Part shown: piece by piece, positions 1 through 64,000 of the stretch
Layout of the letters: the number at the start of each line of letters is the position of its first letter
Numbering within the stretch: the stretch's first letter is position 1
NCBI GenBank assembly: GCA_029261255.1
Contig: JAJDBQ010000162.1
Span: 1 to 64,000, forward strand
DNA: 64,000 nt
Direction of reading: 5' to 3'
Source of the DNA: Nitrospirales bacterium
GTDB taxonomy: Bacteria; Nitrospirota; Nitrospiria; Nitrospirales; UBA8639
Position numbers and translations under genes: made by a program
The notes under the pieces: generated by a model
The model's database searches: none
Told to the model about the DNA's origin: nothing
Seen by the model: only the letters and a program-made list of their open reading frames with translations

Positions 1-80
1 CATAATTCCTTGGCGCCATGAGGCGTCAGCGCCACACGGAATTCATGATCTTTGATTTCCTTAGGAACCCCAATCATCAT
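1..80 (-). CDS. ald: Alanine dehydrogenase, N-terminal fragment (cut by window edge)
   Basis: Only the first 26 codons lie in the window, on the minus strand. The reading starts MMIGVPKEIKDHEFRVALTP, which matches the conserved N-terminus of alanine dehydrogenase (IGVPKEIK..E.RVA.TP), the enzyme that interconverts L-alanine and pyruvate plus ammonia with NAD. A good ribosome binding site (AAAGGAG on the minus strand, 88-94) sits 7 nt upstream of the first of two tandem ATG codons, so the upstream ATG at 80 is preferred. The related enzyme PntA/lysine-type transhydrogenase shares this motif, but the fit to Ald is better. Everything past residue 26 is outside the window. Confidence 0.8.
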   Translation of the reverse strand, partial: MMIGVPKEIKDHEFRVALTPHGAKEL

Positions 81-270
81 GGACAGACTCCTTTAGTGTT
101 TTCTGAAAAAATCAACGAAAAATTCTCTTCTAAAATATCGACGGCTACTATTGATGCACTTACAGCTCATGACCGACATTTACCTAGACAGCTTCAAGAA
201 ACCTCAGGTAAGATTGCCTCAGCTTGTTATCCAATTTATTAGGGTTTTATTAATCACAAATGTCTCTTTG

Positions 271-615
271 ATGAGTAAATTCACACACCATATTTTTGTC
301 TGCATCAATGAACGCCCCAAAGGTGACCCACGAGGGTGTTGTGCGGCATTGGGTTCAGTGGGGTTGCATGCCTTCTTTAAAAAAGAAGTAGAACGTCTCG
401 GACTAAAAGGAATCGTCCGAGCAAATAAAGCTGGATGTTTGGATCAATGCGAATATGGCCCAAGTGTTGTGATTTATCCCGAAGGGGTCTGGTATTGGGT
501 CGGGAAAGAAGCGGATGTCACAGAAATCATGGAACGGCATATTGGTAAAGGGGAAATCGTGGATCGATTGCTCATGCCCGGGAAAAACGGTTCGCTTCCC
601 ATGGTCAAAGCATAA
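271..615 (+). CDS. Thioredoxin-like [2Fe-2S] ferredoxin
   Basis: 114-residue protein starting at ATG 271; the frame is open upstream but only MSKFTHHIFVC gives the usual N-terminus. Cysteines 11, 23 (with 24), 56 and 60 form the C-x11-C...C-x3-C pattern of the thioredoxin-fold [2Fe-2S] ferredoxins (Aquifex Fd4 / NuoE-C-terminal type), and the conserved stretch after Cys60 (EYGPSVVIYPEGVWY) is also typical. These are soluble one-electron carriers; the partner is not known. It is followed, after a 93-bp gap, by an unknown protein that overlaps a second ferredoxin-like gene, so the three may form one redox unit. No clear Shine-Dalgarno precedes this start, which leaves the exact start uncertain. 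Confidence 0.85.
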   Translation: MSKFTHHIFVCINERPKGDPRGCCAALGSVGLHAFFKKEVERLGLKGIVRANKAGCLDQCEYGPSVVIYPEGVWYWVGKEADVTEIMERHIGKGEIVDRLLMPGKNGSLPMVKA

Positions 616-708
616 CATTTCCTTCTACAAAAATTCTCTTTCACGACTGAACCGAAATACTCACCGTACGAAACAATAGAGTTCCTTCAAACGACAGCAA
701 TTTCTCTA

Positions 709-1143
709 ATGGGTAATGAAGCAAAATGGAACGCCAACTTAAAGAAAGTGGCGTACCTGAAAACCTTTCCCGGGTGGCTCTCGTCATGGGAGCAAGGCGT
801 CGGATCCTGCATTGAGCGCATCATTCCAATTCCTGAGCAGGCTCGTCATACCGTGCTCCTACTCTCTGAGGGGAAATTTATTGTGACACCCCAAGCCCAT
901 GACGAACCTCAAATGGTGACAGCCGGACTCCTCGCTGCTCGCCCACATCTGGAAGACACGCATGCTGAAGCGTTTCAAGAATATGACCGTCTCACGTTGG
1001 TCGACCAAGAGGCCGGACGAACCGCACGCTTGGAAAATATTCTGAATGCAATCGACAACAATCTCGAACGAATTCCTGAACTCAAATCCCACATTCGAAA
1101 ACTTGTGACTCAATGGGATAACGAAAGTCCTCGCTCATCATGA
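709..1143 (+). CDS. Uncharacterised protein between two ferredoxin genes
   Basis: 144 residues, not recognised. It has no signal peptide or membrane segment, a predicted alpha/beta N-terminal half (a VLLLSEGKFIVTP strand around residues 48-60) and a helical, charged C-terminal half. Its stop codon overlaps the start of the next gene (1140), which argues for translational coupling with the [4Fe-4S] protein and for a shared redox role. The pattern 'hypothetical protein plus small ferredoxin' is seen in Nitrospirota genomes, but I cannot name a family. The ATG at 709 is the first in the frame; no strong ribosome site is visible. Confidence 0.65.
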   Translation: MGNEAKWNANLKKVAYLKTFPGWLSSWEQGVGSCIERIIPIPEQARHTVLLLSEGKFIVTPQAHDEPQMVTAGLLAARPHLEDTHAEAFQEYDRLTLVDQEAGRTARLENILNAIDNNLERIPELKSHIRKLVTQWDNESPRSS

Positions 1144-1418
1144 ATATGTTAGAAATGTTTTCTGGAGCCTTATTTGAAGGAGTCAGCCCTATGATGGTAA
1201 GAAGAGATCATTTGCTTAGGAACCCAGACCGTTGCAACCACAATGCGGTTTGTGTTCCCGTGTGCCCGACTGGGTCTTGGCTTTCAACACCGCCCTATAA
1301 ATTTGATTCCTCTCGATGCTTAGAAACCTGTCGGCTGTGCTTGGATGCCTGCCCGACTCAAGCCATTTACGGCGTCTTCCGCAAAGGCGAAAAACTCCTC
1401 AGTCCCAAACAAGAATAA
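1140..1418 (+). CDS. Atypical small [4Fe-4S] ferredoxin-like protein
   Basis: 92 residues, overlapping the upstream gene by 4 nt. Two cysteine clusters are visible: Cys32-x5-Cys38-x3-Cys42-Pro and Cys60-x3-Cys64-x2-Cys67-x3-Cys71-Pro. The second contains a complete C-x2-C-x3-CP motif. In the first, the second cysteine of a normal C-x2-C-x2-C-x3-CP motif is Asn35, while Cys60 is an extra cysteine just before the second cluster. The protein could bind one regular cluster and one unusual cluster in which Cys60 replaces the missing ligand. The role is electron transfer by family; the partner is unknown. The gene ends 2 bp before the convergent squalene-synthase-like gene. Confidence 0.8.
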   Translation: MNMLEMFSGALFEGVSPMMVRRDHLLRNPDRCNHNAVCVPVCPTGSWLSTPPYKFDSSRCLETCRLCLDACPTQAIYGVFRKGEKLLSPKQE

Positions 1419-1419
1419 A

Positions 1420-2460
1420 TTAGATAATTCGTTTTCGCCAATAGCCCCAATACGCTGTGGCGACAGTCGTACACCCACCAGTGAGTCCCGTCATGGCCAC
1501 AATGCCATAGATGTCGCGTCGTGCAATCTTGATGGATTCATTGGGATCTAACAGGTGTTGATTCATCGACAACGCTTGTAACGTTCGAATGCCAATCAAA
1601 AGAGGCCACATGCACGCGAGTCGCAGCCGTACCTCGAAACGAGGAATCGCCATCGTATATTGCCAACCCTGATCCAGATGATCCCGCGCTTCTTGAATCA
1701 ATTGCCGAAACAACGGACGAAATGCTCGTGACGCCGACGGGTCAAGCAGTTGCTCAGGCGACAAGTTCACCTGCTTGAGCAATATCTCTGGTATATAACA
1801 TCTACCGTTCTTGAGATCTTGTGGAATATCGCGAAGAATATTGACCATCTGCAGCCCCTTGCCATAACGAATACCAAGTGGGCTCATTGTTGACTCTTCC
1901 CAGCGTTTCATTCCTGGAAGATGCGCACACATCATCTTCGTCCAAAACTCACCTACGCACCCCGCGACAGCATAGGTATAGTATTCAAAATCCTGTACGT
2001 CTGCTAATGCATGAACCGTGTGTTCGTGGCTCTTGGGAAATTCCTGGAGATCAAACTCCATTCCACCAATTAACACCGAGACCACTTGTGTAATCTCAAA
2101 CTGATCCACCCGACTCAACCTGAGGTACATTTGAAAACATTGCTCGAGTTGTTCGAGGAGTCGTCGTTCATCTGTATTCGTAAGCTTTGGGATCACTTGC
2201 TCTTGGATCTTCTCAATGAGATTCCATACAGGCGCCTCACTTCCAAACTGTTGCTTCAGTTGCTGTAAGCACTGCAAGCGAACGACATCATCTAATTCAC
2301 CCGTATCAGCAATCGTATCGGCCGAGCGCGCAAACAAATACGCAAGACCAATTTGCGAACGAACGGCTTGAGGCAAGACCCTGAGGGTGAGATAAAATGA
2401 ACGAGAGACACGCTTGAGCACATCACCCAAGAGTGCACGATCAGATGAAGAAAGGGACAT
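1420..2460 (-). CDS. Squalene/phytoene synthase family protein (squalene-synthase type)
   Basis: 346 residues. The first aspartate motif is SADTIADTG (Asp48...Asp52), similar to the DTIED form of squalene synthases, and the second is NILRDIPQDLKNGRCYIP near residues 210-228. These bind Mg-diphosphate in head-to-head condensation of two prenyl diphosphates. The stretch YAVAGCVGEFWTKM matches the YxxxVAGxVG motif of squalene synthase, and a C-terminal hydrophobic stretch (about residues 315-335) could anchor it to the membrane. The product, squalene or dehydrosqualene, would feed hopanoid or carotenoid synthesis; no cyclase or desaturase gene lies in the window. Convergent with the ferredoxin gene. 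Substrate choice cannot be settled from sequence alone. Confidence 0.85.
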   Translation of the reverse strand: MSLSSSDRALLGDVLKRVSRSFYLTLRVLPQAVRSQIGLAYLFARSADTIADTGELDDVVRLQCLQQLKQQFGSEAPVWNLIEKIQEQVIPKLTNTDERRLLEQLEQCFQMYLRLSRVDQFEITQVVSVLIGGMEFDLQEFPKSHEHTVHALADVQDFEYYTYAVAGCVGEFWTKMMCAHLPGMKRWEESTMSPLGIRYGKGLQMVNILRDIPQDLKNGRCYIPEILLKQVNLSPEQLLDPSASRAFRPLFRQLIQEARDHLDQGWQYTMAIPRFEVRLRLACMWPLLIGIRTLQALSMNQHLLDPNESIKIARRDIYGIVAMTGLTGGCTTVATAYWGYWRKRII

Positions 2461-2541
2461 ACGTTAGGAAATAAACTAATTAAACACGACCCAGCAAAAG
2501 TCGTACTTACTGGAAAACAAAAGACATCAGGTGAAGCCGGG

Positions 2542-2655
2542 AATGCTCAAAAATGCTGACCAGTAAGGCCTGAGGACTTTTGACGAGCGGATCGTACGTG
2601 AAGTACGTGAGCACGGCAAATTGACGAGAACGCAGCTGGCAGCTTTTTTCAGCAT
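2542..2655. repeat. Dispersed palindromic repeat, family A, copy 1 (short form)
   Basis: Ends are inverted: AATGCTCAAAAATGCTG on the left and the complement of AATGCTGAAAAAAGCTG on the right. The centre carries an inner hairpin around CGTACGTGAAGTACG followed by TGAGCACG. It starts 81 bp upstream of the squalene-synthase-like gene and ends 5 bp after the cupredoxin stop, so it could act as a transcription terminator for the cupredoxin gene. It shares the inverted ends and core with five other copies in this window. Confidence 0.8.
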
Positions 2656-2660
2656 TCACG

Positions 2661-3080
2661 TTACTGGACGATGAGATGACCCTCCATCCCCTCCTCACGA
2701 TGAGTTGGGAAAAAGAGCAATTGTTTATCACAATAAAATGGATAGATCCCAGGCTCGGTCAATGTCAGCGTGTGAGACTGGTTTTCTCCACTAGAAATAT
2801 CAACGCCTAATATTCGTACACCACTAGGATCGTCCAATAAAAAATTATGAGGAACCAAGAAAGACTGGTTGCGCAATAGCAACGTAAACGGCGTACCAAC
2901 AGCGACCGAAATTTCAGAAGGAGAAAACACATAACTTTCCATATCAATCACAATCTTTCCTGAAGTTGACTCTGCGCTTTCTGCCGAGAGTTCCTCAGAT
3001 AGCACAAGTGCGTTCTGGCCAGAAAAAATGACGGTCAAAGCAAGAACCGACACAAAACGTGTATAATATGAAGAGGACAT
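2661..3080 (-). CDS. Secreted cupredoxin (type 1 copper protein)
   Basis: 139 residues from the ATG at 3080, chosen because GGAGG sits 7-8 nt upstream; an in-frame ATG at 3104 has no such site. An N-terminal signal peptide (about residues 1-32) sends it to the periplasm. The cupredoxin beta-fold follows, with candidate copper ligands His78 (VPHNF), Cys117 (FYCDK), His127 and Met132. The Cys-to-His spacing is nine residues, longer than in azurin or plastocyanin (two to four), which defines an extended copper loop; His135 is an alternative ligand. The likely role is periplasmic electron transfer or copper handling. The family-A repeat lies immediately downstream. Confidence 0.85.
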   Translation of the reverse strand: MSSSYYTRFVSVLALTVIFSGQNALVLSEELSAESAESTSGKIVIDMESYVFSPSEISVAVGTPFTLLLRNQSFLVPHNFLLDDPSGVRILGVDISSGENQSHTLTLTEPGIYPFYCDKQLLFFPTHREEGMEGHLIVQ

Positions 3081-3312
3081 GGCATACCTCCAAGTCAAAA
3101 TCATACCCGTATGATAACGATTTAAGTAGGAATGGTCACCTGATCCCGATTCTTGACTCTCAATTTCTCAGTGTTATCTTTAGAGAAGCAAGAAATGATC
3201 AAAACCTGGTAGAATAACACTTGAGAAATATGAATCAATCACGGAGCTGTTGTATATTTCTAGGGAATAGCTGATATATGCCTCATATCAATACTGACAT
3301 CAAGCTCCGACA

Positions 3313-3432
3313 GGAATGGTCAAAAAAGTCCTCCAGCAAGACCACAGCACTTTTGGCGAGCGGAGCGTACTTATAGTACGTGAGCACGACCAAAGGGCGA
3401 GAACACCGCTGGTGGCTTTTTTCAACATTCCA
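3313..3432. repeat. Dispersed palindromic repeat, family A, copy 2 (short form)
   Basis: Begins GGAATGGTCAAAAAAGTC and ends with the complement of GGAATGTTGAAAAAAGCC, an inverted pair. The inner hairpin is CGTACTTATAGTACG. It lies between the divergent cupredoxin and htpX genes, upstream of the htpX ribosome site. The rest of 3081-3503 holds the two promoters, which I cannot place with certainty. Confidence 0.8.
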
Positions 3433-3503
3433 ATCATATTATTTTCATGAATCATACAATCATCACTTACGACAGTAGGACAGCTGCATAAGGGAGTTAG
3501 ACT

Positions 3504-4391
3504 ATGAAAAAATTCAAAGGTATTGGGTTATTACTACTTGGCAATATCCTCATCTTTATCACACTTTCTATTTCGTTCACGGTGTTGTCAGAATTTGTCC
3601 TTCCTGTTTTTTTTGGTATTGACCTACGAGGCTCAATTTCTCAACAGGACTTGTTATGGTCCTTTGTCATAGGGTTTGGCGGGGCGTTTATGAGCTTAGC
3701 CTTTTCTAAACAGATGGCGAGGATGTTTATTGATTGCACGCAAATTACCGAACCACGAGGCCAAGCTGAGGTGATGTTGTATGAAACCGTTCAAAAAATT
3801 TCAGCCAAACTAGACATCACAATGCCAGAAGTTTGGATTTATGAATCGCCTGACCCAAACGCATTTGCCACTGGTCCATCAAAAAATAATTCAATGGTCG
3901 CCGTCTCGACCGGACTGATGAGTCATTTAAATGAAGGAGAAGTCAGAGCGGTCATCGCTCATGAGATGGGCCATGTCTATAACGGAGATATGTTTACCAC
4001 GACAGTCCTCGCTGGACTCATGAATACGTTTGTCTACTTTATTAGCCGGACAGTCGCTCGCCAGCTTGGTGAGCGTAACATCATGTTATATTATGCAACA
4101 TATTTCTTTCTCCAAATCGTACTGTCAGTCTTAGCGATGATACCCATCGGCTGGTGGTCACGTCGCCGCGAATTCGCAGCTGATCGATTTGCCGCAAATA
4201 CAGTTGGGAGTCAACATATGATTGCTGCATTAGAAGGCATTGATCGATGGGTGCAACGGACACAATTCCAATACGAATCCAAAGACGCTCTAGCGACCAT
4301 GAAAATTTCAGGACAATCCCAAAGTTTCATGCAGCTTTTTTCGACACATCCCCCCATTGAAGATCGAATTGCAGCCTTGCGCCAACTCTAA
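3504..4391 (+). CDS. htpX: Membrane zinc metalloprotease HtpX
   Basis: 295 residues, the normal family length. Two N-terminal membrane segments (about residues 7-35 and 48-70) precede the zinc motif His153-Glu-Met-Gly-His157, and two more follow (about 170-190 and 195-220). The third zinc ligand is Glu223 in RRREFAADRFA. HtpX degrades damaged or misfolded inner-membrane proteins together with FtsH and is usually induced by heat or envelope stress. The gene stands alone, preceded by a GGGAG ribosome site and followed by a strong terminator at 4415. The family-A repeat upstream may influence its expression. Confidence 0.95.
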   Translation: MKKFKGIGLLLLGNILIFITLSISFTVLSEFVLPVFFGIDLRGSISQQDLLWSFVIGFGGAFMSLAFSKQMARMFIDCTQITEPRGQAEVMLYETVQKISAKLDITMPEVWIYESPDPNAFATGPSKNNSMVAVSTGLMSHLNEGEVRAVIAHEMGHVYNGDMFTTTVLAGLMNTFVYFISRTVARQLGERNIMLYYATYFFLQIVLSVLAMIPIGWWSRRREFAADRFAANTVGSQHMIAALEGIDRWVQRTQFQYESKDALATMKISGQSQSFMQLFSTHPPIEDRIAALRQL

Positions 4392-4414
4392 CGTTCTTCA
4401 AACTACCTAAATAT

Positions 4415-4448
4415 AAAAGGGACTTGGCTCAGCCAAGTCCCTTTTTTT
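4415..4448 (+). terminator. Rho-independent terminator after htpX
   Basis: A near-perfect hairpin with the arms AAAAGGGACTTGGCT and its complement, followed by eight T residues, 24 bp after the htpX stop. It would end htpX transcription. Confidence 0.9.
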
Positions 4449-4680
4449 TGCCCATTTATCATTATTGAGAACGCTAGGAAGAAAACAGAAGAAAGCCGCT
4501 CTGGCGCACACGCGTTCGACCGAGCCAGATCAGATGTAAAGGAACGTCTAAAAACCAAGATTGTTTTGTGAGTGCAAGGAAACCACACGCACAAATCCGC
4601 AGTGTATGAGCGAATACATGAGGATTTGAGCACGAGGCTGACGCCGCATTCGCGAAATAAGACGGTTTTTTGAAATGCCC

Positions 4681-5037
4681 TTAATTGAGATTGGGAACTG
4701 TTTGTGCTTCTTGAAACACCGGGGGGATTTCAGGGAGACCATGTTGCTGCAACACAGGAAGAAGGGAAGCAGGAGGCTTCACAAGAGCAACAGGAATACC
4801 GAGTTGTCGAAAATTATGCAATCCAAATCCACACAGCACAAGTCCTATGGGATCAATGGATTCAACATCAGAAAAATCAATGACCACTTGTCGGTTGTTC
4901 AGCCTAGTCGCCCGTTCCGTCGCTTGCTCAAACATCTCACTCAAAGACGGATTGACGTTTCCAAAAATTCGAACAATGATCGCATGTGGTAAAATCTGAA
5001 AACCCCAATGCATGTTCTGCATACCTTCATCTGACAT
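4681..5037 (-). CDS. STAS-domain protein (anti-sigma factor antagonist-like)
   Basis: 118 residues from the ATG at 5037, preceded by GAGAGGTGACGATA; an upstream in-frame start at 5091 lacks this site. The STAS fold is recognised from IVRIFGNV...VVIDFSDVESIDPIGLVLCG. In phosphorylatable antagonists such as SpoIIAA the motif reads D-S-[ST]-G; here it is Asp62-Pro63-Ile64-Gly65, so the usual phosphoserine is absent. It may therefore be a scaffold or ligand-binding STAS protein and not a partner-switching target of a kinase. No kinase or phosphatase of that type lies next to it. Downstream sequence (4500-4680) holds a divergent palindromic repeat. Confidence 0.8.
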   Translation of the reverse strand: MSDEGMQNMHWGFQILPHAIIVRIFGNVNPSLSEMFEQATERATRLNNRQVVIDFSDVESIDPIGLVLCGFGLHNFRQLGIPVALVKPPASLLPVLQQHGLPEIPPVFQEAQTVPNLN

Positions 5038-5540
5038 TATCGTCACCTCTCTGATTATGAAAAAAGGAGCCACCCGAATATGACGATTCAAGCAGCCCCC
5101 ATCTATATATAGAAATATGAAAGGAATATATGGCTAAAGCCTATTCACCTCGAGCTCTCTAGCCAACCCACCTATATGACTAGATCTTGTCATAAATCTC
5201 CGGTTTGTTCATGCCAAGAAAGGCCGAGCGTTAATCTTACTTCGCTAATTGAAATTTTTGAGCGGAATGAATATCAAGGGGCTAACAAACTCAGGAATGT
5301 GTTCGCTATCACCGGCATTGCGAGGATTCAAAAAAATCCGTCCAGCAAGGCCGAAACGTTTGTTTCGGGCGGATCGAACCTTCTGTAGGTGAGCACGGAA
5401 AATGTGCGACCTGCCTATGCAAGGCCGCTTCGTCAGGCATGGAACCGCTAGCTTGTCAGTCGTAGTCGTGGCGAAGGCTGGCGGCTTTTTTCATCAGGCC
5501 CAATATTAAACGGAGCGCCGGAGGAATTAAAAAATGTTGA
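5038..5540. other. Intergenic region with family-A repeat copy 3
   Basis: No gene seen. The left part holds the promoter of the STAS gene; the right part is filled by the repeat annotated separately. Short open frames here are shadows of the repeat. Confidence 0.6.
5326..5499. repeat. Dispersed palindromic repeat, family A, copy 3 (long form)
   Basis: Inverted ends ATTCAAAAAAATCCGTCCAGC and ...GCTGGCGGCTTTTTTCAT. Between core and right end it carries an extra module of about 60 bp (CCTGCCTATGC...GGAACCGCTAGC) that is shared with copies 4 and 6 but absent from copies 1, 2 and 5. It lies next to the cca-like gene's 3' end and could serve as its terminator. Confidence 0.8.
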
Positions 5541-6935
5541 TCACTCACAATTCCTTCTCACCCATTCTTTGGCTTCTTCTAAACTTTGAACCTCTCCGTT
5601 CAGTTGTTTCTCAAACACTAGTTGGAGAATATCACCCATCTTTCGACCTGGCGAAAACCCTAGTTCAAGTAAGTGCCTTCCTAAGAGTAAAGGCTCAAGG
5701 CGCTGACTTTGAATATTGAGGCTTTCTGCCACGTCTAACATCGCTTTCATATTAGCGGGCAACTCTTTTGATAGCGGAGGACGACCGCTGTGGTCGGCCT
5801 CGACTAACCGACCGAGCATGGCAAGTGTTTCACCTGCAGCCGCCAACGCCACCGACAGTCTTCGCACATGCCGCAGGGAATCTTTAAAATCAACATGCGT
5901 AAGATGGTATCGACATAAGACGACGACCCGCTCCATCACACTTGACGGCGCACCAAGTCGAGCCAAGAAATCTTGAAAAATCTCTATGGTGTCACAATGG
6001 CCACGAGACCGAATGCGGCCATCAATCGTTTCCGTTGTTTCGGGCTTTCCCAAATCATGGCAAAGAGCCGCAAGCACTAAGATAGCCCGCTCGCCTTGAG
6101 GGAGTCCGTCTCGTTCCGCTATCAAAGCGGCCTCATCCGTAACCAACAAGGTGTGAGTCCACACATCCCCTTCTGGATGGAACCGTGGTTCCTGAGGGCA
6201 ATCAATCAACGACTTCAGCTCGGGATACATCTGAATCCAGCCGGCTTGAAGAAGAAACGTCAATCCAGCTGAAGGGAGAACGGATTGGGATGCCCATTTG
6301 TACCACTCTCCCCAAATACGTTCGATCGGAAGGGTCTGATATTCGGACAATATGTTATGCGACACTTCAAGCGTTTCAGGCGCTCCTGTTAACGAATATC
6401 TTCCAGCCAATTGCTGACCACGAAGAACACGTAGCGGGTCTTCTTGAAAATGTTCCGTGGTATGGCGAAGCACGTTCTGCTCAAGATCGGATAACCCGCC
6501 AAAAGGATCCAATAATTCCTGGGTTTCTGGATCCCAGGCCATAGCATTGATCGTGAAATCTCGTCGACTCGCAGCCTCATCAAAAGACATAAAAGGATCA
6601 GAGTGAATAGCAAACCCCTTATGTCCTAACCCTCTTTTCGATTCCCGCCGTGGGAGAGCGATGTCAATCGGCAATCCCTTCAGCCTGATGACACCAAAGG
6701 CTTCTCCGACCAAATCGAGAGGGAACTGACTCGAAAGAATCTCGACAAGGTGGTTGGGGTGAATGCCATAGACCTCAATATCAAAATCCTTAGGTGTCAG
6801 ACCCAGAAGCCAATCTCGAACACACCCTCCGACAAAAAGCGCCCGTCCGTTCGCGTTTTTCACTAAGCGCAGAATAACCGTGTGCGCGTCACGCACAAGA
6901 GGATCGTCGATCACCAAGGTAATATGTTTTTTCAT
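5541..6935 (-). CDS. CCA-adding enzyme / poly(A) polymerase family nucleotidyltransferase with HD domain
   Basis: 464 residues from the ATG at 6935; a TTG at 6956 would add seven residues, and neither start has a clear ribosome site. The N-terminal class II nucleotidyltransferase domain shows VGGCVRDWLLG and the metal motif DFDIEVYG, then RRDFTINAMAW and the RNA-binding segment (FQEDPLRVLRG). The C-terminal half carries an HD phosphohydrolase domain (HTLLV...HDLGKPETT...HC). This architecture is that of bacterial tRNA nucleotidyltransferases that add or repair the 3' CCA of tRNAs and trim the 2',3' phosphate. The one tRNA in this window already has an encoded CCA, so a repair role is possible. 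A poly(A) polymerase activity cannot be excluded. Confidence 0.85.
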   Translation of the reverse strand: MKKHITLVIDDPLVRDAHTVILRLVKNANGRALFVGGCVRDWLLGLTPKDFDIEVYGIHPNHLVEILSSQFPLDLVGEAFGVIRLKGLPIDIALPRRESKRGLGHKGFAIHSDPFMSFDEAASRRDFTINAMAWDPETQELLDPFGGLSDLEQNVLRHTTEHFQEDPLRVLRGQQLAGRYSLTGAPETLEVSHNILSEYQTLPIERIWGEWYKWASQSVLPSAGLTFLLQAGWIQMYPELKSLIDCPQEPRFHPEGDVWTHTLLVTDEAALIAERDGLPQGERAILVLAALCHDLGKPETTETIDGRIRSRGHCDTIEIFQDFLARLGAPSSVMERVVVLCRYHLTHVDFKDSLRHVRRLSVALAAAGETLAMLGRLVEADHSGRPPLSKELPANMKAMLDVAESLNIQSQRLEPLLLGRHLLELGFSPGRKMGDILQLVFEKQLNGEVQSLEEAKEWVRRNCE

Positions 6936-6956
6936 GATTGGTTTCGAAAATGACAA

Positions 6957-8000
6957 TTGAGGGTTGTACTCTCTTCTGCCTTCTCACATTACCAATTTTC
7001 TAAAGAAGTCATCTAGAAAAAATCGAAAGGAACGAAACATTCATCTAGAAAACCATCACAAGCAAGATCCCTGGCAATTAGATGTAGCAAAATAGCTCAA
7101 CATCCAGTCCCTAGAGCGCCACGGCAGCGCCTATCACTCCAGGTACGCGCGGTGACTGCTGCAGGGTTAGGCCACGGGATTATGACCAACTCAGAATGAA
7201 CCGGGTTAAGATACAACAAACCGAATCAATTGAAACAGACACTCCTCCGCATCACGTTGTGAACGATGACGATCAGTGGATAAGATTTTCCAACTTCATG
7301 GTCCACCAAGCTCATTGATGTTGCCGGGTGTCGGCCCGGCAGCCGACCACCTTTTGTTTCGGCAAAAGGTGGGAAAACCATCGACGCCCAGTTCGGTCAG
7401 ATCAGATGGGACGGACGCAAAGCTTGAGGAGGGCGGGCCAACTCGCTGCGCTCAGACAAGGCCCGTCAGGTGATTTAGGCGTCCGACCCAAAAGCCGAAC
7501 AGCAGGCGTCGGACATAGGAAAGAGGTGAAGGGCGCAGAGCTCAAACAAAGGAACCTAGGGCTTAAACAATCGAATAGACAAATGAGATGATAAACAATA
7601 CTGAACATGTAACACTTCGCTTAGGAGAACGGTTACATTTTGGCCATCATCAAGAAATGCAGTGAATTTATAAGTTATTGATTTAAAAAAATTTTCATTT
7701 TATTAACAACCTGAGATTCCTTAAAAAGGTACCCGAATGCCCATAGCGTAACTATGAGTGAAGATTTCTGAGTTACTTGCCAGACGGTTTTACCCGTGCT
7801 CCAGAGCATCCGAGCGATTTCGCTTTCTTACCTATCGCCGGGAAAGCAGAATAGTTGGCATTGAAGAATTCACCTGATTGATTATATGGGGCTTTTAATT
7901 TGCGCTTTTCCGGATAGCGAAAATTAAAACTGAAAGCGAGAAAGCTATCCTCATATGTTTCCTGGACTTCCACAGTCGGCTAGAAGCGGCCGTACAGCGA
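6957..8000. other. Gene-poor accessory region
   Basis: No convincing gene. It holds repeat B copy 1 (7322-7500), a hairpin at 7893-7929 with 12 of 13 arm bases paired (TTTTAATTTGCGC / GCGAAAATTAAAA), and AT-rich sequence near 7660-7720. The open frames here have no family signature or ribosome site and mostly overlap the repeat. Confidence 0.5.
7322..7500 (+). repeat. Repeat B, copy 1 (direct)
   Basis: Has an opening TGCCGGGTGTCGGCCCGGCA stem, the palindrome CTTTTGTTTCGGCAAAAG (7351-7367) and the block GCCAACTCGCTGCGCTCA (7437-7454). The same elements in the same order occur on the opposite strand at 10960-11135. Confidence 0.75.
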
Positions 8001-8360
8001 TCATGTTGTGGGAAGCGGCAAGCCCTGTTGACGTAAGAATGAAAGTGCATTGAAATAGCCGCGTTGAAAGACTATGTGGTCATCAACGATGTGAAAGAAT
8101 CCGCACCCACGTAATCCCTTCGGGTCTTTCCATTCCAGTATCGCCCAATCTCCGTCCTGAAAAATGTTCTCAATCTGGCAAATCATTGTGGCGCGGCCAA
8201 AATCCCGATCGAACATCTCTTTGATGGCGTTGCGACCCATTGCTGGTTCTTGCACCACCTGATGATTAACCGCATCTTCGGCGTAATACTTTGCCACATC
8301 ATCTGCATCGGCACGGTTGAATGCTAATACCCAGTTTTTCACTAGTTCCCGAGGTTCCAT
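8001..8360 (-). CDS. SnoaL-like / NTF2-fold protein
   Basis: 119 residues from the ATG at 8360, with AAAGGAG about 12 nt upstream. The pattern LVKNWVLAFNRADADDVAKYYAEDAVNHQ...GRNAIKEMF is characteristic of the SnoaL-like subgroup of NTF2-fold proteins, cone-shaped small proteins that act as cyclases, isomerases or unknown ligand binders. No catalytic assignment is possible from sequence. The gene stands alone inside the accessory segment between the two B repeats, beside a region of higher GC content, so it may be acquired. No operon partner. Confidence 0.8.
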   Translation of the reverse strand: MEPRELVKNWVLAFNRADADDVAKYYAEDAVNHQVVQEPAMGRNAIKEMFDRDFGRATMICQIENIFQDGDWAILEWKDPKGLRGCGFFHIVDDHIVFQRGYFNALSFLRQQGLPLPTT

Positions 8361-8957
8361 ATTGTTCGTAATCTCCTTTCTCGCAAAACCTTCTTTTAGT
8401 CCGCTTTGGAATCCCAAGGGGCCACCACAAAGGGTTGAGGATGCGGCCCACCGACGGCATGCTCTTGCGGCCGCGTGCATGAGGAGTGCGCATCACCGCG
8501 CTCGCCGCATACAAGGTTCACTCCGTTTCTCCACGCGTCCGAACAGAGCCCCACCAACAGATGTCGGGCAGAGAGAATCAGGCGGAAGCGATGGAGGGCA
8601 CAGCTCGTTTGATTCAGTCCGGCCATCGCGCTACGCCAGCGGCGGATACCCATCGGTTGTCGTCATTTGTGAACTGACCCCAGCGAGGCATCGGAAGTCA
8701 GGCGTATACCCCAAAAGAACGAGAACCACACCCCAGTAGGTGGACACCACGTCGTGTGGCGTTAGAAGCGATGCCCGACAGAGGCCCACTAGTGGGGGAG
8801 AGGCTTGTCCCCTTTATTTATGGCGCAATGCGTGGCTATAGTTCATCCATTCTAGCCAAGGACGGGCCGGGAACATCGAAGCAAAATCTCACGATCGGGA
8901 GAGTTCCGGAGCAGCTTTCGTCGGTCGTACATCACCTGATTTCCAAGGAGCCCTCAG
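8361..8957. other. GC-rich intergenic region, possible remnant
   Basis: No gene recognised. The stretch 8400-8780 is richer in G and C than its surroundings and contains several overlapping short open frames without any family signature, which would fit decayed coding DNA or a mobile-element scar. The PEP-CTERM ribosome site lies at its right end. Confidence 0.4.
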
Positions 8958-9482
8958 ATGAAAACATTCTTCGTATCTATGGCCGTGACCCTCATCATGA
9001 TCGGCACTTTTGGGAGCACCGTGTATGCCATTCCCACCTTATACACGTTCAGCGGCCCCGTCACAGGCACTGCGACACTCGATTTTTCGGTGCCGGATGG
9101 TGGACCCAATTCAGTCATTAATTATACATTGAATTTCAACGGCATGACCTACAGCCCCAGCGACGTTTATACCGATTCAACACGTTTTATTTTTGACAAC
9201 GCTCCATTGGGGTTTACGGACATAATTACCTTAACATCGGGGATGGACATCCAAAACCGTATTTTTATACAAATCGTGGGACCCTTAAGCACCCCGCTAC
9301 CACGAGGAACGTGGACGGCAGCCCTGTTAACAGGTGGAACGCCACCGCCGGGAGCGAGTGGCACATTCACTCAAACCCCAGTACCTGAACCCACATCCAT
9401 GTTGTTACTTGCCTCAGGCCTCCTGGGCCTTGCGGGCTATCGGTGGCAGCAACGGCGACGTGAGGGGTCCCAAGTCGGGTAA
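8958..9482 (+). CDS. PEP-CTERM sorting-domain protein
   Basis: 174 residues, with AAGGAG 8 nt before the ATG. An N-terminal signal peptide (about 1-24, ending VYA) precedes a beta-rich, low-complexity secreted body. The C-terminus has the PEP-CTERM signal: VPEP near residue 145, a hydrophobic helix (LLLASGLLGLAG) and an arginine cluster (RWQQRRRE). Such proteins are cut and anchored by an exosortase (EpsH-type) and are linked to exopolysaccharide or biofilm matrix. No exosortase is in the window. Its last 69 bp overlap, in antisense, the 3' end of the reverse-transcriptase gene. Confidence 0.9.
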   Translation: MKTFFVSMAVTLIMIGTFGSTVYAIPTLYTFSGPVTGTATLDFSVPDGGPNSVINYTLNFNGMTYSPSDVYTDSTRFIFDNAPLGFTDIITLTSGMDIQNRIFIQIVGPLSTPLPRGTWTAALLTGGTPPPGASGTFTQTPVPEPTSMLLLASGLLGLAGYRWQQRRREGSQVG

Positions 9483-10436
9483 TCCCCCTTCCGCCCATCG
9501 CCACCACCGGGACACGTACACTCCAAGCGGGGAAGGTCGAAAAGGCTTTCCCCGCTCTTGCTCATAAAGCCGGCGTATCCGTGTCACGCATCGCTCGACT
9601 GTAGCCTTTGCCACGGTCACTTCATCTCGATTGAGATGGTACCCTAAAAAATTAAACCCTTGTTTGACCCTGCCTACCCAGGTTTTGTCGGGATGGGTGG
9701 TCAATCCCAACTGAGCCAATCCCTCCTTCACTTGGCGAATGGCCTGCTTCAGTTTCCAGCGTGTCGTGGCCATGACCAGGATGTCATCCATATAGCGCAC
9801 GTACCGTACGCCTTCCTGGGTTATCTGCTTATCCAATCTAGTCAACATCACCGCACCCAACAAGGGACTCAACGGACAGCCCAGCGGAATGCCCTGCCGA
9901 TACTCCCACACCAATCCTCCACGCTCCGCTCGTCGCTTCAAATATTGGCCGACAAGGCTGAGGATCGTGGATTCAGAAATATGTGGGGCGAGTATGTTCA
10001 AGAGTCGATGATGATCAATGGAAGCATAGTACGATTGCACATCAGTTTTGAAGACAAACGGATGCGTGGCGACGTGGGCTTATACCTGGCGTACGGCTCC
10101 TTTCAACCCTCCATGGTCTTTGAGATGTGTGCAGCGAACGGAGACGGGTAACACGGATTGCAGCACAATCGTGAGGGCTTTCATCACCAACGCATCCCGC
10201 GCCGACCAGAGATCCACCTCTTCGCCATTGGCAAGCATGGTGCGACTGAGTAACCCGATTTGATAGGTGCCGTCAGCCAGCTCTTGTTGTAGCCTGACTT
10301 TCTCGGTGGGCCACTGCCGCCGAAAATCCCACACATCCGCTGTATCGGGCCACCCCTTCCGTTGCCGACACAGCCATACATAGGCCTCGTCTAAGACCGC
10401 CTCACTGGTCAGGGTCTGCAGCAGGGTGAGGGACAT
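9414..10436 (-). pseudogene. Stand-alone reverse transcriptase, interrupted by an in-frame TAA
   Basis: One continuous frame of 341 codons encodes an RT, broken only by TAA at 10080-10082 after residue 118. The upstream part has HLKDHGGLKGAVRQV; after the stop the same frame continues AHVATHPFVFKTDVQSYYASIDH (RT motif A), GIPLGCPLSPLLG and the catalytic YVRYMDD. The layout and GCPLSP motif resemble group II-intron-like RTs without endonuclease or maturase-length C-terminus, not DGR RTs (which have a SQ motif). No intron RNA core was recognised around it. Function needs readthrough, suppression, or split translation from a GTG at 10040; otherwise it is a young pseudogene. A sequencing error is possible. 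Confidence 0.8.
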
Positions 10437-11390
10437 CTTGCAACTCTACCAGAGCTTTACGACAAAAGGAGGGGGAGACGAAGCCTCTGACATCGAGCAA
10501 CGGAGATAGCTATTTTTGATTGGAGGTAACCCAGAAATGAGAGAAACGACACGTCCGTTTAGGGTCGGGTTGCGACCATCAATCATTAGTCAGCAGCAGT
10601 TCTTAGATTGTCAGACTCTCAGGTCACATTCAATTTTCGCTTTTTGCCAAATCGAAAATTAAACCAGGGCAATAAAAATAGGTCCACAATGCAACCGACT
10701 ACTGGGATCTGTTACATGAATTGGCTATATGAAGACTTCATGCCTGCTTTTTGAGCATAAATGCAACTCTCAATTTCGACCTGCCTTTCGACATAACCAT
10801 AATGCACCGCTATCGGGTTTAACACGTTCTTTCCGTTCCTAATTTCTGATGGCTTTCCAGTTGACCCAAGGGTCGGATGCGATCATTCAGAATATAGAGT
10901 TCCGCATTTTTTCATTTGTCTCTTTGCCCTGCTCGTCTACCAAGGTGCGGCGCCTGTCATCCGGCCCTCAGGATGGACGACTCATTACCCGGCGAACCTT
11001 ATTTGAGCGCAGCGAGTTGGCTCGCCCTCTCGTGGTTGGCGTTCATCTCATTGATTGAGGCCGGATGAGGCCTCAATGGTTTTGGCTACTTTTACCGAAA
11101 CAAAAGTGGCTCATCCGCCGGGGTGAAACCCGGCATCGACAAATAACCGCTAAGCCAGAATAGGGTTATTGAATGAGCGGATGTTGGCAGACAGGGATGA
11201 AAAATGATGGACAAGAAAGGAGAAATTTCATCCGAGGCCGAGCTCTAGATATCTTTCAGATCGATGTTCAATCCTAGATTGAGGCCATTCCCCAATCTGA
11301 GCTCATGGCGGTAGCACCATTCATCAAAAATTGTGTGCTCTTCTCTGAATGAACGACTCACACTACCGTATCAAGAGAGTATTTCTAAGA
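10437..11390. other. Intergenic region upstream of the RT, with repeat B copy 2
   Basis: No gene found. Contains the RT leader, a hairpin AATTTTCG/CGAAAATT at 10632-10660 sharing CGAAAATTAAA with the 7.9-kb hairpin, and repeat B copy 2. The leader could hold an RT-associated structured RNA, but I could not fold one convincingly by eye. Confidence 0.45.
10960..11135 (-). repeat. Repeat B, copy 2 (inverted relative to copy 1)
   Basis: On the minus strand it reads TGCCGGGTTTC..CCCCGGC, then CTTTTGTTTCGGTAAAAG (11089-11106), then GCCAACTCGCTGCGCTCA (11004-11021), the last identical over 18 bases to copy 1. The pair brackets 3.8 kb with the SnoaL-like, PEP-CTERM and RT genes. Confidence 0.75.
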
Positions 11391-11678
11391 TTACTGACTC
11401 CACGGAGTCTGTTGCGCTCCATGAATCATCGCCAAAATATCAATTTGATCAGATTTGATGTAATAGATCAGACGGTAGGGCCCTTCCATGACTTCCCGAA
11501 TTTGCTTGGCCTCGGCTTCTGGGACGATACGACCAGACAAAGGAAATTCTGAAATTTGTTGCGATCGCCTCGTCAAGCGGTCGACGATTCTTTGGGCATA
11601 GCGCGGAGAACTTTGAGCAATGTAGGAATGGATGGAGCGAAGATGTTCAAGTGCGGTAACAGTCCACTGAACATTCAC
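11391..11678 (-). CDS. RelE/ParE-family toxin
   Basis: 95 residues, starting at a GTG at 11678 that overlaps the antitoxin stop (GTGA). The sequence WTVTALEHLRSIHSYIAQSSPRYAQRIVDRL and the C-terminal YRLIYYIKSDQIDILAMIHGAQ match the ParE branch of the RelE/ParE superfamily, whose members poison DNA gyrase or, in RelE, cut mRNA on ribosomes. The order antitoxin-toxin with a 4-nt overlap is the classical type II arrangement. It lies at the right edge of the accessory region, beside the divergent XRE-LexA gene. The target cannot be read from the sequence. Confidence 0.9.
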   Translation of the reverse strand: MNVQWTVTALEHLRSIHSYIAQSSPRYAQRIVDRLTRRSQQISEFPLSGRIVPEAEAKQIREVMEGPYRLIYYIKSDQIDILAMIHGAQQTPWSQ

Positions 11679-11863
11679 CGAGGAAGTCCAAATTCGGCAC
11701 GAACATCTTTCACGTCAGATGTCCGCCCTGCTTGGCTATCCGCAAGGCCTGCTTCGATAGCCTGCCGCACATAGATCTCATGCATCAAATCATCCCATGT
11801 CGAATCTTCAGGAAGCTTATCAACCAATTCATGTGCTCGATCTTTAATGTTCGATGTTTCCAT
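11675..11863 (-). CDS. Antitoxin of the ParE-type module
   Basis: 62-residue acidic protein immediately upstream of and overlapping the toxin gene. It is rich in Glu and Asp with a DSTWDDLMHEIYVRQAIEAGLADSQAG core typical of short antitoxins that pair with ParE toxins; similar 'IYVRQKIEAGLAD' motifs occur in such antitoxins. It presumably neutralises the toxin with its C-terminal half and may repress the operon, although no obvious ribbon-helix-helix is visible. ATG at 11863; GGAGATC lies about 7-10 nt upstream. Divergent from the lexA-like gene with a 200-bp shared promoter region. Confidence 0.8.
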   Translation of the reverse strand: METSNIKDRAHELVDKLPEDSTWDDLMHEIYVRQAIEAGLADSQAGRTSDVKDVRAEFGLPR

Positions 11864-12047
11864 AAGAATGCGATCTCCTCAAAAATTGTCACCTTACTAT
11901 GATGATCTTAAGATACTCAAAATAAACGAGCAAGCCTTATTATCCTACTGCGATACCTCCTTTTTCTCTCCATTTCCTGACTTATCCAACGCTTCCCCAT
12001 TGAAGAAAAATTGGCTAATCACTCTTCTTGACTCCTCCACAACCGAT

Positions 12048-12066
12048 ATGTAACCATTGGATACAT
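12048..12066. promoter_or_regulatory. Palindromic operator candidate over the lexA-like start
   Basis: ATGTAACCATTGGATACAT: 8-bp arms with one mismatch and a 3-bp centre, ending inside the ATG start (12065). Binding here would block translation start or transcription, which fits autorepression by the HTH protein. Confidence 0.5.
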
Positions 12067-12607
12067 GCTACCTAACTCCTTTCGCCAAATTCGCCAGCGA
12101 TTGAGATTGACGCAATCTCAACTGGCTGATCGCCTTCACATCACCCGCATGACGGTTACTCGCTACGAATGTGGAACGCGACGGATCCCTGGCGTGGTCG
12201 AAGCTATTCTTTCGCAACTCGACTCCCCTTCTCAGATTCCTATGGTTGGAGTCGTGGCGGCAGGAAATCCGATTGAGCCGATTGCCCAATCTGAGCTTGT
12301 GGAGGTTCCACCATCGATGTTGCCATCTGGTGACAATTTTGCGTTGCGAGTCAAAGGCGAGTCGATGCGAGACGAAGGGATTCTTCCTGGCGATCTTGTG
12401 GTCGTCCATAAACAACAGACCGCCAGAAACGGACAGACGGTGGTGGCCTTAGTGAACCATGACGCCACCATTAAGAAATATTACCTAAAAGAGAACCAGG
12501 TCGAATTACATCCAGCAAATACTACGATGGCGCCGATTATCGTCACATCGTCAGATGAGTTTGTGATCGAAGGTGTCGTAATCGGCGTCATTCGCCATTG
12601 CGGATGA
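12065..12607 (+). CDS. LexA-like repressor with XRE-type helix-turn-helix
   Basis: 180 residues. The N-terminus is an XRE/Cro helix-turn-helix (residues 5-50, LTQSQLADRLHITRMTVTRYECG), not the winged helix of classical LexA. The C-terminus is an S24 (LexA/UmuD/CI) autoprotease: the cleavage site is Ala66-Gly67 (VVAAGNP), the nucleophile Ser100 (KGESM) and the general base Lys137 (ATIKK). RecA-ssDNA filaments normally trigger self-cleavage of this family and derepress target genes. The gene is divergent from the toxin-antitoxin pair and followed after 39 bp by a small protein with a sliding-clamp motif. It may be the host SOS repressor or a phage-like regulator. A palindrome overlaps its start. 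Confidence 0.9.
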   Translation: MLPNSFRQIRQRLRLTQSQLADRLHITRMTVTRYECGTRRIPGVVEAILSQLDSPSQIPMVGVVAAGNPIEPIAQSELVEVPPSMLPSGDNFALRVKGESMRDEGILPGDLVVVHKQQTARNGQTVVALVNHDATIKKYYLKENQVELHPANTTMAPIIVTSSDEFVIEGVVIGVIRHCG

Positions 12608-12646
12608 CTACAATTTTCTTATCCATACTCACAGAAAGAGGGTCAC

Positions 12647-12913
12647 ATGTTGCCAAGATCTCAGACCTTATTCCCTGACTGCCTTCAACGACGTACTCGA
12701 ATCAGGTCTCTCTTTATTCGACGTAATAGGTTTTCCCATCGGCCTGAACAGCTGTCACTTTTTCCTTCACAAAGCTCTGATCAACAACACATACTCCCAA
12801 GCCAAGATGAATCCACATTTTGGCTTGATCGTCTTCAGAGTCTTCTTCGTCTTAAAAATATCAGCTGGCGGCGATCAAACTTGTTCAACCATAGAAATTC
12901 AATAAGCCAATAA
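12647..12913 (+). CDS. Small protein with a beta-clamp-binding motif
   Basis: 88 residues; AGAGGG lies 5 nt before the ATG. It is basic in the first 32 residues and carries Gln35-Leu-Ser-Leu-Phe39, an exact match to the QL[SD]LF consensus by which DNA polymerases and repair proteins bind the DnaN sliding clamp. No other domain is recognised. It sits 39 bp downstream of the XRE-LexA gene in the same direction, so it is probably co-transcribed and SOS-controlled. It could inhibit or recruit proteins at the clamp, or be a remnant of a Y-family polymerase or ImuB gene. Coding status is likely but unproven. Confidence 0.55.
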   Translation: MLPRSQTLFPDCLQRRTRIRSLFIRRNRFSHRPEQLSLFPSQSSDQQHILPSQDESTFWLDRLQSLLRLKNISWRRSNLFNHRNSISQ

Positions 12914-13362
12914 TTAATAGCCTTTTCGCACTTCAATTACACAAAATATAAAGTAAATCTTTAACTGTCGAGTTATTCACATGATAGGAAATTAAAGCTA
13001 ATTATTTATCCACAAGTTATCAAATAAGGCCTAATGTAAACCCATACTTCATGTATTTCAGTTCTTTGAAGCTTGCATTCAACCTCAAGATTTAAGCCAA
13101 CATGAAACCGAGCTCCCACGCACTTGCCCCACCCTATCCGAAAAATATCGCCCCGCCCAACTCCCCCACAACAAGATCCACGATTCCCCACTCGAGAATC
13201 GAGAGATACCAATGAGTTCCTCGCGGCGTTATCTCTTTTTACGAATCGCCACCTACCCACACCCACTCATTTCTCGATTGCAATATTTCACCAGCAACTT
13301 TACGTTAGGAGAAACAAGCCGGAACTGAAAAAACTAAAAGTGGAACTTCACCTAGATCGATC
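12914..13362. other. AT-rich intergenic region
   Basis: No gene. 12914-13030 is AT-rich and holds two DnaA-box-like sites (annotated). 13030-13362 holds the lipoprotein promoter; nothing else recognised. Confidence 0.5.
12973..13014 (+). promoter_or_regulatory. Two DnaA-box-like sites in AT-rich DNA
   Basis: TTATTCACA (12973-12981) and the consensus TTATCCACA (13006-13014), same strand, starts 33 bp apart, in AT-rich sequence. Both match TTATNCACA. No dnaA, dnaN or gidA gene is nearby, so an origin role is uncertain; a DnaA-titration or control site is an alternative. Confidence 0.4.
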
Positions 13363-14652
13363 ATGAACCGAATAACGACGTCTCTCACGAAATACCTCCT
13401 TACTCTAACCATCCTCATGTCGCTGACTGGATGTCACAGGCAACCAACGGACCAACCAAATCTAGATCACGACACTGAGTCCGCAGTCATTGTCATCCCG
13501 GGATATTACGGTACACGCCTAACAAACGAGACGAATGGCGACCTCATCTTCATTTCCCTTAGCCAAGCCCTGTTCGGCTCACAGCCTTTGACCCTTCCCG
13601 TGCCTGGCTTGCCACTTGAGGGAACCCTCAACTTGGCCCCCAGCTCTATTCTTGATGAAGTCACCGTCATTCCTCTCTTCTACTCGATCAACGCGTATCG
13701 CTCCTTGCTTGACCAGCTAGATCTTTCCAGCAACAAGAGTCGGCATGTCGTTCCCTTTGCCTACGATTGGCGCAGAGATCCCATGGAAACCGTTCGGGAC
13801 TTAGACGCGCTCATCCATCGCCTCAAGGAAGAAGGCAAGACAGACATATCGATTGTCGCGCATAGCATGGGCGGCCTAATTGTCAGCTATTACTTGCGGT
13901 ATGGGACGCAAGCTATTGATTCTGCAATTGAAACTTGGGAAGGAGCCGAATCGCTCCAGAGCGTGATAATGGCTGGAGTACCTTACCTCGGCGTGATGCA
14001 CTCGCTTCGGAACATGAACTTTGGGGTGACCGTCGGCCTCAATTCGTCACTGTTAAGCGCTGAGGCCTATTCGTCATTCCCTTCTAGTTATTACACCTTA
14101 CCCATTTCCGAGTCTGATGAATTGCTCTCACCCGAAGGAGAATCGTTAAGAGGCATGATCAGAAACGCCGCACGCTGGCGACAAGCTGAGTGGGGGCTGC
14201 TCAATACAAGCCAAGCCTTCTCCAAAGAGATTATCCAACGACGTAACGCCTATACATCACTCTGGCTTCGCCGATCAGAACGATTTCTCAGGCTCCTTCA
14301 GGCCACGCTCGCCACATCATCAATCAAACAACAGCCGCCTCTTCTCTATATTTACGGAAAGGGTACGCCAACTTTGAGCAAGGGGGTATGGCTGGGAGAC
14401 CAAACCAAAGGTCGAGATTCACTGGTTTTTAGAGATTCGGACTCTGAGGAGCACCGGACGGCGGACAACCCAACAACCGATTACACAGATGGAGATGGAA
14501 CAGTGACCGTACCATCAGCCACACTCCCCGCTGCATACCACGAAACGCTGCCAACGATCATTCAGGAATATGACGAAGTGGGACACACAGATTTAGTGAG
14601 TGCCCCTGAGATCCTGAAAGCCATCGCCACATTCCTGGAGAGTCAGGAGTGA
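13363..14652 (+). CDS. Lipoprotein alpha/beta-hydrolase, LCAT/PDAT-like acyltransferase or lipase
   Basis: 429 residues. A lipoprotein signal peptide ends in LTGC (Cys24). The body shows IVIPGYYGTRL (oxyanion region near residue 46-56), FAYDWRRD typical of the lecithin:cholesterol acyltransferase family, the nucleophile elbow AHSMGG (Ser168), the acid in DGDGTV (Asp376/Asp378) and His408 in VGHTD. LCAT-family enzymes cleave or transfer acyl chains on membrane lipids; the protein would act at the outer or inner membrane face. It stands alone. No strong ribosome site precedes the ATG. Reaction (lipase, phospholipase or acyltransferase) cannot be fixed from sequence. Confidence 0.85.
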   Translation: MNRITTSLTKYLLTLTILMSLTGCHRQPTDQPNLDHDTESAVIVIPGYYGTRLTNETNGDLIFISLSQALFGSQPLTLPVPGLPLEGTLNLAPSSILDEVTVIPLFYSINAYRSLLDQLDLSSNKSRHVVPFAYDWRRDPMETVRDLDALIHRLKEEGKTDISIVAHSMGGLIVSYYLRYGTQAIDSAIETWEGAESLQSVIMAGVPYLGVMHSLRNMNFGVTVGLNSSLLSAEAYSSFPSSYYTLPISESDELLSPEGESLRGMIRNAARWRQAEWGLLNTSQAFSKEIIQRRNAYTSLWLRRSERFLRLLQATLATSSIKQQPPLLYIYGKGTPTLSKGVWLGDQTKGRDSLVFRDSDSEEHRTADNPTTDYTDGDGTVTVPSATLPAAYHETLPTIIQEYDEVGHTDLVSAPEILKAIATFLESQE

Positions 14653-15075
14653 CTCAGGATCAAGAAGAAGAGTCATCACCCTTGCCCAAGCTTAGTCCTG
14701 AGAAGCTCGCTTATCGGTCCACATGTTTCACAAAGCGCACCACGAGATTGGATTGCGCTCAGCGACAAATCACACCATCTCACCACATCTCATAGACTCA
14801 AGGCCTACATTTCCATAGGGCTAAAATATTAATCCTCTACATTAATTTCAAAAAAAACACGCGGATTCAACGAGAATTCACCAGGAAACACCTGTGGCAC
14901 AAATACATCACGCTGTGGCATAGAAAATACGACAGTGGAGCCTACCCCTATGCCTTTCAGCTCTAAAGCTCAATAAATCGCCTGTTTCTATGCTTTTTCT
15001 TTCGAGCATACAACTTGCAAAATATTAAACGTTGCTATGTTTCGTACCAAAAAATCGATAATGTTAAGGCTTTTG
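14653..15075. other. Intergenic region, nothing recognised
   Basis: No gene, repeat or clear terminator seen between the two lipoprotein genes. AT-rich around 14820-14880. Confidence 0.5.
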
Positions 15076-15597
15076 ATGAACAAGAAATTGATCCTAAACT
15101 CAAAGAAATTAATCCTAACTTTGGCTTGCCTCCTTCTCGTGGGCTGCCAAAGCTTCCAGCCAACCAACCCTGGAGAACTGGCGCTTGAAAACGATGGCTT
15201 CATTGGCTTATGGGATACCTACAATGCTTGCCTGAACGGATCCAATACTCAAGACATGCAAGAGAATCTTCAAGCCTTACATTCGGCTCCAAAACCGCTT
15301 TCGCTTGATGACTCCCCTATATCTATTCCAGATTTCATCAAAGAACTGGCCAGTACGAGAAATTCTCGACTTTCTGTCGATCCGCGTGCCATGGCTGCCT
15401 CCTGCTCTATTCGTATTGCCGAAGTGGCCCAGCAATCCGGTGATTGGAAAACGTCTCTTTTCGTATTTCAGGACACCGTGAAGAGTTTTCCAGAACCGCA
15501 GTATGCATTCTATGTCTCAAAGGCCACTCAAGCCATTGAGCAATTCTCCGGCATCATGCCCGCCTCGCTTTCATCCAACCGCACGCTTCTCCAATAG
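15076..15597 (+). CDS. Uncharacterised lipoprotein
   Basis: 173 residues from the ATG at 15076, preferred because AAGG lies 6 nt upstream and it gives a normal signal peptide; ATGs at 15037 and 15061 are alternatives. The lipobox is LLVGC with Cys24. The mature part is helical with conserved-looking cysteines (GLWDTYNACLNGS, AASCSIRIAE) and a short tetratricopeptide-like stretch (VAQQSGDWKTSLFVFQDTVKSFPEPQYAFYVSKA). No family recognised. It may be an outer-membrane lipoprotein with a scaffold role. Followed by family-A repeat copy 4. Confidence 0.7.
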   Translation: MNKKLILNSKKLILTLACLLLVGCQSFQPTNPGELALENDGFIGLWDTYNACLNGSNTQDMQENLQALHSAPKPLSLDDSPISIPDFIKELASTRNSRLSVDPRAMAASCSIRIAEVAQQSGDWKTSLFVFQDTVKSFPEPQYAFYVSKATQAIEQFSGIMPASLSSNRTLLQ

Positions 15598-15689
15598 CTT
15601 AGCCGGTTCGTTGAGCTTCAGCTTCGTCGATAACTTGACGAGAGCCCAGCGCCCTGCCTTATTCGTATTTCACGCACACTTAGAGTCTG

Positions 15690-15860
15690 TTGGAAAAACC
15701 GCCAGCGTTCGCCAAAGGCTACGCCTGACAGGCTAGTGGTTCCATGCCTGCCGAAGCGGCCTCGCGCAGGCAGGTAGACAGCTTCCCGTCCTCACGTACT
15801 GAGAGTACGCTCCGCACGTCAAACATGCTGCGGCCTTGCTGGACGATTTTTTTTGAACAA
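15690..15860. repeat. Dispersed palindromic repeat, family A, copy 4 (long form)
   Basis: Starts TTGGAAAAACCGCCAGCG, ends GCTGGACGATTTTTTTTGAAC, with inner hairpin CGTACTGAGAGTACG and the long-form module GACAGGCTAGTGGTTCCATG. It lies between the convergent lipoprotein and DUF971 genes and could terminate both. Confidence 0.8.
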
Positions 15861-15991
15861 ACCCAAAGACCCTGCCGTAAAGCGTATTTCTGACGAAATA
15901 TGCCCCTTGATATCCTCATTATTCAGCACGTGCGCTTAGTCCGCTAAAAAATTGGTGAGTCGTACATTAAAGGAAGGTTGAGTTGAAGAGC

Positions 15992-16342
15992 TTACATTAA
16001 CTCTTTCTTTTTTGGCTTGTTTGGAACACAGATATCACATTGGCACATACTGCGGAGGGAGGTATAGGAATAGAGTCCGGTGTCGTGGCCATCACTCCAT
16101 TTGATTCGAAAAGCATAGCGTCCGACAGGTTCGATATCTTCTAAGAGGATAAGTAAGGGAATCGAATCTGGCTTTAAGCGTCGTTCTCCGGTCCATTCAT
16201 CGACACAGGCCGCGCAGGGGCAATTCTGTCGTAAATGCCTGACCGGGTAGACTCCTTTATGTCCATCACTCCACGTGATACTTAAAACGCCATTATCGAG
16301 CCATTCCATATCTTTTGGTTCAAGCGATTGTTCATCTGGCAT
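15992..16342 (-). CDS. DUF971-domain protein
   Basis: 116 residues with the DUF971 pattern: LSITWSDGHKGVYPVRHLRQNCPCAACVDEWTGERR and a repeat of WSDGHDTGLYSYTSLR. The Cys-Pro-Cys-x2-Cys group and Cys-Gln-Cys-x2-Cys at the C-terminus can bind zinc or an iron-sulfur cluster. The domain is found alone beside Mrp/ApbC Fe-S carrier genes and as the N-terminal part of gamma-butyrobetaine hydroxylase. Here it is the last gene of the gat-eno-era-recO block, 58 bp after recO. The molecular role is unknown; a link to iron-sulfur protein maturation is inferred from the family. Confidence 0.85.
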   Translation of the reverse strand: MPDEQSLEPKDMEWLDNGVLSITWSDGHKGVYPVRHLRQNCPCAACVDEWTGERRLKPDSIPLLILLEDIEPVGRYAFRIKWSDGHDTGLYSYTSLRSMCQCDICVPNKPKKKELM

Positions 16343-16400
16343 CTGATTTGATCCTTCTGTTTTTCAATATAGGGTCCGTTGAAAACTTCCGACAGATCCC

Positions 16401-17150
16401 TTAGGAAACCCACTGTTCAAATGTGGGAAGAGATTTTCCGACAACCGCATAGAAATAAGCATCCATTGCCGTTTCTACTTCAACGCGCACGCTACCGGTA
16501 GCCTTCAAACGTGATAAATTTGGCATGGATAATCGTCGCGCTTGCTCAATAAAAGCCACACTACCCTTCGATAAGGACAATATCCGCCCTACTCCCTGCT
16601 GACTACATTCTTGGCAAACCACACCTCCTAAACGAGGAGAAAACCACTGAGGTCTCTGGTCATGTCCCACTTTTCCACATTCCGTACACGAGTCAAATTG
16701 TGGGCGGAACCCCGTATGCCCTAGCACGTGAATTTGAAACAGAAGTGCGGCCAATGCCACATCGCTGTCGGGTCGTAACGATTCGAGTCCATGGACAAGG
16801 GTCGCATACATTCCGGGATTGGGGTCACGATCGACCGTGATGGCTTCGACCATTTTGACCATCCTGGCCGCTGCCGTCATGACCGTGAGATCTTCTCGAA
16901 TCGACGCATAACTCATCACGAGGTCAATCTGGCTAATCTGCCCTAAAGACTCTGGAGTTTTTTGAAAGAGCGTGAGATCAACGACGCCAAATGGTTCAAG
17001 CACGCCACCGAATCGCGTTTTCATTCGGCGGGCTCCGCGGGCGGCACCTCGAATTTTTCCTAAATTGGGAGAAAATATGGTGACGATGCGATCAGCATCC
17101 CCCCACTTTTGACTTTTAAGAATGACCCCACGAGTTCGGATTAATGGCAT
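16401..17150 (-). CDS. recO: DNA repair protein RecO
   Basis: 249 residues from the ATG at 17150 (MPLIRTRGVILKSQKWGDADRIVTIFS), the family N-terminus; the longer open frame to 17234 is unlikely. An OB-fold comes first, then a helical domain with a zinc site: CTECGK...GGVVCQEC. RecO loads RecA on SSB-coated single strands with RecR in the RecFOR pathway. It lies 139 bp downstream of era, an order conserved in many bacteria. A purine-rich stretch (17160-17240) precedes it. The length matches the family. Together with recA and the LexA-like protein in this window it serves recombination repair. Confidence 0.93.
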   Translation of the reverse strand: MPLIRTRGVILKSQKWGDADRIVTIFSPNLGKIRGAARGARRMKTRFGGVLEPFGVVDLTLFQKTPESLGQISQIDLVMSYASIREDLTVMTAAARMVKMVEAITVDRDPNPGMYATLVHGLESLRPDSDVALAALLFQIHVLGHTGFRPQFDSCTECGKVGHDQRPQWFSPRLGGVVCQECSQQGVGRILSLSKGSVAFIEQARRLSMPNLSRLKATGSVRVEVETAMDAYFYAVVGKSLPTFEQWVS

Positions 17151-17289
17151 CAGCAGATTCTCTTCAGAGAACAGTGCGAAGGGAGATGTAAGAAGGGAGA
17201 AGCATGAAGTAGAAAGGAGAAGGCAAAAACACAAGGAAAAAATTGCGAATTTCCTTTCGTCTCACTTCTAACTTTTTCCTTCTAACCTC

Positions 17290-18186
17290 TCACACGCCAT
17301 AACCTAAGTCAGTCAAGATTCGTGGGTTATCTCGCCATCCATCTTGTACTTTCACTAACATCTGTAAGAAAATTTTCATAGAAAAAAGTTTTTCCATCTC
17401 CTCACGTGCCTGTTGCCCAACATCCTTCAGTCGACTACCGCCCTTCCCAATCACAATCCCTTTTTGACTAGATTTATCGACCAGAATCACGGCATGAATG
17501 GTGGTTAACTTTTTGGTTTCATGAAACTCTTCAATGAACACACCCACGGCGTAGGGTAATTCAGCATGTGTGGAAGCCAGAACCTTTTCACGAATAATCT
17601 CCCCCGCCATTTGCCGCATGGATTGATTGGTTAAAAAATCCTCTTCATACATTGGCTCTGATGATTCTTCCAAGCAACCAAAGGTTAGTTCGACCAATCG
17701 TGGCACATTCAGACCTGTTTTCGCAGAAATGGGGACAATCTCTGTCCATGGGTATCGAGTTCGCAATTGCTCAATCAGCGGGAGGAACCTCGACTTTGAG
17801 ACGACGTCCGCTTTCGTCAATAACAAAAAGACCGCTCGAAATGGACGATCTTTATTTGCCTGTATCACTTGTTCAATCACAAATTGATCACCAGGCCCTG
17901 GCGGCATCTGACTATCCATGAGGACGTACACCACATCAGAATCCATCAACGTTCCCAATGCCGCCTGTACCATTTGGGCATTGAGTCGATGATGCGGAGT
18001 ATGGAGGCCAGGCGTATCGACCAGCACGAGTTGCCCTTCTGGATAATGGCCCACCCCCAAAATCGGCATTCGCGTTGTCTGGGGCTTATCGGAAACGATC
18101 GCAATTTTTTCGCGCACTAAAGCATTCAATAATGTGGACTTGCCCACATTCGGACGGCCAAGAATCGCAAGTTGTCCTGATTTCAT
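17290..18186 (-). CDS. era: GTPase Era
   Basis: 298 residues, the usual length. The GTPase domain has G1 GRPNVGKS, G3 DTPGLH, and G4 LTKAD; the C-terminal KH domain holds GIVIGKGGSRLKDVG. Era binds the 3' end of 16S rRNA and assists 30S assembly, acting at the membrane-cytosol interface. It sits between ftsB (83 bp upstream) and recO, the standard Era-RecO order. All key motifs are intact. Confidence 0.97.
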   Translation of the reverse strand: MKSGQLAILGRPNVGKSTLLNALVREKIAIVSDKPQTTRMPILGVGHYPEGQLVLVDTPGLHTPHHRLNAQMVQAALGTLMDSDVVYVLMDSQMPPGPGDQFVIEQVIQANKDRPFRAVFLLLTKADVVSKSRFLPLIEQLRTRYPWTEIVPISAKTGLNVPRLVELTFGCLEESSEPMYEEDFLTNQSMRQMAGEIIREKVLASTHAELPYAVGVFIEEFHETKKLTTIHAVILVDKSSQKGIVIGKGGSRLKDVGQQAREEMEKLFSMKIFLQMLVKVQDGWRDNPRILTDLGYGV

Positions 18187-18269
18187 AGAGAGAATCCCAT
18201 GGAAAATATAAACATGATGTCCTAAGAACGGTACGGAATATGAACGAGGAGAAGAGGCAACGTGGCCGA

Positions 18270-18626
18270 CTAACGTAGGGCCGTAATTGAGGAAGGAGCT
18301 GGCTCGACAAATTGATAGACCGTTTCGCCTTCACGGACCATCCCCAATCGATTGCGCGCGAGCTCTTCTAAGCGCTGAGGATCACTTTGAATACGCACGA
18401 TGTCTTGCTGCATGGCGATATTCATGTATTCCAATTGTTCAATCTGTTTGATCAACTGTTGTCTGTTCTCTCGGACATGAAAGTATAACGGCAACCCATC
18501 CGCATTAAAAAACATCGTCCCAGCCAACAGGCTCATAATTAAAAATGCGCCAACAATCGGTAAGCGCTCAAGCAGATCGCCCCAAAACCCTCGCGATGTC
18601 TGTTTCTTATTATTAGGCCGCATCAA
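18270..18626 (-). CDS. ftsB: Septum formation initiator FtsB/DivIC
   Basis: 118 residues: short cytosolic N-terminus, one membrane helix (about residues 22-42), then a periplasmic coiled coil (HVRENRQQLIKQIEQLEYMNIAMQQDI) and the signature LEELARNRLGMVREGETVYQFV. FtsB forms the FtsQLB complex that activates septal peptidoglycan synthesis. It begins 12 bp after the enolase stop, the common eno-ftsB gene pair, so co-transcription is very likely. The first of two tandem ATG codons is used here; the second is equally possible. Confidence 0.93.
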   Translation of the reverse strand: MMRPNNKKQTSRGFWGDLLERLPIVGAFLIMSLLAGTMFFNADGLPLYFHVRENRQQLIKQIEQLEYMNIAMQQDIVRIQSDPQRLEELARNRLGMVREGETVYQFVEPAPSSITALR

Positions 18627-18638
18627 TTTATATTGTGA

Positions 18639-19988
<1,350 letters not shown>

Positions 19989-21419
19989 TCAAGATGTGAG
20001 CGCTTGTCGGAGTAATTCATTCACTTTCCCAGGATTGGCTGTACCTTTAGAAGCCTTCATCACCTGGCCCACTAAAAAACCGAGCACAGCCTCTTTCCCT
20101 CCACGATATTGATCCACTTGAGCTGAATGGTTTGCCAAGACGTCCTCAATGATTCCCGACAATTGCCCCTCGTCGGACACTTGAACCATACCTTTGTCTT
20201 TCACCAATTGTTCAGGAGCGATTTCCGAAGCATAGAGTTCTGGAAATAATTCCCGCGCACCTTTTAAGCTTACCGTGCCCGCATCAACCAATTGTAAAAG
20301 TTCGGCTAACCGCTCAGGACTCACAGGAGAATCTTCAGCTGACGTGCCCGCAGCATTCAGTTCGCGAAGCAATTCTCCCGTCACCCAATTACTCACCGTT
20401 TTTGGATGGGGGAAAAATTTCACACAGGCTTCGAAGTAATCAGCGACGCCCTTCGAATCGGTTAAAATCGTCGCATCGTATTCTGACAATTCATATTCTT
20501 GGGTAAATCGTTGCAAACGAGTGGAAGGCAATTCAGGAATGGTGGCACGAAGTTCTTCGATCCACTCAGAATCAAGAGTGACAGGCAACAGATCGGGATC
20601 AGGGAAATAGCGATAATCATGCGCGCCTTCTTTGCTGCGCATCACGGCGGTCTGGCCTTTTTGGACATCCCACTGCCGCGTCTCTTGAACAACAACTCCT
20701 CCATCACTCAGCAGTTCGGCTTGACGACTCATTTCATATTCTAGCGCGTCTTTGGCAAAACGAAATGAATTGATATTTTTCAATTCTACTTTTGTGCCCA
20801 GCTTTTCCTGGCCTTGAGGCCGGAGTGAGATATTCGGCTCACAGCGAAAACTTCCCTGCTCCATATTGCCATCACACACATCCAAATAGACCAAGAGATC
20901 TCGTAACGCCTTCAAATACGCATCAACTTCATCTGACGAATGGAGATCTGGTTCCGTCACGATTTCTAACAGCGGTGTCCCCGTTCGATTTAAATCAACG
21001 TGACTGCCTTCTGCACCTTCTTCGTGAACACTTTTCCCAGCATCTTCCTCCAAGTGCGCTCGTGTGATCCGAACACGTTTGGTCTTTCCTTTCACCGAGA
21101 TTTCTAACCATCCTGGACCACAGATGGGCAAATCGTACTGAGAGATTTGATAGCCCTTTGGTAAGTCTGGATAAAAATAGTTTTTTCGGGAGAATTGACT
21201 GGCCAAGGTCAACTCACAATTGAGAGCCAGGCCTGTCCGAACGGCCATTTCCACAGCTCGTTGATTCAAAACTGGCAGGCTACCCGGTAGGCCTAAGCAG
21301 ACTGGGCAGACTTGTGTATTGGGAGGTAATCCAAACAAGGTGGGGCACCCGCAAAAAAGTTTGGTCTGTGTCCGGAGCTGTGCATGCACCTCAACCCCAA
21401 TGACCGGTTCATATGCCAT
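19989..21419 (-). CDS. gatB: Aspartyl/glutamyl-tRNA amidotransferase subunit B
   Basis: 476 residues, typical for GatB. The cradle domain carries [34 protein letters not shown], and the metal/tRNA motif [18 protein letters not shown] near residue 84, and the tail has the YqeY-like helical domain ([11 protein letters not shown]...[15 protein letters not shown]). With GatA and GatC it converts Glu-tRNA(Gln) and/or Asp-tRNA(Asn) to the amidated forms. Downstream of ytxH by 34 bp, upstream of eno by 66 bp. The three subunits are separated by panD, DUF948 and ytxH but stay in one block. Confidence 0.97.
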
Positions 21420-21453
21420 AAAGAAATTCTATTCAATCATTGTCGAAAAGAAA

Positions 21454-21765
21454 TTAATCGAGCGAATTCATTTCACGTTCACGACGCATCGCATCTCGTC
21501 CTGCTTCTAAGGCTTCACGAACAGCACAAGAGACTTCATCGACTAATTCTCGCCCACGACCCACGACTTCTTCCACGGAATCCGTGGCGCGATCTTTTAA
21601 ATCTCGAAGGTCATGGCTTCGTTGCCGAGCATAACCGGTGACTCGCTCACGGGATTCTCGACCAGTTTGAGGTGCCAGAACCACGGCAGTCACGGCTCCC
21701 AACAACGCCCCACTCAAAAATGCTAATGCAACTGATCCGGCTGAAGCACCTGAATTATTCCCCAT
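21454..21765 (-). CDS. YtxH-domain protein
   Basis: 103 residues; AGGAGG lies 7-8 nt upstream of ATG 21765. The N-terminal glycine-rich hydrophobic helix (SVALAFLSGALLGAVTAVVLAPQTGRESRE) is the YtxH signature, followed by an amphipathic helical region (ATDSVEEVVGRGRELVDEVS). These small membrane or membrane-associated proteins are common next to DUF948 proteins in stress loci; the molecular role is unknown. The gene overlaps the DUF948 gene by 11 bp, so the two are translated together. The pair is inserted between gatA and gatB. Confidence 0.85.
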   Translation of the reverse strand: MGNNSGASAGSVALAFLSGALLGAVTAVVLAPQTGRESRERVTGYARQRSHDLRDLKDRATDSVEEVVGRGRELVDEVSCAVREALEAGRDAMRREREMNSLD

Positions 21766-22171
21766 AGTAAGAACCTCCTTCTTTGTCTTTAGATTCTTTG
21801 CGGACTCGGTGTTTCATCGTCGACGTGACGGCCTTAATGCCTGCGAGAAGACTGCTCAAGCCCACCATGACTGTCCCTCCTTTTCCCCGCATCGTTTCAT
21901 GAACATGGTTCACCGTTTGCCCGACATCGCCGACAGCATTCAGAAATGTTGAGGCTCGATCAACGCCCACTCGAGCTTGGTCCGTTAAGGAGCGGATATT
22001 TTCGTTTGTCCCTTTGACATCTTTCAATAAGCCTGGCAATTCATGATTCAGCCGAATAAGCAAGCGCTCCGATTGCCCCACCGTTCTCTTCACTTGAAGA
22101 ATGGTCGGAACCAGATATGCCACGAGTACGACCACAGCCACAGCAATGATCAAGACGGCCAAATCCACCAT
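21755..22171 (-). CDS. DUF948-domain membrane protein
   Basis: 138 residues. One N-terminal membrane helix (about residues 3-25) precedes a long helical segment (VKRTVGQSERLLIRLNHELPGLLKDVKGTNENIRSLTDQARVGVDRASTFLNAVGDVGQTV) typical of DUF948, a coiled-coil family related to methyl-accepting-protein helices. It begins 14 bp after gatA and overlaps ytxH. The function is unknown; the consistent pairing with YtxH suggests a small envelope complex. Basic C-terminal tail. Confidence 0.8.
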   Translation of the reverse strand: MVDLAVLIIAVAVVVLVAYLVPTILQVKRTVGQSERLLIRLNHELPGLLKDVKGTNENIRSLTDQARVGVDRASTFLNAVGDVGQTVNHVHETMRGKGGTVMVGLSSLLAGIKAVTSTMKHRVRKESKDKEGGSYYGE

Positions 22172-22185
22172 GCTTCATTATCCTT

Positions 22186-23658
22186 TCATGATCGTATCAC
22201 GGGACGTTTACTTCGCCAGTTTGTGGCTTGTTCATAGGCATACGCCGCTCGAAGCACAATCGTCTCTTCAAACGGACGTCCCATGAGTTGTAAACCAATG
22301 GGCAAACCCTTTGCGCTCAACCCACAGGGGATAGAAATAGCGGGTAGCCCTGCCAAACTGGCTGGGATGGTGTAGATATCGGACAAATACATTTGCAGAG
22401 GATCTTCTAACCGTTCCCCAAGTTGAAAGGCTGGAGTAGGCATCACTGGGCTGACTAAGAGATCAACTTCTTTGAAAACCTCGTCAAAATCTCGTTGGAT
22501 CATCGTCCGCACGGCCTGGGCTTTGGCATAGTACGCATCGTAATACCCCGCACTCAGCGCATAGGTTCCCAGCATAATACGGCGCTTTACTTCAGGACCA
22601 AATCCATGCGAGCGTGTGCTGTGATACATTTCCGCCAGTGATTTGCATTCTTTGGCACGAAACCCATATTTCACACCATCATAGCGCGCTAAGTTTGAGC
22701 TGGCTTCAGCGGTCGCAATGAGATAATACGTCGCAATCGCACGTGCCGTAGACGGCAAGGTCACCGCTTGAATCTTACCGCCAATTTTTTCTAGCTCCGC
22801 GATGGCATCTTGAACTTTCTCTGCCACTTCAGGATCCAAGCCTTCTGCAAAATATTCCTCAGGAACACCAACAGTAAGTTTCTTAATATCCTTCTTTTTT
22901 GCAGATTTCGTAAAATCAGGAAAATCACGATTCGCTGAAGTCGAATCCAAAGGATCGTAACCAACGAGTGCGTTCAACATGATAGCGGCATCAGTGACCG
23001 TTTTCGTAATGGGACCAATCTGATCCAACGACGACGCAAACGCGACCAATCCATACCGTGAGACTCGCCCATAGGTTGGTTTGAAGCCCACAACTCCACA
23101 GCAGGCTGCAGGTTGGCGAATAGATCCACCGGTATCTGAACCCAATGCGGCCACGCATTCTTCTGCCGCAACAGCGGCGGCCGAACCACCACTCGATCCT
23201 CCAGGAATATGCTTTTGATTCCAAGGATTTCTTGAAGGACCGAATGCCGAATGCTCCGTTGAGGAACCCATGGCAAATTCATCCAAATTGGTTTTCCCGA
23301 TAATCAACGGTTTCTGGGCATTCAACTTATTCATGACTGTGGCATCATAGGGAGGCACAAAATTATCGAGCATGCGGGATCCACAGGTGGTACGCATCCC
23401 TTTTGTGCAAATATTATCTTTAATGCCTAATGGCATGGCCATCAAGGGTTCGGTTTTACGCCACGCTTTCAAGCCATCATCAATACCTTGAGCTTTTTCG
23501 AGAAGGACGTCCTTCTGTGTCACACTGATATACGCTTTAATTTTCGGTTCAACCTGACTCACGCGAAGCAAATAGGCTCGCGCTATTTCCCCAGCAGTCA
23601 CTTCACCACTAGTAAATTTTTCCTGTAACTCTTTTAATGTGAGCTTAAACAAAGCCAT
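22186..23658 (-). CDS. gatA: Aspartyl/glutamyl-tRNA amidotransferase subunit A
   Basis: 490 residues. Amidase-signature enzyme: catalytic Lys80 (PLGIK), cis-Ser155 in [13 protein letters not shown] and the nucleophile Ser179 in [11 protein letters not shown], all in place. It releases ammonia from glutamine for GatB to amidate mischarged tRNA. Downstream of panD by 51 bp and upstream of DUF948 by 14 bp. Full length, no anomaly. Confidence 0.97.
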
Positions 23659-23709
23659 AACAAATAAAGCCCTCAGGGTAGAATGCAGTTAGGGAGTCAA
23701 ACAGGAATT

Positions 23710-24072
23710 TCAAACAGGATTAGAGGGACGAATGGCATTACGTTCATCAACTTGGATCACCTTGGGCACATGCCGTTTGGCCTCATCTTCATTAAAAAAT
23801 TCATAGCAGAAGATAATGACCATATCACCCGTCACACCCTTACGGGCAGTTGGGCCATTCAAAATCACTTCCCCTTTGCCGCGGGTACCAGGAAGGGCAT
23901 ACGTTGAAAAACGTTCCCCATTGTTCAAATTCGAGACCATGACGAGTTCATAGGGCAAAATACCAGCGCTGTCCATTAATACCTCATCAATGGTCATACT
24001 ACCTTCATACTCTAAATTGGATTCCGTCACGGTCGCCCGATGAATTTTGCAACGTAATAATTGTCGATACAT
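23710..24072 (-). CDS. panD: Aspartate 1-decarboxylase proenzyme
   Basis: 120 residues. PanD makes beta-alanine from aspartate for pantothenate and coenzyme A. The self-cleavage site is Gly24-Ser25 in EYEGSMTID, which yields the pyruvoyl group; Lys9 and the conserved NNGERFSTYAL (catalytic tyrosine region) and GPTARKG are also present. It lies between gatC and gatA, an unusual place; the other pantothenate genes are not in the window, although coaD, the next CoA step but one, lies 2 kb away on the other strand. Length is normal. Confidence 0.95.
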   Translation of the reverse strand: MYRQLLRCKIHRATVTESNLEYEGSMTIDEVLMDSAGILPYELVMVSNLNNGERFSTYALPGTRGKGEVILNGPTARKGVTGDMVIIFCYEFFNEDEAKRHVPKVIQVDERNAIRPSNPV

Positions 24073-24131
24073 AGCAGTTAACCTTAGTGATAGATCAAGA
24101 AAAATGATATTCGAACATGAAGAACCAGAGC

Positions 24132-24428
24132 CTATTTTTTCCCTAAGATTTTAGGGACAACAAAAAATCCATCAGACGCTTCAGGAGCATTGCTCAAGGC
24201 TTGCTCTTGCGAGAGCCCCTCTCCGGGAATATCTTCTCGAAGGACAGACGCCTTATCTGCCACAGAAGCCGTCGGTGGAATGCCTTCCGTTGACACCTCC
24301 TGTAATTGCTCGACAAACGTCAAAATCTGACTCAATTGTTCACCAAAGAGGGTCTTTTCAGGTTCGGTCAAATCCAGCCGAGCTAATTGTGCCACATGCT
24401 CAACTTCTTTATGAGAAATATTAGCCAT
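24132..24428 (-). CDS. gatC: Aspartyl/glutamyl-tRNA amidotransferase subunit C
   Basis: 98 residues, typical GatC: starts ISHKEVEHVAQLARLDLTEPEK, continues with FGEQLSQILTFVEQLQEVSTEGIPPTAS and ends with a proline/glycine-rich wrap that bridges GatA and GatB. First gene of the minus-strand block that runs to DUF971. 159 bp separate it from radC upstream, room for the block promoter. Confidence 0.95.
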   Translation of the reverse strand: MANISHKEVEHVAQLARLDLTEPEKTLFGEQLSQILTFVEQLQEVSTEGIPPTASVADKASVLREDIPGEGLSQEQALSNAPEASDGFFVVPKILGKK

Positions 24429-24586
24429 GATTAATTCCTACAGTCGTTCAGAAACCACAATGAACGAAGAAACAGACATTCCCGTGAATTTCCTGAATTC
24501 ACAGGTATTTTTACCATGTTTTTCACTTTAAAAGCTACTTTGAGAAGCGATTGCCCACTAAAGAGAACACTTCAGCCTTCATTAAA

Positions 24587-25294
24587 TTAGGCATTTGTGG
24601 CGAAAAATCCCTCATCGGCAAAACTCACGTATTTCCCATCACCAATCACAATATGATCCAACACGCGAATTCCAAGAATATCACCAGCGGCGATTAAACG
24701 CTGAGTCAGAGCGTGATCTTCCTCACTTGGCCGCGGGTCACCGCTAGGATGGTTGTGGACAAAAATGATTGCCGCCGCTGATTCTCGAACCGCAAGATTA
24801 AAGACTTCACGGGGATGCACAATACTCACGGTTAAACTTCCTTTCGACACCGTGAAATCACGAATAACCATATGCTTGGCATCTAAAAGAATGGCTTTAA
24901 ACACTTCATACCGCATATCGCGCAACAGGGGATAATAATGTTGAAAAATATGCTGGCTCCCTTGGATACGTTTTCCTTCGCTTAACGGAGTCGCTAAGGT
25001 CCGCTTCCCCAATTCAATCGCGGCTAAAATTTGCGCCGCCTTGGCTGGACCAATCCCTGAAATAGCGCAGAGTTCTTCCAAACTGCGATTCGCGAGACCT
25101 CGCAGCCCATCCAATTGAGTGAGTAAATCCATAGCAACCTCAACCGCTGAACAATCTTGTCGACCGCTCCGAAGCAAAATGGCAAGAAGTTGAGCATCGG
25201 ACAACCCTTGTGGTCCTTGAGAGAGAAGCAATTCTCGCGGACGTTCCTGTTCCGGCCACGACCGAATCCCGTTTTTTAGAGTCGCTGTTCTCAT
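24587..25294 (-). CDS. radC: RadC family protein (JAMM/MPN domain)
   Basis: 235 residues. An N-terminal helix-hairpin-helix region (SLEELCAISGIGPAKAAQILAAIELGKR) precedes the JAMM metalloprotease-like domain with His180-x-His182-x10-Asp193 (FVHNHPSGDPRPSEED). RadC was once tied to DNA repair, but that role is disputed; it may act in genome integrity or on mobile DNA. Motifs complete. Divergent from rsmD, sharing a 140-bp promoter region. Confidence 0.93.
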   Translation of the reverse strand: MRTATLKNGIRSWPEQERPRELLLSQGPQGLSDAQLLAILLRSGRQDCSAVEVAMDLLTQLDGLRGLANRSLEELCAISGIGPAKAAQILAAIELGKRTLATPLSEGKRIQGSQHIFQHYYPLLRDMRYEVFKAILLDAKHMVIRDFTVSKGSLTVSIVHPREVFNLAVRESAAAIIFVHNHPSGDPRPSEEDHALTQRLIAAGDILGIRVLDHIVIGDGKYVSFADEGFFATNA

Positions 25295-25434
25295 AGTAGA
25301 ATCTTCTAGGACATTCTTCTTGGCACCACCGTCACTATACGCAGGGAATTTTTAGCCCGTCAAAACAAACTGCTGTGCAATAGTTTCATATATTTGTTGG
25401 GCTTTTGATCTCTGTGCTATGTTGCAATCCTCAA

Positions 25435-26037
25435 ATGATTACCTCATCAATACGAGTGGTTTCCGGCCTTTTGAAGGGTCGAAAAATCCCCACATTACAG
25501 GGGCATGGGATTCGTCCAACATCGATCCGAGCCCGAGAAGCCCTCTTTTCCATTCTTGGCCCAGTCATACCTGGAGCATGTGTCGCCGATTTGTTTGCAG
25601 GCAGTGGTTCCATTGGAATCGAAGCCCTAAGCCGAGGAGCTGCCAAAGCTGTCTTTGTCGAACAAAATCCTGAAGCTGGTCGGATCCTTGAAAACACACT
25701 GGCTCAATTCAAACTAGGCGCACAAAGTCAGGTGTTCATTCAAGATGTCGCCCTCGCCATCCAAAACTCACTTTTGGTAGGATGGCAGCCGTTTGACGTG
25801 CTCTATATTGATCCTCCCTATCGATACGAACACACTCACGATCTTCTAATTCAAATGGAGCATGCCAACTTGGTTGCCACGACTGGTCAGATCATCTATG
25901 AACATTTTTCGAAAAACACACCTCCATCTTCCATTGGAACATGGATGCATACTCGGACAGCGAAGTATGGTGATGCCGCCTTAACGTTTTATCAACCGCA
26001 AACACCGACAGAAACCATGTCCGATATTGAGATCTGA
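25435..26037 (+). CDS. rsmD: 16S rRNA (guanine(966)-N2)-methyltransferase RsmD
   Basis: 200 residues from the ATG at 25435 (MITSSIRVVSGLLKGRKI), the family start; a longer frame to 25405 is less likely. The SAM motif is VADLFAGSGSIGIEALSRGA and the catalytic motif is YIDPPYRYEH (DPPY). It methylates G966 of 16S rRNA in assembled 30S subunits. It begins a tight operon rsmD-coaD-aminotransferase; rsmD-coaD adjacency is widespread. Three bases separate it from coaD. Confidence 0.93.
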   Translation: MITSSIRVVSGLLKGRKIPTLQGHGIRPTSIRAREALFSILGPVIPGACVADLFAGSGSIGIEALSRGAAKAVFVEQNPEAGRILENTLAQFKLGAQSQVFIQDVALAIQNSLLVGWQPFDVLYIDPPYRYEHTHDLLIQMEHANLVATTGQIIYEHFSKNTPPSSIGTWMHTRTAKYGDAALTFYQPQTPTETMSDIEI

Positions 26038-26040
26038 ACC

Positions 26041-26529
26041 ATGACCCTCGGGATTTATCCAGGCACCTTTGATCCGATTACCCACGGGCACGCCGACGTC
26101 ATCGCCCGAAGTCTTCATGTTGTGCAACATGTGGTGGTCGCTGTCGCGCCGAATCATCGCAAAGCCCCATTGTTCGATATTAAGGAACGTGTCGAGTTAG
26201 CGAAGATTGCCACACAGCATCTGCCAGGAGTCGTGGTTGAACCTTTTGAAGGCCTCCTCGTTGAGTATGTCCGGCGCCGAGGAGCCCAAGCCATCATCCG
26301 TGGACTACGCGCCGTTTCAGATTTTGAGCATGAATTTCAAATGGCGTTACTGAACAGAAAACTCGACAAGAATTTGGAAACCATCTTTCTCATGGCCAGT
26401 GAAGAATATTCGTATCTCACATCGAGCATGGTCAAAGAAGTGGCAGCGGTCGGTGGCCCTCTTCATGACTTTTTACATCCAGAAGTGGCTGAACGTCTCA
26501 AAACCCAATTACGATTGACTCAATCATGA
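26041..26529 (+). CDS. coaD: Phosphopantetheine adenylyltransferase
   Basis: 162 residues. Transfers AMP to 4'-phosphopantetheine, the fourth step of CoA synthesis from pantothenate. Nucleotidyltransferase motif YPGTFDPITHGHADVI and the C-terminal SEEYSYLTSSMVKEVA are intact (the usual ISSTLVK reads LTSSMVK). The ATG lies 3 nt after the rsmD stop, and its own stop overlaps the next start. Full length. Confidence 0.96.
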   Translation: MTLGIYPGTFDPITHGHADVIARSLHVVQHVVVAVAPNHRKAPLFDIKERVELAKIATQHLPGVVVEPFEGLLVEYVRRRGAQAIIRGLRAVSDFEHEFQMALLNRKLDKNLETIFLMASEEYSYLTSSMVKEVAAVGGPLHDFLHPEVAERLKTQLRLTQS

Positions 26530-27722
26530 ACCTTGCATCTCGCACCACACGCATTACGCCCTCGCCGACATTGCAACTTGCAGCCGCCGTAAAAGCCTTA
26601 ATGGCTCAAGGGGAACGTATCTTTGACTTCTCTGCAGGCGAGCCGTCATTAGATTCACCAGATGCTGCCAAACAAGCCGCGATTGACGCTATTCAAGCAG
26701 GGTTCACCAAATACACTGCAGTGACCGGCATCGATGAACTCAAAGATGCCATTATTGAAAAGTTTCAACGTGATCAGGGGCTGACCTACTCCCGATCACA
26801 AATTGTGGTGTCTTGCGGTGCCAAGCATACGCTTTTCAACTTAGCGATGGCATTATTTGAGGCTGGAGACGAGGTGATCATTCCGGCACCCTACTGGGTT
26901 TCGTATCCAGAACAAATTCTTGTCGCCGATGCGACCCCCGTCTTTCTCCCGACTTCCGAAGCAACAAACTACGCAATTGATCTCTCAGCGTTAAAGGCAA
27001 TGATTACAGAGCGGACCAAAGCCATTATCTTAAATTCGCCATGCAATCCTACCGGCAGCATGTATGACCGAGAAACGTTGGAGGGCATCGCGGCCCTGGC
27101 CATGCAACACAACTTACTCGTCATTTCAGACGAAATTTATGAAAAGATGGTCTATGATGGCCGGCAACATTGCTCTATTGCGACGGTCCATCCTGAGATG
27201 GTTCACCACACAGTGATCGTCAATGGGGTGTCAAAAACGTACTCCATGACCGGTTGGCGCATTGGCTATGCCGCTGGCCCTGAACCCATACTGAAGGCCA
27301 TAGGCAATATCCAAAGTCAAAGCACCTCGAACCCTACATCTATTGCACAAAAAGCAGCGGTGGGGGCGCTACAAGGCGGGGCTTCATTTATTGAGCACAT
27401 GGTCAAAGAATTGGAAGTCAGACGACACGCCGTCGTCAAAGGCTTAAATCATATTTCCGGGATCCACTGCCCTATGCCAGCAGGCGCGTTTTATGCCTTT
27501 CCGAATGTGTCTGGTTTGTTGGGCCGTCGGTTTGATGGAAAAGTGTTAGCGACTCCATTTGACCTGGCCAATTTTTTTCTGAATGAAGCAAAAGTCGCCT
27601 GTGTACCTGGAGAACCTTTTGGGACAGCGTCTCATCTCCGATTTTCCTATACCGGACCCTTAGACGTCATGGAGGAAGGGATCCAACGTCTCGCTCAGGT
27701 CGTTGAGAAGCTGGAATCATGA
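26526..27722 (+). CDS. Class I aspartate aminotransferase (AspC/AspB type)
   Basis: 398 residues, fold type I PLP enzyme. Lys237 in NGVSKTYSMTGWRIG binds PLP; SPCNPTGSMY and LRFSYTG (the carboxylate-binding arginine) are conserved. It resembles the aspartate/prephenate aminotransferases of thermophiles and Bacillus (1-beta subgroup), which make aspartate from oxaloacetate or arogenate from prephenate. ATGA overlap with coaD shows translational coupling. Substrate cannot be fixed by sequence. Confidence 0.92.
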   Translation: MNLASRTTRITPSPTLQLAAAVKALMAQGERIFDFSAGEPSLDSPDAAKQAAIDAIQAGFTKYTAVTGIDELKDAIIEKFQRDQGLTYSRSQIVVSCGAKHTLFNLAMALFEAGDEVIIPAPYWVSYPEQILVADATPVFLPTSEATNYAIDLSALKAMITERTKAIILNSPCNPTGSMYDRETLEGIAALAMQHNLLVISDEIYEKMVYDGRQHCSIATVHPEMVHHTVIVNGVSKTYSMTGWRIGYAAGPEPILKAIGNIQSQSTSNPTSIAQKAAVGALQGGASFIEHMVKELEVRRHAVVKGLNHISGIHCPMPAGAFYAFPNVSGLLGRRFDGKVLATPFDLANFFLNEAKVACVPGEPFGTASHLRFSYTGPLDVMEEGIQRLAQVVEKLES

Positions 27723-27776
27723 GCAATCTCTCGTCCCGTCATCCCTTCCCGTTCTTCAGGAAATGAGCTATTCCTC

Positions 27777-27804
27777 TTGACCTCAGTGGAAAAGGCCTTA
27801 TCTT
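27777..27804 (+). promoter_or_regulatory. Possible sigma-70-type promoter of fmdB
   Basis: TTGACC and TATCTT separated by 16 bp, 54 bp upstream of the FmdB GTG start. Weak match, judged from position and spacing only. Confidence 0.35.
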
Positions 27805-27857
27805 GAAAAGGTCGATTTACGACAATTTTGAACCGAGTTTTCTTGTGGAGGTAACCC

Positions 27858-28304
27858 GTGCCGATCTACGAATATGAATGTACGAGTTGTGCAAAGCGGT
27901 TTGAACTTAAACAAAAAATGACCGATGCTACGCTTGAAACCTGCGACCAATTGGGCTGTGCAGAGGCAAAACCTGTAAATAAGATTATTTCTGCCCCAGC
28001 GATCATGTTTAAAGGCACAGGATGGTATGTGACAGATTACTCAGATAAGCTCAAAGATCCCAACGCGAAACCTGAAAATAAAGGCGAAAAAACCGAAGTC
28101 AAAAGCTCGACATCGGAATCTGAGAGTACAGGGAATTCGGAGAGCAAACCCAGCAGCGAGGGTTCGTCTGAAAAAAGCAGTAACGAGAGTAGCAGTAGCT
28201 CATCAGCATCGAATTCAGCCAGCACACAAAGCTCATCCAGCCCGTCCACTTCTTCAGGATCAAGCTCATCGGCTCCTTCCTCACCATCAAGCCCAAGCAC
28301 CTAA
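27858..28304 (+). CDS. FmdB-family zinc-ribbon protein with serine-rich tail
   Basis: 148 residues, GTG start preceded by GGAGG at 7 nt. Residues 1-55 are the FmdB putative regulatory zinc ribbon: YEYECTSCAKRFE, then CDQLGC, IISAPAIMFKGTGWYVTDY. The remaining roughly 80 residues are almost only Ser with Glu, Lys, Pro and Thr, a disordered tail. The FmdB domain was named from a methanogen regulatory protein; its role in bacteria is unclear, possibly RNA or protein binding. The tail is acidic near the domain and neutral later, which would make it a flexible linker or spacer. Stands alone with a possible promoter upstream. Confidence 0.85.
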   Translation: MPIYEYECTSCAKRFELKQKMTDATLETCDQLGCAEAKPVNKIISAPAIMFKGTGWYVTDYSDKLKDPNAKPENKGEKTEVKSSTSESESTGNSESKPSSEGSSEKSSNESSSSSSASNSASTQSSSSPSTSSGSSSSAPSSPSSPST

Positions 28305-28309
28305 TCGAA

Positions 28310-28960
28310 TTATTGTTTGATTAAATTTTCCAACACCTGAGTCCATAGCAATTCAGCCAACTTTCGATACCCAGCAACGTTCAAATGCAAACCGTCATTG
28401 GAGTATTCCAAGGCTAAGGCTTGCGTTGTCGACTCACAAGTTTCCGCAAACCAATCTATCACAGGAAATTTTCGCTGAGAACCACACTCTTGAATCTGTT
28501 GATTCAGTTTCACACGGAGAGCGATGGCTTGCTGTATAGCGTGGGGCAAGTCACCCTTCACCTGCGCATCTGCCGACGCACCACCTTGCCAAATATCTTC
28601 TCGCAACGATGGAATCGTCACAGCGACGGGCAAAATTCGCCTAATCTGAGCCTCTTCATAAAAAAACTGTAGATTTTCAAAGATGGTTGCAGAGGGGAGG
28701 CTGACCCCCAAGTCATTAGTTCCACCAAGAATAATCACCACTTGCGGTAGAGGATCAAGGACCTGCGATTGAAACCGTGTTCGCATATCCTGAGTTGTCT
28801 CACCACAGACCCCGTGGATCACCACATCCCCATTCACGCCCAACCATTCTTCTAGGTAGGCCCCATAGGGAATATGCTCCGGAAACGGCAAATCCTGAGT
28901 AGGCGAGAGATACCCTAAGGTTAAGCTATCGCCAAAACATACGATTCGTAATGGAAGCAA
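28310..28960 (-). CDS. GDSL/SGNH esterase (TesA/acyl-CoA thioesterase-like)
   Basis: 216 residues. Block I CFGDSLTLGY (nucleophile Ser12), block III GGTNDLG, and block V DGLHLN (Asp and His of the triad) are all visible. No signal peptide is obvious, so it appears cytosolic, unlike E. coli TesA. The substrate may be a short-chain ester, lysophospholipid or carbohydrate acetyl ester. It ends 6 bp from the convergent fmdB gene and its start at 28960 faces the omp H-like gene with a 200-bp gap. Confidence 0.85.
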   Translation of the reverse strand: MLPLRIVCFGDSLTLGYLSPTQDLPFPEHIPYGAYLEEWLGVNGDVVIHGVCGETTQDMRTRFQSQVLDPLPQVVIILGGTNDLGVSLPSATIFENLQFFYEEAQIRRILPVAVTIPSLREDIWQGGASADAQVKGDLPHAIQQAIALRVKLNQQIQECGSQRKFPVIDWFAETCESTTQALALEYSNDGLHLNVAGYRKLAELLWTQVLENLIKQ

Positions 28961-29164
28961 TTGATTTCTCCTATTATGAGGGTAAAAGAGTTCGCCAATG
29001 AGACGCTGTCATTATACCAAAATACCTCATCTGAGAACGCAGTGCTTTCATGTGCTTGACAGGCTCATGCCGCCTGGTTACCCTCACGGGGTTTACCAAA
29101 ATTTTCTACTCGTGCCGTCTAGCCAACTCACGAAATCTCATCCTTACTTACCAGAGGGAAATGC

Positions 29165-29743
29165 ATGATGAAGACGATGCCATGGAATGTTCAGCGATCA
29201 AAACAACTCTGCATGCTCATGATAGTGAGCCTGTGTGCCCTAGGGTTCATAGCAGAAGCATCATTGGCTGCCACAAAGAAATCATTTCGAGTCGGCGTTC
29301 TCGATCCCCAGGCCGTCATCGAAAAATCTAAAGCCGGAAGCCGGGCGCTCGCTGGGCTCAAAGAACATGCTCAAGCTAGACAAACCGTGATGGAAAACGA
29401 TCAAAAGGAATTAGAGAAACTCCAAGGCGAGCTCGAAGCCTCCAAAGATAAGTTGAGCGAAAAAGAGCAAAAAAGCAAACAAGAACGTTTTGCGAAAAGG
29501 TTCCAAGAATGGCAAAAACGGGGACAAGAGTTTCAAGCCGAACTTGGTCAAAAACAAAAAGAACTTGTTCAGGAATACATGAAGAAAATCCAAGAAGCCA
29601 CCAAAATCGTTGCCAAGCGACATGGATTTGATATCGTCATTGATAAGGGTAGCGAAAATACCCTCAAAATTGCCCTCTATCATCGAGAGGGATTAGACCT
29701 CACGAACGAAGTCGTGAAAGAATTCAATAAACGCTTCAAGTAA
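29165..29743 (+). CDS. OmpH/Skp-family periplasmic chaperone
   Basis: 192 residues. A signal peptide ends near ALAA (about residue 36). The mature protein starts RVGVLDPQAVIEKSKAG (Skp/OmpH N-terminal strand), has a long lysine- and glutamine-rich coiled coil (about residues 68-140), and ends KIVAKRHGFDIVIDKGSENTLKIALYHREGLDLTNEVVKEFN. This is the Skp/OmpH fold, a trimeric jellyfish chaperone that carries unfolded outer-membrane proteins through the periplasm. It stands alone, without the bamA/lpxD neighbours usual in Proteobacteria, and ends at a strong terminator. The first of two ATGs is preceded by GAGGG. Confidence 0.87.
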   Translation: MMKTMPWNVQRSKQLCMLMIVSLCALGFIAEASLAATKKSFRVGVLDPQAVIEKSKAGSRALAGLKEHAQARQTVMENDQKELEKLQGELEASKDKLSEKEQKSKQERFAKRFQEWQKRGQEFQAELGQKQKELVQEYMKKIQEATKIVAKRHGFDIVIDKGSENTLKIALYHREGLDLTNEVVKEFNKRFK

Positions 29744-29767
29744 CGTTCCCTCAAGCAATACATTCAG

Positions 29768-29808
29768 AAAAAATCCTCTGTGGGCCAGCCTCGCAGAGGA
29801 TTTTTTTA
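29768..29808 (+). terminator. Rho-independent terminator after the OmpH-like gene
   Basis: AAAAATCCTCTG and CAGAGGATTTTTTT pair around a 13-nt loop and end in a T run, 25 bp after the stop. Confidence 0.9.
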
Positions 29809-30044
29809 TTCCAATCTATCAAAGCCTCATTATCACTCAAAACATTCGAACCTCTCTCTTTCTTAGCAAAACGAGAGCAACGACACGTTTGCACATGCCT
29901 CGTTATCTCGCTGAAGCCTTATCGCGTAATCATAGAGTTTGAGCTGGGGCACGATTGCCTCGAAATAACTATTTACGTGAAAAATGAGACTGCATACTGT
30001 CTTCGGAATGGATTTTTCCTTGATTCAACCAAAGGAGAGAAAAG

Positions 30045-30251
30045 ATGAATGAAGACACGTGGAGCAGTTACGAAGCCGGCCAGTATGCTGATACCCCACA
30101 GAACTGGAAGCATCTTCAGGCCCGGAAAGGCCTATTCGAGGAAATCCATCCTGGATACTACGCGGCAAAAGACGGTTCAACCATTAACTGTCTGCCAAAC
30201 GGGATGTTAGATGTTCGCTTAATCCCCTCGCCCATGCCAACAGCCAGATAA
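30045..30251 (+). CDS. Small conserved-looking protein of unknown function
   Basis: 68 residues. AAAGGAGAG ends 7 nt before the ATG, a strong ribosome site for so short a frame, which is the main reason to accept it. The sequence is rich in aromatic residues (WSSYEAGQY, NWKHLQ, EIHPGYYAAKDGSTINCLPNG) and looks like a compact soluble fold with one cysteine. No family recognised, no signal peptide. It lies between the OmpH-like gene and the convergent ridA gene. Confidence 0.65.
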   Translation: MNEDTWSSYEAGQYADTPQNWKHLQARKGLFEEIHPGYYAAKDGSTINCLPNGMLDVRLIPSPMPTAR

Positions 30252-30388
30252 ACAACAATGCTTTTTCAATCCGTCTTTCATGTGAAAGTAGCAAGATTAC
30301 CACGCACATGGAGAAAGTGCGCTCACCTCACAGACTGATCCTCTTTGGAGCAGAGCTGACTGAGATGGGGATATTCAACTGATTCAGT

Positions 30389-30853
30389 TTACGATGACGA
30401 TACTTGGACGATAAGTTCGAGTTCGATGGGAGCATGAAGAGGTAATTCAAATGCACCTAGGGCCAACCGCGCGTGACGGCCTTTCTCCCCAAATACTTCA
30501 ACCAGTAAATCTGAAGCCCCGTTGATAACAGCCGGTTGATCGACAAAGCCTTCCGCCGACGCGACATGGCCCGTCAAGCGAACAATACGAAATATCCGAG
30601 AGAGATCCCCTATCTCTTGTTGCAAGATTGCCAACGCATTAATGATCGCTATTCGTGAATTTTCTGCGCCTTGCTCCACCGTCAATTCTCGTCCAACTTT
30701 GCCGGGTTGTAGAATTTTTCCCTCTACAAACGGCAAGACCCCGCTGACAAAGACTAAGTCTCCTGCCTGACATGCTGGCACGTATGATCCCACAGGACTC
30801 GGTGCTACTGGCAATTGCACGCCTAATCGTTGTAAATTCTCAGAAACTGTCAT
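30389..30853 (-). CDS. RidA/YjgF family protein
   Basis: 154 residues. RidA-fold: VAPSPVGSYVPACQAGDLVFVSGVLPF, the GKVGRELTVEQGAENSRIAIINALAIL helix and the C-terminal ARLALGAFELPLHAPIELELIVQV. Archetypal RidA hydrolyses reactive 2-aminoacrylate enamines using an Arg in a 'RxxVxxxxLP' stretch; here 'ARLALGAFELP' keeps an arginine, so deaminase activity is possible. It is somewhat longer than RidA (about 128), as in the YjgF-like subgroup with ~150 residues. It follows mltG after 21 bp, forming the end of the recA-alaS-mltG-ridA run. Confidence 0.88.
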   Translation of the reverse strand: MTVSENLQRLGVQLPVAPSPVGSYVPACQAGDLVFVSGVLPFVEGKILQPGKVGRELTVEQGAENSRIAIINALAILQQEIGDLSRIFRIVRLTGHVASAEGFVDQPAVINGASDLLVEVFGEKGRHARLALGAFELPLHAPIELELIVQVSSS

Positions 30854-30874
30854 AAAAATAGCCAGAAATAAAAA

Positions 30875-31891
30875 TTAGGATGACCGTTTGGAGCGAGGCC
30901 GACGTTGATATTTATTCACGGCTTTATTGTGTTCAGCCAACGTCGCAGAGAATTTATGACTGCCATCATTGCGTGAGACAAAATAGACAAAATCGCTGGG
31001 GGTTGGATTGAGGGCCGCTTGAATAGAAGCCAGTCCTGGATTGGCAATGGGGCCAGGCGGCAAACCTCTTACTTTATAAGTGTTGTACGGACTTTTAACC
31101 GATAGGTCAGCTTTACGAATATTCCCATCAAAATATTCCAATGCATAAATGACAGTGGGATCACTTTGAAGCGGAATATTTCTTCGAAGACGATTATGAA
31201 AGACACCTGAAACAAGGGACCGTTCAGTTGCTAAGCCCGTTTCTTTTTCAATAACAGAGGCTAACGTCAGCACTTCTTGAAGTGTCATTTCTATTGATTT
31301 GGCTTGCGCTTCCAACTCCGGTGTGACCATTTCTCGAAACCGACTGACGAAAGATCGCACAATATATTCGGGTGGCATGTATCGAGCAAACTGGTAGGTG
31401 TCGGGAAAAAGATAGCCCTCGAGAGTCGAAGCCTTGATATCTAAACTCTCAATAAATGTGTGGTCCTTTGCCAAACGAAGAATCTCGCGCTTGTCGGCCA
31501 AACCCTTCTGATCAAGAATATTGGCAATCTGGACAAGGTTATACCCTTCCGGAATCGTCACTGAATGTTGGTAGAGCTCACCTTCGACTAATTTCTTCAA
31601 CAGCTCGGTCGGTCGCATACCGGCATGCAATTCGTATTCACCAGGAATAATCTTTCGATCTAATCTCTGAACCCGTCCCAATACTTGGAAAAACCATTCA
31701 GGCCCAAGGAGTTCCTTTTCATGGAGCAAATGCGAGACATGGGTAAATGCCATACCCGAAGGGATTTCAACGATTTGAACAGGATCTGAGAGACCGAAAG
31801 GCTGGTTGATTTTAACCAGACCAAAAACGGCGAGGAGGCCAACGACGGCAACTAACAAGCCTACCCCTACCAACTTGCGGAAAAAATTCAA
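30875..31891 (-). CDS. mltG: Endolytic murein transglycosylase MltG
   Basis: 338 residues. One N-terminal membrane helix (about residues 8-28), a LysM-like region (residues 38-120), and the YceG catalytic domain with Glu215 in LASVIEKETG, corresponding to the known catalytic glutamate; FHNRL, PLQSDPTVIYAL, SPYNTY and GLPPGPIANPGLAS complete the family set. It cuts nascent glycan strands and sets chain termination length. Located between alaS (94 bp upstream) and ridA; mltG follows alaS in many genomes. A basic C-terminal tail (RRPRSKRSS) is present. Confidence 0.95.
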   Translation of the reverse strand: MNFFRKLVGVGLLVAVVGLLAVFGLVKINQPFGLSDPVQIVEIPSGMAFTHVSHLLHEKELLGPEWFFQVLGRVQRLDRKIIPGEYELHAGMRPTELLKKLVEGELYQHSVTIPEGYNLVQIANILDQKGLADKREILRLAKDHTFIESLDIKASTLEGYLFPDTYQFARYMPPEYIVRSFVSRFREMVTPELEAQAKSIEMTLQEVLTLASVIEKETGLATERSLVSGVFHNRLRRNIPLQSDPTVIYALEYFDGNIRKADLSVKSPYNTYKVRGLPPGPIANPGLASIQAALNPTPSDFVYFVSRNDGSHKFSATLAEHNKAVNKYQRRPRSKRSS

Positions 31892-31985
31892 CTTATTCTC
31901 CCCTACCCTTCATACAAACCTTGTCGGTTTGTCATCATGGAAGTTTGATGGAAAAATAACTGAGCATAACTCTACACAATCATCA

Positions 31986-34631
31986 TCAACTCAATTGCGT
32001 AGCGACATACTCATAGACTTTGTCTAAGGCCATATCGAGGTTCTCCGGCTGATTGCCACCAGCTTGTGCCATATCAGGGCGGCCACCGCCAGACCCACCC
32101 ACGAATTGCGCGAGATGTTGCACCACCTTACCTGCAGGCAATACCTTGGTTTGATCTTTACTCACAATGACAAGCAACGCGACTTTGTCATCCAACACAG
32201 AGCCCAACACTAAGACACCGGTCGCCACCTTATTCCGAAGTTTATCAGAAAAAGTACGCAGCTCCTGCATATTGAGACCATCGATTCGTTGAACCAGAAT
32301 GGGCATACCGTTCACCTCTCGAATGCTCGCTTCTTGCCCTGCACCCTGCTGATCTAACGCTTTGTGTTTGGCCTGTTCGAGAGCCCGCTCGGTTTCTTTG
32401 AGCGTGGTTAACATTTTTTTGGTCTTTTCAATAACCTCCTGAGGACTCGCTTTCAGTAAGCCCGCTAAGTCTCTCCACTCTCCATCACGTTTTTGTTCGT
32501 ATTGTAGAGCACCCTCACCCGTTAAGGCTTCAATGCGGCGCACCCCAGCAGCCACACCTCCCTCAGACAGCAGACGAAAAAGTCCCACATCTCCTGTATG
32601 CTGGCAATGAGTGCCGCCACATAATTCTTTGCTAAATTCGCCTATCTCGACGACCCGCACTTGATCCCCATATTTATCACCAAAGAACGCCAACGCTCCT
32701 CTACCCAGTGCATCTTGAATCCCCATTTCTTCGGATTGCACCATCGTGTTCTGACGAATGTGTTCATTCACCAAATTTTCAATATCTTCTATTTGACGAA
32801 AGGTCAATCCTCTGAAATGCGAAAAATCGAATCGTAACCGATTGGGTCCAACCAAGGATCCATGTTGTTTAACATGTGGACCGAGGACTTCTCGCAGAGC
32901 GGCATGCATTAAGTGCGTTGCGGTATGATTACGTGCGGCATCCGCCCGTAACTTACTATTGACTGTCGCAGTTAAATGATCACCGGTCCGAACGCGTCCC
33001 TCCATCACTTGCCCTTTATGAAGAAACCACCCTTTAGCTAATTTTGTCGTATCATGAATACGTATTCTTGCCGATGGCCCAACGAGTGTCCCATGATCAC
33101 CAACCTGTCCACCCCCTTCAGGATAGAATGGAGTCGTGTCTAACAGAAACTCGACATCTTCTCCTTGCTGCGTCTCGGACACCAGATGTTCATCTTTGAT
33201 CATGGCTAACAGCGTGCCCTTCGCCTCCTGTTGGGCATAGCCCAAAAACTGCGTCACGGGAAACGCTTCAATGGCTTTCACCACATCTGCTCGAGATGCA
33301 GACTGGGTAAACTTGGCTGTTTTTCTTGCCCGCTCCCGTTGTTCATTGAGGGCCTGATTATAGGCTGCATGATCAAGCGTGAGGCCTTCTTCCTTAGCGG
33401 CATCCTCCACTAAATCCAAAGGAAAGCCATACGTATCGTACAGTTTAAACACCGCATCGCCAGAAACCTGCGTTTTTCCTTGCTGTTTGGTTTCTTGCAA
33501 GATTTGATTGAGAAGTGGGGAGGCTTGTTCTAATGTACCAATGAAGCGTCCCTCCTCCCCTTGCACCACATCAGCAACGGTGTCCGCCATTTGGAGCAAC
33601 TCCGGATAGGTTGTTCCCATTTGCGTCACGACGGTCGGCACGAGCTCATACAAGAATTCACGCTCCATTCCCAGCATACGCCCGTGGCGTGCAGCTCGTC
33701 GCATGATGCGCCGAAGGACATAGCCCCGTCCTTCGTTGGATGGCAGAACGCCATCTGTGACAAGAAAGGTCATGGCACGGACATGATCAGCAATCACACG
33801 CATTGATCGATCAGAATCCGTCGCCTTCCCATATTCATGTCCCGTTCCTTTGGCAATGCTTTCTAAGAGAGGGCGAAACACATCACTGTCATAATTTGAG
33901 GAGACTCCTTGAGTGACAGCAGCAAGACGCTCTAACCCCATGCCGGTATCGATGCTCGGCTTGGGGAGTGGATTCAATGTGCCAGCTGAATCTCGATCAA
34001 ACTGCATAAACACTAAGTTCCAAATTTCTAAATATCTGTCACAATCGCAACCCACCGCGCATGTCGGACGTCCACACCCAAAGGCCTCGCCTTGATCAAT
34101 CAGAATTTCCGAACAAGGCCCGCATGGCCCCGTATCACCCATCTGCCAGAAATTATCTTTTTCATCAAGTCGAGCCAGCCTCGTCTCTGACACACCCATA
34201 TCTTTATGCCACAAATCATAGGCTTCCTGGTCTTCCCGAAAAACGGTGACCCACAAACGTTCAGATGGAAGCTCCGCGACTTTGGTGAGAAATTCCCAGC
34301 CAAACGCAATCGCGTCTTTCTTGAAATAATCTCCAAATGAAAAATTTCCCAACATTTCAAAAAACGTATGATGGCGCCGCGTGAATCCCACATTTTCTAA
34401 ATCATTATGCTTGCCACCAGCCCTCATACATTTTTGAATCGAGGTCGCGCGAGCATACGGACGTGAATCTTCTCCTAAAAAAACCGTCTTAAACTGATTC
34501 ATGCCTGCGTTGGTAAAGAGCAGAGTGGGATCGGCTTGCGGAATAAGCGGTGCACTCGGGACGGGCGTATGCCCTCGTTTCATAAAGAAATCGAGAAAGG
34601 CCCGCCGTAATTCAAGAGAGGTGGCAATCAT
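31986..34631 (-). CDS. alaS: Alanyl-tRNA synthetase
   Basis: 881 residues, the normal length. Class II aminoacyl-tRNA synthetase: motif 1 region (FTNAGMNQFK..FLG), motif 2 (GKHNDLENVGFTRRHHTFFEMLGNFSFGDY) and motif 3 (TGMGLERLA); the editing domain has the zinc-binding HTATH and CGGTHCQHTGDVG; the C-terminal C-Ala domain ends with GGSGGGRPDMAQAGG. It charges tRNA-Ala and edits Ser/Gly. It follows recA after 51 bp. Nothing unusual. Confidence 0.98.
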   Translation of the reverse strand: MIATSLELRRAFLDFFMKRGHTPVPSAPLIPQADPTLLFTNAGMNQFKTVFLGEDSRPYARATSIQKCMRAGGKHNDLENVGFTRRHHTFFEMLGNFSFGDYFKKDAIAFGWEFLTKVAELPSERLWVTVFREDQEAYDLWHKDMGVSETRLARLDEKDNFWQMGDTGPCGPCSEILIDQGEAFGCGRPTCAVGCDCDRYLEIWNLVFMQFDRDSAGTLNPLPKPSIDTGMGLERLAAVTQGVSSNYDSDVFRPLLESIAKGTGHEYGKATDSDRSMRVIADHVRAMTFLVTDGVLPSNEGRGYVLRRIMRRAARHGRMLGMEREFLYELVPTVVTQMGTTYPELLQMADTVADVVQGEEGRFIGTLEQASPLLNQILQETKQQGKTQVSGDAVFKLYDTYGFPLDLVEDAAKEEGLTLDHAAYNQALNEQRERARKTAKFTQSASRADVVKAIEAFPVTQFLGYAQQEAKGTLLAMIKDEHLVSETQQGEDVEFLLDTTPFYPEGGGQVGDHGTLVGPSARIRIHDTTKLAKGWFLHKGQVMEGRVRTGDHLTATVNSKLRADAARNHTATHLMHAALREVLGPHVKQHGSLVGPNRLRFDFSHFRGLTFRQIEDIENLVNEHIRQNTMVQSEEMGIQDALGRGALAFFGDKYGDQVRVVEIGEFSKELCGGTHCQHTGDVGLFRLLSEGGVAAGVRRIEALTGEGALQYEQKRDGEWRDLAGLLKASPQEVIEKTKKMLTTLKETERALEQAKHKALDQQGAGQEASIREVNGMPILVQRIDGLNMQELRTFSDKLRNKVATGVLVLGSVLDDKVALLVIVSKDQTKVLPAGKVVQHLAQFVGGSGGGRPDMAQAGGNQPENLDMALDKVYEYVATQLS

Positions 34632-34682
34632 AACAATTCAATCGTCTTCAAAGAGGTATGAAAAAAGGTTTAATGTTCGTGC

Positions 34683-35780
34683 TTACGATTTTGCGCTTGA
34701 GGCTTTTTTGGAATCAGGGCGAGAGGCGGTTGCCGACTGATCGTCTTGTGGTTTCGTCACTAACCCAAAACCTTCTCGAATTTGCGTGGTAATCGTTTCA
34801 GCCACATCAGGATTATTTTTCAAAAATGTTTTCACGGCTTCTCGCCCTTGGCCTAAGCGTTCTTCCTTATAGGAATACCAAGCCCCGGCTTTATCAATAA
34901 TCCGACGTTCCACGCCAAGATCCACCAATTCGCCAACTTTAGAAATACCTTGGGCAAACATGACATCAAATTCGGCTTGCTTAAAGGGTGGCGCCATTTT
35001 ATTTTTGACCACTTTGACGCGAACCCGGCTACCCATCACATCCTGACCTTCCTTAATGGACTCGATCCGACGGATATCTAACCTAACGGAGGAATAAAAT
35101 TTTAGGGCATTGCCACCAGTCGTGGTTTCAGGACTCCCAAACATCACACCGATTTTCATCCGAATCTGGTTAATAAAGATCAAGGAGGTTTGCGACTTGG
35201 CAATAGCACCAGTTAATTTTCGTAAGGCTTGCGACATCAACCGGGCTTGCAAGCCCATATGCGAATCACCCATCTCCCCTTCAATTTCCGCACGAGGCAC
35301 AAGTGCTGCGACGGAATCGACGACAATGATATCCAGCGCCCCACTCCGTACCAATGTTTCAGCAATTTCCAAGGCCTGCTCGCCTGTATCCGGCTGAGCT
35401 ACCAACAAATCATCCGTTTCCACGCCAAGTTTTTTGGCATAGGAAATATCCAAAGCATGCTCAGCATCAATGAACGCGGCAGCCCCGCCGGCTTTTTGAG
35501 CTTCGGCTATAGCATGTAAACACAGAGTCGTCTTTCCGGATGACTCAGGCCCATAGATTTCAATGACCCGACCTCTGGGCAATCCCCCAATGCCTAAGGC
35601 GACATCAAGCGTCAACGACCCTGTCGAAATTACTGGAACATCCGCAGGCCCTTCTGTCCCCCCCAACTTCATGATCGCGCCTTTACCAAACTGCTTTTCA
35701 ATCTGGGTCAGCGCCAAATCTAGCGCCTGTTTTTTCCCGTCCTTAGATGACTCTTTTTGCGAGGCAGTGCGATCGGCCAT
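34683..35780 (-). CDS. recA: Recombinase RecA
   Basis: 365 residues. Walker [10 protein letters not shown], Walker [11 protein letters not shown], the L1/L2 loops ([20 protein letters not shown] and [14 protein letters not shown]) and a lysine/serine C-terminal tail. RecA drives homologous recombination and triggers LexA self-cleavage. A short inverted pair TACCTGTTTGGGTA lies upstream on the minus strand (about 35832-35845) but does not match the palindrome at the lexA-like gene. Order cinA-thpR-recA is well conserved; recX is missing between recA and alaS. Confidence 0.98.
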
Positions 35781-35877
35781 TAGGTATTCCTTTGGTTCAA
35801 TATCATTGAGCAGTTGGGTCTCGTTATCTTACCCGACGTACCCAAACAGGTAAATGTTTTTCTTCGATTGCACCGTA

Positions 35878-36429
35878 TCAGTCCGAACGACTGGTGGATA
35901 ACAGCACCGCCGCCAGTGGCATGTAGCAAGCTCCAGAGGGGTTGAGGTCACTTTGAAAGAGAATAAACCGATCGACAGTCAAAGTGCCTAAATGGTGATC
36001 ACTTTCCAATACGCCATTTTCACATTTAATACGTGCCAGCGTCAGATGAGGATGATAGGCTTTTGCTTCAAGAGGAAAACCTAGAGGTTCCAATGCCGCT
36101 GCAACGTCCAAGACCAACCGCTGTAAGCGTTGCGTCTGTCCTAATACCCCAACCCAGATGACTCTAGGATGCTGTCTATTGGGGAAAACTCCCATTCCCT
36201 GAACATCAAGAGAAAACTTGTCAGTCTTATCCGCTATTGGCTTGAGGACAGACAAGAGTTGGGGAATACATGATAGCTCAACAGAACCCAAAAATTTCAA
36301 CGTCAAATGAATGGATTCAGGCCGCACCCAATTTAAGGGTGGCAGCGTTTCTTTGAGTTGCTGTTGAAAGGAGGAAATGTGCTGGCGTATTTCACACGAG
36401 AGTTCGACAGCTAAAAACGCTCGGATCAT
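35878..36429 (-). CDS. thpR: RNA 2',3'-cyclic phosphodiesterase (2H family)
   Basis: 183 residues with the two HxTx motifs of the 2H phosphoesterases: HLTLKFLG near residue 42 and HPHLTLARIK near residue 127. The family (LigT/ThpR) hydrolyses RNA 2',3'-cyclic phosphate to 2'-phosphate. It lies between cinA and recA, a common arrangement in several phyla. A family-A repeat separates it from cinA, so transcription from the cinA promoter may be attenuated there. Confidence 0.92.
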   Translation of the reverse strand: MIRAFLAVELSCEIRQHISSFQQQLKETLPPLNWVRPESIHLTLKFLGSVELSCIPQLLSVLKPIADKTDKFSLDVQGMGVFPNRQHPRVIWVGVLGQTQRLQRLVLDVAAALEPLGFPLEAKAYHPHLTLARIKCENGVLESDHHLGTLTVDRFILFQSDLNPSGACYMPLAAVLLSTSRSD

Positions 36430-36462
36430 CCGAATGGCTTAGGTTTTGACTTGAAGGGCCTG

Positions 36463-36569
36463 TTGAAAAAAGCCGCCAGCGGCGTTCTCGCCATTTTCCC
36501 GTACTCACGTACAGAAGGTACGCTCCGCGCGCAAAAAAGGCTGCGGACTTGCTGGACGATTTTTTTCAA
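36463..36569. repeat. Dispersed palindromic repeat, family A, copy 5 (short form)
   Basis: Ends TTGAAAAAAGCCGCCAGC and the complement of TTGAAAAAAATCGTCCAGC, with flanking GGGCC/GGCCC extending the palindrome to 36457-36575. Core hairpin CGTACAGAAGGTACG. It sits inside the cinA-thpR interval. Confidence 0.85.
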
Positions 36570-36612
36570 AAGGCCCGAAACCCTTGGGCAAATTGGCCTT
36601 TGAAATTCGGCA

Positions 36613-37896
36613 TTATTCAACACTCCCTTGAAGCACATAACAACGAATCATATTCAAAGCCGCTTGAGACGAACGAAACTTGATCTCGGAGCGATCTCCT
36701 CCAAACTGACAGCGCTGGGATTTAATCCCTTTCGGCCCATCAATCGCCATATACACGAGCCCAACTGGCTTTTTGGCTGACCCACCACCAGGACCTGCAA
36801 TTCCGGTGACGCTCACCCCAAGATCCACTCGGCTTTTTGCGCGAATGCCTTTGGCCATCGCTTCTGCCACTTGGACACTCACCGCTCCATTTTTGCGCAA
36901 GAGAGCTCTAGAGATACCCAAGAGCTCTTCCTTAGCTTTATTACTATAAGTTACGGTGCCCCGCTCCAGGTAACCAGAGCTACCAGGCACCTCGGTTATA
37001 CGATGCGCAATGAGCCCACCGGTGCAGGATTCAGCCAACCCTATCGTCCACTTGTGAGAAGATAATAATTGCCCCACCACCTCTTCCATCGTTTCATCAC
37101 CTTCAGAAAAAAGACAGGGCCCTAATCTCTTCCGCACCTCATGAAGAAGGGAATCTCCTTGAAGCAAAGTCTTCGACTTATTTGATTGACTCGATTTCGA
37201 ATTCTTAGCGTCCCAACAACTCAGCGTGACCTTCACTCCTTTGGTTGAAGCCAACAAGCTCAGAGCAATTCCTGAGGAGACTGGGAGTAACGGCGCAACG
37301 AGTTGTTGAATATCTGTTTCCGGCAACCCCACCGTATTGAACGCATGCGACCAGAGAACAGCAGTCCCCTTCAACTTTCTTTTCAAGATGGGCTGCACTT
37401 GAAGGTCCATCATGTCTCGAGCCTCACGAGGCACACCCGGGATGACAAAGACGTGAGTGCTTCCCTCTTGGAGATAAAATCCTGGCGCCGTACCGACACC
37501 ATTGTCTAAGACCTGCGCGCCTAAGGGTATCAGTGCCTGTCTCGCTAAAAGCGGTGTGACAATTCGACCTCGCTTATGAAGCTGCCTTTTGAGAATCTGC
37601 ATCGCTTTGGGACGAACAGCAAGTTTTCGCCCAAACGTGGTGGCAACCGCCTCTCGAGTACGATCATCAACGGTCGACCCCAGCCCTCCAGTCACGATGA
37701 CCACATCAACTTGCTTACACGTGGCTCGAAGGGCCGATTGAATATCACGGAGTTCATCACTGAGGGCCATTTTTTGAGCCACCCGAATGCCGCATTGAGC
37801 CAACATATCTGCGATAAACAGAGAGTTGCTATCCACTCGTCCTCCGTGGAGCAATTCGGAACCGATGGCCAGAATATCTGCGCGAAAAGGCTTCAT
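36613..37896 (-). CDS. cinA: CinA family protein (nicotinamide-nucleotide amidase / competence-damage)
   Basis: 427 residues with both CinA domains. The N-terminal MoCF/COG1058 domain has ILAIGSELLHGGRVDSNS, VTGGLGSTVDDRTREA, and PGVPREARDM; the C-terminal amidohydrolase has AESCTGGLIAHRITEVPGSSGYLERG and VTGIAGPGGGSAKKPVG. It deamidates NMN to NaMN in pyridine nucleotide salvage and is often placed before recA, as here. Slightly longer than average owing to a linker near residues 215-250 with Ser/Lys (WDAKNSKSSQSNKSK). Ends in MIRCYVLQGSVE. Confidence 0.95.
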   Translation of the reverse strand: MKPFRADILAIGSELLHGGRVDSNSLFIADMLAQCGIRVAQKMALSDELRDIQSALRATCKQVDVVIVTGGLGSTVDDRTREAVATTFGRKLAVRPKAMQILKRQLHKRGRIVTPLLARQALIPLGAQVLDNGVGTAPGFYLQEGSTHVFVIPGVPREARDMMDLQVQPILKRKLKGTAVLWSHAFNTVGLPETDIQQLVAPLLPVSSGIALSLLASTKGVKVTLSCWDAKNSKSSQSNKSKTLLQGDSLLHEVRKRLGPCLFSEGDETMEEVVGQLLSSHKWTIGLAESCTGGLIAHRITEVPGSSGYLERGTVTYSNKAKEELLGISRALLRKNGAVSVQVAEAMAKGIRAKSRVDLGVSVTGIAGPGGGSAKKPVGLVYMAIDGPKGIKSQRCQFGGDRSEIKFRSSQAALNMIRCYVLQGSVE

Positions 37897-37943
37897 AAAT
37901 AGTTGATACCAGAACTCTACAATTAAGGGGAATAGGCGAATAG

Positions 37944-38162
37944 TTAAGAAATCGTGGAAAAATCAAGTTCAAAACTAATCTCTCCACCTCCGTCTGGAAA
38001 GACTAACAACGTAACCGATGATTCAATTTTAATTTTTTCATAGGGAACTAGACCGACGATTTTTGCTTGATACACAAAATCTCCTCGCTTATATCCTGCC
38101 TCTCGTGCTCGTGCATCAACACGAATACGATTGAGTTTTAACACTTGCTGCCCCTGCTTCAA
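37944..38162 (-). CDS. Small uncharacterised protein, possibly truncated by a repeat
   Basis: 72 residues, read from a TTG at 38162 that directly abuts family-A repeat copy 6; the frame continues into the repeat without a stop nearby. The sequence (LKLNRIRVDARAREAGYKRGDFVYQAKIVGLVPYEKIKIESSVTLLVFPDGGGEISFELDF) looks like a beta-barrel or SH3-like fragment and has balanced composition, so it seems to be real coding sequence. No family recognised. It may be the C-terminal remainder of a gene whose 5' part was lost or displaced by repeat insertion; it could also be a true small protein with a TTG start. Confidence 0.4.
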   Translation of the reverse strand: MKQGQQVLKLNRIRVDARAREAGYKRGDFVYQAKIVGLVPYEKIKIESSVTLLVFPDGGGEISFELDFSTIS

Positions 38163-38173
38163 TAGCAGGTCTG

Positions 38174-38341
38174 TTGAAAAAAGCCGCCAGCCTTCGCCAA
38201 GGCTATAGCTGACAGGCTAGCGGTTCCATGCCTGCCGAAGCGGCTTCGCACAGGCAGATCGCCAATTTTGAGTACTCACGTACCGAATGCACGCTCTGCG
38301 CTCAAAATGGGCTGTGGCCTTGCTGGACGGACTTTTTCGAA
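38174..38341. repeat. Dispersed palindromic repeat, family A, copy 6 (long form)
   Basis: Begins TTGAAAAAAGCCGCCAGC and ends TTGCTGGACGGACTTTTTCGAA, with the long-form module (GACAGGCTAGCGGTTCCATG, GCCGAAGCGGCTTCG) and core CACGTACCGAATGCACG. It directly precedes the small protein at 37944-38162. Confidence 0.85.
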
Positions 38342-38342
38342 C

Positions 38343-39047
38343 CGACCCGAGTCCTCTGATTGCCAACACCTTTCTAGCCAAATGTGCCGCTGAACATCGA
38401 TAGCATTCAACACGCCCCTAGTAGGTAGCTAGCTCGGGCAAAACTGGGAAAATGCCCAAAGATAGATATCACAACCTGTAACGACTCTTCGGCCAATACT
38501 TGCTCTATCTCCTAATCAGCTTGTTGTTCTCCTCGTAGCGCGAACTGTGCAGCCACCACTGCCAAGCCAGTCATTTCAGTCACGACGAACCCACGAGATA
38601 AAAGCTTTTCAGTTGATCCAAAATGCCAATAGAGTTCCTTGGGAGGGCTATGGTGAGATGCAAAATCCACCTCCCCCTCTCTAGGGCTGCCTTTACTTGA
38701 ATTTGATCTGGATGCTGAAAACCGCATACCTCTATTGAGTGGACCAAACCATCAGAATGATCACCATCCCCAGACATCTCATCTCATGAAAAATATAAAG
38801 TTCCACTTCAAATTAAAAAACAATGAACCAGTACATAGCAATCACACCCTAACTATCCCCGTCCTCTCAAAATTATTCTTTTTCATTTCAATCACCACCC
38901 TCACACTACAGTTTCAATTTGATAATTCAACACAGGATCACGATGCCAACCGCCCATTGACAAATTTACAGTGTCGATGGTACTACCACAGGTTTAGTTT
39001 TAAGCTATTAAAAATACACAGGTTTTTCTTTTCAGGGAGGATCCACT
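38343..39047. other. Intergenic region with possible degenerate coding remnant
   Basis: 38512-38777 holds two overlapping minus-strand frames whose ends look like one protein split by a frameshift (IEVCGFQHPDQIQVKAAL... then FVVTEMTGLAVVAAQFALRG). No family recognised and no start with a ribosome site. 38780-39040 is AT-rich and holds the leader of the Cld-family gene with the site AGGGAGG at 39035. Confidence 0.35.
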
Positions 39048-39755
39048 ATGGCTGATGCCCAAGCGCCTGCCAAGCAACAATTCGTCAATTTTAGTTTTTA
39101 CAAAGTCGACCCATTGTGGAGACGCCTTCCTAAAGAGCAGCGGGATCTTGGCAAAGCAGAATTTGTCCGCGTGTGTGAAGACTATCAAGGCAAGGTCATC
39201 GTTGTCCCTTATACCACGACGGGCATCAGAGGCGATTGCGACTTTTTATTGTGGCGCATTAGTTATGATCTAGAAATGTTTCAAGAAATGAGCTCAAAGC
39301 TCTTGGCGACCGGATTGGGACAATATCTCACCAATCCCTACTCGTACCTATCGATGACGAAACGATCGATTTATGTCGACAATCATATTCACGAAGGTCA
39401 GGAAAGCCGAAGATTAACCATTGCCCCGGGACGTGCCAAATATATCTTTGTGTACCCGTTTGAAAAGACCCGAGAATGGTATTTACTGACGAAGGCCGCT
39501 CGACAGGGAATGATGGATGAGCATATTGCTATTGGCCACAAATACCCCTCAGTTAAGCTTAACACCACCTATTCCTTTGGATTAGATGATCAAGAATTTG
39601 TCGTGGCCTTTGAAACGGATTCTCCACAAGATTTCTTAGACTTAGTGATGGAATTACGTTCCACAGAAGGCAGTCGGTACGTGAAGCGAGACATTCCCAT
39701 TTTCACGTGTATTATGAAAACCACGAAGGAAGTCGTCGAGACGCTCGGCGGATAA
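39048..39755 (+). CDS. Chlorite-dismutase-superfamily haem protein (ChdC/HemQ-like)
   Basis: 235 residues, AGGGAGG 7 nt before the ATG, no signal peptide, so cytosolic. The dimeric ferredoxin-like Cld fold is recognised from YIFVYPFEKTREWYLL...MMDEHIAIGHKYPSVKLNTTYSFGLDDQEFVVAFE. Chlorite dismutases have a distal arginine 13 residues after the proximal histidine (Arg173 of the Nitrospira defluvii enzyme); here the region 165-177 (KYPSVKLNTTYSF) has none. Tyr136 of VYPF aligns with the catalytic tyrosine of coproheme decarboxylase. The protein is therefore more likely a ChdC-type or uncharacterised haem enzyme than a chlorite-degrading one. His159 or His164 may be the proximal ligand. It is followed by a strong terminator. 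Confidence 0.85.
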   Translation: MADAQAPAKQQFVNFSFYKVDPLWRRLPKEQRDLGKAEFVRVCEDYQGKVIVVPYTTTGIRGDCDFLLWRISYDLEMFQEMSSKLLATGLGQYLTNPYSYLSMTKRSIYVDNHIHEGQESRRLTIAPGRAKYIFVYPFEKTREWYLLTKAARQGMMDEHIAIGHKYPSVKLNTTYSFGLDDQEFVVAFETDSPQDFLDLVMELRSTEGSRYVKRDIPIFTCIMKTTKEVVETLGG

Positions 39756-39807
39756 TATATTGACAGGTGACTCAGGATGAGCCGCGCGCTCGCTCATGAT
39801 TTTTCTG

Positions 39808-39842
39808 CACTGGCTATGGTTTCCGTAGCCAGTGTTTTTTTT
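39808..39842 (+). terminator. Rho-independent terminator after the Cld-family gene
   Basis: CACTGGCTATGG and its near complement CCGTAGCCAGTG around TTT, followed by a T run. The terminator lies 52 bp after the stop. Confidence 0.88.
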
Positions 39843-40022
39843 ACCTTTTTTCCAAAAATTTCACAAGAAGACAAACCAACAAGGACGCCACCCCCCTCCT
39901 TTTGGGTTATGGTCAAGAGTCCCTAGGATCAGTTCACCTAACTTGGTGATCTTTTGACAGCTCTTCAAGCGGTGTGCTATCACAAACCCATGATTTCTTA
40001 CTAGTTTTCAAGGATTAAACTC

Positions 40023-40244
40023 ATGGATGAAGAACAAAATATTTTATTCGTTCGTCGGGAACCCGACGGCGCCGTGACGTTATATGTCGACGAAGATTGG
40101 GCCGCTGAACGTGGAGCCAACGTTTCAGAATTGGTCAGAGTGCCGGTACCAAGAGAACTCTATGCCAGTGGAACCGTCCAGCAACTTCGAGAGCATGCCG
40201 CTACCTATTTAGAATCAATGGGTGAAGCGAATTCATCATCGTAG
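40023..40244 (+). CDS. Uncharacterised small protein
   Basis: 73 residues, acidic, soluble: ILFVRREPDGAVTLYVDEDWAAERGANVSELVRVPVPRELYASGTVQQLREHAATYL. A compact alpha/beta fold is likely, without a known family. It lies 27 bp upstream of a larger unknown protein on the same strand, so the two are probably co-transcribed. The ATG at 40023 is followed by a second in-frame-looking ATG only out of frame; no ribosome site is visible. Composition is in line with the neighbours. Confidence 0.6.
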   Translation: MDEEQNILFVRREPDGAVTLYVDEDWAAERGANVSELVRVPVPRELYASGTVQQLREHAATYLESMGEANSSS

Positions 40245-40271
40245 ACTCCCCTATTAACCGAGGAATCATTC

Positions 40272-41438
40272 ATGTCTATCTGCATTGAATTTGAACATAT
40301 CGAAACGGCGCTGAAAACCATGCCGGTCCAAAGCCGAACCATGTTACAGCTTCTTTTACTGCAATATATCGATGTGACTCAAGACGAGATTGATTACATG
40401 GCAACGGACCAACCTGACTCGCGTTTCATGGCTGGCAATCAGCCGCTAGAGAAAAGCATTTCTCTAGAAGCTGTTCAAAACGTGACATCACGTTCAAATC
40501 AATATAAAGGCTACTACCGGCAAAAGCGGGAACGGCCTGGCATGCATGTCGAGTTTCTGAAAGAAACACTTGCTCTCATCGATCGAAAAATTCGTATTGT
40601 CGAACACATGCTCCTTGAGAGTTTCAATGCCACGGAGGAGACTATTCAGACAGCACGAAGCCAAGCGCCCTCGATCCTTCTCCGTCAGGAAATTCGTAAA
40701 TTGGACCGAGCCTGGGACCATGAGGAAATCCCTCAAAAGGACTATCAGACCCAGCGATTACTTTTAGAGTTTCAAGCGTTATTACGAAGAAGAGCAATCT
40801 TTCGCCGCCGCAAAAAAATATCCGAACAAGAATTCGTGACAGCAGGCACATCCTCCCTGAAAGATCATGAAATTGCTCATGTCTGGGGGATCCCTCTAGG
40901 AAGTCTTGCGGGCAGAAAAGTGAAAGCTCTCGAACAATTCCTAACAATTATGCAAGGATACCAAGACACGGCTTCTCCATCGAATGAAGCAACGCAACCT
41001 TTGGATCTATGGCGGGAAACCTTTAGTACATTAGCGAAACGCCCAATTGAACGATCCCTTGTTGATTATGATGGCTTAGAAAAGACCGAAGAACTGTTAA
41101 TGGGCAAATTGGAAGCGTTTGTCAGCGGTATAATGACTGAACCTGAAGAATCTAAATTCTGGACAAGCATCACCAAGATCAACGATACGGAATTCTCTGG
41201 TTCTTGGGCATCCCATGCTCGTTCAATCCTCGCATTTCAACGCTTACATGCTCTCATGAATGACATGGATCTATCTGAAGAAGCCTTAGAAGACGAGATC
41301 TCCGCCAAAATCATGCCGAAACTCGCCGATGACCAAATTGCGACTGAAGAAGAAGAAAAACCTGTTGAGCTAGGCGAGGAAGGTTTTGGTGTTATCAACT
41401 CCTTTATCGGGGAGCAAGACAATAAACGCAGAGGATAA
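40272..41438 (+). CDS. Uncharacterised helical protein
   Basis: 388 residues, not recognised. GAGGA lies 8 nt upstream of ATG 40272. No signal peptide or membrane segment. It begins FEHIETALKTMPVQSRTMLQLLLLQYIDVTQDEIDYMATDQ and has a strongly basic stretch around residue 175 (LLRRRAIFRRRKKISEQEF), a middle containing HEIAHVWGIPLGSLAGRKVKALEQFL that could be a helix-turn-helix-like segment, and an acidic C-terminus (ATEEEEKPVELGEEG). A nucleic-acid binding or scaffold role is possible but unproven. Partner of the 73-residue gene upstream and convergent with the EAL-HDOD gene. Confidence 0.65.
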   Translation: MSICIEFEHIETALKTMPVQSRTMLQLLLLQYIDVTQDEIDYMATDQPDSRFMAGNQPLEKSISLEAVQNVTSRSNQYKGYYRQKRERPGMHVEFLKETLALIDRKIRIVEHMLLESFNATEETIQTARSQAPSILLRQEIRKLDRAWDHEEIPQKDYQTQRLLLEFQALLRRRAIFRRRKKISEQEFVTAGTSSLKDHEIAHVWGIPLGSLAGRKVKALEQFLTIMQGYQDTASPSNEATQPLDLWRETFSTLAKRPIERSLVDYDGLEKTEELLMGKLEAFVSGIMTEPEESKFWTSITKINDTEFSGSWASHARSILAFQRLHALMNDMDLSEEALEDEISAKIMPKLADDQIATEEEEKPVELGEEGFGVINSFIGEQDNKRRG

Positions 41439-41494
41439 CCCTTGAAAATGCAGAATTCAGGAATGATGAATGAGCATTCACCAACAACAGCATT

Positions 41495-42727
41495 TTATTT
41501 GCGGATAATAGTTTCTAACACATCATTTGCCCATTCAACACTCTCCCAATACAAAGAATGGACTTGTCCATCATCAATCAGTTGATTATCCAGTAGACTC
41601 CACTCTCCCTGTTCATACGCGAGGATTCCTTCTAAGATCGTCCCGAACACGCCCTTCTTGTTGAGTAAGGCATCCAGAATTTCTGGTGAAAGCGGAAGTT
41701 CTGCTAAAAGGTTGTGCATCTCACAATCCAAATAGGCATCTAATATTGAAAATAACCCAACGGTAAAACCCGAACCTGGAGCCACGTCATACAATGGACA
41801 AAGCGCTTCACACATATGTGCTCGAATAAGTGCAATCCTCATGAGCTCTGAGGGCTTGTTACCTGTCTGTGATAGTGCCAACACGGTAGCCCATTGTCGC
41901 ATCCGATCGGTCCCAACAAGCCCAATCGCTTGCGAAATGGAATCCACTGCACGGGGCAAGCCAACGGCTGCAGAATTCACATACCGTAAGAGCTTTACGC
42001 TCAATGCCACGTCATTTCTTACCAGATCATTCAGTTCATGTAGATCAATTTGTGGATCTTGCAATTTGGCAAGAAGAAGCACTACCGCCATCCGATTTCC
42101 TGAAAGACTAACTCCTTCTATGATCTGAGGCTTACAAAAAAAGTATCCTTGAAAATATTCAAACCCTAAGGTCAAACACTGATCATACATTTCCTGATCT
42201 TCCACCTTCTCAGCCAGTAAACGAACAGGATACGCTTGAAACATCTCGACCTGTTGCTTCAATTCCTCATGCGTTAATGCCAAGACATCCACTTTGACAA
42301 TATCGGCATAATCCATAAGGGCACGATGCGATTCACGCAACACAAAATCATCTAAGGCTATTTGGTAGCCATCTTGCTTAGCTTTGGAAAGGGCTTCCAA
42401 GACTAATGGTGTGGGCTCAATCGATTCTAGGACTTCGAGGATCACATTTTTCGTAGGAAAAGCCTCATATTGTCGACTCATAAAAAAGGTTGCCGTGAGA
42501 TTGAAGAAGGCTTGAGCATTCCCGGCTATGTTGTCAATCCCTATCTCTAAAAACGTATTCACCATAACTTTGGCGGTTGCTTCGTCCCCATCCATGATAT
42601 TGGCGCAATTACCCGTGCCATCCCGATAGAGCAATTCATACCCAAAGACCTCCATCTGGCGGTCAAAGATGGCCTGCCGGCCAACAAGGATCGATTGTTT
42701 TAAGATTGATTCTGAGGAATCAGTCAT
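41495..42727 (-). CDS. EAL-HDOD signalling protein (YuxH-like)
   Basis: 410 residues. The N-terminal half is an EAL domain (VGRQAIFDRQMEVFGYELLYRD, NVILEVLESIEP, QIALDDF, DIVKVDVL, LLAEKVEDQEMYDQCLTLGFEYFQGYFFCKP); the signature E-x-L is EVL. The C-terminal half is an HDOD domain (NDLVRNDVALSVKLLRYVNSAAVGLPRAVDSISQAIGLVGTDRMRQWATVLAL). Members of this YuxH family often lack c-di-GMP hydrolysis and act as binding or scaffold proteins. Cytosolic. It begins opposite the tRNA-Met region; no operon partner. Confidence 0.9.
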   Translation of the reverse strand: MTDSSESILKQSILVGRQAIFDRQMEVFGYELLYRDGTGNCANIMDGDEATAKVMVNTFLEIGIDNIAGNAQAFFNLTATFFMSRQYEAFPTKNVILEVLESIEPTPLVLEALSKAKQDGYQIALDDFVLRESHRALMDYADIVKVDVLALTHEELKQQVEMFQAYPVRLLAEKVEDQEMYDQCLTLGFEYFQGYFFCKPQIIEGVSLSGNRMAVVLLLAKLQDPQIDLHELNDLVRNDVALSVKLLRYVNSAAVGLPRAVDSISQAIGLVGTDRMRQWATVLALSQTGNKPSELMRIALIRAHMCEALCPLYDVAPGSGFTVGLFSILDAYLDCEMHNLLAELPLSPEILDALLNKKGVFGTILEGILAYEQGEWSLLDNQLIDDGQVHSLYWESVEWANDVLETIIRK

Positions 42728-42878
42728 TTTGGTGTTTTAAAACAGAAAAATATATAGACCCAGTTAAATAACCAGCAGAGTTGTGAGAAAATGAATTGTC
42801 GGATGTTCTCGACCTATGTTATAGATTCTCCGCACAGTTTTTTGACAATATTGCATTCAATACGATTCAAGACATATT

Positions 42879-42954
42879 GGCGGTGTAGCTCAGGTGGTAG
42901 AGCAGCGGACTCATAAGCCGCGGGCCGGGGGTTCGAGACCCTCCACCGCCACCA
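42879..42954 (+). tRNA. tRNA-Met (anticodon CAU)
   Basis: 76 nt with a 7-bp acceptor stem (GGCGGTG/CACCGCC), D arm GCTC...GAGC, anticodon loop CTCATAA with CAT at 42912-42914, T arm with TTCGAGA, and an encoded 3' CCA. G1-C72 pairing rules out initiator tRNA, so it is elongator Met, or Ile2 if the C is lysidinylated. The anticodon stem has an A-G mismatch next to the loop. The antisense short frame here is a shadow. Confidence 0.95.
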
Positions 42955-43071
42955 GTGTCTTTCTTTAAGTCTACTCACCATTTTCACGCCTCTTCTCACC
43001 AACCTCTTTACAGACTGAATTCCACTCAACGGTAAGATTCTTTCCTCCGAGAGAGTAGATTCCTGCTTATT

Positions 43072-44028
43072 TCAGCCAACAGAAACCTTCTCTGGGAATG
43101 CTTTGTCTGAGGAAAGAGCGTCCTGACTTTCCGATACTCCTACTCTTCGAGGAACCTCAACCAAAATTGTTGTCCCCTTTTTCGGTTGACTCTGAACCTT
43201 CAGGCTCGCACCAATTTCTTTGGCTCGAAAAGCCATGTTTCCTAATCCATGCCCCTGTGCGGCCACAAGGTCACACTCAAAACCCTTTCCATTATCAGAT
43301 ACTTCAAACATTATTTGGGATTCCGTCACCTTCACAAGAACTTTTCCCGTTTTGGCTTGAGAATATTGAATGCAATTATTGAGTGCCTCACGCAAAATAT
43401 GTAACAGTTCAGCACCCTGATCATAGGAAATTGAGTCCTCGACCAAAGGGTCTACTTGAATGATAATTGGGAAAGATCCTTCTTTGCTCATATCATCAAC
43501 GAGTGTTTTTAGCGCTACCTCAAACTTACTTCCTAACAAGACTCCTGCCTTGAGGTCCTCCAAAAACACCTTCATCATTTTGGCCATCTCAGCGACTTGT
43601 TCAATGATAAAATTTGTAGGTTTCCCCACTTCCAGAGCCATTTGCACTTGCCTCAAATTCCTGAAAATCCGATCATGAAATTGGCAAATGATGACGTTAC
43701 GTTCATCGATCACCTCCAATAACTCTTTATTGCGCTTCAAAATGTTCAAAATGGGTGACAAATTGACAATCCCACTTAAAATCAAACCTGCGACGAGCAA
43801 ACCCAGAATTTCCTCGAACACATTCAGCGCAGGTGGAGCGATATCAACATACTGAATATACAGTCCATAGGACTGCTGCATGGCAAGAACACTGACGGCT
43901 AAACCTAGAAGATTCCAAGCGAACGGTTTCTCCGTTTCGCGTACTCGCCGAATTAAGATGGTGACGGTACACCAATGCAAAACGCAGGTGCCGATCAAAA
44001 CCCACAACACGAATGGTTCAACTGCCAC
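43072..44028 (-). CDS. Membrane sensor histidine kinase (HisKA_3/LiaS type)
   Basis: 318 residues. Three membrane segments are suggested (about 5-25, 38-58, 70-95); the sensor part is small. The dimerisation and phosphoacceptor helix has CQFHDRIFRNLRQVQMAL with His118, in the style of NarX/LiaS/DegS kinases. The ATPase domain has an N-box ILREALNNCIQYSQA, G1 SDNGKGFECD and GHGLGNMAFRAKE. A response regulator gene is not adjacent, so it is orphaned or acts at a distance. Acidic C-terminal tail after residue 300. Confidence 0.88.
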   Translation of the reverse strand: MAVEPFVLWVLIGTCVLHWCTVTILIRRVRETEKPFAWNLLGLAVSVLAMQQSYGLYIQYVDIAPPALNVFEEILGLLVAGLILSGIVNLSPILNILKRNKELLEVIDERNVIICQFHDRIFRNLRQVQMALEVGKPTNFIIEQVAEMAKMMKVFLEDLKAGVLLGSKFEVALKTLVDDMSKEGSFPIIIQVDPLVEDSISYDQGAELLHILREALNNCIQYSQAKTGKVLVKVTESQIMFEVSDNGKGFECDLVAAQGHGLGNMAFRAKEIGASLKVQSQPKKGTTILVEVPRRVGVSESQDALSSDKAFPEKVSVG

Positions 44029-44390
44029 TCAGCACTCCCTCTCCTGATTCCGCGAGGAATCTCTCCACACACCACACGTGACTGAAATCATTATTTTGAT
44101 AAATACCTGAAAAACTCTGTGAATGCAGAGACACCATAACCCACGATAGTTTCTCGTAGTCTCTTTTAACTTGTCGGAAATGACTCGTGTCATCTTAAGA
44201 AACATAGAGGAAAGAAAAGCACTCGCAGCTTCAGTTACTTGACGAATTTGGCCGTGTGTCTTTCGTACATAATAGAAAATATCGCAACAATCACAAATTT
44301 GTCGTATTTCGTAATCCCCCCCACTCCATTCGAGGTATTTACGGTCACTTTGAGCCTCCTCCAAACTTCCATCAGGATTAAGGAGGCTTT

Positions 44391-44714
44391 ATGAGGACTA
44401 TTTCGCTTTTTCTCTTAGGAATATTTCTCTGGGCTGGAACCGTCTCGATTAAATACCCTCAGCAATCGACGACGGTCACAGCATCATCGGGAAAAACTTG
44501 CGTAGGAAAATCTGATGGGGATAGGCTTCTAGCCTATTTAGAGATGGGAACGATCACCAGCATTCAGGATAATGGCAGAATTCTCACGATAGGTCTTTCA
44601 CCACAATGGAGCAGTCTTTCTCCAACACTCCAACGAACAATCTACAGCACTATTACCTGCTATGCCAAAACCCAACATCGTCTGTTTCAACTTTTAGTCC
44701 CTCAACACGTGTAG
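44391..44714 (+). CDS. Small secreted protein, unknown
   Basis: 107 residues, AAGGAGG 5 nt upstream of ATG. A hydrophobic N-terminus (residues 1-18) looks like a signal peptide; the mature part carries TCVGKSDGDRLLAYLEMGTITSIQDNGRILTIGLSPQWSSLSPTLQRTIYSTITCYAKTQ with two cysteines that may form a disulphide. No family recognised. Its 3' end converges on the methyltransferase gene after 13 bp. Confidence 0.65.
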   Translation: MRTISLFLLGIFLWAGTVSIKYPQQSTTVTASSGKTCVGKSDGDRLLAYLEMGTITSIQDNGRILTIGLSPQWSSLSPTLQRTIYSTITCYAKTQHRLFQLLVPQHV

Positions 44715-44727
44715 CCGTTTGGCAATG

Positions 44728-46230
44728 TCATGAAGAGCCGGAGGCTTCCCCTGAAGTATTTCGAGCTTCCTCAAGGGACTCTTGATAGTATTCGCGTAAA
44801 ATCTCTCCGCCATGTTCATCCATGAGCAAGAGCTGTCGCTGGTCAAACGTATTAGCCCAATAGAGATAGAACAACGTCTTCGTCGTTCCAATCTCGATAT
44901 GCATTTCCTTCCCCTCCCCATCTGCAAATGTTGATTCCTGTTGAACCATTTTGCTTGGGAGTGCTTGATAGATATCCTGCGCCGAAGAAAGGTGATTTTC
45001 ATAACCTGGAATGGAATCATTCTGAGGGACATCTCTAACGTTGCCCCAACAATGTTGCAGTAAGTCCGCGAAATCGGAATCTCTCAGAGATTTCGCTTCC
45101 CTCAGCAATGAAAAAATCATTTCCTTTTCTCCTTCACTTGCAATTAGCAATCCCCTAAACCCTGATTCCGTTTCACATAAACCCCACGCAAGCACTTCTT
45201 CCCAAACCCCAAACTGAACCGACCATGGTCCAACCGTGTCATGTTGGCCACTGACCTTCTCCTGAGATTGGCTGACTCTCAGCTCCATACCCATGCGCTC
45301 CGCTATGGCACCGACACAACGATACAGCGTCTCGCCTCCTCCATAAAACGGTCCTTCATTCCATGCAGACTTTTTCGTGACTGAGATCCGAGAGAGCTCA
45401 TACATTGGGCCATCAATCCGTGGCTCGCCCAACTCCTGATAAGAACACGGAACAGGATTAGAGACTGGGGAAAAACCTTGCCGGCTCAAGGCTCGCTGAA
45501 AAAATATTCGCCGACCAAGATTCCATGTTTTTTCAAAACATATCAATCGTCCATGAGGTGACAACATCCTTGCCAAGCTGTCTAAACGCTGGTTGAGGCC
45601 CGTCTGGTTTTCAAGTTTTTCTTGGCGAAAAAGATCATTGCTGCGCTCAAAGCTCCGCCAATCTTGACTAGGTAGACCTGGCTCTCGCTCGGACTGCAGC
45701 AACACTTGTGTCGAAAGAATACAGTCATAGGAAACAGGAGCATGATGGTCATGGCCTATGCGAAACTGAACATTAGAAAGTTGTCGCTTGTGCGCTTCGC
45801 CCCGTGCGACGTCAATCGACCGAGAGGATCGATCCATCCCCACAAATTGTATCTCTGGATATTGCTGGGCTAAAAAACAGGTTAAAATTCCCACGCCACA
45901 CCCAAAGTCCAGAATCTGCTCTGCTGGGGAAAGTCGAGGACAAAGAAGCAAGGCAATTTGTCGAAAATAGTCGAAACGTTGGGAATACAGGATAGAAAGA
46001 AAAGGAGGAATGGCTAGCGAATCATAGAATGCAGTATCGGCTTCTTCATTTTCACCACCTTGTCGCTGTTCGACCAAGGACTGCAACTTTTGCAAGTCTT
46101 GAGAAGACAAGTTCTCGCGTTGCCAATCATAATAGGAAGCTTCATCATGAAATTCTTGTAGCCCCCAAGATTGCAAATAGCGGACGAGTTCCGCTTCTAG
46201 CCACGGGGGGGTTGTCCCTCCATTTTCCAT
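44728..46230 (-). CDS. SAM-dependent methyltransferase with long C-terminal region
   Basis: 500 residues. A Rossmann-type class I methyltransferase domain lies at about 85-240: LDFGCGVGILTCFLAQQYPEIQFVGMDRS (motif I Asp108-Phe-Gly-Cys-Gly), then FRIGHDHHAPVSYDCILSTQVL. The 85 N-terminal residues and the roughly 260 C-terminal residues (ETLYRCVGAIAERM, QFGVWEEVLAWGLCE, TTKTLFYLYWANTFDQRQLLLMDEHGG) are not recognised. The start at 46230 (MENGGTTPP) is the first ATG. Substrate unknown. It stands alone beside the ProA-like gene. Confidence 0.75.
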   Translation of the reverse strand: MENGGTTPPWLEAELVRYLQSWGLQEFHDEASYYDWQRENLSSQDLQKLQSLVEQRQGGENEEADTAFYDSLAIPPFLSILYSQRFDYFRQIALLLCPRLSPAEQILDFGCGVGILTCFLAQQYPEIQFVGMDRSSRSIDVARGEAHKRQLSNVQFRIGHDHHAPVSYDCILSTQVLLQSEREPGLPSQDWRSFERSNDLFRQEKLENQTGLNQRLDSLARMLSPHGRLICFEKTWNLGRRIFFQRALSRQGFSPVSNPVPCSYQELGEPRIDGPMYELSRISVTKKSAWNEGPFYGGGETLYRCVGAIAERMGMELRVSQSQEKVSGQHDTVGPWSVQFGVWEEVLAWGLCETESGFRGLLIASEGEKEMIFSLLREAKSLRDSDFADLLQHCWGNVRDVPQNDSIPGYENHLSSAQDIYQALPSKMVQQESTFADGEGKEMHIEIGTTKTLFYLYWANTFDQRQLLLMDEHGGEILREYYQESLEEARNTSGEASGSS

Positions 46231-46278
46231 TACGAAATTGTTTGTAGCGAGCGACTCAGAGCAACAAAAATATCTTCG

Positions 46279-47634
46279 TTAAAACTTCGAAGATAACATC
46301 ATGGCATCTTCGTAAGCCGTCGGAACTGGATGCGGCTGCTGAAGTTGCCCTGTCCCCAAAACCAGGTATTTTTCAATCGTGAGTTTTGCCAATGTCAGAG
46401 GCCCACGAGAATGTAAACGTCGACTATTCGTAGCAAGTTCAGGTCCCAAACCAAATTGTTCTCCACCATGGAGCCGAGTCGATGCATTAATTAAGACGGC
46501 ACTTGAATCCACCTCACGAGCAAACTGCATGGCAAAATTATAATCTCGCGTCACGATTGTATCTGTGTGTCCTGGAGCATATTTGGCAATATGATCTAGG
46601 GCTTCTTGTCGATCTTGCACCACTTTAATATTCATCGCCAGTGACTGAAATTTTTTATCCCAATCAGCTTCTTCTGCATCCTTAATCCCCAAATGCCCAG
46701 TCATTTCGAGCACACCCAACATTGATACGGTTTTTGGACATCCATTCAGCACAACACGATATTCCTGAAGGAGACGACGAGTCAGTCCAGGCAAGATATG
46801 CCGTGATACTTTCCGGTGCACCAGAACCGTATCCATAGCATTGGCAGCTGTTGGTGACTGGACTTTTGCGTTCACCACGATTGTTTGCGCAAGGGGAATA
46901 TCGGCATCCTGATCAACATAGACATGGCACAATCCGCCATCAAATCCAATCACCGGGACTCGAGCATGTTCCACAATCCCATTTCGCAAGCCTGCTCTAC
47001 CACGTGGAATGACTGCCTGAACATATTGAGGCTGTCGCGCCATTTCCAATGCGGCCTCAGGCGCCCCACGGTCGATAAACACTAAAGCACCATCTGGGAC
47101 ACCATGCTTCCCTGCTGCGTCCTTCAAACAGCGAAACAACGCTCCATTAGTGTTTAACCACTCAGCCCCACCTCGATAAATACACACATTATTTGTTTTT
47201 ACACACATTCCAAATGATTCAACAGTCATTGAAGGTCCCATATCTGAAATCACGCCCAATACGCCAATAGGAGCACGTACGGTATGCACATGCATACCAT
47301 CTGGGGTCATCCAGGCCTGACTCATCTCTCCGACTGGATCTGGATAGGCGAGGAAATCAAGCAACGTCTCGGCCATCCGCTGGATATCATCTTTATTGAT
47401 TCGAATCCGCTCCGCAGCTTGTCTATGCGCCTGCTGTCCTTCATCATTCGGTATTAATTTGAGATCTTGTTCATTGGCCTCAAGAATATCTGACGATTGG
47501 GCAAGTAAGGCATCAGCCATAGCTTGAAGTGCTTGATTTTTCTGGCTCGAAGACAAGTTAGCCATGTAGCGGGCCTGAGCTTTTGCTTGTTTTAACAAAC
47601 CTAGTATGTAGAGCTTTAAAGGGACTTCAACCAT
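46279..47634 (-). CDS. ProA-like protein lacking the catalytic cysteine
   Basis: 451 residues from ATG 47634, chosen because AAAGGAG lies 8 nt upstream; the frame is open to 47700. It is a glutamate-5-semialdehyde dehydrogenase (ProA) homologue across its length, with IPRGRAGLRNGI, VNASTRLHGGEQFGLGPELATNSRRLHSRGPLTL. In ProA the active cysteine lies in 'PSTCNTVETLLV'; here the matching segment is SPTAANAMDTVLV, with Ala264 in place of cysteine, confirmed by codon GCC at 46843-46845 (minus strand). Without it the usual thioester chemistry cannot occur, so this may be a divergent paralogue with another role, or a reductase using a different residue. No proB is adjacent. Catalytic competence is doubtful. 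Confidence 0.85.
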   Translation of the reverse strand: MVEVPLKLYILGLLKQAKAQARYMANLSSSQKNQALQAMADALLAQSSDILEANEQDLKLIPNDEGQQAHRQAAERIRINKDDIQRMAETLLDFLAYPDPVGEMSQAWMTPDGMHVHTVRAPIGVLGVISDMGPSMTVESFGMCVKTNNVCIYRGGAEWLNTNGALFRCLKDAAGKHGVPDGALVFIDRGAPEAALEMARQPQYVQAVIPRGRAGLRNGIVEHARVPVIGFDGGLCHVYVDQDADIPLAQTIVVNAKVQSPTAANAMDTVLVHRKVSRHILPGLTRRLLQEYRVVLNGCPKTVSMLGVLEMTGHLGIKDAEEADWDKKFQSLAMNIKVVQDRQEALDHIAKYAPGHTDTIVTRDYNFAMQFAREVDSSAVLINASTRLHGGEQFGLGPELATNSRRLHSRGPLTLAKLTIEKYLVLGTGQLQQPHPVPTAYEDAMMLSSKF

Positions 47635-47700
47635 CTCAGAGACTCCTTTATCACAGAAAAAATGACGGAAACCGCATTGACTATAGCCCTGAGGTCTCAT

Positions 47701-48053
47701 AGAGTCAAAAGACGAGATCCCGCAAGGCAGTCCCCATTTTTCGCGCCGCGTTCTACGGAAAGGAAAAGAAAATGAGTCGGATTCAAGGCGGCGAGAACGA
47801 GGAATGCGCTTGAATTGTATTTTTCACGTATGCTAAGATTGGTTGGTTTCGGTGCATCCGAATAGTTTATGTATTTTTCATGAATGACTCTTCACTTGGA
47901 ATAACCTGCCTGCCTAGACAATCGCTCCTTATTATTGTCTCCTGCCGGTCCCATTTGAACAAACAAACTCAATCGAAAAATTCAATACAGCATTTAGTTC
48001 GTACAATTTTGTGTTAATCCATATTTTCCCGAAAGGGGGTGGGAAGGTCCGCT
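47701..48053. other. Leader of the rpsB-tsf operon
   Basis: No gene. Contains the promoter region for rpsB and a ribosome site GGGAAGG 6 nt before the rpsB ATG. No S2-binding or other RNA structure was identified by eye. Confidence 0.45.
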
Positions 48054-48836
48054 ATGGTCACGATTAAATCGTTATTGGAAGCTGGAGTTCACTTTGGGCA
48101 TCAAACCAATCGATGGAACCCAAAGATGAAGCGGTATATTTTTGGTGAAAAAAACGGCATCTATATTATTGACCTGCAAATCACATTGCAATGCTTCCAG
48201 AAGGCCTACGAATTTACACGAGATACCGTTGCTGCTGGTGAATCAGTCTTGTTTGTTGGAACCAAACGGCAGGCCATGAGCATTGTCGAGGAAGAAGCCA
48301 ACCGTTCAGGCATGTATTTCGTCAACCAACGATGGCTAGGGGGCATGCTCACAAACTTTCAAACTCTTCGACGGAGTATTACCCAACTCAAAAAGTTGGA
48401 AGCCGCAGAAACTGACGGAACCTACGAGCGGCTCAAAAAGAAAGAAATTGTGAAGATGAAGAAGGAGCAGGCCAAACTAGAAAAGTATCTCAGTGGCATT
48501 AAGGACATGAAAGATATCCCTGGCTGCATTTACATCTTAGATACACGTATACAGCATATCACCGTCAAAGAGGCTAATCGCTTGGGCATCCCTGTCATTG
48601 CCCTCGTCGATACAAATTGTGACCCTGAAGGTGTTGACTTCCCGATTCCTGGGAATGATGACGCAATACGATCACTCAGATTGTTTACGTCACAAATTGC
48701 GGATGCCTGTATTGAAGGAACCGAGTTACGTCAGAAGCGCAAAGAATCAGCTGCCGATCGAGACGGATTCCTTCCTGAAACACCAGGATCTGGACCTTCA
48801 AAAATCATCGCCTCAGAAAATCCACAACCCGTCTAA
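48054..48836 (+). CDS. rpsB: 30S ribosomal protein S2
   Basis: 260 residues from ATG 48054 ([31 protein letters not shown]), the family start. Motifs: [88 protein letters not shown]2 joins the small subunit late and contacts S1. First gene of the rpsB-tsf-pyrH-frr-alr run. Its stop is in the loop of a perfect hairpin. Confidence 0.97.
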
Positions 48837-48849
48837 GGGTTGTGGATTT
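48818..48849 (+). promoter_or_regulatory. Hairpin over the rpsB stop (rpsB-tsf attenuator candidate)
   Basis: Perfect 13-bp stem AAATCCACAACCC/GGGTTGTGGATTT with 6-nt loop GTCTAA that contains the rpsB stop. No T run follows, so it is not a plain terminator. It may lower readthrough to tsf or protect the rpsB mRNA. Confidence 0.7.
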
Positions 48850-48894
48850 ATCGTTTGCGCATCTATTCATAACACTTTTTTAGGGAGTACGCGT

Positions 48895-49491
48895 ATGTCC
48901 AGCTTGAGCGCCTTGGTCAAAGAATTGCGTGGAAAAACCGGGGCAGGAATTCTTGATTGTCAAAAAGCCTTACAAGATACGGGAAGTGATATTGAAAAAG
49001 CCATTGACTTGTTGCGACAAAAAGGGCTGGCCGCTGCACAGAAAAAGTCTGGAAGGGAAACCAAAGAGGGACTTATCTCTTCGTATATCCATGCCGGATC
49101 AAAAATCGGCGTACTCCTAGAAGTGAATTGTGAGACAGACTTCGTTGCACGCAATGAAGAATTTCAATCCTTTGTCAAAGAAGTTGGAATGCAAATAGCC
49201 GCTTCTGAGCCTGCCTTTGTGAAACGAGAAGATATTCCTGAGGATTTGATTCAACGAGAAAAAAATATTTTTCTGGCACAAGTCAAAGAATCCGGCAAGC
49301 CGGAAGCCGCCTGGGATAAGATTGTGACAGGCAAACTCGAAAAATTTTATCAAGTGCAATGTTTGCTGGAACAATCCTTTATTAAAGATCCTAAAATGAC
49401 TATTCAAGACCTGGTTTCTCAAAAAGTTTTGAAGTTAGGCGAAAATATCTCTATTAGCCGATTCGTACGCTATCAGCTTGGCCAAGACTAA
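48895..49491 (+). CDS. tsf: Elongation factor Ts
   Basis: 198 residues from ATG 48895; GGGAG lies 8 nt upstream. EF-Ts recharges EF-Tu with GTP. N-terminal UBA-like domain [37 protein letters not shown] and core motif [21 protein letters not shown] are intact; length is that of the short bacterial form. The stop overlaps the pyrH start (TAATG). Confidence 0.97.
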
Positions 49492-50222
49492 TGCCGCCCA
49501 AATACCGCCGAGTCCTCTTAAAAATAAGCGGAGAAATGCTAGCCGGCGATCAAGGATACGGCATTCAACCATCCATCCTTGAAAACCTCGCGAATGAGAT
49601 AGCCGACGTCATGACCATGAAGGTCGAGATGGCTATTGTCATTGGTGGAGGAAACATTTTTCGTGGTCTTGCCGCCAGTGCATTAGGCATGGAGAGAGCC
49701 TCAGCTGATTATATGGGCATGCTCGCCACCATGTTGAATGCCCTCGCCCTGCAAAATGTCCTCGAGAAAAGAGAAATCCAGACACGAGTCCTGTCAGCCA
49801 TTGAAATGCGTCAATTATCAGAGGGCTATATCCGCCGTCGGGCTATCCGACATCTGGAAAAAAAACGAGTCGTGATATTTGCTGCTGGCACAGGAAATCC
49901 CTATTTCACCACTGATACCGCAGCCGCTCTTCGTGCTATGGAAATTGGAGCCGATGTGATTATGAAGGGCACAAAGGTTGATGGAATTTACGACGCTGAC
50001 CCCGTCACCACCCCAACAGCAAAACTGTTCACGGAATTGCCTTTCTTATCTATTCTGAATAAAAGCCTAAAAGTAATGGATGCCACGGCGATCACGCTAT
50101 GCATGGATAACGATCTTCCTATTATTGTGTTTAATTTGACCTCTTCAGGCAACATCAGGAAAATATTGGAAGGGCAGTCCATTGGCACAATGGTTTCGAA
50201 GGACTCTTGCCTCAACGAATAG
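49491..50222 (+). CDS. pyrH: UMP kinase
   Basis: 243 residues. Amino-acid-kinase fold: [47 protein letters not shown] and DADP. Makes UDP from UMP for all pyrimidine nucleotides. Its start overlaps the tsf stop, and frr begins 12 bp after it, the standard tsf-pyrH-frr order. Complete. Confidence 0.97.
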
Positions 50223-50233
50223 AGGAACCGAAC

Positions 50234-50791
50234 ATGAGCGATCCAACCATTCAAAAAGTCAATCAACTTATGGAAGGTGCTATTGAGCACATCAAAAGAG
50301 AATTTACTGCCCTTCGAACAGGACGGGCATCCTTGGGCATACTCGATCATATTAAGATTGACTATTACGGCACACTGACCGCCCTGAAACAAGTGTCAAA
50401 CTTGGGCATTCCCGAAAGCCGCCTCATAACCATTCAGCCATGGGATGTGGCGCACATTAAAGACATTGAACGTGCCATCATCAGCTCAGATCTCGGGCTA
50501 AGCCCATCAAATGATGGCAAGTTGATACGCCTTCCTATTCCTCCTCTCAGCGAAGAACGTCGCAAAGATCTGGTCAAACTCAGTAAAAAATACGGAGAAG
50601 AAACGAAAGTACAAATTCGGGGCTTTCGCCGAGATGGCAACGACGAATTGAAGCAGAGGCAAAAGGACAGTACCCTGACCGAAGATGAGCTTCGTCATTT
50701 AGAAAGTGAAAATCAAAAACTTACCGATAAATTCATTCATACGGTCGATGAACTGATTAAGAAGAAGGAGGAGGAAATTCTTTCGATCTGA
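50234..50791 (+). CDS. frr: Ribosome recycling factor
   Basis: 185 residues from the ATG at 50234, preceded by GAGG. RRF with EF-G splits post-termination ribosomes. Family motifs are ALRTGRASLGILDHIKIDYYGT, ITIQPWDVAHIKDIERAI, and RIPIPPLSEERR-type (LIRLPIPPLSEERRKDLVKLSKKYGEETKVQIRGFRRDGN). Ends 9 bp before the alr GTG. Confidence 0.97.
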   Translation: MSDPTIQKVNQLMEGAIEHIKREFTALRTGRASLGILDHIKIDYYGTLTALKQVSNLGIPESRLITIQPWDVAHIKDIERAIISSDLGLSPSNDGKLIRLPIPPLSEERRKDLVKLSKKYGEETKVQIRGFRRDGNDELKQRQKDSTLTEDELRHLESENQKLTDKFIHTVDELIKKKEEEILSI

Positions 50792-50800
50792 GATCTACCT

Positions 50801-51976
50801 GTGACTGACTCCCCTTCTTCTTCATCTCTGCGCCCTACTGACCCTCGATCGCCTCTCACTGTTTCGATTCATCTTGAAACCCTCAAATCCAACTTCCAGC
50901 ATATTCGGCAATTCCTTTCGCCAAACACAAAAATTCTGCCAATCATTAAAGCCGACGCCTATGGCCACGGCGCCGGTCCCATTGCACAAGCATTAGCCTC
51001 ATTGAACATCTTTGGGTTCGGTGTCGCATCAGTCTCGGAGGGTATCCTCTTACGGGAACATCAGATTCATCACCCTATCATTATTATGGGCCCGCTTTTG
51101 GGAGATCATCTCCACGACATCATTCACTTTGATTTAACGCCTGTCATTTCCCATCCCACCATCCTTGATCAACTTCTCGCCCAGCTCCCTTTGAATAAAC
51201 GACCATTCTCCATTCATCTGAAAATCGATACCGGCTTACACCGATTAGGCTTTGAGGCCAAAGAAGCTCTGGCATTAATCCCTTCCCTTCTTTCCCCCAC
51301 ATCGGGGGTTAACCTGCAAGGCCTCCTCACACATTTTGCTGATGCCGATAACCCTGATCCACATCTGACCAATCAGCAGCTTCACCAATTTCAAACATGT
51401 ATCCAGCAAATCAAGAAGCAAGGAATCTCGGTTCCTCTCTATCATATGGCCAATAGTGCAGGAATACTGTTTCATCCAACCTCCCATCTTGACTTGGTTC
51501 GCCCTGGCATTATGCTCTATGGCTATGCACCAAGAGCCGACCACGATCCCCCTCTCATCCCCTTGTCACCGGTCATGGAAGCGAAAAGTTATATCGCACA
51601 TCTTCGCTCGCTGGAATCAGGCGAAGTGGTCGGGTATAACGCTCTCTTTCGGACAAGGAGGCTATCACAGATCGCGATTTTACCAGTCGGGTATACCCAC
51701 GGCTTCCCACGTGGTCTCACTGGCCATGGACATGTGCTCATCCAAGGAACCGCTGCACCCATCATAGGAAAAATTTGTATGGATATGATGATGGTGGATG
51801 TCACTGACATTCCACACCCAACCATCGGAGAAGAAGTGGTGCTCTTAGGCAGACAAGGGGGAAATGTAATTACTGCGCAGGATCATGCTACGTGGCTCGA
51901 TACGATTCCTTATGAAATTCTCTGTGGAATCGGAGGAAAAGCCAACCGTACGTATCTTCCATCAGTCATAGATTGA
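50801..51976 (+). CDS. alr: Alanine racemase
   Basis: 391 residues, GTG start 50801, preceded by AGGAGGA about 20 nt away inside the frr 3' end; a later start is possible. PLP fold III: Lys50 in PIIKADAYGHGA, HIDTGLHRLGF region (HLKIDTGLHRLGF), and C-terminal catalytic tyrosine region VVGYNALFRTRR and KICMDMMMVDVT. Gives D-alanine for peptidoglycan. Last gene of the rpsB run; an alr beside frr is unusual. Confidence 0.93.
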   Translation: MTDSPSSSSLRPTDPRSPLTVSIHLETLKSNFQHIRQFLSPNTKILPIIKADAYGHGAGPIAQALASLNIFGFGVASVSEGILLREHQIHHPIIIMGPLLGDHLHDIIHFDLTPVISHPTILDQLLAQLPLNKRPFSIHLKIDTGLHRLGFEAKEALALIPSLLSPTSGVNLQGLLTHFADADNPDPHLTNQQLHQFQTCIQQIKKQGISVPLYHMANSAGILFHPTSHLDLVRPGIMLYGYAPRADHDPPLIPLSPVMEAKSYIAHLRSLESGEVVGYNALFRTRRLSQIAILPVGYTHGFPRGLTGHGHVLIQGTAAPIIGKICMDMMMVDVTDIPHPTIGEEVVLLGRQGGNVITAQDHATWLDTIPYEILCGIGGKANRTYLPSVID

Positions 51977-52058
51977 TTCTTCGCTAAGACCACTGATAAC
52001 GAAAGGTCCGACCCAACAGCACCACGAAAAACCTACGAACCAACAGACGCACTCTGAC

Positions 52059-52370
52059 TTAGGATGTTTTCAAGGTCCGATTCAATTGCTTTTCAACCGC
52101 CGCCACTTTACCAGTCAGCCGCCCTGCGTGCCCTTCACGATAATCAACTTTCATCACACAAGAAATACGAGGGCAGTCTTCCTTCATCCGTTCATAACAT
52201 TGCTTCACGACACCTATGACCTCGTCCCATTCACCTTCAAGCACGGTGCCCATAGGATTTAATCGATAATCAACTCCGCTTTTATCAATAATATCTAATG
52301 AACGTGAGACATACTTACTCACACTTTCCCCTTTTCCAAGAGGAGACATACTAAACTCCAGTAAGACCAT
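52059..52370 (-). CDS. Thiamine-binding family protein (YqgV/MTH1187)
   Basis: 103 residues. Matches the DUF77/MTH1187 family: LEFSMSPLGKGESVSKYVSRSLDIIDKSGVDYRLNPMGTVLEGEWDEVIGVVKQCYERM, ferredoxin-like fold that binds thiamine or HMP. It overlaps the precorrin-2 dehydrogenase gene (TGATG), so the two are translated together. Its function in haem or vitamin chemistry is not settled; the pairing may be only operonic. Confidence 0.9.
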   Translation of the reverse strand: MVLLEFSMSPLGKGESVSKYVSRSLDIIDKSGVDYRLNPMGTVLEGEWDEVIGVVKQCYERMKEDCPRISCVMKVDYREGHAGRLTGKVAAVEKQLNRTLKTS

Positions 52371-53026
52371 CAGCCACCTTCCTTTCCAACTTGATCTAAC
52401 TCCGGCTCATCAGACAGCTTCCAGGAATTGGGATACTGGAGAGTCCCAGCCAAAGCAAATCCATCGACGGCATCAAGTAAGCGTTCACGCCGACGACGAT
52501 CACTAGATTCCGTTTTCTTCAATTCATCTCGTAACGCGCCTAACCAATCCAAGAATTGATCAAACTCTTCATCAAAAACCTCCTCGAGGTTTTCACGAAG
52601 AGCCCGGGCGAGTGCCGGCGCCGTTCCACTGGTACTAATGGCCATCCGCAAGGGCCCACGCTTGAGCAATGCTGGCATAAGAAGGGTGGAATATTCAGCT
52701 TGGTCAATCGACCACACGAGAAAACGTTCCGTCTTGGCTATATCATACAAGGATTTTGCCAAGGCCAAATCATCTTTCAGCACATTCAACACTAACACAC
52801 AATCCTGAGCATCCCCTGAACGAAAGCTTCGTCCACGATGAATGATTTTTCCTGAAGCTGTAAGTTTTCGCAAATCCACATGCAATGTGGGATGCACCAC
52901 CGTAATTTTAGCCCCAGCATCCAAAAGACGTGTAATTTTATCCACGGCCTCTTCGTCACCACCGATCACTAAACATTGGCGACCATCTAAATCTAATGTC
53001 GCTTGAAAACCTGCGTTATGACTCAT
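52370..53026 (-). CDS. Precorrin-2 dehydrogenase / siroheme synthase N-terminal domain
   Basis: 218 residues from the ATG at 53026; AAGGAGG lies 7 nt upstream (an ATG at 53032 sits too near it). NAD-binding fold with CLVIGGDEEAVDKITRLLDAGAKITVV and the CysG-N segment PALLKRGPLRMAISTSGTAPALARALRENLEEVF. It oxidises precorrin-2 to sirohydrochlorin and may chelate iron as Met8p does; the SUMT and HemA genes are absent here. Siroheme or haem d1 would serve nitrite or sulfite reductases. The C-terminal tail is charged and unique. Confidence 0.88.
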   Translation of the reverse strand: MSHNAGFQATLDLDGRQCLVIGGDEEAVDKITRLLDAGAKITVVHPTLHVDLRKLTASGKIIHRGRSFRSGDAQDCVLVLNVLKDDLALAKSLYDIAKTERFLVWSIDQAEYSTLLMPALLKRGPLRMAISTSGTAPALARALRENLEEVFDEEFDQFLDWLGALRDELKKTESSDRRRRERLLDAVDGFALAGTLQYPNSWKLSDEPELDQVGKEGG

Positions 53027-53227
53027 AAACATGCCTCCTTCAGAAACCAACCATCATACCCAAGACCTACCAGAGAAGAAAATATATAATTCCGTTTTTA
53101 TGTGGAAATTAGCCGAAACCAATACTCGTCCACCTCACAAACAACCTAAGGCAAGACCAAGAAGTGAAAAATGAGAGAAGATGGCGGGAAATCTTAGGGA
53201 AAAAACAATAGGGCCAAGAATGAACAA

Positions 53228-54133
53228 TCAACCAACAATCTGCTGCAAACCTTCTGAACTCTGCACTCCTAAAGATTCATAAATCTTGAGAGTCGCCTTG
53301 GACTTATTCAACGTGTAAAAATGGATCCCTTTCACCTTATTGTCAATCAAATCTCTGACTTGTTCCGTTGCCCATTGAATGCCAACATTTTCGGCACCAG
53401 TATCATTTTCAGCTCGCTCCATGGCCCGCAACAACTTGGCCGGGAAACGCGCGCCTAAGGCCAATTCCGACATTCGCGCCATCCCTTTTCGTGAACCAAT
53501 AGGCATGATTCCCGCGATGATAGGAATTTTAATACCAGCGACCTCACACCGTTCACAAAAATCATAAAAGTCCCGATTATCAAAAAATAGCTGCGTGCAA
53601 ATATAATCGGCGCCGGCATCAACTTTTCGCTTAAGGTGATCCATTTCAATCAAACGATTCGGTGTGCCAGGATGTCCCTCAGGAAATCCCGCGACACCAA
53701 CACCCATCGTGGGGAATTGTCGTTTGATAAATTCGACTAAATCTAGAGCAAATGGAAACCCGTCTTTTGGAATTTCAACGGCACTGGCACCTTGAGGAGG
53801 ATCTCCTCGAAGGGCCATAATATTATGAATGCCGTTTTCCTGATACTTGTCTAATATTTGATGAATCTCATCACGCACAGACCCAACACAGGTTAAATGT
53901 GAAACGATCGTCAAATCAGTTTCCTGCTGAAGCTTTACCACCAAATCATGCGTGCGCTCACGGGTCGTCCCACCTGCACCATATGTCACACTCACATAGG
54001 CGGGCTTCAGCGGCATTAAGGCAGAAATGGAAGTAAAAAGCTCCTCAGAGGCTCGTTCAGTTTTAGGGGGGAAAAATTCAAAGCTAATCGCAGGATTATG
54101 ATGTCCCAATACTTCTGATATATGCATATCCAT
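53228..54133 (-). CDS. metF: Methylenetetrahydrofolate reductase
   Basis: 301 residues, FAD TIM barrel. Motifs: ISFEFFPPKTE, VSVTYGAGGTTRERT, HLTCVG, NIMALRGDPP, GVAGFPEGHP, GADYICTQLFFDNRDFYDF, IPIIAGIMPI, all normal for MetF, which makes 5-methyl-THF for methionine. No CoA or corrinoid riboswitch sequence seen upstream. It starts 3 bp after the membrane-protein gene stop, so co-transcribed. Confidence 0.95.
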   Translation of the reverse strand: MDMHISEVLGHHNPAISFEFFPPKTERASEELFTSISALMPLKPAYVSVTYGAGGTTRERTHDLVVKLQQETDLTIVSHLTCVGSVRDEIHQILDKYQENGIHNIMALRGDPPQGASAVEIPKDGFPFALDLVEFIKRQFPTMGVGVAGFPEGHPGTPNRLIEMDHLKRKVDAGADYICTQLFFDNRDFYDFCERCEVAGIKIPIIAGIMPIGSRKGMARMSELALGARFPAKLLRAMERAENDTGAENVGIQWATEQVRDLIDNKVKGIHFYTLNKSKATLKIYESLGVQSSEGLQQIVG

Positions 54134-54136
54134 ACC

Positions 54137-55249
54137 TTAGTGGCCTCCTGACGTTTTGTCTAGTTGTGGTGTCGGCAAAGTCGCGTGAAAAATCAAGAGA
54201 GCAGGCCCCACACACCAACGAAACAAGACGACGGCCAGTAACCCCATCAACAAAAACACCGACAAGACATGCCACCCTGATAACTCAGACATGGCGAACG
54301 GAATATTATGAGAAAATAGAGTCGCTCCAAATGCCTCATATCGAACAATTCCCATCATCACAAGAGTCATCGCGACATTGACAAGACCACCCCAGACCAA
54401 ACCATTGACGTGGGGCGCCATAAATGAGGCATTCAGTAAAACTAAAGCTAATAAAGCCGCAGTTAGACTCACAAAAAAGATGAGCGACGTCAAGGTCGTC
54501 CCTTCAATCAGCGCCGCTTGAGGCCGGCTCTGTAAGAGCAAATATAACCAGGGCCCAATCAGCATTTGAGGAACCAGCCCAGATAATATCCATCCCATCC
54601 CATATCGAATGAGATCCGGCAAACTTTTCCGTAATTCTGCTTCCTTCTGGCTTTGCGCCGCCCTCGGAGTCAACGACCCAAGTAATCCCAACAAGGCAAT
54701 AACCATCCCACCTGTCACCATCGCTGAGAAAAGAAGGTGGAAAACCTTAGGAATGAGTCGGGACCATTCCCATTCCGCCGAACTTCCTAACAACCATCCA
54801 GCAGACACTTGACCCACGTTAGCCATGACATCCCAACGTTCAATCCAGAACAAGGCAGCCCCCATGAAGAAAATCATGGCTAGAGCCATAAGCATGACGC
54901 TCGGAATCTGCCGCTGACGAACTTGTTGATGCAGCCGCCAAAGGATAAACAATCCTATCAAATATCCGAGAATCTCCTCATAGCACCACGGGCCATCCGC
55001 GACATGCTTCTCAGGAAGTGGATAGTTCAAAACCCAGGGAACAAGAATTCCGATCACAGCCAAAATGACAGCCATAGCTACCGTTAAACGGTACGTTACT
55101 AGGCAGAGGAATTGACTCAGCCCAGTATCCTGAGTTTCTCCTATCAAGCGTTGAAACAAAAACGTCCCAAAACACAGGATCGATAATCCCAATGGCAAAA
55201 GAATCCGCCAAACATCCAACACACTAAACAGCAACAATCCGTCAAGCAT
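54137..55249 (-). CDS. Polytopic membrane protein, distantly bd-oxidase-like
   Basis: 370 residues from ATG 55249; the longer frame to 55336 adds an unlikely soluble tail. About nine or ten membrane segments (LLFSVLDVWRILLPLGLSIL, YRLTVAMAVILAVIGILVPW, VMLMALAMIFFMGAALFW, VFHLLFSAMVTGGMVIALLGLLG, and others). It has conserved-looking Trp, His and Glu residues near membrane faces (WCYEEILGY, KVFHLLF) as in bd-like oxidase subunits of Nitrospira, but no confirmed haem ligand set. A role in electron transport is inferred only. Upstream of and adjacent to metF. Confidence 0.55.
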   Translation of the reverse strand: MLDGLLLFSVLDVWRILLPLGLSILCFGTFLFQRLIGETQDTGLSQFLCLVTYRLTVAMAVILAVIGILVPWVLNYPLPEKHVADGPWCYEEILGYLIGLFILWRLHQQVRQRQIPSVMLMALAMIFFMGAALFWIERWDVMANVGQVSAGWLLGSSAEWEWSRLIPKVFHLLFSAMVTGGMVIALLGLLGSLTPRAAQSQKEAELRKSLPDLIRYGMGWILSGLVPQMLIGPWLYLLLQSRPQAALIEGTTLTSLIFFVSLTAALLALVLLNASFMAPHVNGLVWGGLVNVAMTLVMMGIVRYEAFGATLFSHNIPFAMSELSGWHVLSVFLLMGLLAVVLFRWCVGPALLIFHATLPTPQLDKTSGGH

Positions 55250-55669
55250 AACAATCAATCTAAAATGAATATGAGAGTAAACAAATGAGAACCGATTTTC
55301 GTTCACACAATCTGGTGAGAAATCTGTCCATGGCACAAACCCATCAACAGATCACAGATAGAATCATGGAACGAATAGATGCCAATGCTCCAAGACTCTC
55401 TTTTTTACATATCCCTGATAGAATGTATTGCGTAATTTTTGTGCATCTGGAGATCCTGCTGCATGCCCGGATGAACGAGAATTTCTTGCATGCGCGCAGA
55501 ATTGCGGTATGATCGTTCAAGCATTAAACATCAAATAGACGCTATCAATGATTAACAGTTCTTATAGGCATTTGTCTCAACAAGACGAATGAACCAAGCC
55601 TTAAACGGTGAAAAACTCGGAATTTTAGTTAAATTCTAAAAAAGCTGTGAATTCATAAAGGAGCTATCC
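55250..55669. other. Divergent promoter region upstream of glgE
   Basis: No gene seen. Region between the membrane-protein gene and glgE; contains AAGGAG 8 nt before the glgE ATG. Short frames here lack support. Confidence 0.5.
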
Positions 55670-57622
55670 ATGGCAAAAATGCCGAAAACACTTCAAACAA
55701 TCGTCATTGAACATGTCCAGCCAGAGCTCGATGGAGGGCGCTATCCGGTCAAACGAATCGTCGGCGAAATGCTTGAAGTCACGGCCGATATTTTCAAAGA
55801 AGGTCATGACACCATTGCGGCCAAGCTTCAATACAAAATTTTCGATGAGAAAACTTGGCAAGAAACACCCATGCATCATGTAGACAATGATCAATGGGCC
55901 GGTTCATTTCCATTGACAGCAAACACTCGTTATGCCTTCACCGTTGGGGCCTACGTCAAAACATATGAAACATGGAAAATTGAACTTGAGAAAAAGCATG
56001 GTGTTCTTCCGGATATGACCAGTGAATTGCTAGAGGGACATGCGCAATTGACAGAAGCCCTCTCCTTATCCAAGGGTTCGGATCGGACAACGCTAACCAC
56101 ATGGCTGAGCAAATGGAACCAGGCTCACGATCAAGAGAGCCGGATTGCCATCGCATTAAACCCTCAACTTGGCATACTCATGGACCAGCATGAACACCGC
56201 GCCGCATGGACATTGTATAAACAAGAACTAGAAGTGATCGTGGATCGAGACCGAGCATGTTATGGGGCTTGGTATGAAATCTTTCCCCGTTCGGAAGGCA
56301 CAACAGAAGGTAAAGGAGGAACCTTTAGAGATTGTGAAACACGGCTTCCAGTTATTCGAGATATGGGGTTTGACGTGCTATATCTCGCCCCAATTCATCC
56401 CATCGGCGAAACCAATCGAAAAGGCCGCAATAACAGCCTACAGGCCACCCCTGGGGACCCAGGAAGTCCCTGGGCCATCGGCAGCCAACATGGAGGCCAT
56501 GATGCGATTGAACCTGCTTTAGGTACACTGCAGGAATTCGAGAGTTTCCAACAAGCCGTGCGCAATCACGGGATGGAAATCGCATTGGACTTTGCCATCA
56601 ATGCCACCCCTGACCATCCATACGTCACACAACATCCTACGTGGTTCAAACAACGGCCTGATGGCACGATTAAATACGCGGAAAACCCGCCTAAAAAATA
56701 TGAAGATATCTATGCGTTCGATTTTTATTCAAAAGACTGGCAAGAGATCTGGCAAGAGATGAAACGTGTGCTGCTCTTCTGGATAGAACATGGCGTCAAA
56801 ATTTTTCGTGTGGACAATCCTCATACAAAACCGGTGATCTTCTGGGAATGGCTGATCAGCGAAATTCAACAAGAACACCCTGATGTTCTTTTTTTAGCCG
56901 AGGCCTTTACCAAACCCAAAATGATGCAGGTCTTAGCCAAATCCGGCTTTACACAGTCCTACACCTATTTCACCTGGCGAAATTCCAAGCAAGAAATGAC
57001 GGAATATCTCACTGAACTCACGCAATCTGAAATGAAAGAATATTTCCGCCCGAATTTTTTTCCTACCACGCCTGACATTCTCCCACCGATTCTCCAACAG
57101 GCCGGACGCCCAGCGTTTAAATTTCGTTTCTTCCTAGCGGCAACATTATCAACCACCTATGGCATCTATAACAGCTATGAACTCTGTGAAAACGAGGCTA
57201 TTCCAGGAACCGAGGAATATCAGAATTCTGAAAAATATGAAATCCACCATTGGGACTGGAATCGTCCCGGAAATATTCGAGACTATATCACTCGTATCAA
57301 TCAAATCCGACGGGACAATCTTGCCTTACAGGCCTTTACTAATCTGAAATTTTACGAATCCGATAATGAACACATTTTGTTCTATGGCAAGATGACTCCA
57401 GACCAAATGAATATTCTCCTCTTCGCGGTCAACATGGATCCCTACCATCCACAGGAAGCCCAGCTCACGATTCCTCTAGAAGAATTCGGTATTCCTATGA
57501 CTGCTCCCTATCACCTCCATGAACTCATTCAAGACTATCAGCACGACGTCGTAGGACCGGAGTACATCATCCGTCTCGATCCCCAAAAAGAACCTGCCGC
57601 TCTATTTAACATCCACTGGTAA
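55670..57622 (+). CDS. glgE: Alpha-1,4-glucan:maltose-1-phosphate maltosyltransferase GlgE
   Basis: 650 residues, GH13_3. GlgE extends alpha-1,4-glucans with maltose-1-phosphate. An N-terminal beta domain (residues 1-110) is followed by the barrel with GAWYEIFPRSEG, LYLAPIHPIGETNRKGRNN, then catalytic Asp382 in FRVDNPHTKP and acid/base Glu411 in LAEAFTKP; the 29-residue spacing is that of the Streptomyces coelicolor enzyme (Asp394/Glu423). The C-terminal domain ends DPQKEPAALFNIHW. Partners Pep2, TreS and GlgB that normally make maltose-1-phosphate or branch the glucan are absent from the window, so it is orphaned here. Confidence 0.95.
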   Translation: MAKMPKTLQTIVIEHVQPELDGGRYPVKRIVGEMLEVTADIFKEGHDTIAAKLQYKIFDEKTWQETPMHHVDNDQWAGSFPLTANTRYAFTVGAYVKTYETWKIELEKKHGVLPDMTSELLEGHAQLTEALSLSKGSDRTTLTTWLSKWNQAHDQESRIAIALNPQLGILMDQHEHRAAWTLYKQELEVIVDRDRACYGAWYEIFPRSEGTTEGKGGTFRDCETRLPVIRDMGFDVLYLAPIHPIGETNRKGRNNSLQATPGDPGSPWAIGSQHGGHDAIEPALGTLQEFESFQQAVRNHGMEIALDFAINATPDHPYVTQHPTWFKQRPDGTIKYAENPPKKYEDIYAFDFYSKDWQEIWQEMKRVLLFWIEHGVKIFRVDNPHTKPVIFWEWLISEIQQEHPDVLFLAEAFTKPKMMQVLAKSGFTQSYTYFTWRNSKQEMTEYLTELTQSEMKEYFRPNFFPTTPDILPPILQQAGRPAFKFRFFLAATLSTTYGIYNSYELCENEAIPGTEEYQNSEKYEIHHWDWNRPGNIRDYITRINQIRRDNLALQAFTNLKFYESDNEHILFYGKMTPDQMNILLFAVNMDPYHPQEAQLTIPLEEFGIPMTAPYHLHELIQDYQHDVVGPEYIIRLDPQKEPAALFNIHW

Positions 57623-57996
57623 CCACTACAAGATCTAGCGACAGAAAAACCGTCGACTACAACCCCTAGTGCAGGCAATCCTACACTTCAGAAACTCCAA
57701 TTATTGAAGGGGGAAATGAGTTTTAGGCAATTCCCACCCTCTCAAACTGAATTGCCCCATTTCCCCTGATTCAGGAACACAATCATATCGTTCAATCGAC
57801 TAATCTATACATAAGACATATTCAATGATACGGTTTTCACTACTCGAAAAAATACTAGAATCAAACGCATATGAATGATGTCGCAGGACATCTAAGCTCT
57901 GACTCTTGGCCCAAAAACATTTACCTCTCGAGTTGAAAACTGAAATCGCCTCTTGATTAAATCAGGAACTATTCGCATATAACGAAAGGGAAACAG
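57623..57996. other. Intergenic region, nothing recognised
   Basis: Between glgE and the PEP-CTERM gene. No gene, repeat or convincing terminator. Confidence 0.5.
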
Positions 57997-58605
57997 ATGA
58001 TACACCACCACTCAGTTATGGAATCCACGATCAAACAACCACGAAGAAGCCGTTCGTTACTGGTCATGGGGTTCCTGACCCTCATCTTAATGCCTCTCTC
58101 CCTACCTCTCGCACAGGCAGATACCATCAACTACGAACTGACCGCCGATAGTGGGTTTGACGCAGAATTAACGGGAACGTTTAGCTATGACACCATGGCA
58201 CTATTACCAATTACCGCGTTGAACCTTGTACTCACCAACTCTCCATCGCCTGCTAACCCTCCATTTCCTCTAACTTTCAATGATATCACGCAGGTTCTCA
58301 GTGCCGACTTCACGGGTTTCACCCTCACGACACCTAACCCATCCAACCCTGCTGCAACAATAGAGGTGCTCGTAGAGGCAATATTTTGGAATCTAGGAGA
58401 TATCCCCACCTCACCAATGAACACTTTGGAGTATAGCTTTGCTGCAGATAACACAGATTTCGAAGGCGTGAGTAGAGCAATAGGCACAAGAGCTAACGTC
58501 CCTGCGGTCCCGGAACCTGGCACAGCTCTCCTCCTGGCAACTGGACTACTTGGTCTGGCAGGATATCGATGGAAGCAGCGGCATCATGATCAGTCTAAAG
58601 ACTGA
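57997..58605 (+). CDS. PEP-CTERM sorting-domain protein
   Basis: 202 residues; AAAGGGAAA lies about 4 nt before ATG 57997, and the ATG at 58018 is an alternative. A signal peptide (about residues 18-40, ending AQA) precedes a beta-rich secreted body. The C-terminal VPEPGTALLLATGLLGLAGYRW with KQRHHDQ is the PEP-CTERM anchor, nearly identical in its helix to that of the protein at 8958. Exosortase-processed surface or matrix protein. The exosortase is not in the window. Confidence 0.88.
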   Translation: MIHHHSVMESTIKQPRRSRSLLVMGFLTLILMPLSLPLAQADTINYELTADSGFDAELTGTFSYDTMALLPITALNLVLTNSPSPANPPFPLTFNDITQVLSADFTGFTLTTPNPSNPAATIEVLVEAIFWNLGDIPTSPMNTLEYSFAADNTDFEGVSRAIGTRANVPAVPEPGTALLLATGLLGLAGYRWKQRHHDQSKD

Positions 58606-59681
58606 TGTTTAAACCTCATTCAGCTAGTCACCGCAACAAAAATCTTCCCCGTGCATCCTCTTGAAGATAAAGCCATTCCAAGGACATGAGGGGTTGCCCA
58701 TAACCGACGCTGTCGAATGGACAACCCCCTACTCTCGCGGTAATGAGTTTCCAACTCTCTCCACTTCCCACTTTCCCGCACAAAAGACAATTCACATTTA
58801 GGCTTACTTACAAGCCGGCATCACTATTGGAACCTACGACTCATCTAGTACCCACCAGCTATTGGCTCTTTCAGGTTGTGTCGTACGACTTGGCCATCCA
58901 AAACGAGACTACATCCTAGTTCTTTCGAGGGGTATTGCTGCATAGACGCAGCAAGTAAGTTCAACACATCTCAACATTAATTTTCTGACTAAAAAATAGT
59001 CCATTAAACACTATCTTGATGAAGTTTTTATCTTCTCGAAGATCATTTTTCTGGAGCGTAAGGTATTAGTAGTGTGTGTTACAGCCCAAGGCCTAGCCAT
59101 GCAGTCGAGACTTCGAACAAAGCTAGAGACGTTCATACTCGACTAACACCTTTCCAGCAATTTATATGACAAAATGGACAATCGCTCGGTGGAAAATTCT
59201 GAGAAGGAAGATTTAAGATAGTGGATGTCCTCATATCGCTTAGCATCTACTTTCTATTGCTTGCCTCCCTTGGACTAGTAGTCGTGCTTCTGTTTCTTCG
59301 GGATCGTCGTAACCTTTGGAAGCGGCGTAAGAAAAGATACTAGATCTCACCGCAGCCACGTTAGAAGTTCGAGCATCGAGTACGCCCCATTCAAGTTGCC
59401 AGTATAGGGAGGAATCGGCCTGCCATTATAATAACCTTAAAAGACATCTAACTTTCGCTCCAGATCTGATTCCTTCCCGACCAGTAATTGCCCCTAATAG
59501 CCCTAGAATTCTACCGATCAGTCGGCCAATGAATAGCTGAAACCTGGCGTTGGCTCGACAAAAAAACTAATCTTGGGATGGCACATGAAACCACGTTAAA
59601 CATGGTTGTGATCTGCGCCATGCTTTTCCATTTCCGAGAAAAACAGATGGGGCGAGCCTGCCCATAACTCACTACTTGAGC
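58606..59681. other. Intergenic region with a candidate short membrane gene
   Basis: About 1.1 kb between the PEP-CTERM gene and the mutS2 3' end. Except for the candidate at 59221-59343 no gene is recognised. No repeat of family A or B here. Confidence 0.45.
59221..59343 (+). CDS. Candidate 40-residue single-pass membrane protein
   Basis: GTG start, with AAGGAAG about 10-13 nt upstream, and an in-frame stop just before. One hydrophobic segment (residues 4-27, LISLSIYFLLLASLGLVVVL) is followed by a strongly basic tail (RDRRNLWKRRKKRY), a positive-inside topology that is typical of small membrane subunits or regulators. Too short for a family match. Coding is plausible but uncertain. Confidence 0.45.
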   Translation: MDVLISLSIYFLLLASLGLVVVLLFLRDRRNLWKRRKKRY

Positions 59682-62090
59682 TTATCGCAGCTCAATGATC
59701 GTAACGCCGTCGCCACCCTCACTCGGATCCCCTGCACGATAGTTTTTAGTGTAGGGGGACGATTGGCAAAGCTCTCGTATGCCAGTTTTTAATGCACCGG
59801 ACCCCTGCCCATGTATAATTTTCACGTATTTCGCTTGATCCATAAGGGCTTGATCTAACGCCGCCGTCGTCCTCTCTAAGGCATCTTCCAATCGTATGCC
59901 TCGAAAATCATGTTCTTGTTGGTAGAATCCTGTCTTCATTGAAGAGTTATCTGATACAGGAGCAAAACCAGCAGGAACATGCCGCGTGCTCGATTTGGAT
60001 TTTGGTTTTATACGAGATGCTGACACGACGCGTATGGCTGAAGGTGAAATTTTTATAGTCTGCGAACCTACACGAATAGAGACCTGCTTTCTTCCTTCAG
60101 GATCATCTTGCAAGATACCCACGGTGCCGAACTCATCAATTTCCACCAGATCCCCTGCCTTGGGATTACGAAGGGAGAGCACCTCAGGTATTGGCAATTG
60201 TTCTTTTATATGTTGATCGAGAGAAGCCATTGATCGACGTGTCGCTTGCACTCGGGATGGGCTTTTCTCTTTTTTCAGTGTTTCAAGAATTTCTACCACC
60301 TGACGTTGTGCTTTTGAAAATTCTCGCTGCCATTGCTGTCGATGTCGCTTCCGCTCCTCACGTGTTTGAGTCGTCAATTGCTCACGAAGAACATGGGCTT
60401 CGTCAAAGACCCGCTTGGCTTCTTCATGACGCTGATGGGCCTGCGATCGCTCTTCTTCTAATTGGGAATACGTCTGTTGCAACCGTTGAAAGATATAGTC
60501 AAGATCCTGGTCTTCTCGTTGAATCAACCCTCGTGCTTCCTCAAGGATTTCTGGTTCTAAGCCTAATCGGCTAGCAATATCTAAGGCTGACGAACCACCT
60601 GGGATTCCATCAATCAATCGATAGGTGGGGGAAAGGTTTTCAAGATCAAATTCCTGACTCGCATTTCGCACATGCGGATTTCGATAGGTCAGTGTTTTGA
60701 GTGAAGGATAATGCGTGGTCACAATATTGATACAGCCTAAATCACTCAAACGGTGTAAGATTGCCTCGGCTAAGGCGGCACCTTCAATGGGATCGGTTGA
60801 ACTCCCAACTTCATCCAACAACACCAAAGACCTATGCGCTGAACCCTGTTTCTGAAATCGCAGATCCTCAAGTAAGGCAATGAGCGAAAGAACATGGCCT
60901 GAAAAACTAGAGAGATCTCTATGTAGATCTTGCGTATCCCCAATATCAGCATAGATACGTTCAAAAAAGACCATTTCGGAATCGGGAGCGCACGGCGGCA
61001 GAAGGCCAACTTTCACCATTAAGGCTATCAGTCCTACTAATTTGAGGGTGACAGTCTTCCCCCCAGCATTCGGCCCAGAAATAATAAGGGTATGAATCTC
61101 TTGATCGAGAGTCACGGTATTGGCGACGACATGATCTTTGGATAACACCAAGAGTGGGTGCTTCGCATCGATGAGCTCTATACGATGATCTTGGTTCAAA
61201 TGAACGGGGTATCCCTCTATTTTCCTACTGAACTTTGCTTTCGCGACGAGACAGTCCAACTCAGCTAGTTGTTGAATATTTCCTTGGAGAGGACCAATAT
61301 TTTCAGCCACAGTATCGGAAAGATCTTGCAGAATTCGACGTGTCTCTTGGGCCACCTGCAAGTCGGCAAACTTAATCGCGTTATTCGCTTCAATCAAGTG
61401 TCGCGGTTCGATGAAAACCGTCGCACCACTGCTAGAAATATCATGAATAATTCCATCAACCTCATGTTGCCGTTCAACTTTAACGGGAATGACATAGCGG
61501 TTCTCCCGTTCAGCAAAATACTGGCCTTGTAACCGTTCTTCGTGCTGTTCTGACGACACGAGACGTTCTAAACTCCCACGCATAGTCTGGCGAAGATTCT
61601 GACTTTTTTGGGTGAGCTGCTGCAGGGCTGGACTTGCTGATTCACGCAAATGGCCCTGAGAGTCAACGCAATGATCAATCGTGTGTAGGACCCAAGTCAG
61701 CTCCGCAAGCTGGGCAGTCCGTGTGCTGACGGTGGGGCAGGATTCGCAATGTTGCTCTAACCAGCGTTTCGTGGCCTGACTCATAGACAACACAAGGGAT
61801 ATATCCCGTAAATCTAGACCTTCTAAAAAACCACCCTTTGCAGCTCGACCAAGGAGAAGACGGATATCTGGAAAATTCAAATGTGGAAGTGGCGAATCAC
61901 TCTCAAGTTGTTGAAATATTTCGAACGTAGCTTGTTGATGTGCACGTGCTGCTTCAACATCCCTCGCAAATGGAAGCGTATGACACAGTTCGGCTCCCAT
62001 GCTTGAAGCAGCTTGAGAGGCTACCGCATCAAGTAATTGATGCCATTCCAAAACCTGTTCTGTTTGTTGAACGAGCGCCGACACTTTCAT
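59682..62090 (-). CDS. mutS2: Endonuclease MutS2
   Basis: 802 residues. The MutS-like core has Walker A ISGPNAGGKTVTLK (about residue 340) and LVLLDEVGSSTDP; a KOW-like segment and long coiled coil (residues 520-640) follow, and a C-terminal Smr domain (LRLEDALERTTAALDQALMDQAKYVKIIHGQGSGALKTGIRELCQ; reads IRLEDAL) supplies nuclease activity. Mismatch-recognition domain I of MutS is absent, as in MutS2. It suppresses homologous recombination and helps ribosome collision rescue in some bacteria. Stands alone. Confidence 0.95.
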   Translation of the reverse strand: MKVSALVQQTEQVLEWHQLLDAVASQAASSMGAELCHTLPFARDVEAARAHQQATFEIFQQLESDSPLPHLNFPDIRLLLGRAAKGGFLEGLDLRDISLVLSMSQATKRWLEQHCESCPTVSTRTAQLAELTWVLHTIDHCVDSQGHLRESASPALQQLTQKSQNLRQTMRGSLERLVSSEQHEERLQGQYFAERENRYVIPVKVERQHEVDGIIHDISSSGATVFIEPRHLIEANNAIKFADLQVAQETRRILQDLSDTVAENIGPLQGNIQQLAELDCLVAKAKFSRKIEGYPVHLNQDHRIELIDAKHPLLVLSKDHVVANTVTLDQEIHTLIISGPNAGGKTVTLKLVGLIALMVKVGLLPPCAPDSEMVFFERIYADIGDTQDLHRDLSSFSGHVLSLIALLEDLRFQKQGSAHRSLVLLDEVGSSTDPIEGAALAEAILHRLSDLGCINIVTTHYPSLKTLTYRNPHVRNASQEFDLENLSPTYRLIDGIPGGSSALDIASRLGLEPEILEEARGLIQREDQDLDYIFQRLQQTYSQLEEERSQAHQRHEEAKRVFDEAHVLREQLTTQTREERKRHRQQWQREFSKAQRQVVEILETLKKEKSPSRVQATRRSMASLDQHIKEQLPIPEVLSLRNPKAGDLVEIDEFGTVGILQDDPEGRKQVSIRVGSQTIKISPSAIRVVSASRIKPKSKSSTRHVPAGFAPVSDNSSMKTGFYQQEHDFRGIRLEDALERTTAALDQALMDQAKYVKIIHGQGSGALKTGIRELCQSSPYTKNYRAGDPSEGGDGVTIIELR

Positions 62091-62232
62091 CGTGATGGAG
62101 TGTAAAAAGGCAGGGAAGCGGATGCAAGCCTGTGCTAAAAGAAAAGGGCGAAAGTCTATAAAACGATCATCATATGAGAGGCAGAAGGAGAATGGTCAAG
62201 TTGAAGGAAAAGCACAAGCCTTTCGGAAATAA

Positions 62233-62649
62233 TTATTGTATTGTATCAACTGACGTATTCAAATCTTCGATCACCTTTTGAATATTTTCCTTAATATCCT
62301 GCCAGGCCAGCTCACTATTATCTCGCAGTTTTTCGATGCGAGGGACCAAGCTGTCGCGTTCTTTTTTAAAATGCTCCAATTGCGCTTGCAGTTTCGCCCG
62401 CGTCTTTTCTTGTAATTCTAAACTTTTTTCACGCAATTTTTGAATTTGCCCATCCAAATCGGTAATCTGCTGTTGAAGAGTACCAGTCGAAAAATCCGCA
62501 TTTTCTTGAGATGAGCTAGCAGGAGATTTCTTATTCGTCCCACCCTCAGCAGCCACCGGAACAACCGCCACACCCAACCAAAGACACACCAGAAACACCC
62601 CTAAACCTAATGGCTTACTCATCTTCTGATTAGCTGATACATGACGCAT
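62233..62649 (-). CDS. Periplasmic coiled-coil protein
   Basis: 138 residues from ATG 62649 (AGAGGGGG 7 nt upstream). A signal peptide (about residues 1-34, ending AAA or VAAEG) precedes a serine/asparagine-rich linker and a coiled coil (LQQQITDLDGQIQKLREKSLELQEKTRAKLQAQLEHFKKERDSLVPRIEKL). No family recognised; it may be a scaffold or efflux-associated helper. Divergent from the gene at 62832. Confidence 0.7.
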   Translation of the reverse strand: MRHVSANQKMSKPLGLGVFLVCLWLGVAVVPVAAEGGTNKKSPASSSQENADFSTGTLQQQITDLDGQIQKLREKSLELQEKTRAKLQAQLEHFKKERDSLVPRIEKLRDNSELAWQDIKENIQKVIEDLNTSVDTIQ

Positions 62650-62831
62650 TTGAAGCCCCCTCTTTAATTTTGCATCCCATCACACAACTGATTTGTTGCC
62701 CACAACAGTTTTTTTAGAAGACACACGAATAATCATTAATCCCATCGCTTTCATGAGTAGAGAATCAGACTTCACGCTTGCCCCACTGACTGAGTTATCT
62801 TAGAATGCCAGCCTTTTATGGGGATGCCATC

Positions 62832-64000
62832 ATGACACCAGAAGACGCCCGTGCCTATCTCAACTATCTCTTGACGCTCAATCTTCGCCAAGAAGAGGCC
62901 TTTGGTCCTTTAGCCTTAGCATTTGTCAAAGAAAACGATCTGAGTCAATTGGGCTTGCTTCCCGAAGAACAGTTTAATTTATTGATGGCCACAGCGACCG
63001 TCTTTGCTGCCGAGCCCAAGCGCTATACAATGAAACTAGAATTACTGCAAAAAGCTCGCCAATTATTACCGAACACACGATATCACAATCCAGAATTAGG
63101 TCAGGACCTCGAACACTTAATTAAAAAGACGCAAAGCGACCTCCAGCGATATAGCGAAGCCATGAAGGTTTCTCGCCCACAGTCGTTGGACCGACAAAGC
63201 TTAATTGTCGAAACAGATTTTCCAGAATATTTTTTAGACATTGCTCAAAAACGTGCTTCGACCTATTACCAAGAGAAATATCGGTTAACCAAAGAGGCAA
63301 AAACTGCCCAGCACTTTGGTGGCACAGCAAAAAATTTCGAGCCCGACAACGAAACAATTCACACAGAGTTCCCTGGAGCCTGCGCTCCATTCATGAATGC
63401 ACGAACCAACCCCCTCCATATCCCCTTACCATTTGATTTAAAAATCAGTCGAAGCCCAGAAGAGCCATTAGAGGGTGGCATTCGAATTTTTTATGGCAAG
63501 ATGGGCTACTCCTACCCATTACGATATGAGATGGGAAAATTGTGCAGTTACCATGATGGCAAAGTTCTGGATGTCGACCTTCAAGATCCCAATTTAATTT
63601 TTGTGTCAGTATCCGCAGTCAAAGATCCTGATTTTCCTCTACACCCCTCAGAAGACAATCCCTCGATTCCTCCCGAACTGACTTACCCCATGGCCATTTT
63701 GGAACATACGGGAAGCTTGGGCCCATTTATCCAAGTGGCGTGTAATATCAAAGTCTGGTTTGATGCAGCCATTGTCTCACTTCTCATCCAAGGGGCTCCA
63801 GACCTCGCTGAGTATGGTCTCCAAGGCGGGGCCGGACTCATGACCCGCTCCTATGCCTCAGACAAAGTCGGAGCCTATGTTGAAAACCTCTCTCAACCTT
63901 GGCAAGAAGGATTGAGTTTTAATTTTATCAACCTACACCTTGCGCTCAATCCTGGGATCGACAGTGCTGTGCTTCCAACAGGGACTCCTATTTTTTCAGT
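62832..64000 (+). CDS. Uncharacterised protein, C-terminus outside window
   Basis: ATG 62832; the frame stays open for 389 codons to the window end and does not close, so this is a large partial gene. The N-terminus is helical (EDARAYLNYLLTLNLRQEEAFGPLALAFVKENDLSQLGLLPEEQ), with later segments rich in Asp, Pro and aromatic residues (PFDLKISRSPEEPLEGGIRIFYGKMG, LQDPNLIFVSV, IQVACNIKVWFDAAIVSLLIQG, GGAGLMTRSYASDKVGAY). No family recognised and no signal peptide. Codon use and frame length make it clearly coding. Function unknown. Confidence 0.75.
   Translation, partial: MTPEDARAYLNYLLTLNLRQEEAFGPLALAFVKENDLSQLGLLPEEQFNLLMATATVFAAEPKRYTMKLELLQKARQLLPNTRYHNPELGQDLEHLIKKTQSDLQRYSEAMKVSRPQSLDRQSLIVETDFPEYFLDIAQKRASTYYQEKYRLTKEAKTAQHFGGTAKNFEPDNETIHTEFPGACAPFMNARTNPLHIPLPFDLKISRSPEEPLEGGIRIFYGKMGYSYPLRYEMGKLCSYHDGKVLDVDLQDPNLIFVSVSAVKDPDFPLHPSEDNPSIPPELTYPMAILEHTGSLGPFIQVACNIKVWFDAAIVSLLIQGAPDLAEYGLQGGAGLMTRSYASDKVGAYVENLSQPWQEGLSFNFINLHLALNPGIDSAVLPTGTPIFS

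Follow-up and report, generated by a model that had tools for sequence, protein, structure and literature searches.

LexA-headed operons of the lexA-imuA-imuB-dnaE2 type (PMC10421592, PMC6511836) encode an inactive protein of the Y family whose C terminus bears a clamp motif and a RecA-NT motif, the latter described for the tails of Y-family polymerases (PMC6511836). A related composition, DnaE2B with an inactive PolY and RecA, is known from the DinB2-like system of Streptomyces coelicolor (PMC6511836, PMC12926913). Stand-alone ImuB-C proteins, in which a C-terminal piece of ImuB is a gene of its own near lexA, consist of the beta-barrel past the RecA-NT motif (PMC6511836). Small proteins that act at the hydrophobic pocket of DnaN are represented by the clamp toxins SocB of Caulobacter and RipA of pneumococcus (PMC12795458), and in Bacteroidetes a broad SOS regulon is under a non-canonical LexA that joins an S24 autoprotease to a head resembling those of phage repressors (PMC8565304).

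The locus described here lies in a 64,000-nucleotide stretch of a Nitrospirales genome (the window; contig JAJDBQ010000162.1, positions 1 to 64,000). It encodes a LexA with an XRE head, followed by the C-terminal tail of an ImuB-like protein as a separate gene. This stand-alone tail is a new variant within the lexA-imuB-dnaE2 mutasome cassettes, present in a few marine Nitrospirales bacteria: the window's genome (G000), G005 and G009, 3 of the 21 genomes of the genus. As in the classical cassette, intact relatives carry dnaE2 behind the ImuB-like gene in a LexA-headed operon. Unlike ImuA-ImuB-DnaE2, they lack ImuB-C, their RecA-family matches comprise only RecA and a RadA-like protein, and XRE replaces the winged-helix LexA; the window has neither the polymerase-like body nor dnaE2. 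The DnaE2B systems are the closest published composition to the intact relatives, with an inactive PolY bearing a RecA-NT motif, a DnaE2, no ImuB-C and no ImuA detected, but they belong to a different phylum, and the window retains just the tail. Whereas ImuB-C is a beta-barrel, this tail comprises the last little-finger helix and strand, the clamp motif and the RecA-NT region. Its likeness to SocB and RipA lies in its proposed action; it has no antitoxin partner and no homology to them, is derived from ImuB and would be controlled by LexA.

Features of the locus (window coordinates):
12028–12033, forward strand: TTGACT, a −35-like hexamer 5′ of lexA; 19 lexA loci have TTGACA/T at this same spacing to the palindrome
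12048–12066, no strand: operator palindrome ATGTAACCATTGGATACAT (consensus TGTAACCATTGGTTACA), which overlaps with the start of lexA; kept in 19 lexA loci of the order
12065–12607, forward strand: XRE-LexA repressor/autoprotease, 180 aa, XRE head and S24 tail, from Pfam, NCBIfam and structure alignment
12617–12646, forward strand: imuB-derived leader of the tail gene with Shine–Dalgarno-like AAGAGGG; 2-bp deletion in common with G009 relative to intact imuB
12647–12913, forward strand: stand-alone C-terminal tail of an ImuB-like inactive Y-family polymerase, 88 aa, from homology and purifying selection
12749–12763, forward strand: QLSLF, predicted clamp (DnaN)-binding motif, tail residues 35–39, from motif conservation
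12800–12877, forward strand: RecA-NT-like motif in degenerate form, lacking the FG and terminal G that full-length proteins have
12944–13049, no strand: remnant of the conserved imuB–dnaE2 intergenic region with DnaA-box-like TTATTCACA and TTATCCACA, 78.5% identical to G007 over 107 nt; dnaE2 absent

A non-canonical LexA and its operator

The initial annotation read the first gene as a LexA-type autoprotease with an XRE head, and this holds. The protein matches HTH_31/HTH_3 at its N terminus and Peptidase_S24 (Pfam), scores 135.7 bits against the TIGR00498 LexA equivalog of NCBIfam (cut-off 110.95) and aligns with solved LexA structures, E. coli LexA included, with the cleavage bond at A66–G67 and catalytic Ser100 and Lys137 as claimed. 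The winged-helix LexA DNA-binding domain (PF01726) was not found in it by Pfam; with the XRE head in its place, XRE-LexA is therefore a non-canonical LexA. Position 12048, from which the pair had been dated, is the left end of the palindrome and not a start codon, lexA starting at 12065.

The palindrome sits at the lexA start, downstream of TTGACA, throughout the 19 loci. Sites with at most one mismatch to it were searched for in five genomes (G000, G010, G019, G007 and G009), each of which returned the lexA site only, and the operator is absent from recA upstream regions and promoters. XRE-LexA thus looks, from the distribution of its sites, like a repressor that acts locally, on its own operon, where the Bacteroidetes LexA controls a broad regulon. 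A broad SOS regulon of XRE-LexA was rejected, since recA is without the operator and none of the five genomes searched has a second site within one mismatch. In the window recA lies at 34941–35729 (reverse strand); the conserved TTTACCTG...GGTAAGATA element upstream of it differs from the XRE-LexA operator.

Directly upstream of lexA and divergent from it are a ParE-family toxin gene (PF05016) and a 62-aa gene overlapping by 4 nt (11391–11863, reverse strand), likely a toxin–antitoxin pair; no such frame is among those listed 5′ of lexA in G005. A reverse transcriptase (RVT_1, YMDD; 9414–10436, reverse strand) occupies two frames, 9414–10040 and 10080–10436, and is probably a broken gene. Elsewhere in the Nitrospirales, what follows XRE-LexA is another small ORF, of about 82 aa (MLATE...; L050 2022–2299, L055 2055–2303), which is conserved between two genomes and has neither a clamp motif nor a Pfam match.

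The small frame corresponds to the tail of an ImuB-like protein

The second frame begins 39 nt past the lexA stop codon and encodes 88 residues with an exact QLSLF, both frames being as first described. It has no Pfam or NCBIfam match. A six-frame search of 60 related genomes, 21 of them of the same genus, found the frame in 16 of these 21. In 13 of the 16 it forms, in gap-free alignment, the C terminus of a 401–424-aa protein (stop-to-stop frames are longer in two of the 13), and the whole imuB-like gene of these 13 comes after the same XRE-lexA, where the contig shows both genes, or shares its contig. The tail stands alone behind the same XRE-lexA in G005 and G009, as it does in the window; the frame has 101 codons in G005 (92% identity) and 105 in G009 (43% identity to the query). 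Of the relatives, G005 and G009 carry the same pair, which as such is confined to the 3 of 21. The frame and its motif are conserved more widely: QLSLF is unchanged in all 16 genomes except G002 (QLLLF), and PEQLSLF is invariant in the stand-alone forms and most full-length forms.

These alignments bear on the idea of an independent two-gene system built on an unrelated new clamp-inhibitor gene. The exact clamp motif and the position in the operon speak for such a gene; clear homology to the ImuB-like C terminus over the full length refutes it as to origin, and we leave it next to no probability. The small protein is instead an ImuB tail and the locus a remnant of a lexA-imuB-like-dnaE2 operon. 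With just the last ~88 codons left in the window, the gene is, as its sequence reads, only the tail and not an ImuB. A phage origin was rejected, no relative of the tail being present among viral contigs, and an assembly error is unlikely because the short form occurs in three separate assemblies. Short frames in other genera were rejected as stand-alone tails: that of G182 is a contig end and that of G092 a decayed cassette. AlphaFold gave no confident fold for the 88-aa tail (pLDDT 61, pTM 0.26; shallow alignment) and low confidence for the full-length protein (pLDDT 39; shallow alignment).

The full-length relatives, as distinct from the window's fragment, carry the Y-family domains IMS, thumb and IMS_C (Pfam). 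By eye, against the E. coli DinB motifs, we take their catalytic acidic residues to be replaced, with YRPGHFYLD at the place of SLDEAYLD and the first DxD gone; by its sequence the full-length parent is a catalytically dead Y-family polymerase, as ImuB is. We name it ImuB-like rather than ImuB because the ImuB-C domain was not seen in the intact relatives. Behind its gene, most loci checked have a 1,052-aa DnaE2-type polymerase (dnaE2 is present in G007, G010, G019 and G020). A PF00154 search returned RecA and one weak second match (RadA-like) per genome, a profile that a divergent ImuA could escape. In the full-length tails the clamp motif is followed by a motif resembling the RecA N terminus (RecA-NT-like; in register by hhalign, at low probability). 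G000 and G005 have lost its FG and closing G with the clamp motif untouched; G009 retains most of it, with IG in place of FG.

The window's own genome has, on contig C239 (L001 1258–3284), a second LexA-like S24 gene, not of the XRE type, with a Y-family polymerase directly behind it. This polymerase retains its acidic residues and carries QLTLF.

Traces of operon reduction

DnaE2 was not found in G000, G005 or G009, where searches returned only DnaE1 matches at ~35% identity. Behind the tail of G009 a decayed 35-aa start of dnaE2 remains, and ~110 nt of imuB-like DNA 5′ of that tail appears frame-less, being recognised mainly by its register with the tail. Directly 5′ of the tail start, G009 and G000/G005 have in common a 2-bp deletion and TACTCAC relative to the intact genes, which points to one common truncation as the source of all three short forms. 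From the lexA stop to the tail ATG, G000 and G005 are 100% identical over 42 nt. The three genomes come out together in the rpoB tree (support 91) and in the lexA tree (0.87) but not with recA alone, whose tree disagrees with that of rpoB on a single clade.

The conserved AT-rich region between imuB and dnaE2 (L067, L068 and L070) contains the DnaA-box-like sites GTTATNCACA and TTATCAACA and is partly kept in the window at 12944–13049; in the same three loci an inverted repeat, TAAAGTA-6-TACTTTA, lies ahead of dnaE2. A replication origin at the DnaA-box-like sites was rejected, as there is no GC-skew switch at them within the window. In G092 (L198 1113–4001) lexA is fused by a deletion to the imuB tail region and followed by a frameshifted dnaE2; here the same cassette has decayed independently.

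Selection on the stand-alone tail

Between G000 and G005 the tail has 12.5 synonymous and 8.5 nonsynonymous changes (dN/dS 0.18); a codon model gives 0.16 and rejects omega=1 (p=2.2e-4). In branch models on a tree of 12 sequences, the fit worsens by 9.5 lnL units (p=1.4e-5) when every truncated branch is held at omega=1, by 6.9 units (p=2e-4) when the tips G000 and G005 are, and by 2.5 units (p about 0.03) when G009 alone is. The strong signal comes from two MAGs (G000 and G005) of the three with the stand-alone form. The stem branch leading to G000/G005 evolved fast, with an omega (0.57) that cannot be told apart from 1; a partial loss of function would be compatible with this and with the RecA-NT decay in these genomes.

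The tail is 91.8% identical between G000 and G005 with 0 gaps, close to lexA (92.1%) and the next gene (91.9%); the DNA behind the tail has 85.7% identity with 6 gaps and that upstream of lexA 77% with 18 gaps. No indels or stops occur in the tail of either lineage at dS about 1. Simulated neutral frames stay free of stops over the G000–G009 divergence in 3–6% of cases without indels and in <0.5% with modest indel rates. The half of the tail with the clamp motif is better conserved than the remainder (dN 0.27 against 0.65), and all three short-form genomes have a Shine–Dalgarno site of its own in front of the tail. Given the low dN/dS, the lack of indels at this dS, the Shine–Dalgarno sites and the invariant PEQLSLF, the tail is, on the evidence of its substitutions, preserved as a protein and not simple debris. 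Indirect evidence comes from the repressor gene: lexA is under strong purifying selection (dN/dS 0.09–0.14) with its catalytic residues intact although its former targets are lost, and in G000, G005 and G009 the tail is the sole other gene remaining in the operon, which argues that the tail still does something.

A candidate internal start in intact imuB-like genes

In intact proteins, the residue at which the stand-alone tail starts is the Met after HWEVD. A scan of 12 intact imuB genes of the genus showed this Met, in every one of them, to be the only in-frame ATG/GTG behind a Shine–Dalgarno-like sequence (GGGAGG, 5 nt, ATG). The codons just 5′ of it have the lowest synonymous variation in the gene (observed/expected 0.34, with p=3.5e-4 in the segment specified beforehand and p 0.014–0.047 over the whole gene, depending on the species set), and the Shine–Dalgarno codons have 0 synonymous changes against 53.7 pairwise differences expected. 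The same sequence is also found in G055 and G040, which belong to another family, and is absent from Nitrospira proper and G028. There is no RNA structure at the tail start, folding being no better than in shuffles (z=+0.95). The sole start preceded by a Shine–Dalgarno sequence and the synonymous minimum suggest that a free tail may already have been made from an internal start before the truncation; the DnaA-box-like TTATCCACA in the same stretch leaves open another cause of the low synonymous variation. It is conceivable, though we consider it somewhat doubtful, that the imuB-like genes of this lineage are two-in-one, with a nested clamp- and RecA-binding tail subunit that tunes polymerase exchange, and that the tail and its LexA control outlived the polymerase part in G000, G005 and G009.

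Proposed function and alternatives

We favour, as the probable explanation, that the locus is what remains of an SOS-mutagenesis (mutasome) operon, and that its LexA-controlled tail docks DnaN after damage. The ancestral operon would have comprised XRE-lexA, an ImuB-like inactive Y-family polymerase gene and dnaE2 behind a single lexA operator. The ancestor shared by G000, G005 and G009 would have lost the imuB-like body by deletion and dnaE2 by decay, while the last ~85 imuB codons persisted as a gene of their own, beginning at the putative earlier internal start (GGGAGG-5 nt-ATG). For what follows we infer damage induction, translation of the tail, clamp binding and an effect on polymerase exchange: damage would generate RecA filaments that promote self-cleavage of XRE-LexA and so derepress lexA and the tail. 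QLSLF of the free tail would dock in the hydrophobic cleft of DnaN, where the tail would either rival DnaE1 and the SOS polymerase that is left or mediate the exchange between them, shifting the balance of clamp users. The partners left would be DnaE1 and the genome's other Y-family polymerase, with its QLTLF. Most likely the tail is a free peptide under LexA repression that damage induces and that binds the clamp, competing for DnaN or modulating it; the role of DnaN inhibitor or recruiter proposed at the outset is plausible.

Were the tail a non-functional remnant of imuB with its decay pending, and lexA kept for other reasons, the loss of the imuB body and dnaE2, the fast stem branch and the plainly decaying G092 cassette (the lexA–imuB tail fusion with its frameshifted dnaE2) would all be expected. 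Rejection of omega=1 on the truncated branches, the Shine–Dalgarno sites in all three short forms and a tail without indels or stops at dS about 1, beside flanking remnants that have frameshifts and gaps, make this unlikely. Slightly less probable still is that the tail recruits rather than inhibits, tethering to the clamp either RecA or the Y-family polymerase that is left. The RecA-NT-like motif of full-length tails (PMC6511836), most of which G009 keeps, and the retained LexA-like/Y-family polymerase pair with its own QLTLF would fit a tether; against it, FG and the closing G are missing from the window's genome and G005, in which the clamp motif is intact.

The DNA itself might be what is conserved, as an RNA element or DnaA-box array in which the frame is open by accident. 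The leader identical to that of G005 and the DnaA-box-like sites in the region could be read in this way, but the tail's dS of 0.25 equals that of lexA (0.27), so that the DNA of the frame is unconstrained at silent sites, and RNA folding does not exceed shuffles; we regard this explanation as very improbable.

If the tail does act as a LexA-controlled clamp-docking peptide, it would show that a mutasome scaffold has, in its clamp-docking end, a function that can be separated from its polymerase-like body, and that a single peptide can become all that an SOS repressor controls. If the internal start is true, such mutasomes hold a free tail subunit that has gone uncounted, a point of relevance to how translesion polymerases get on and off the clamp.
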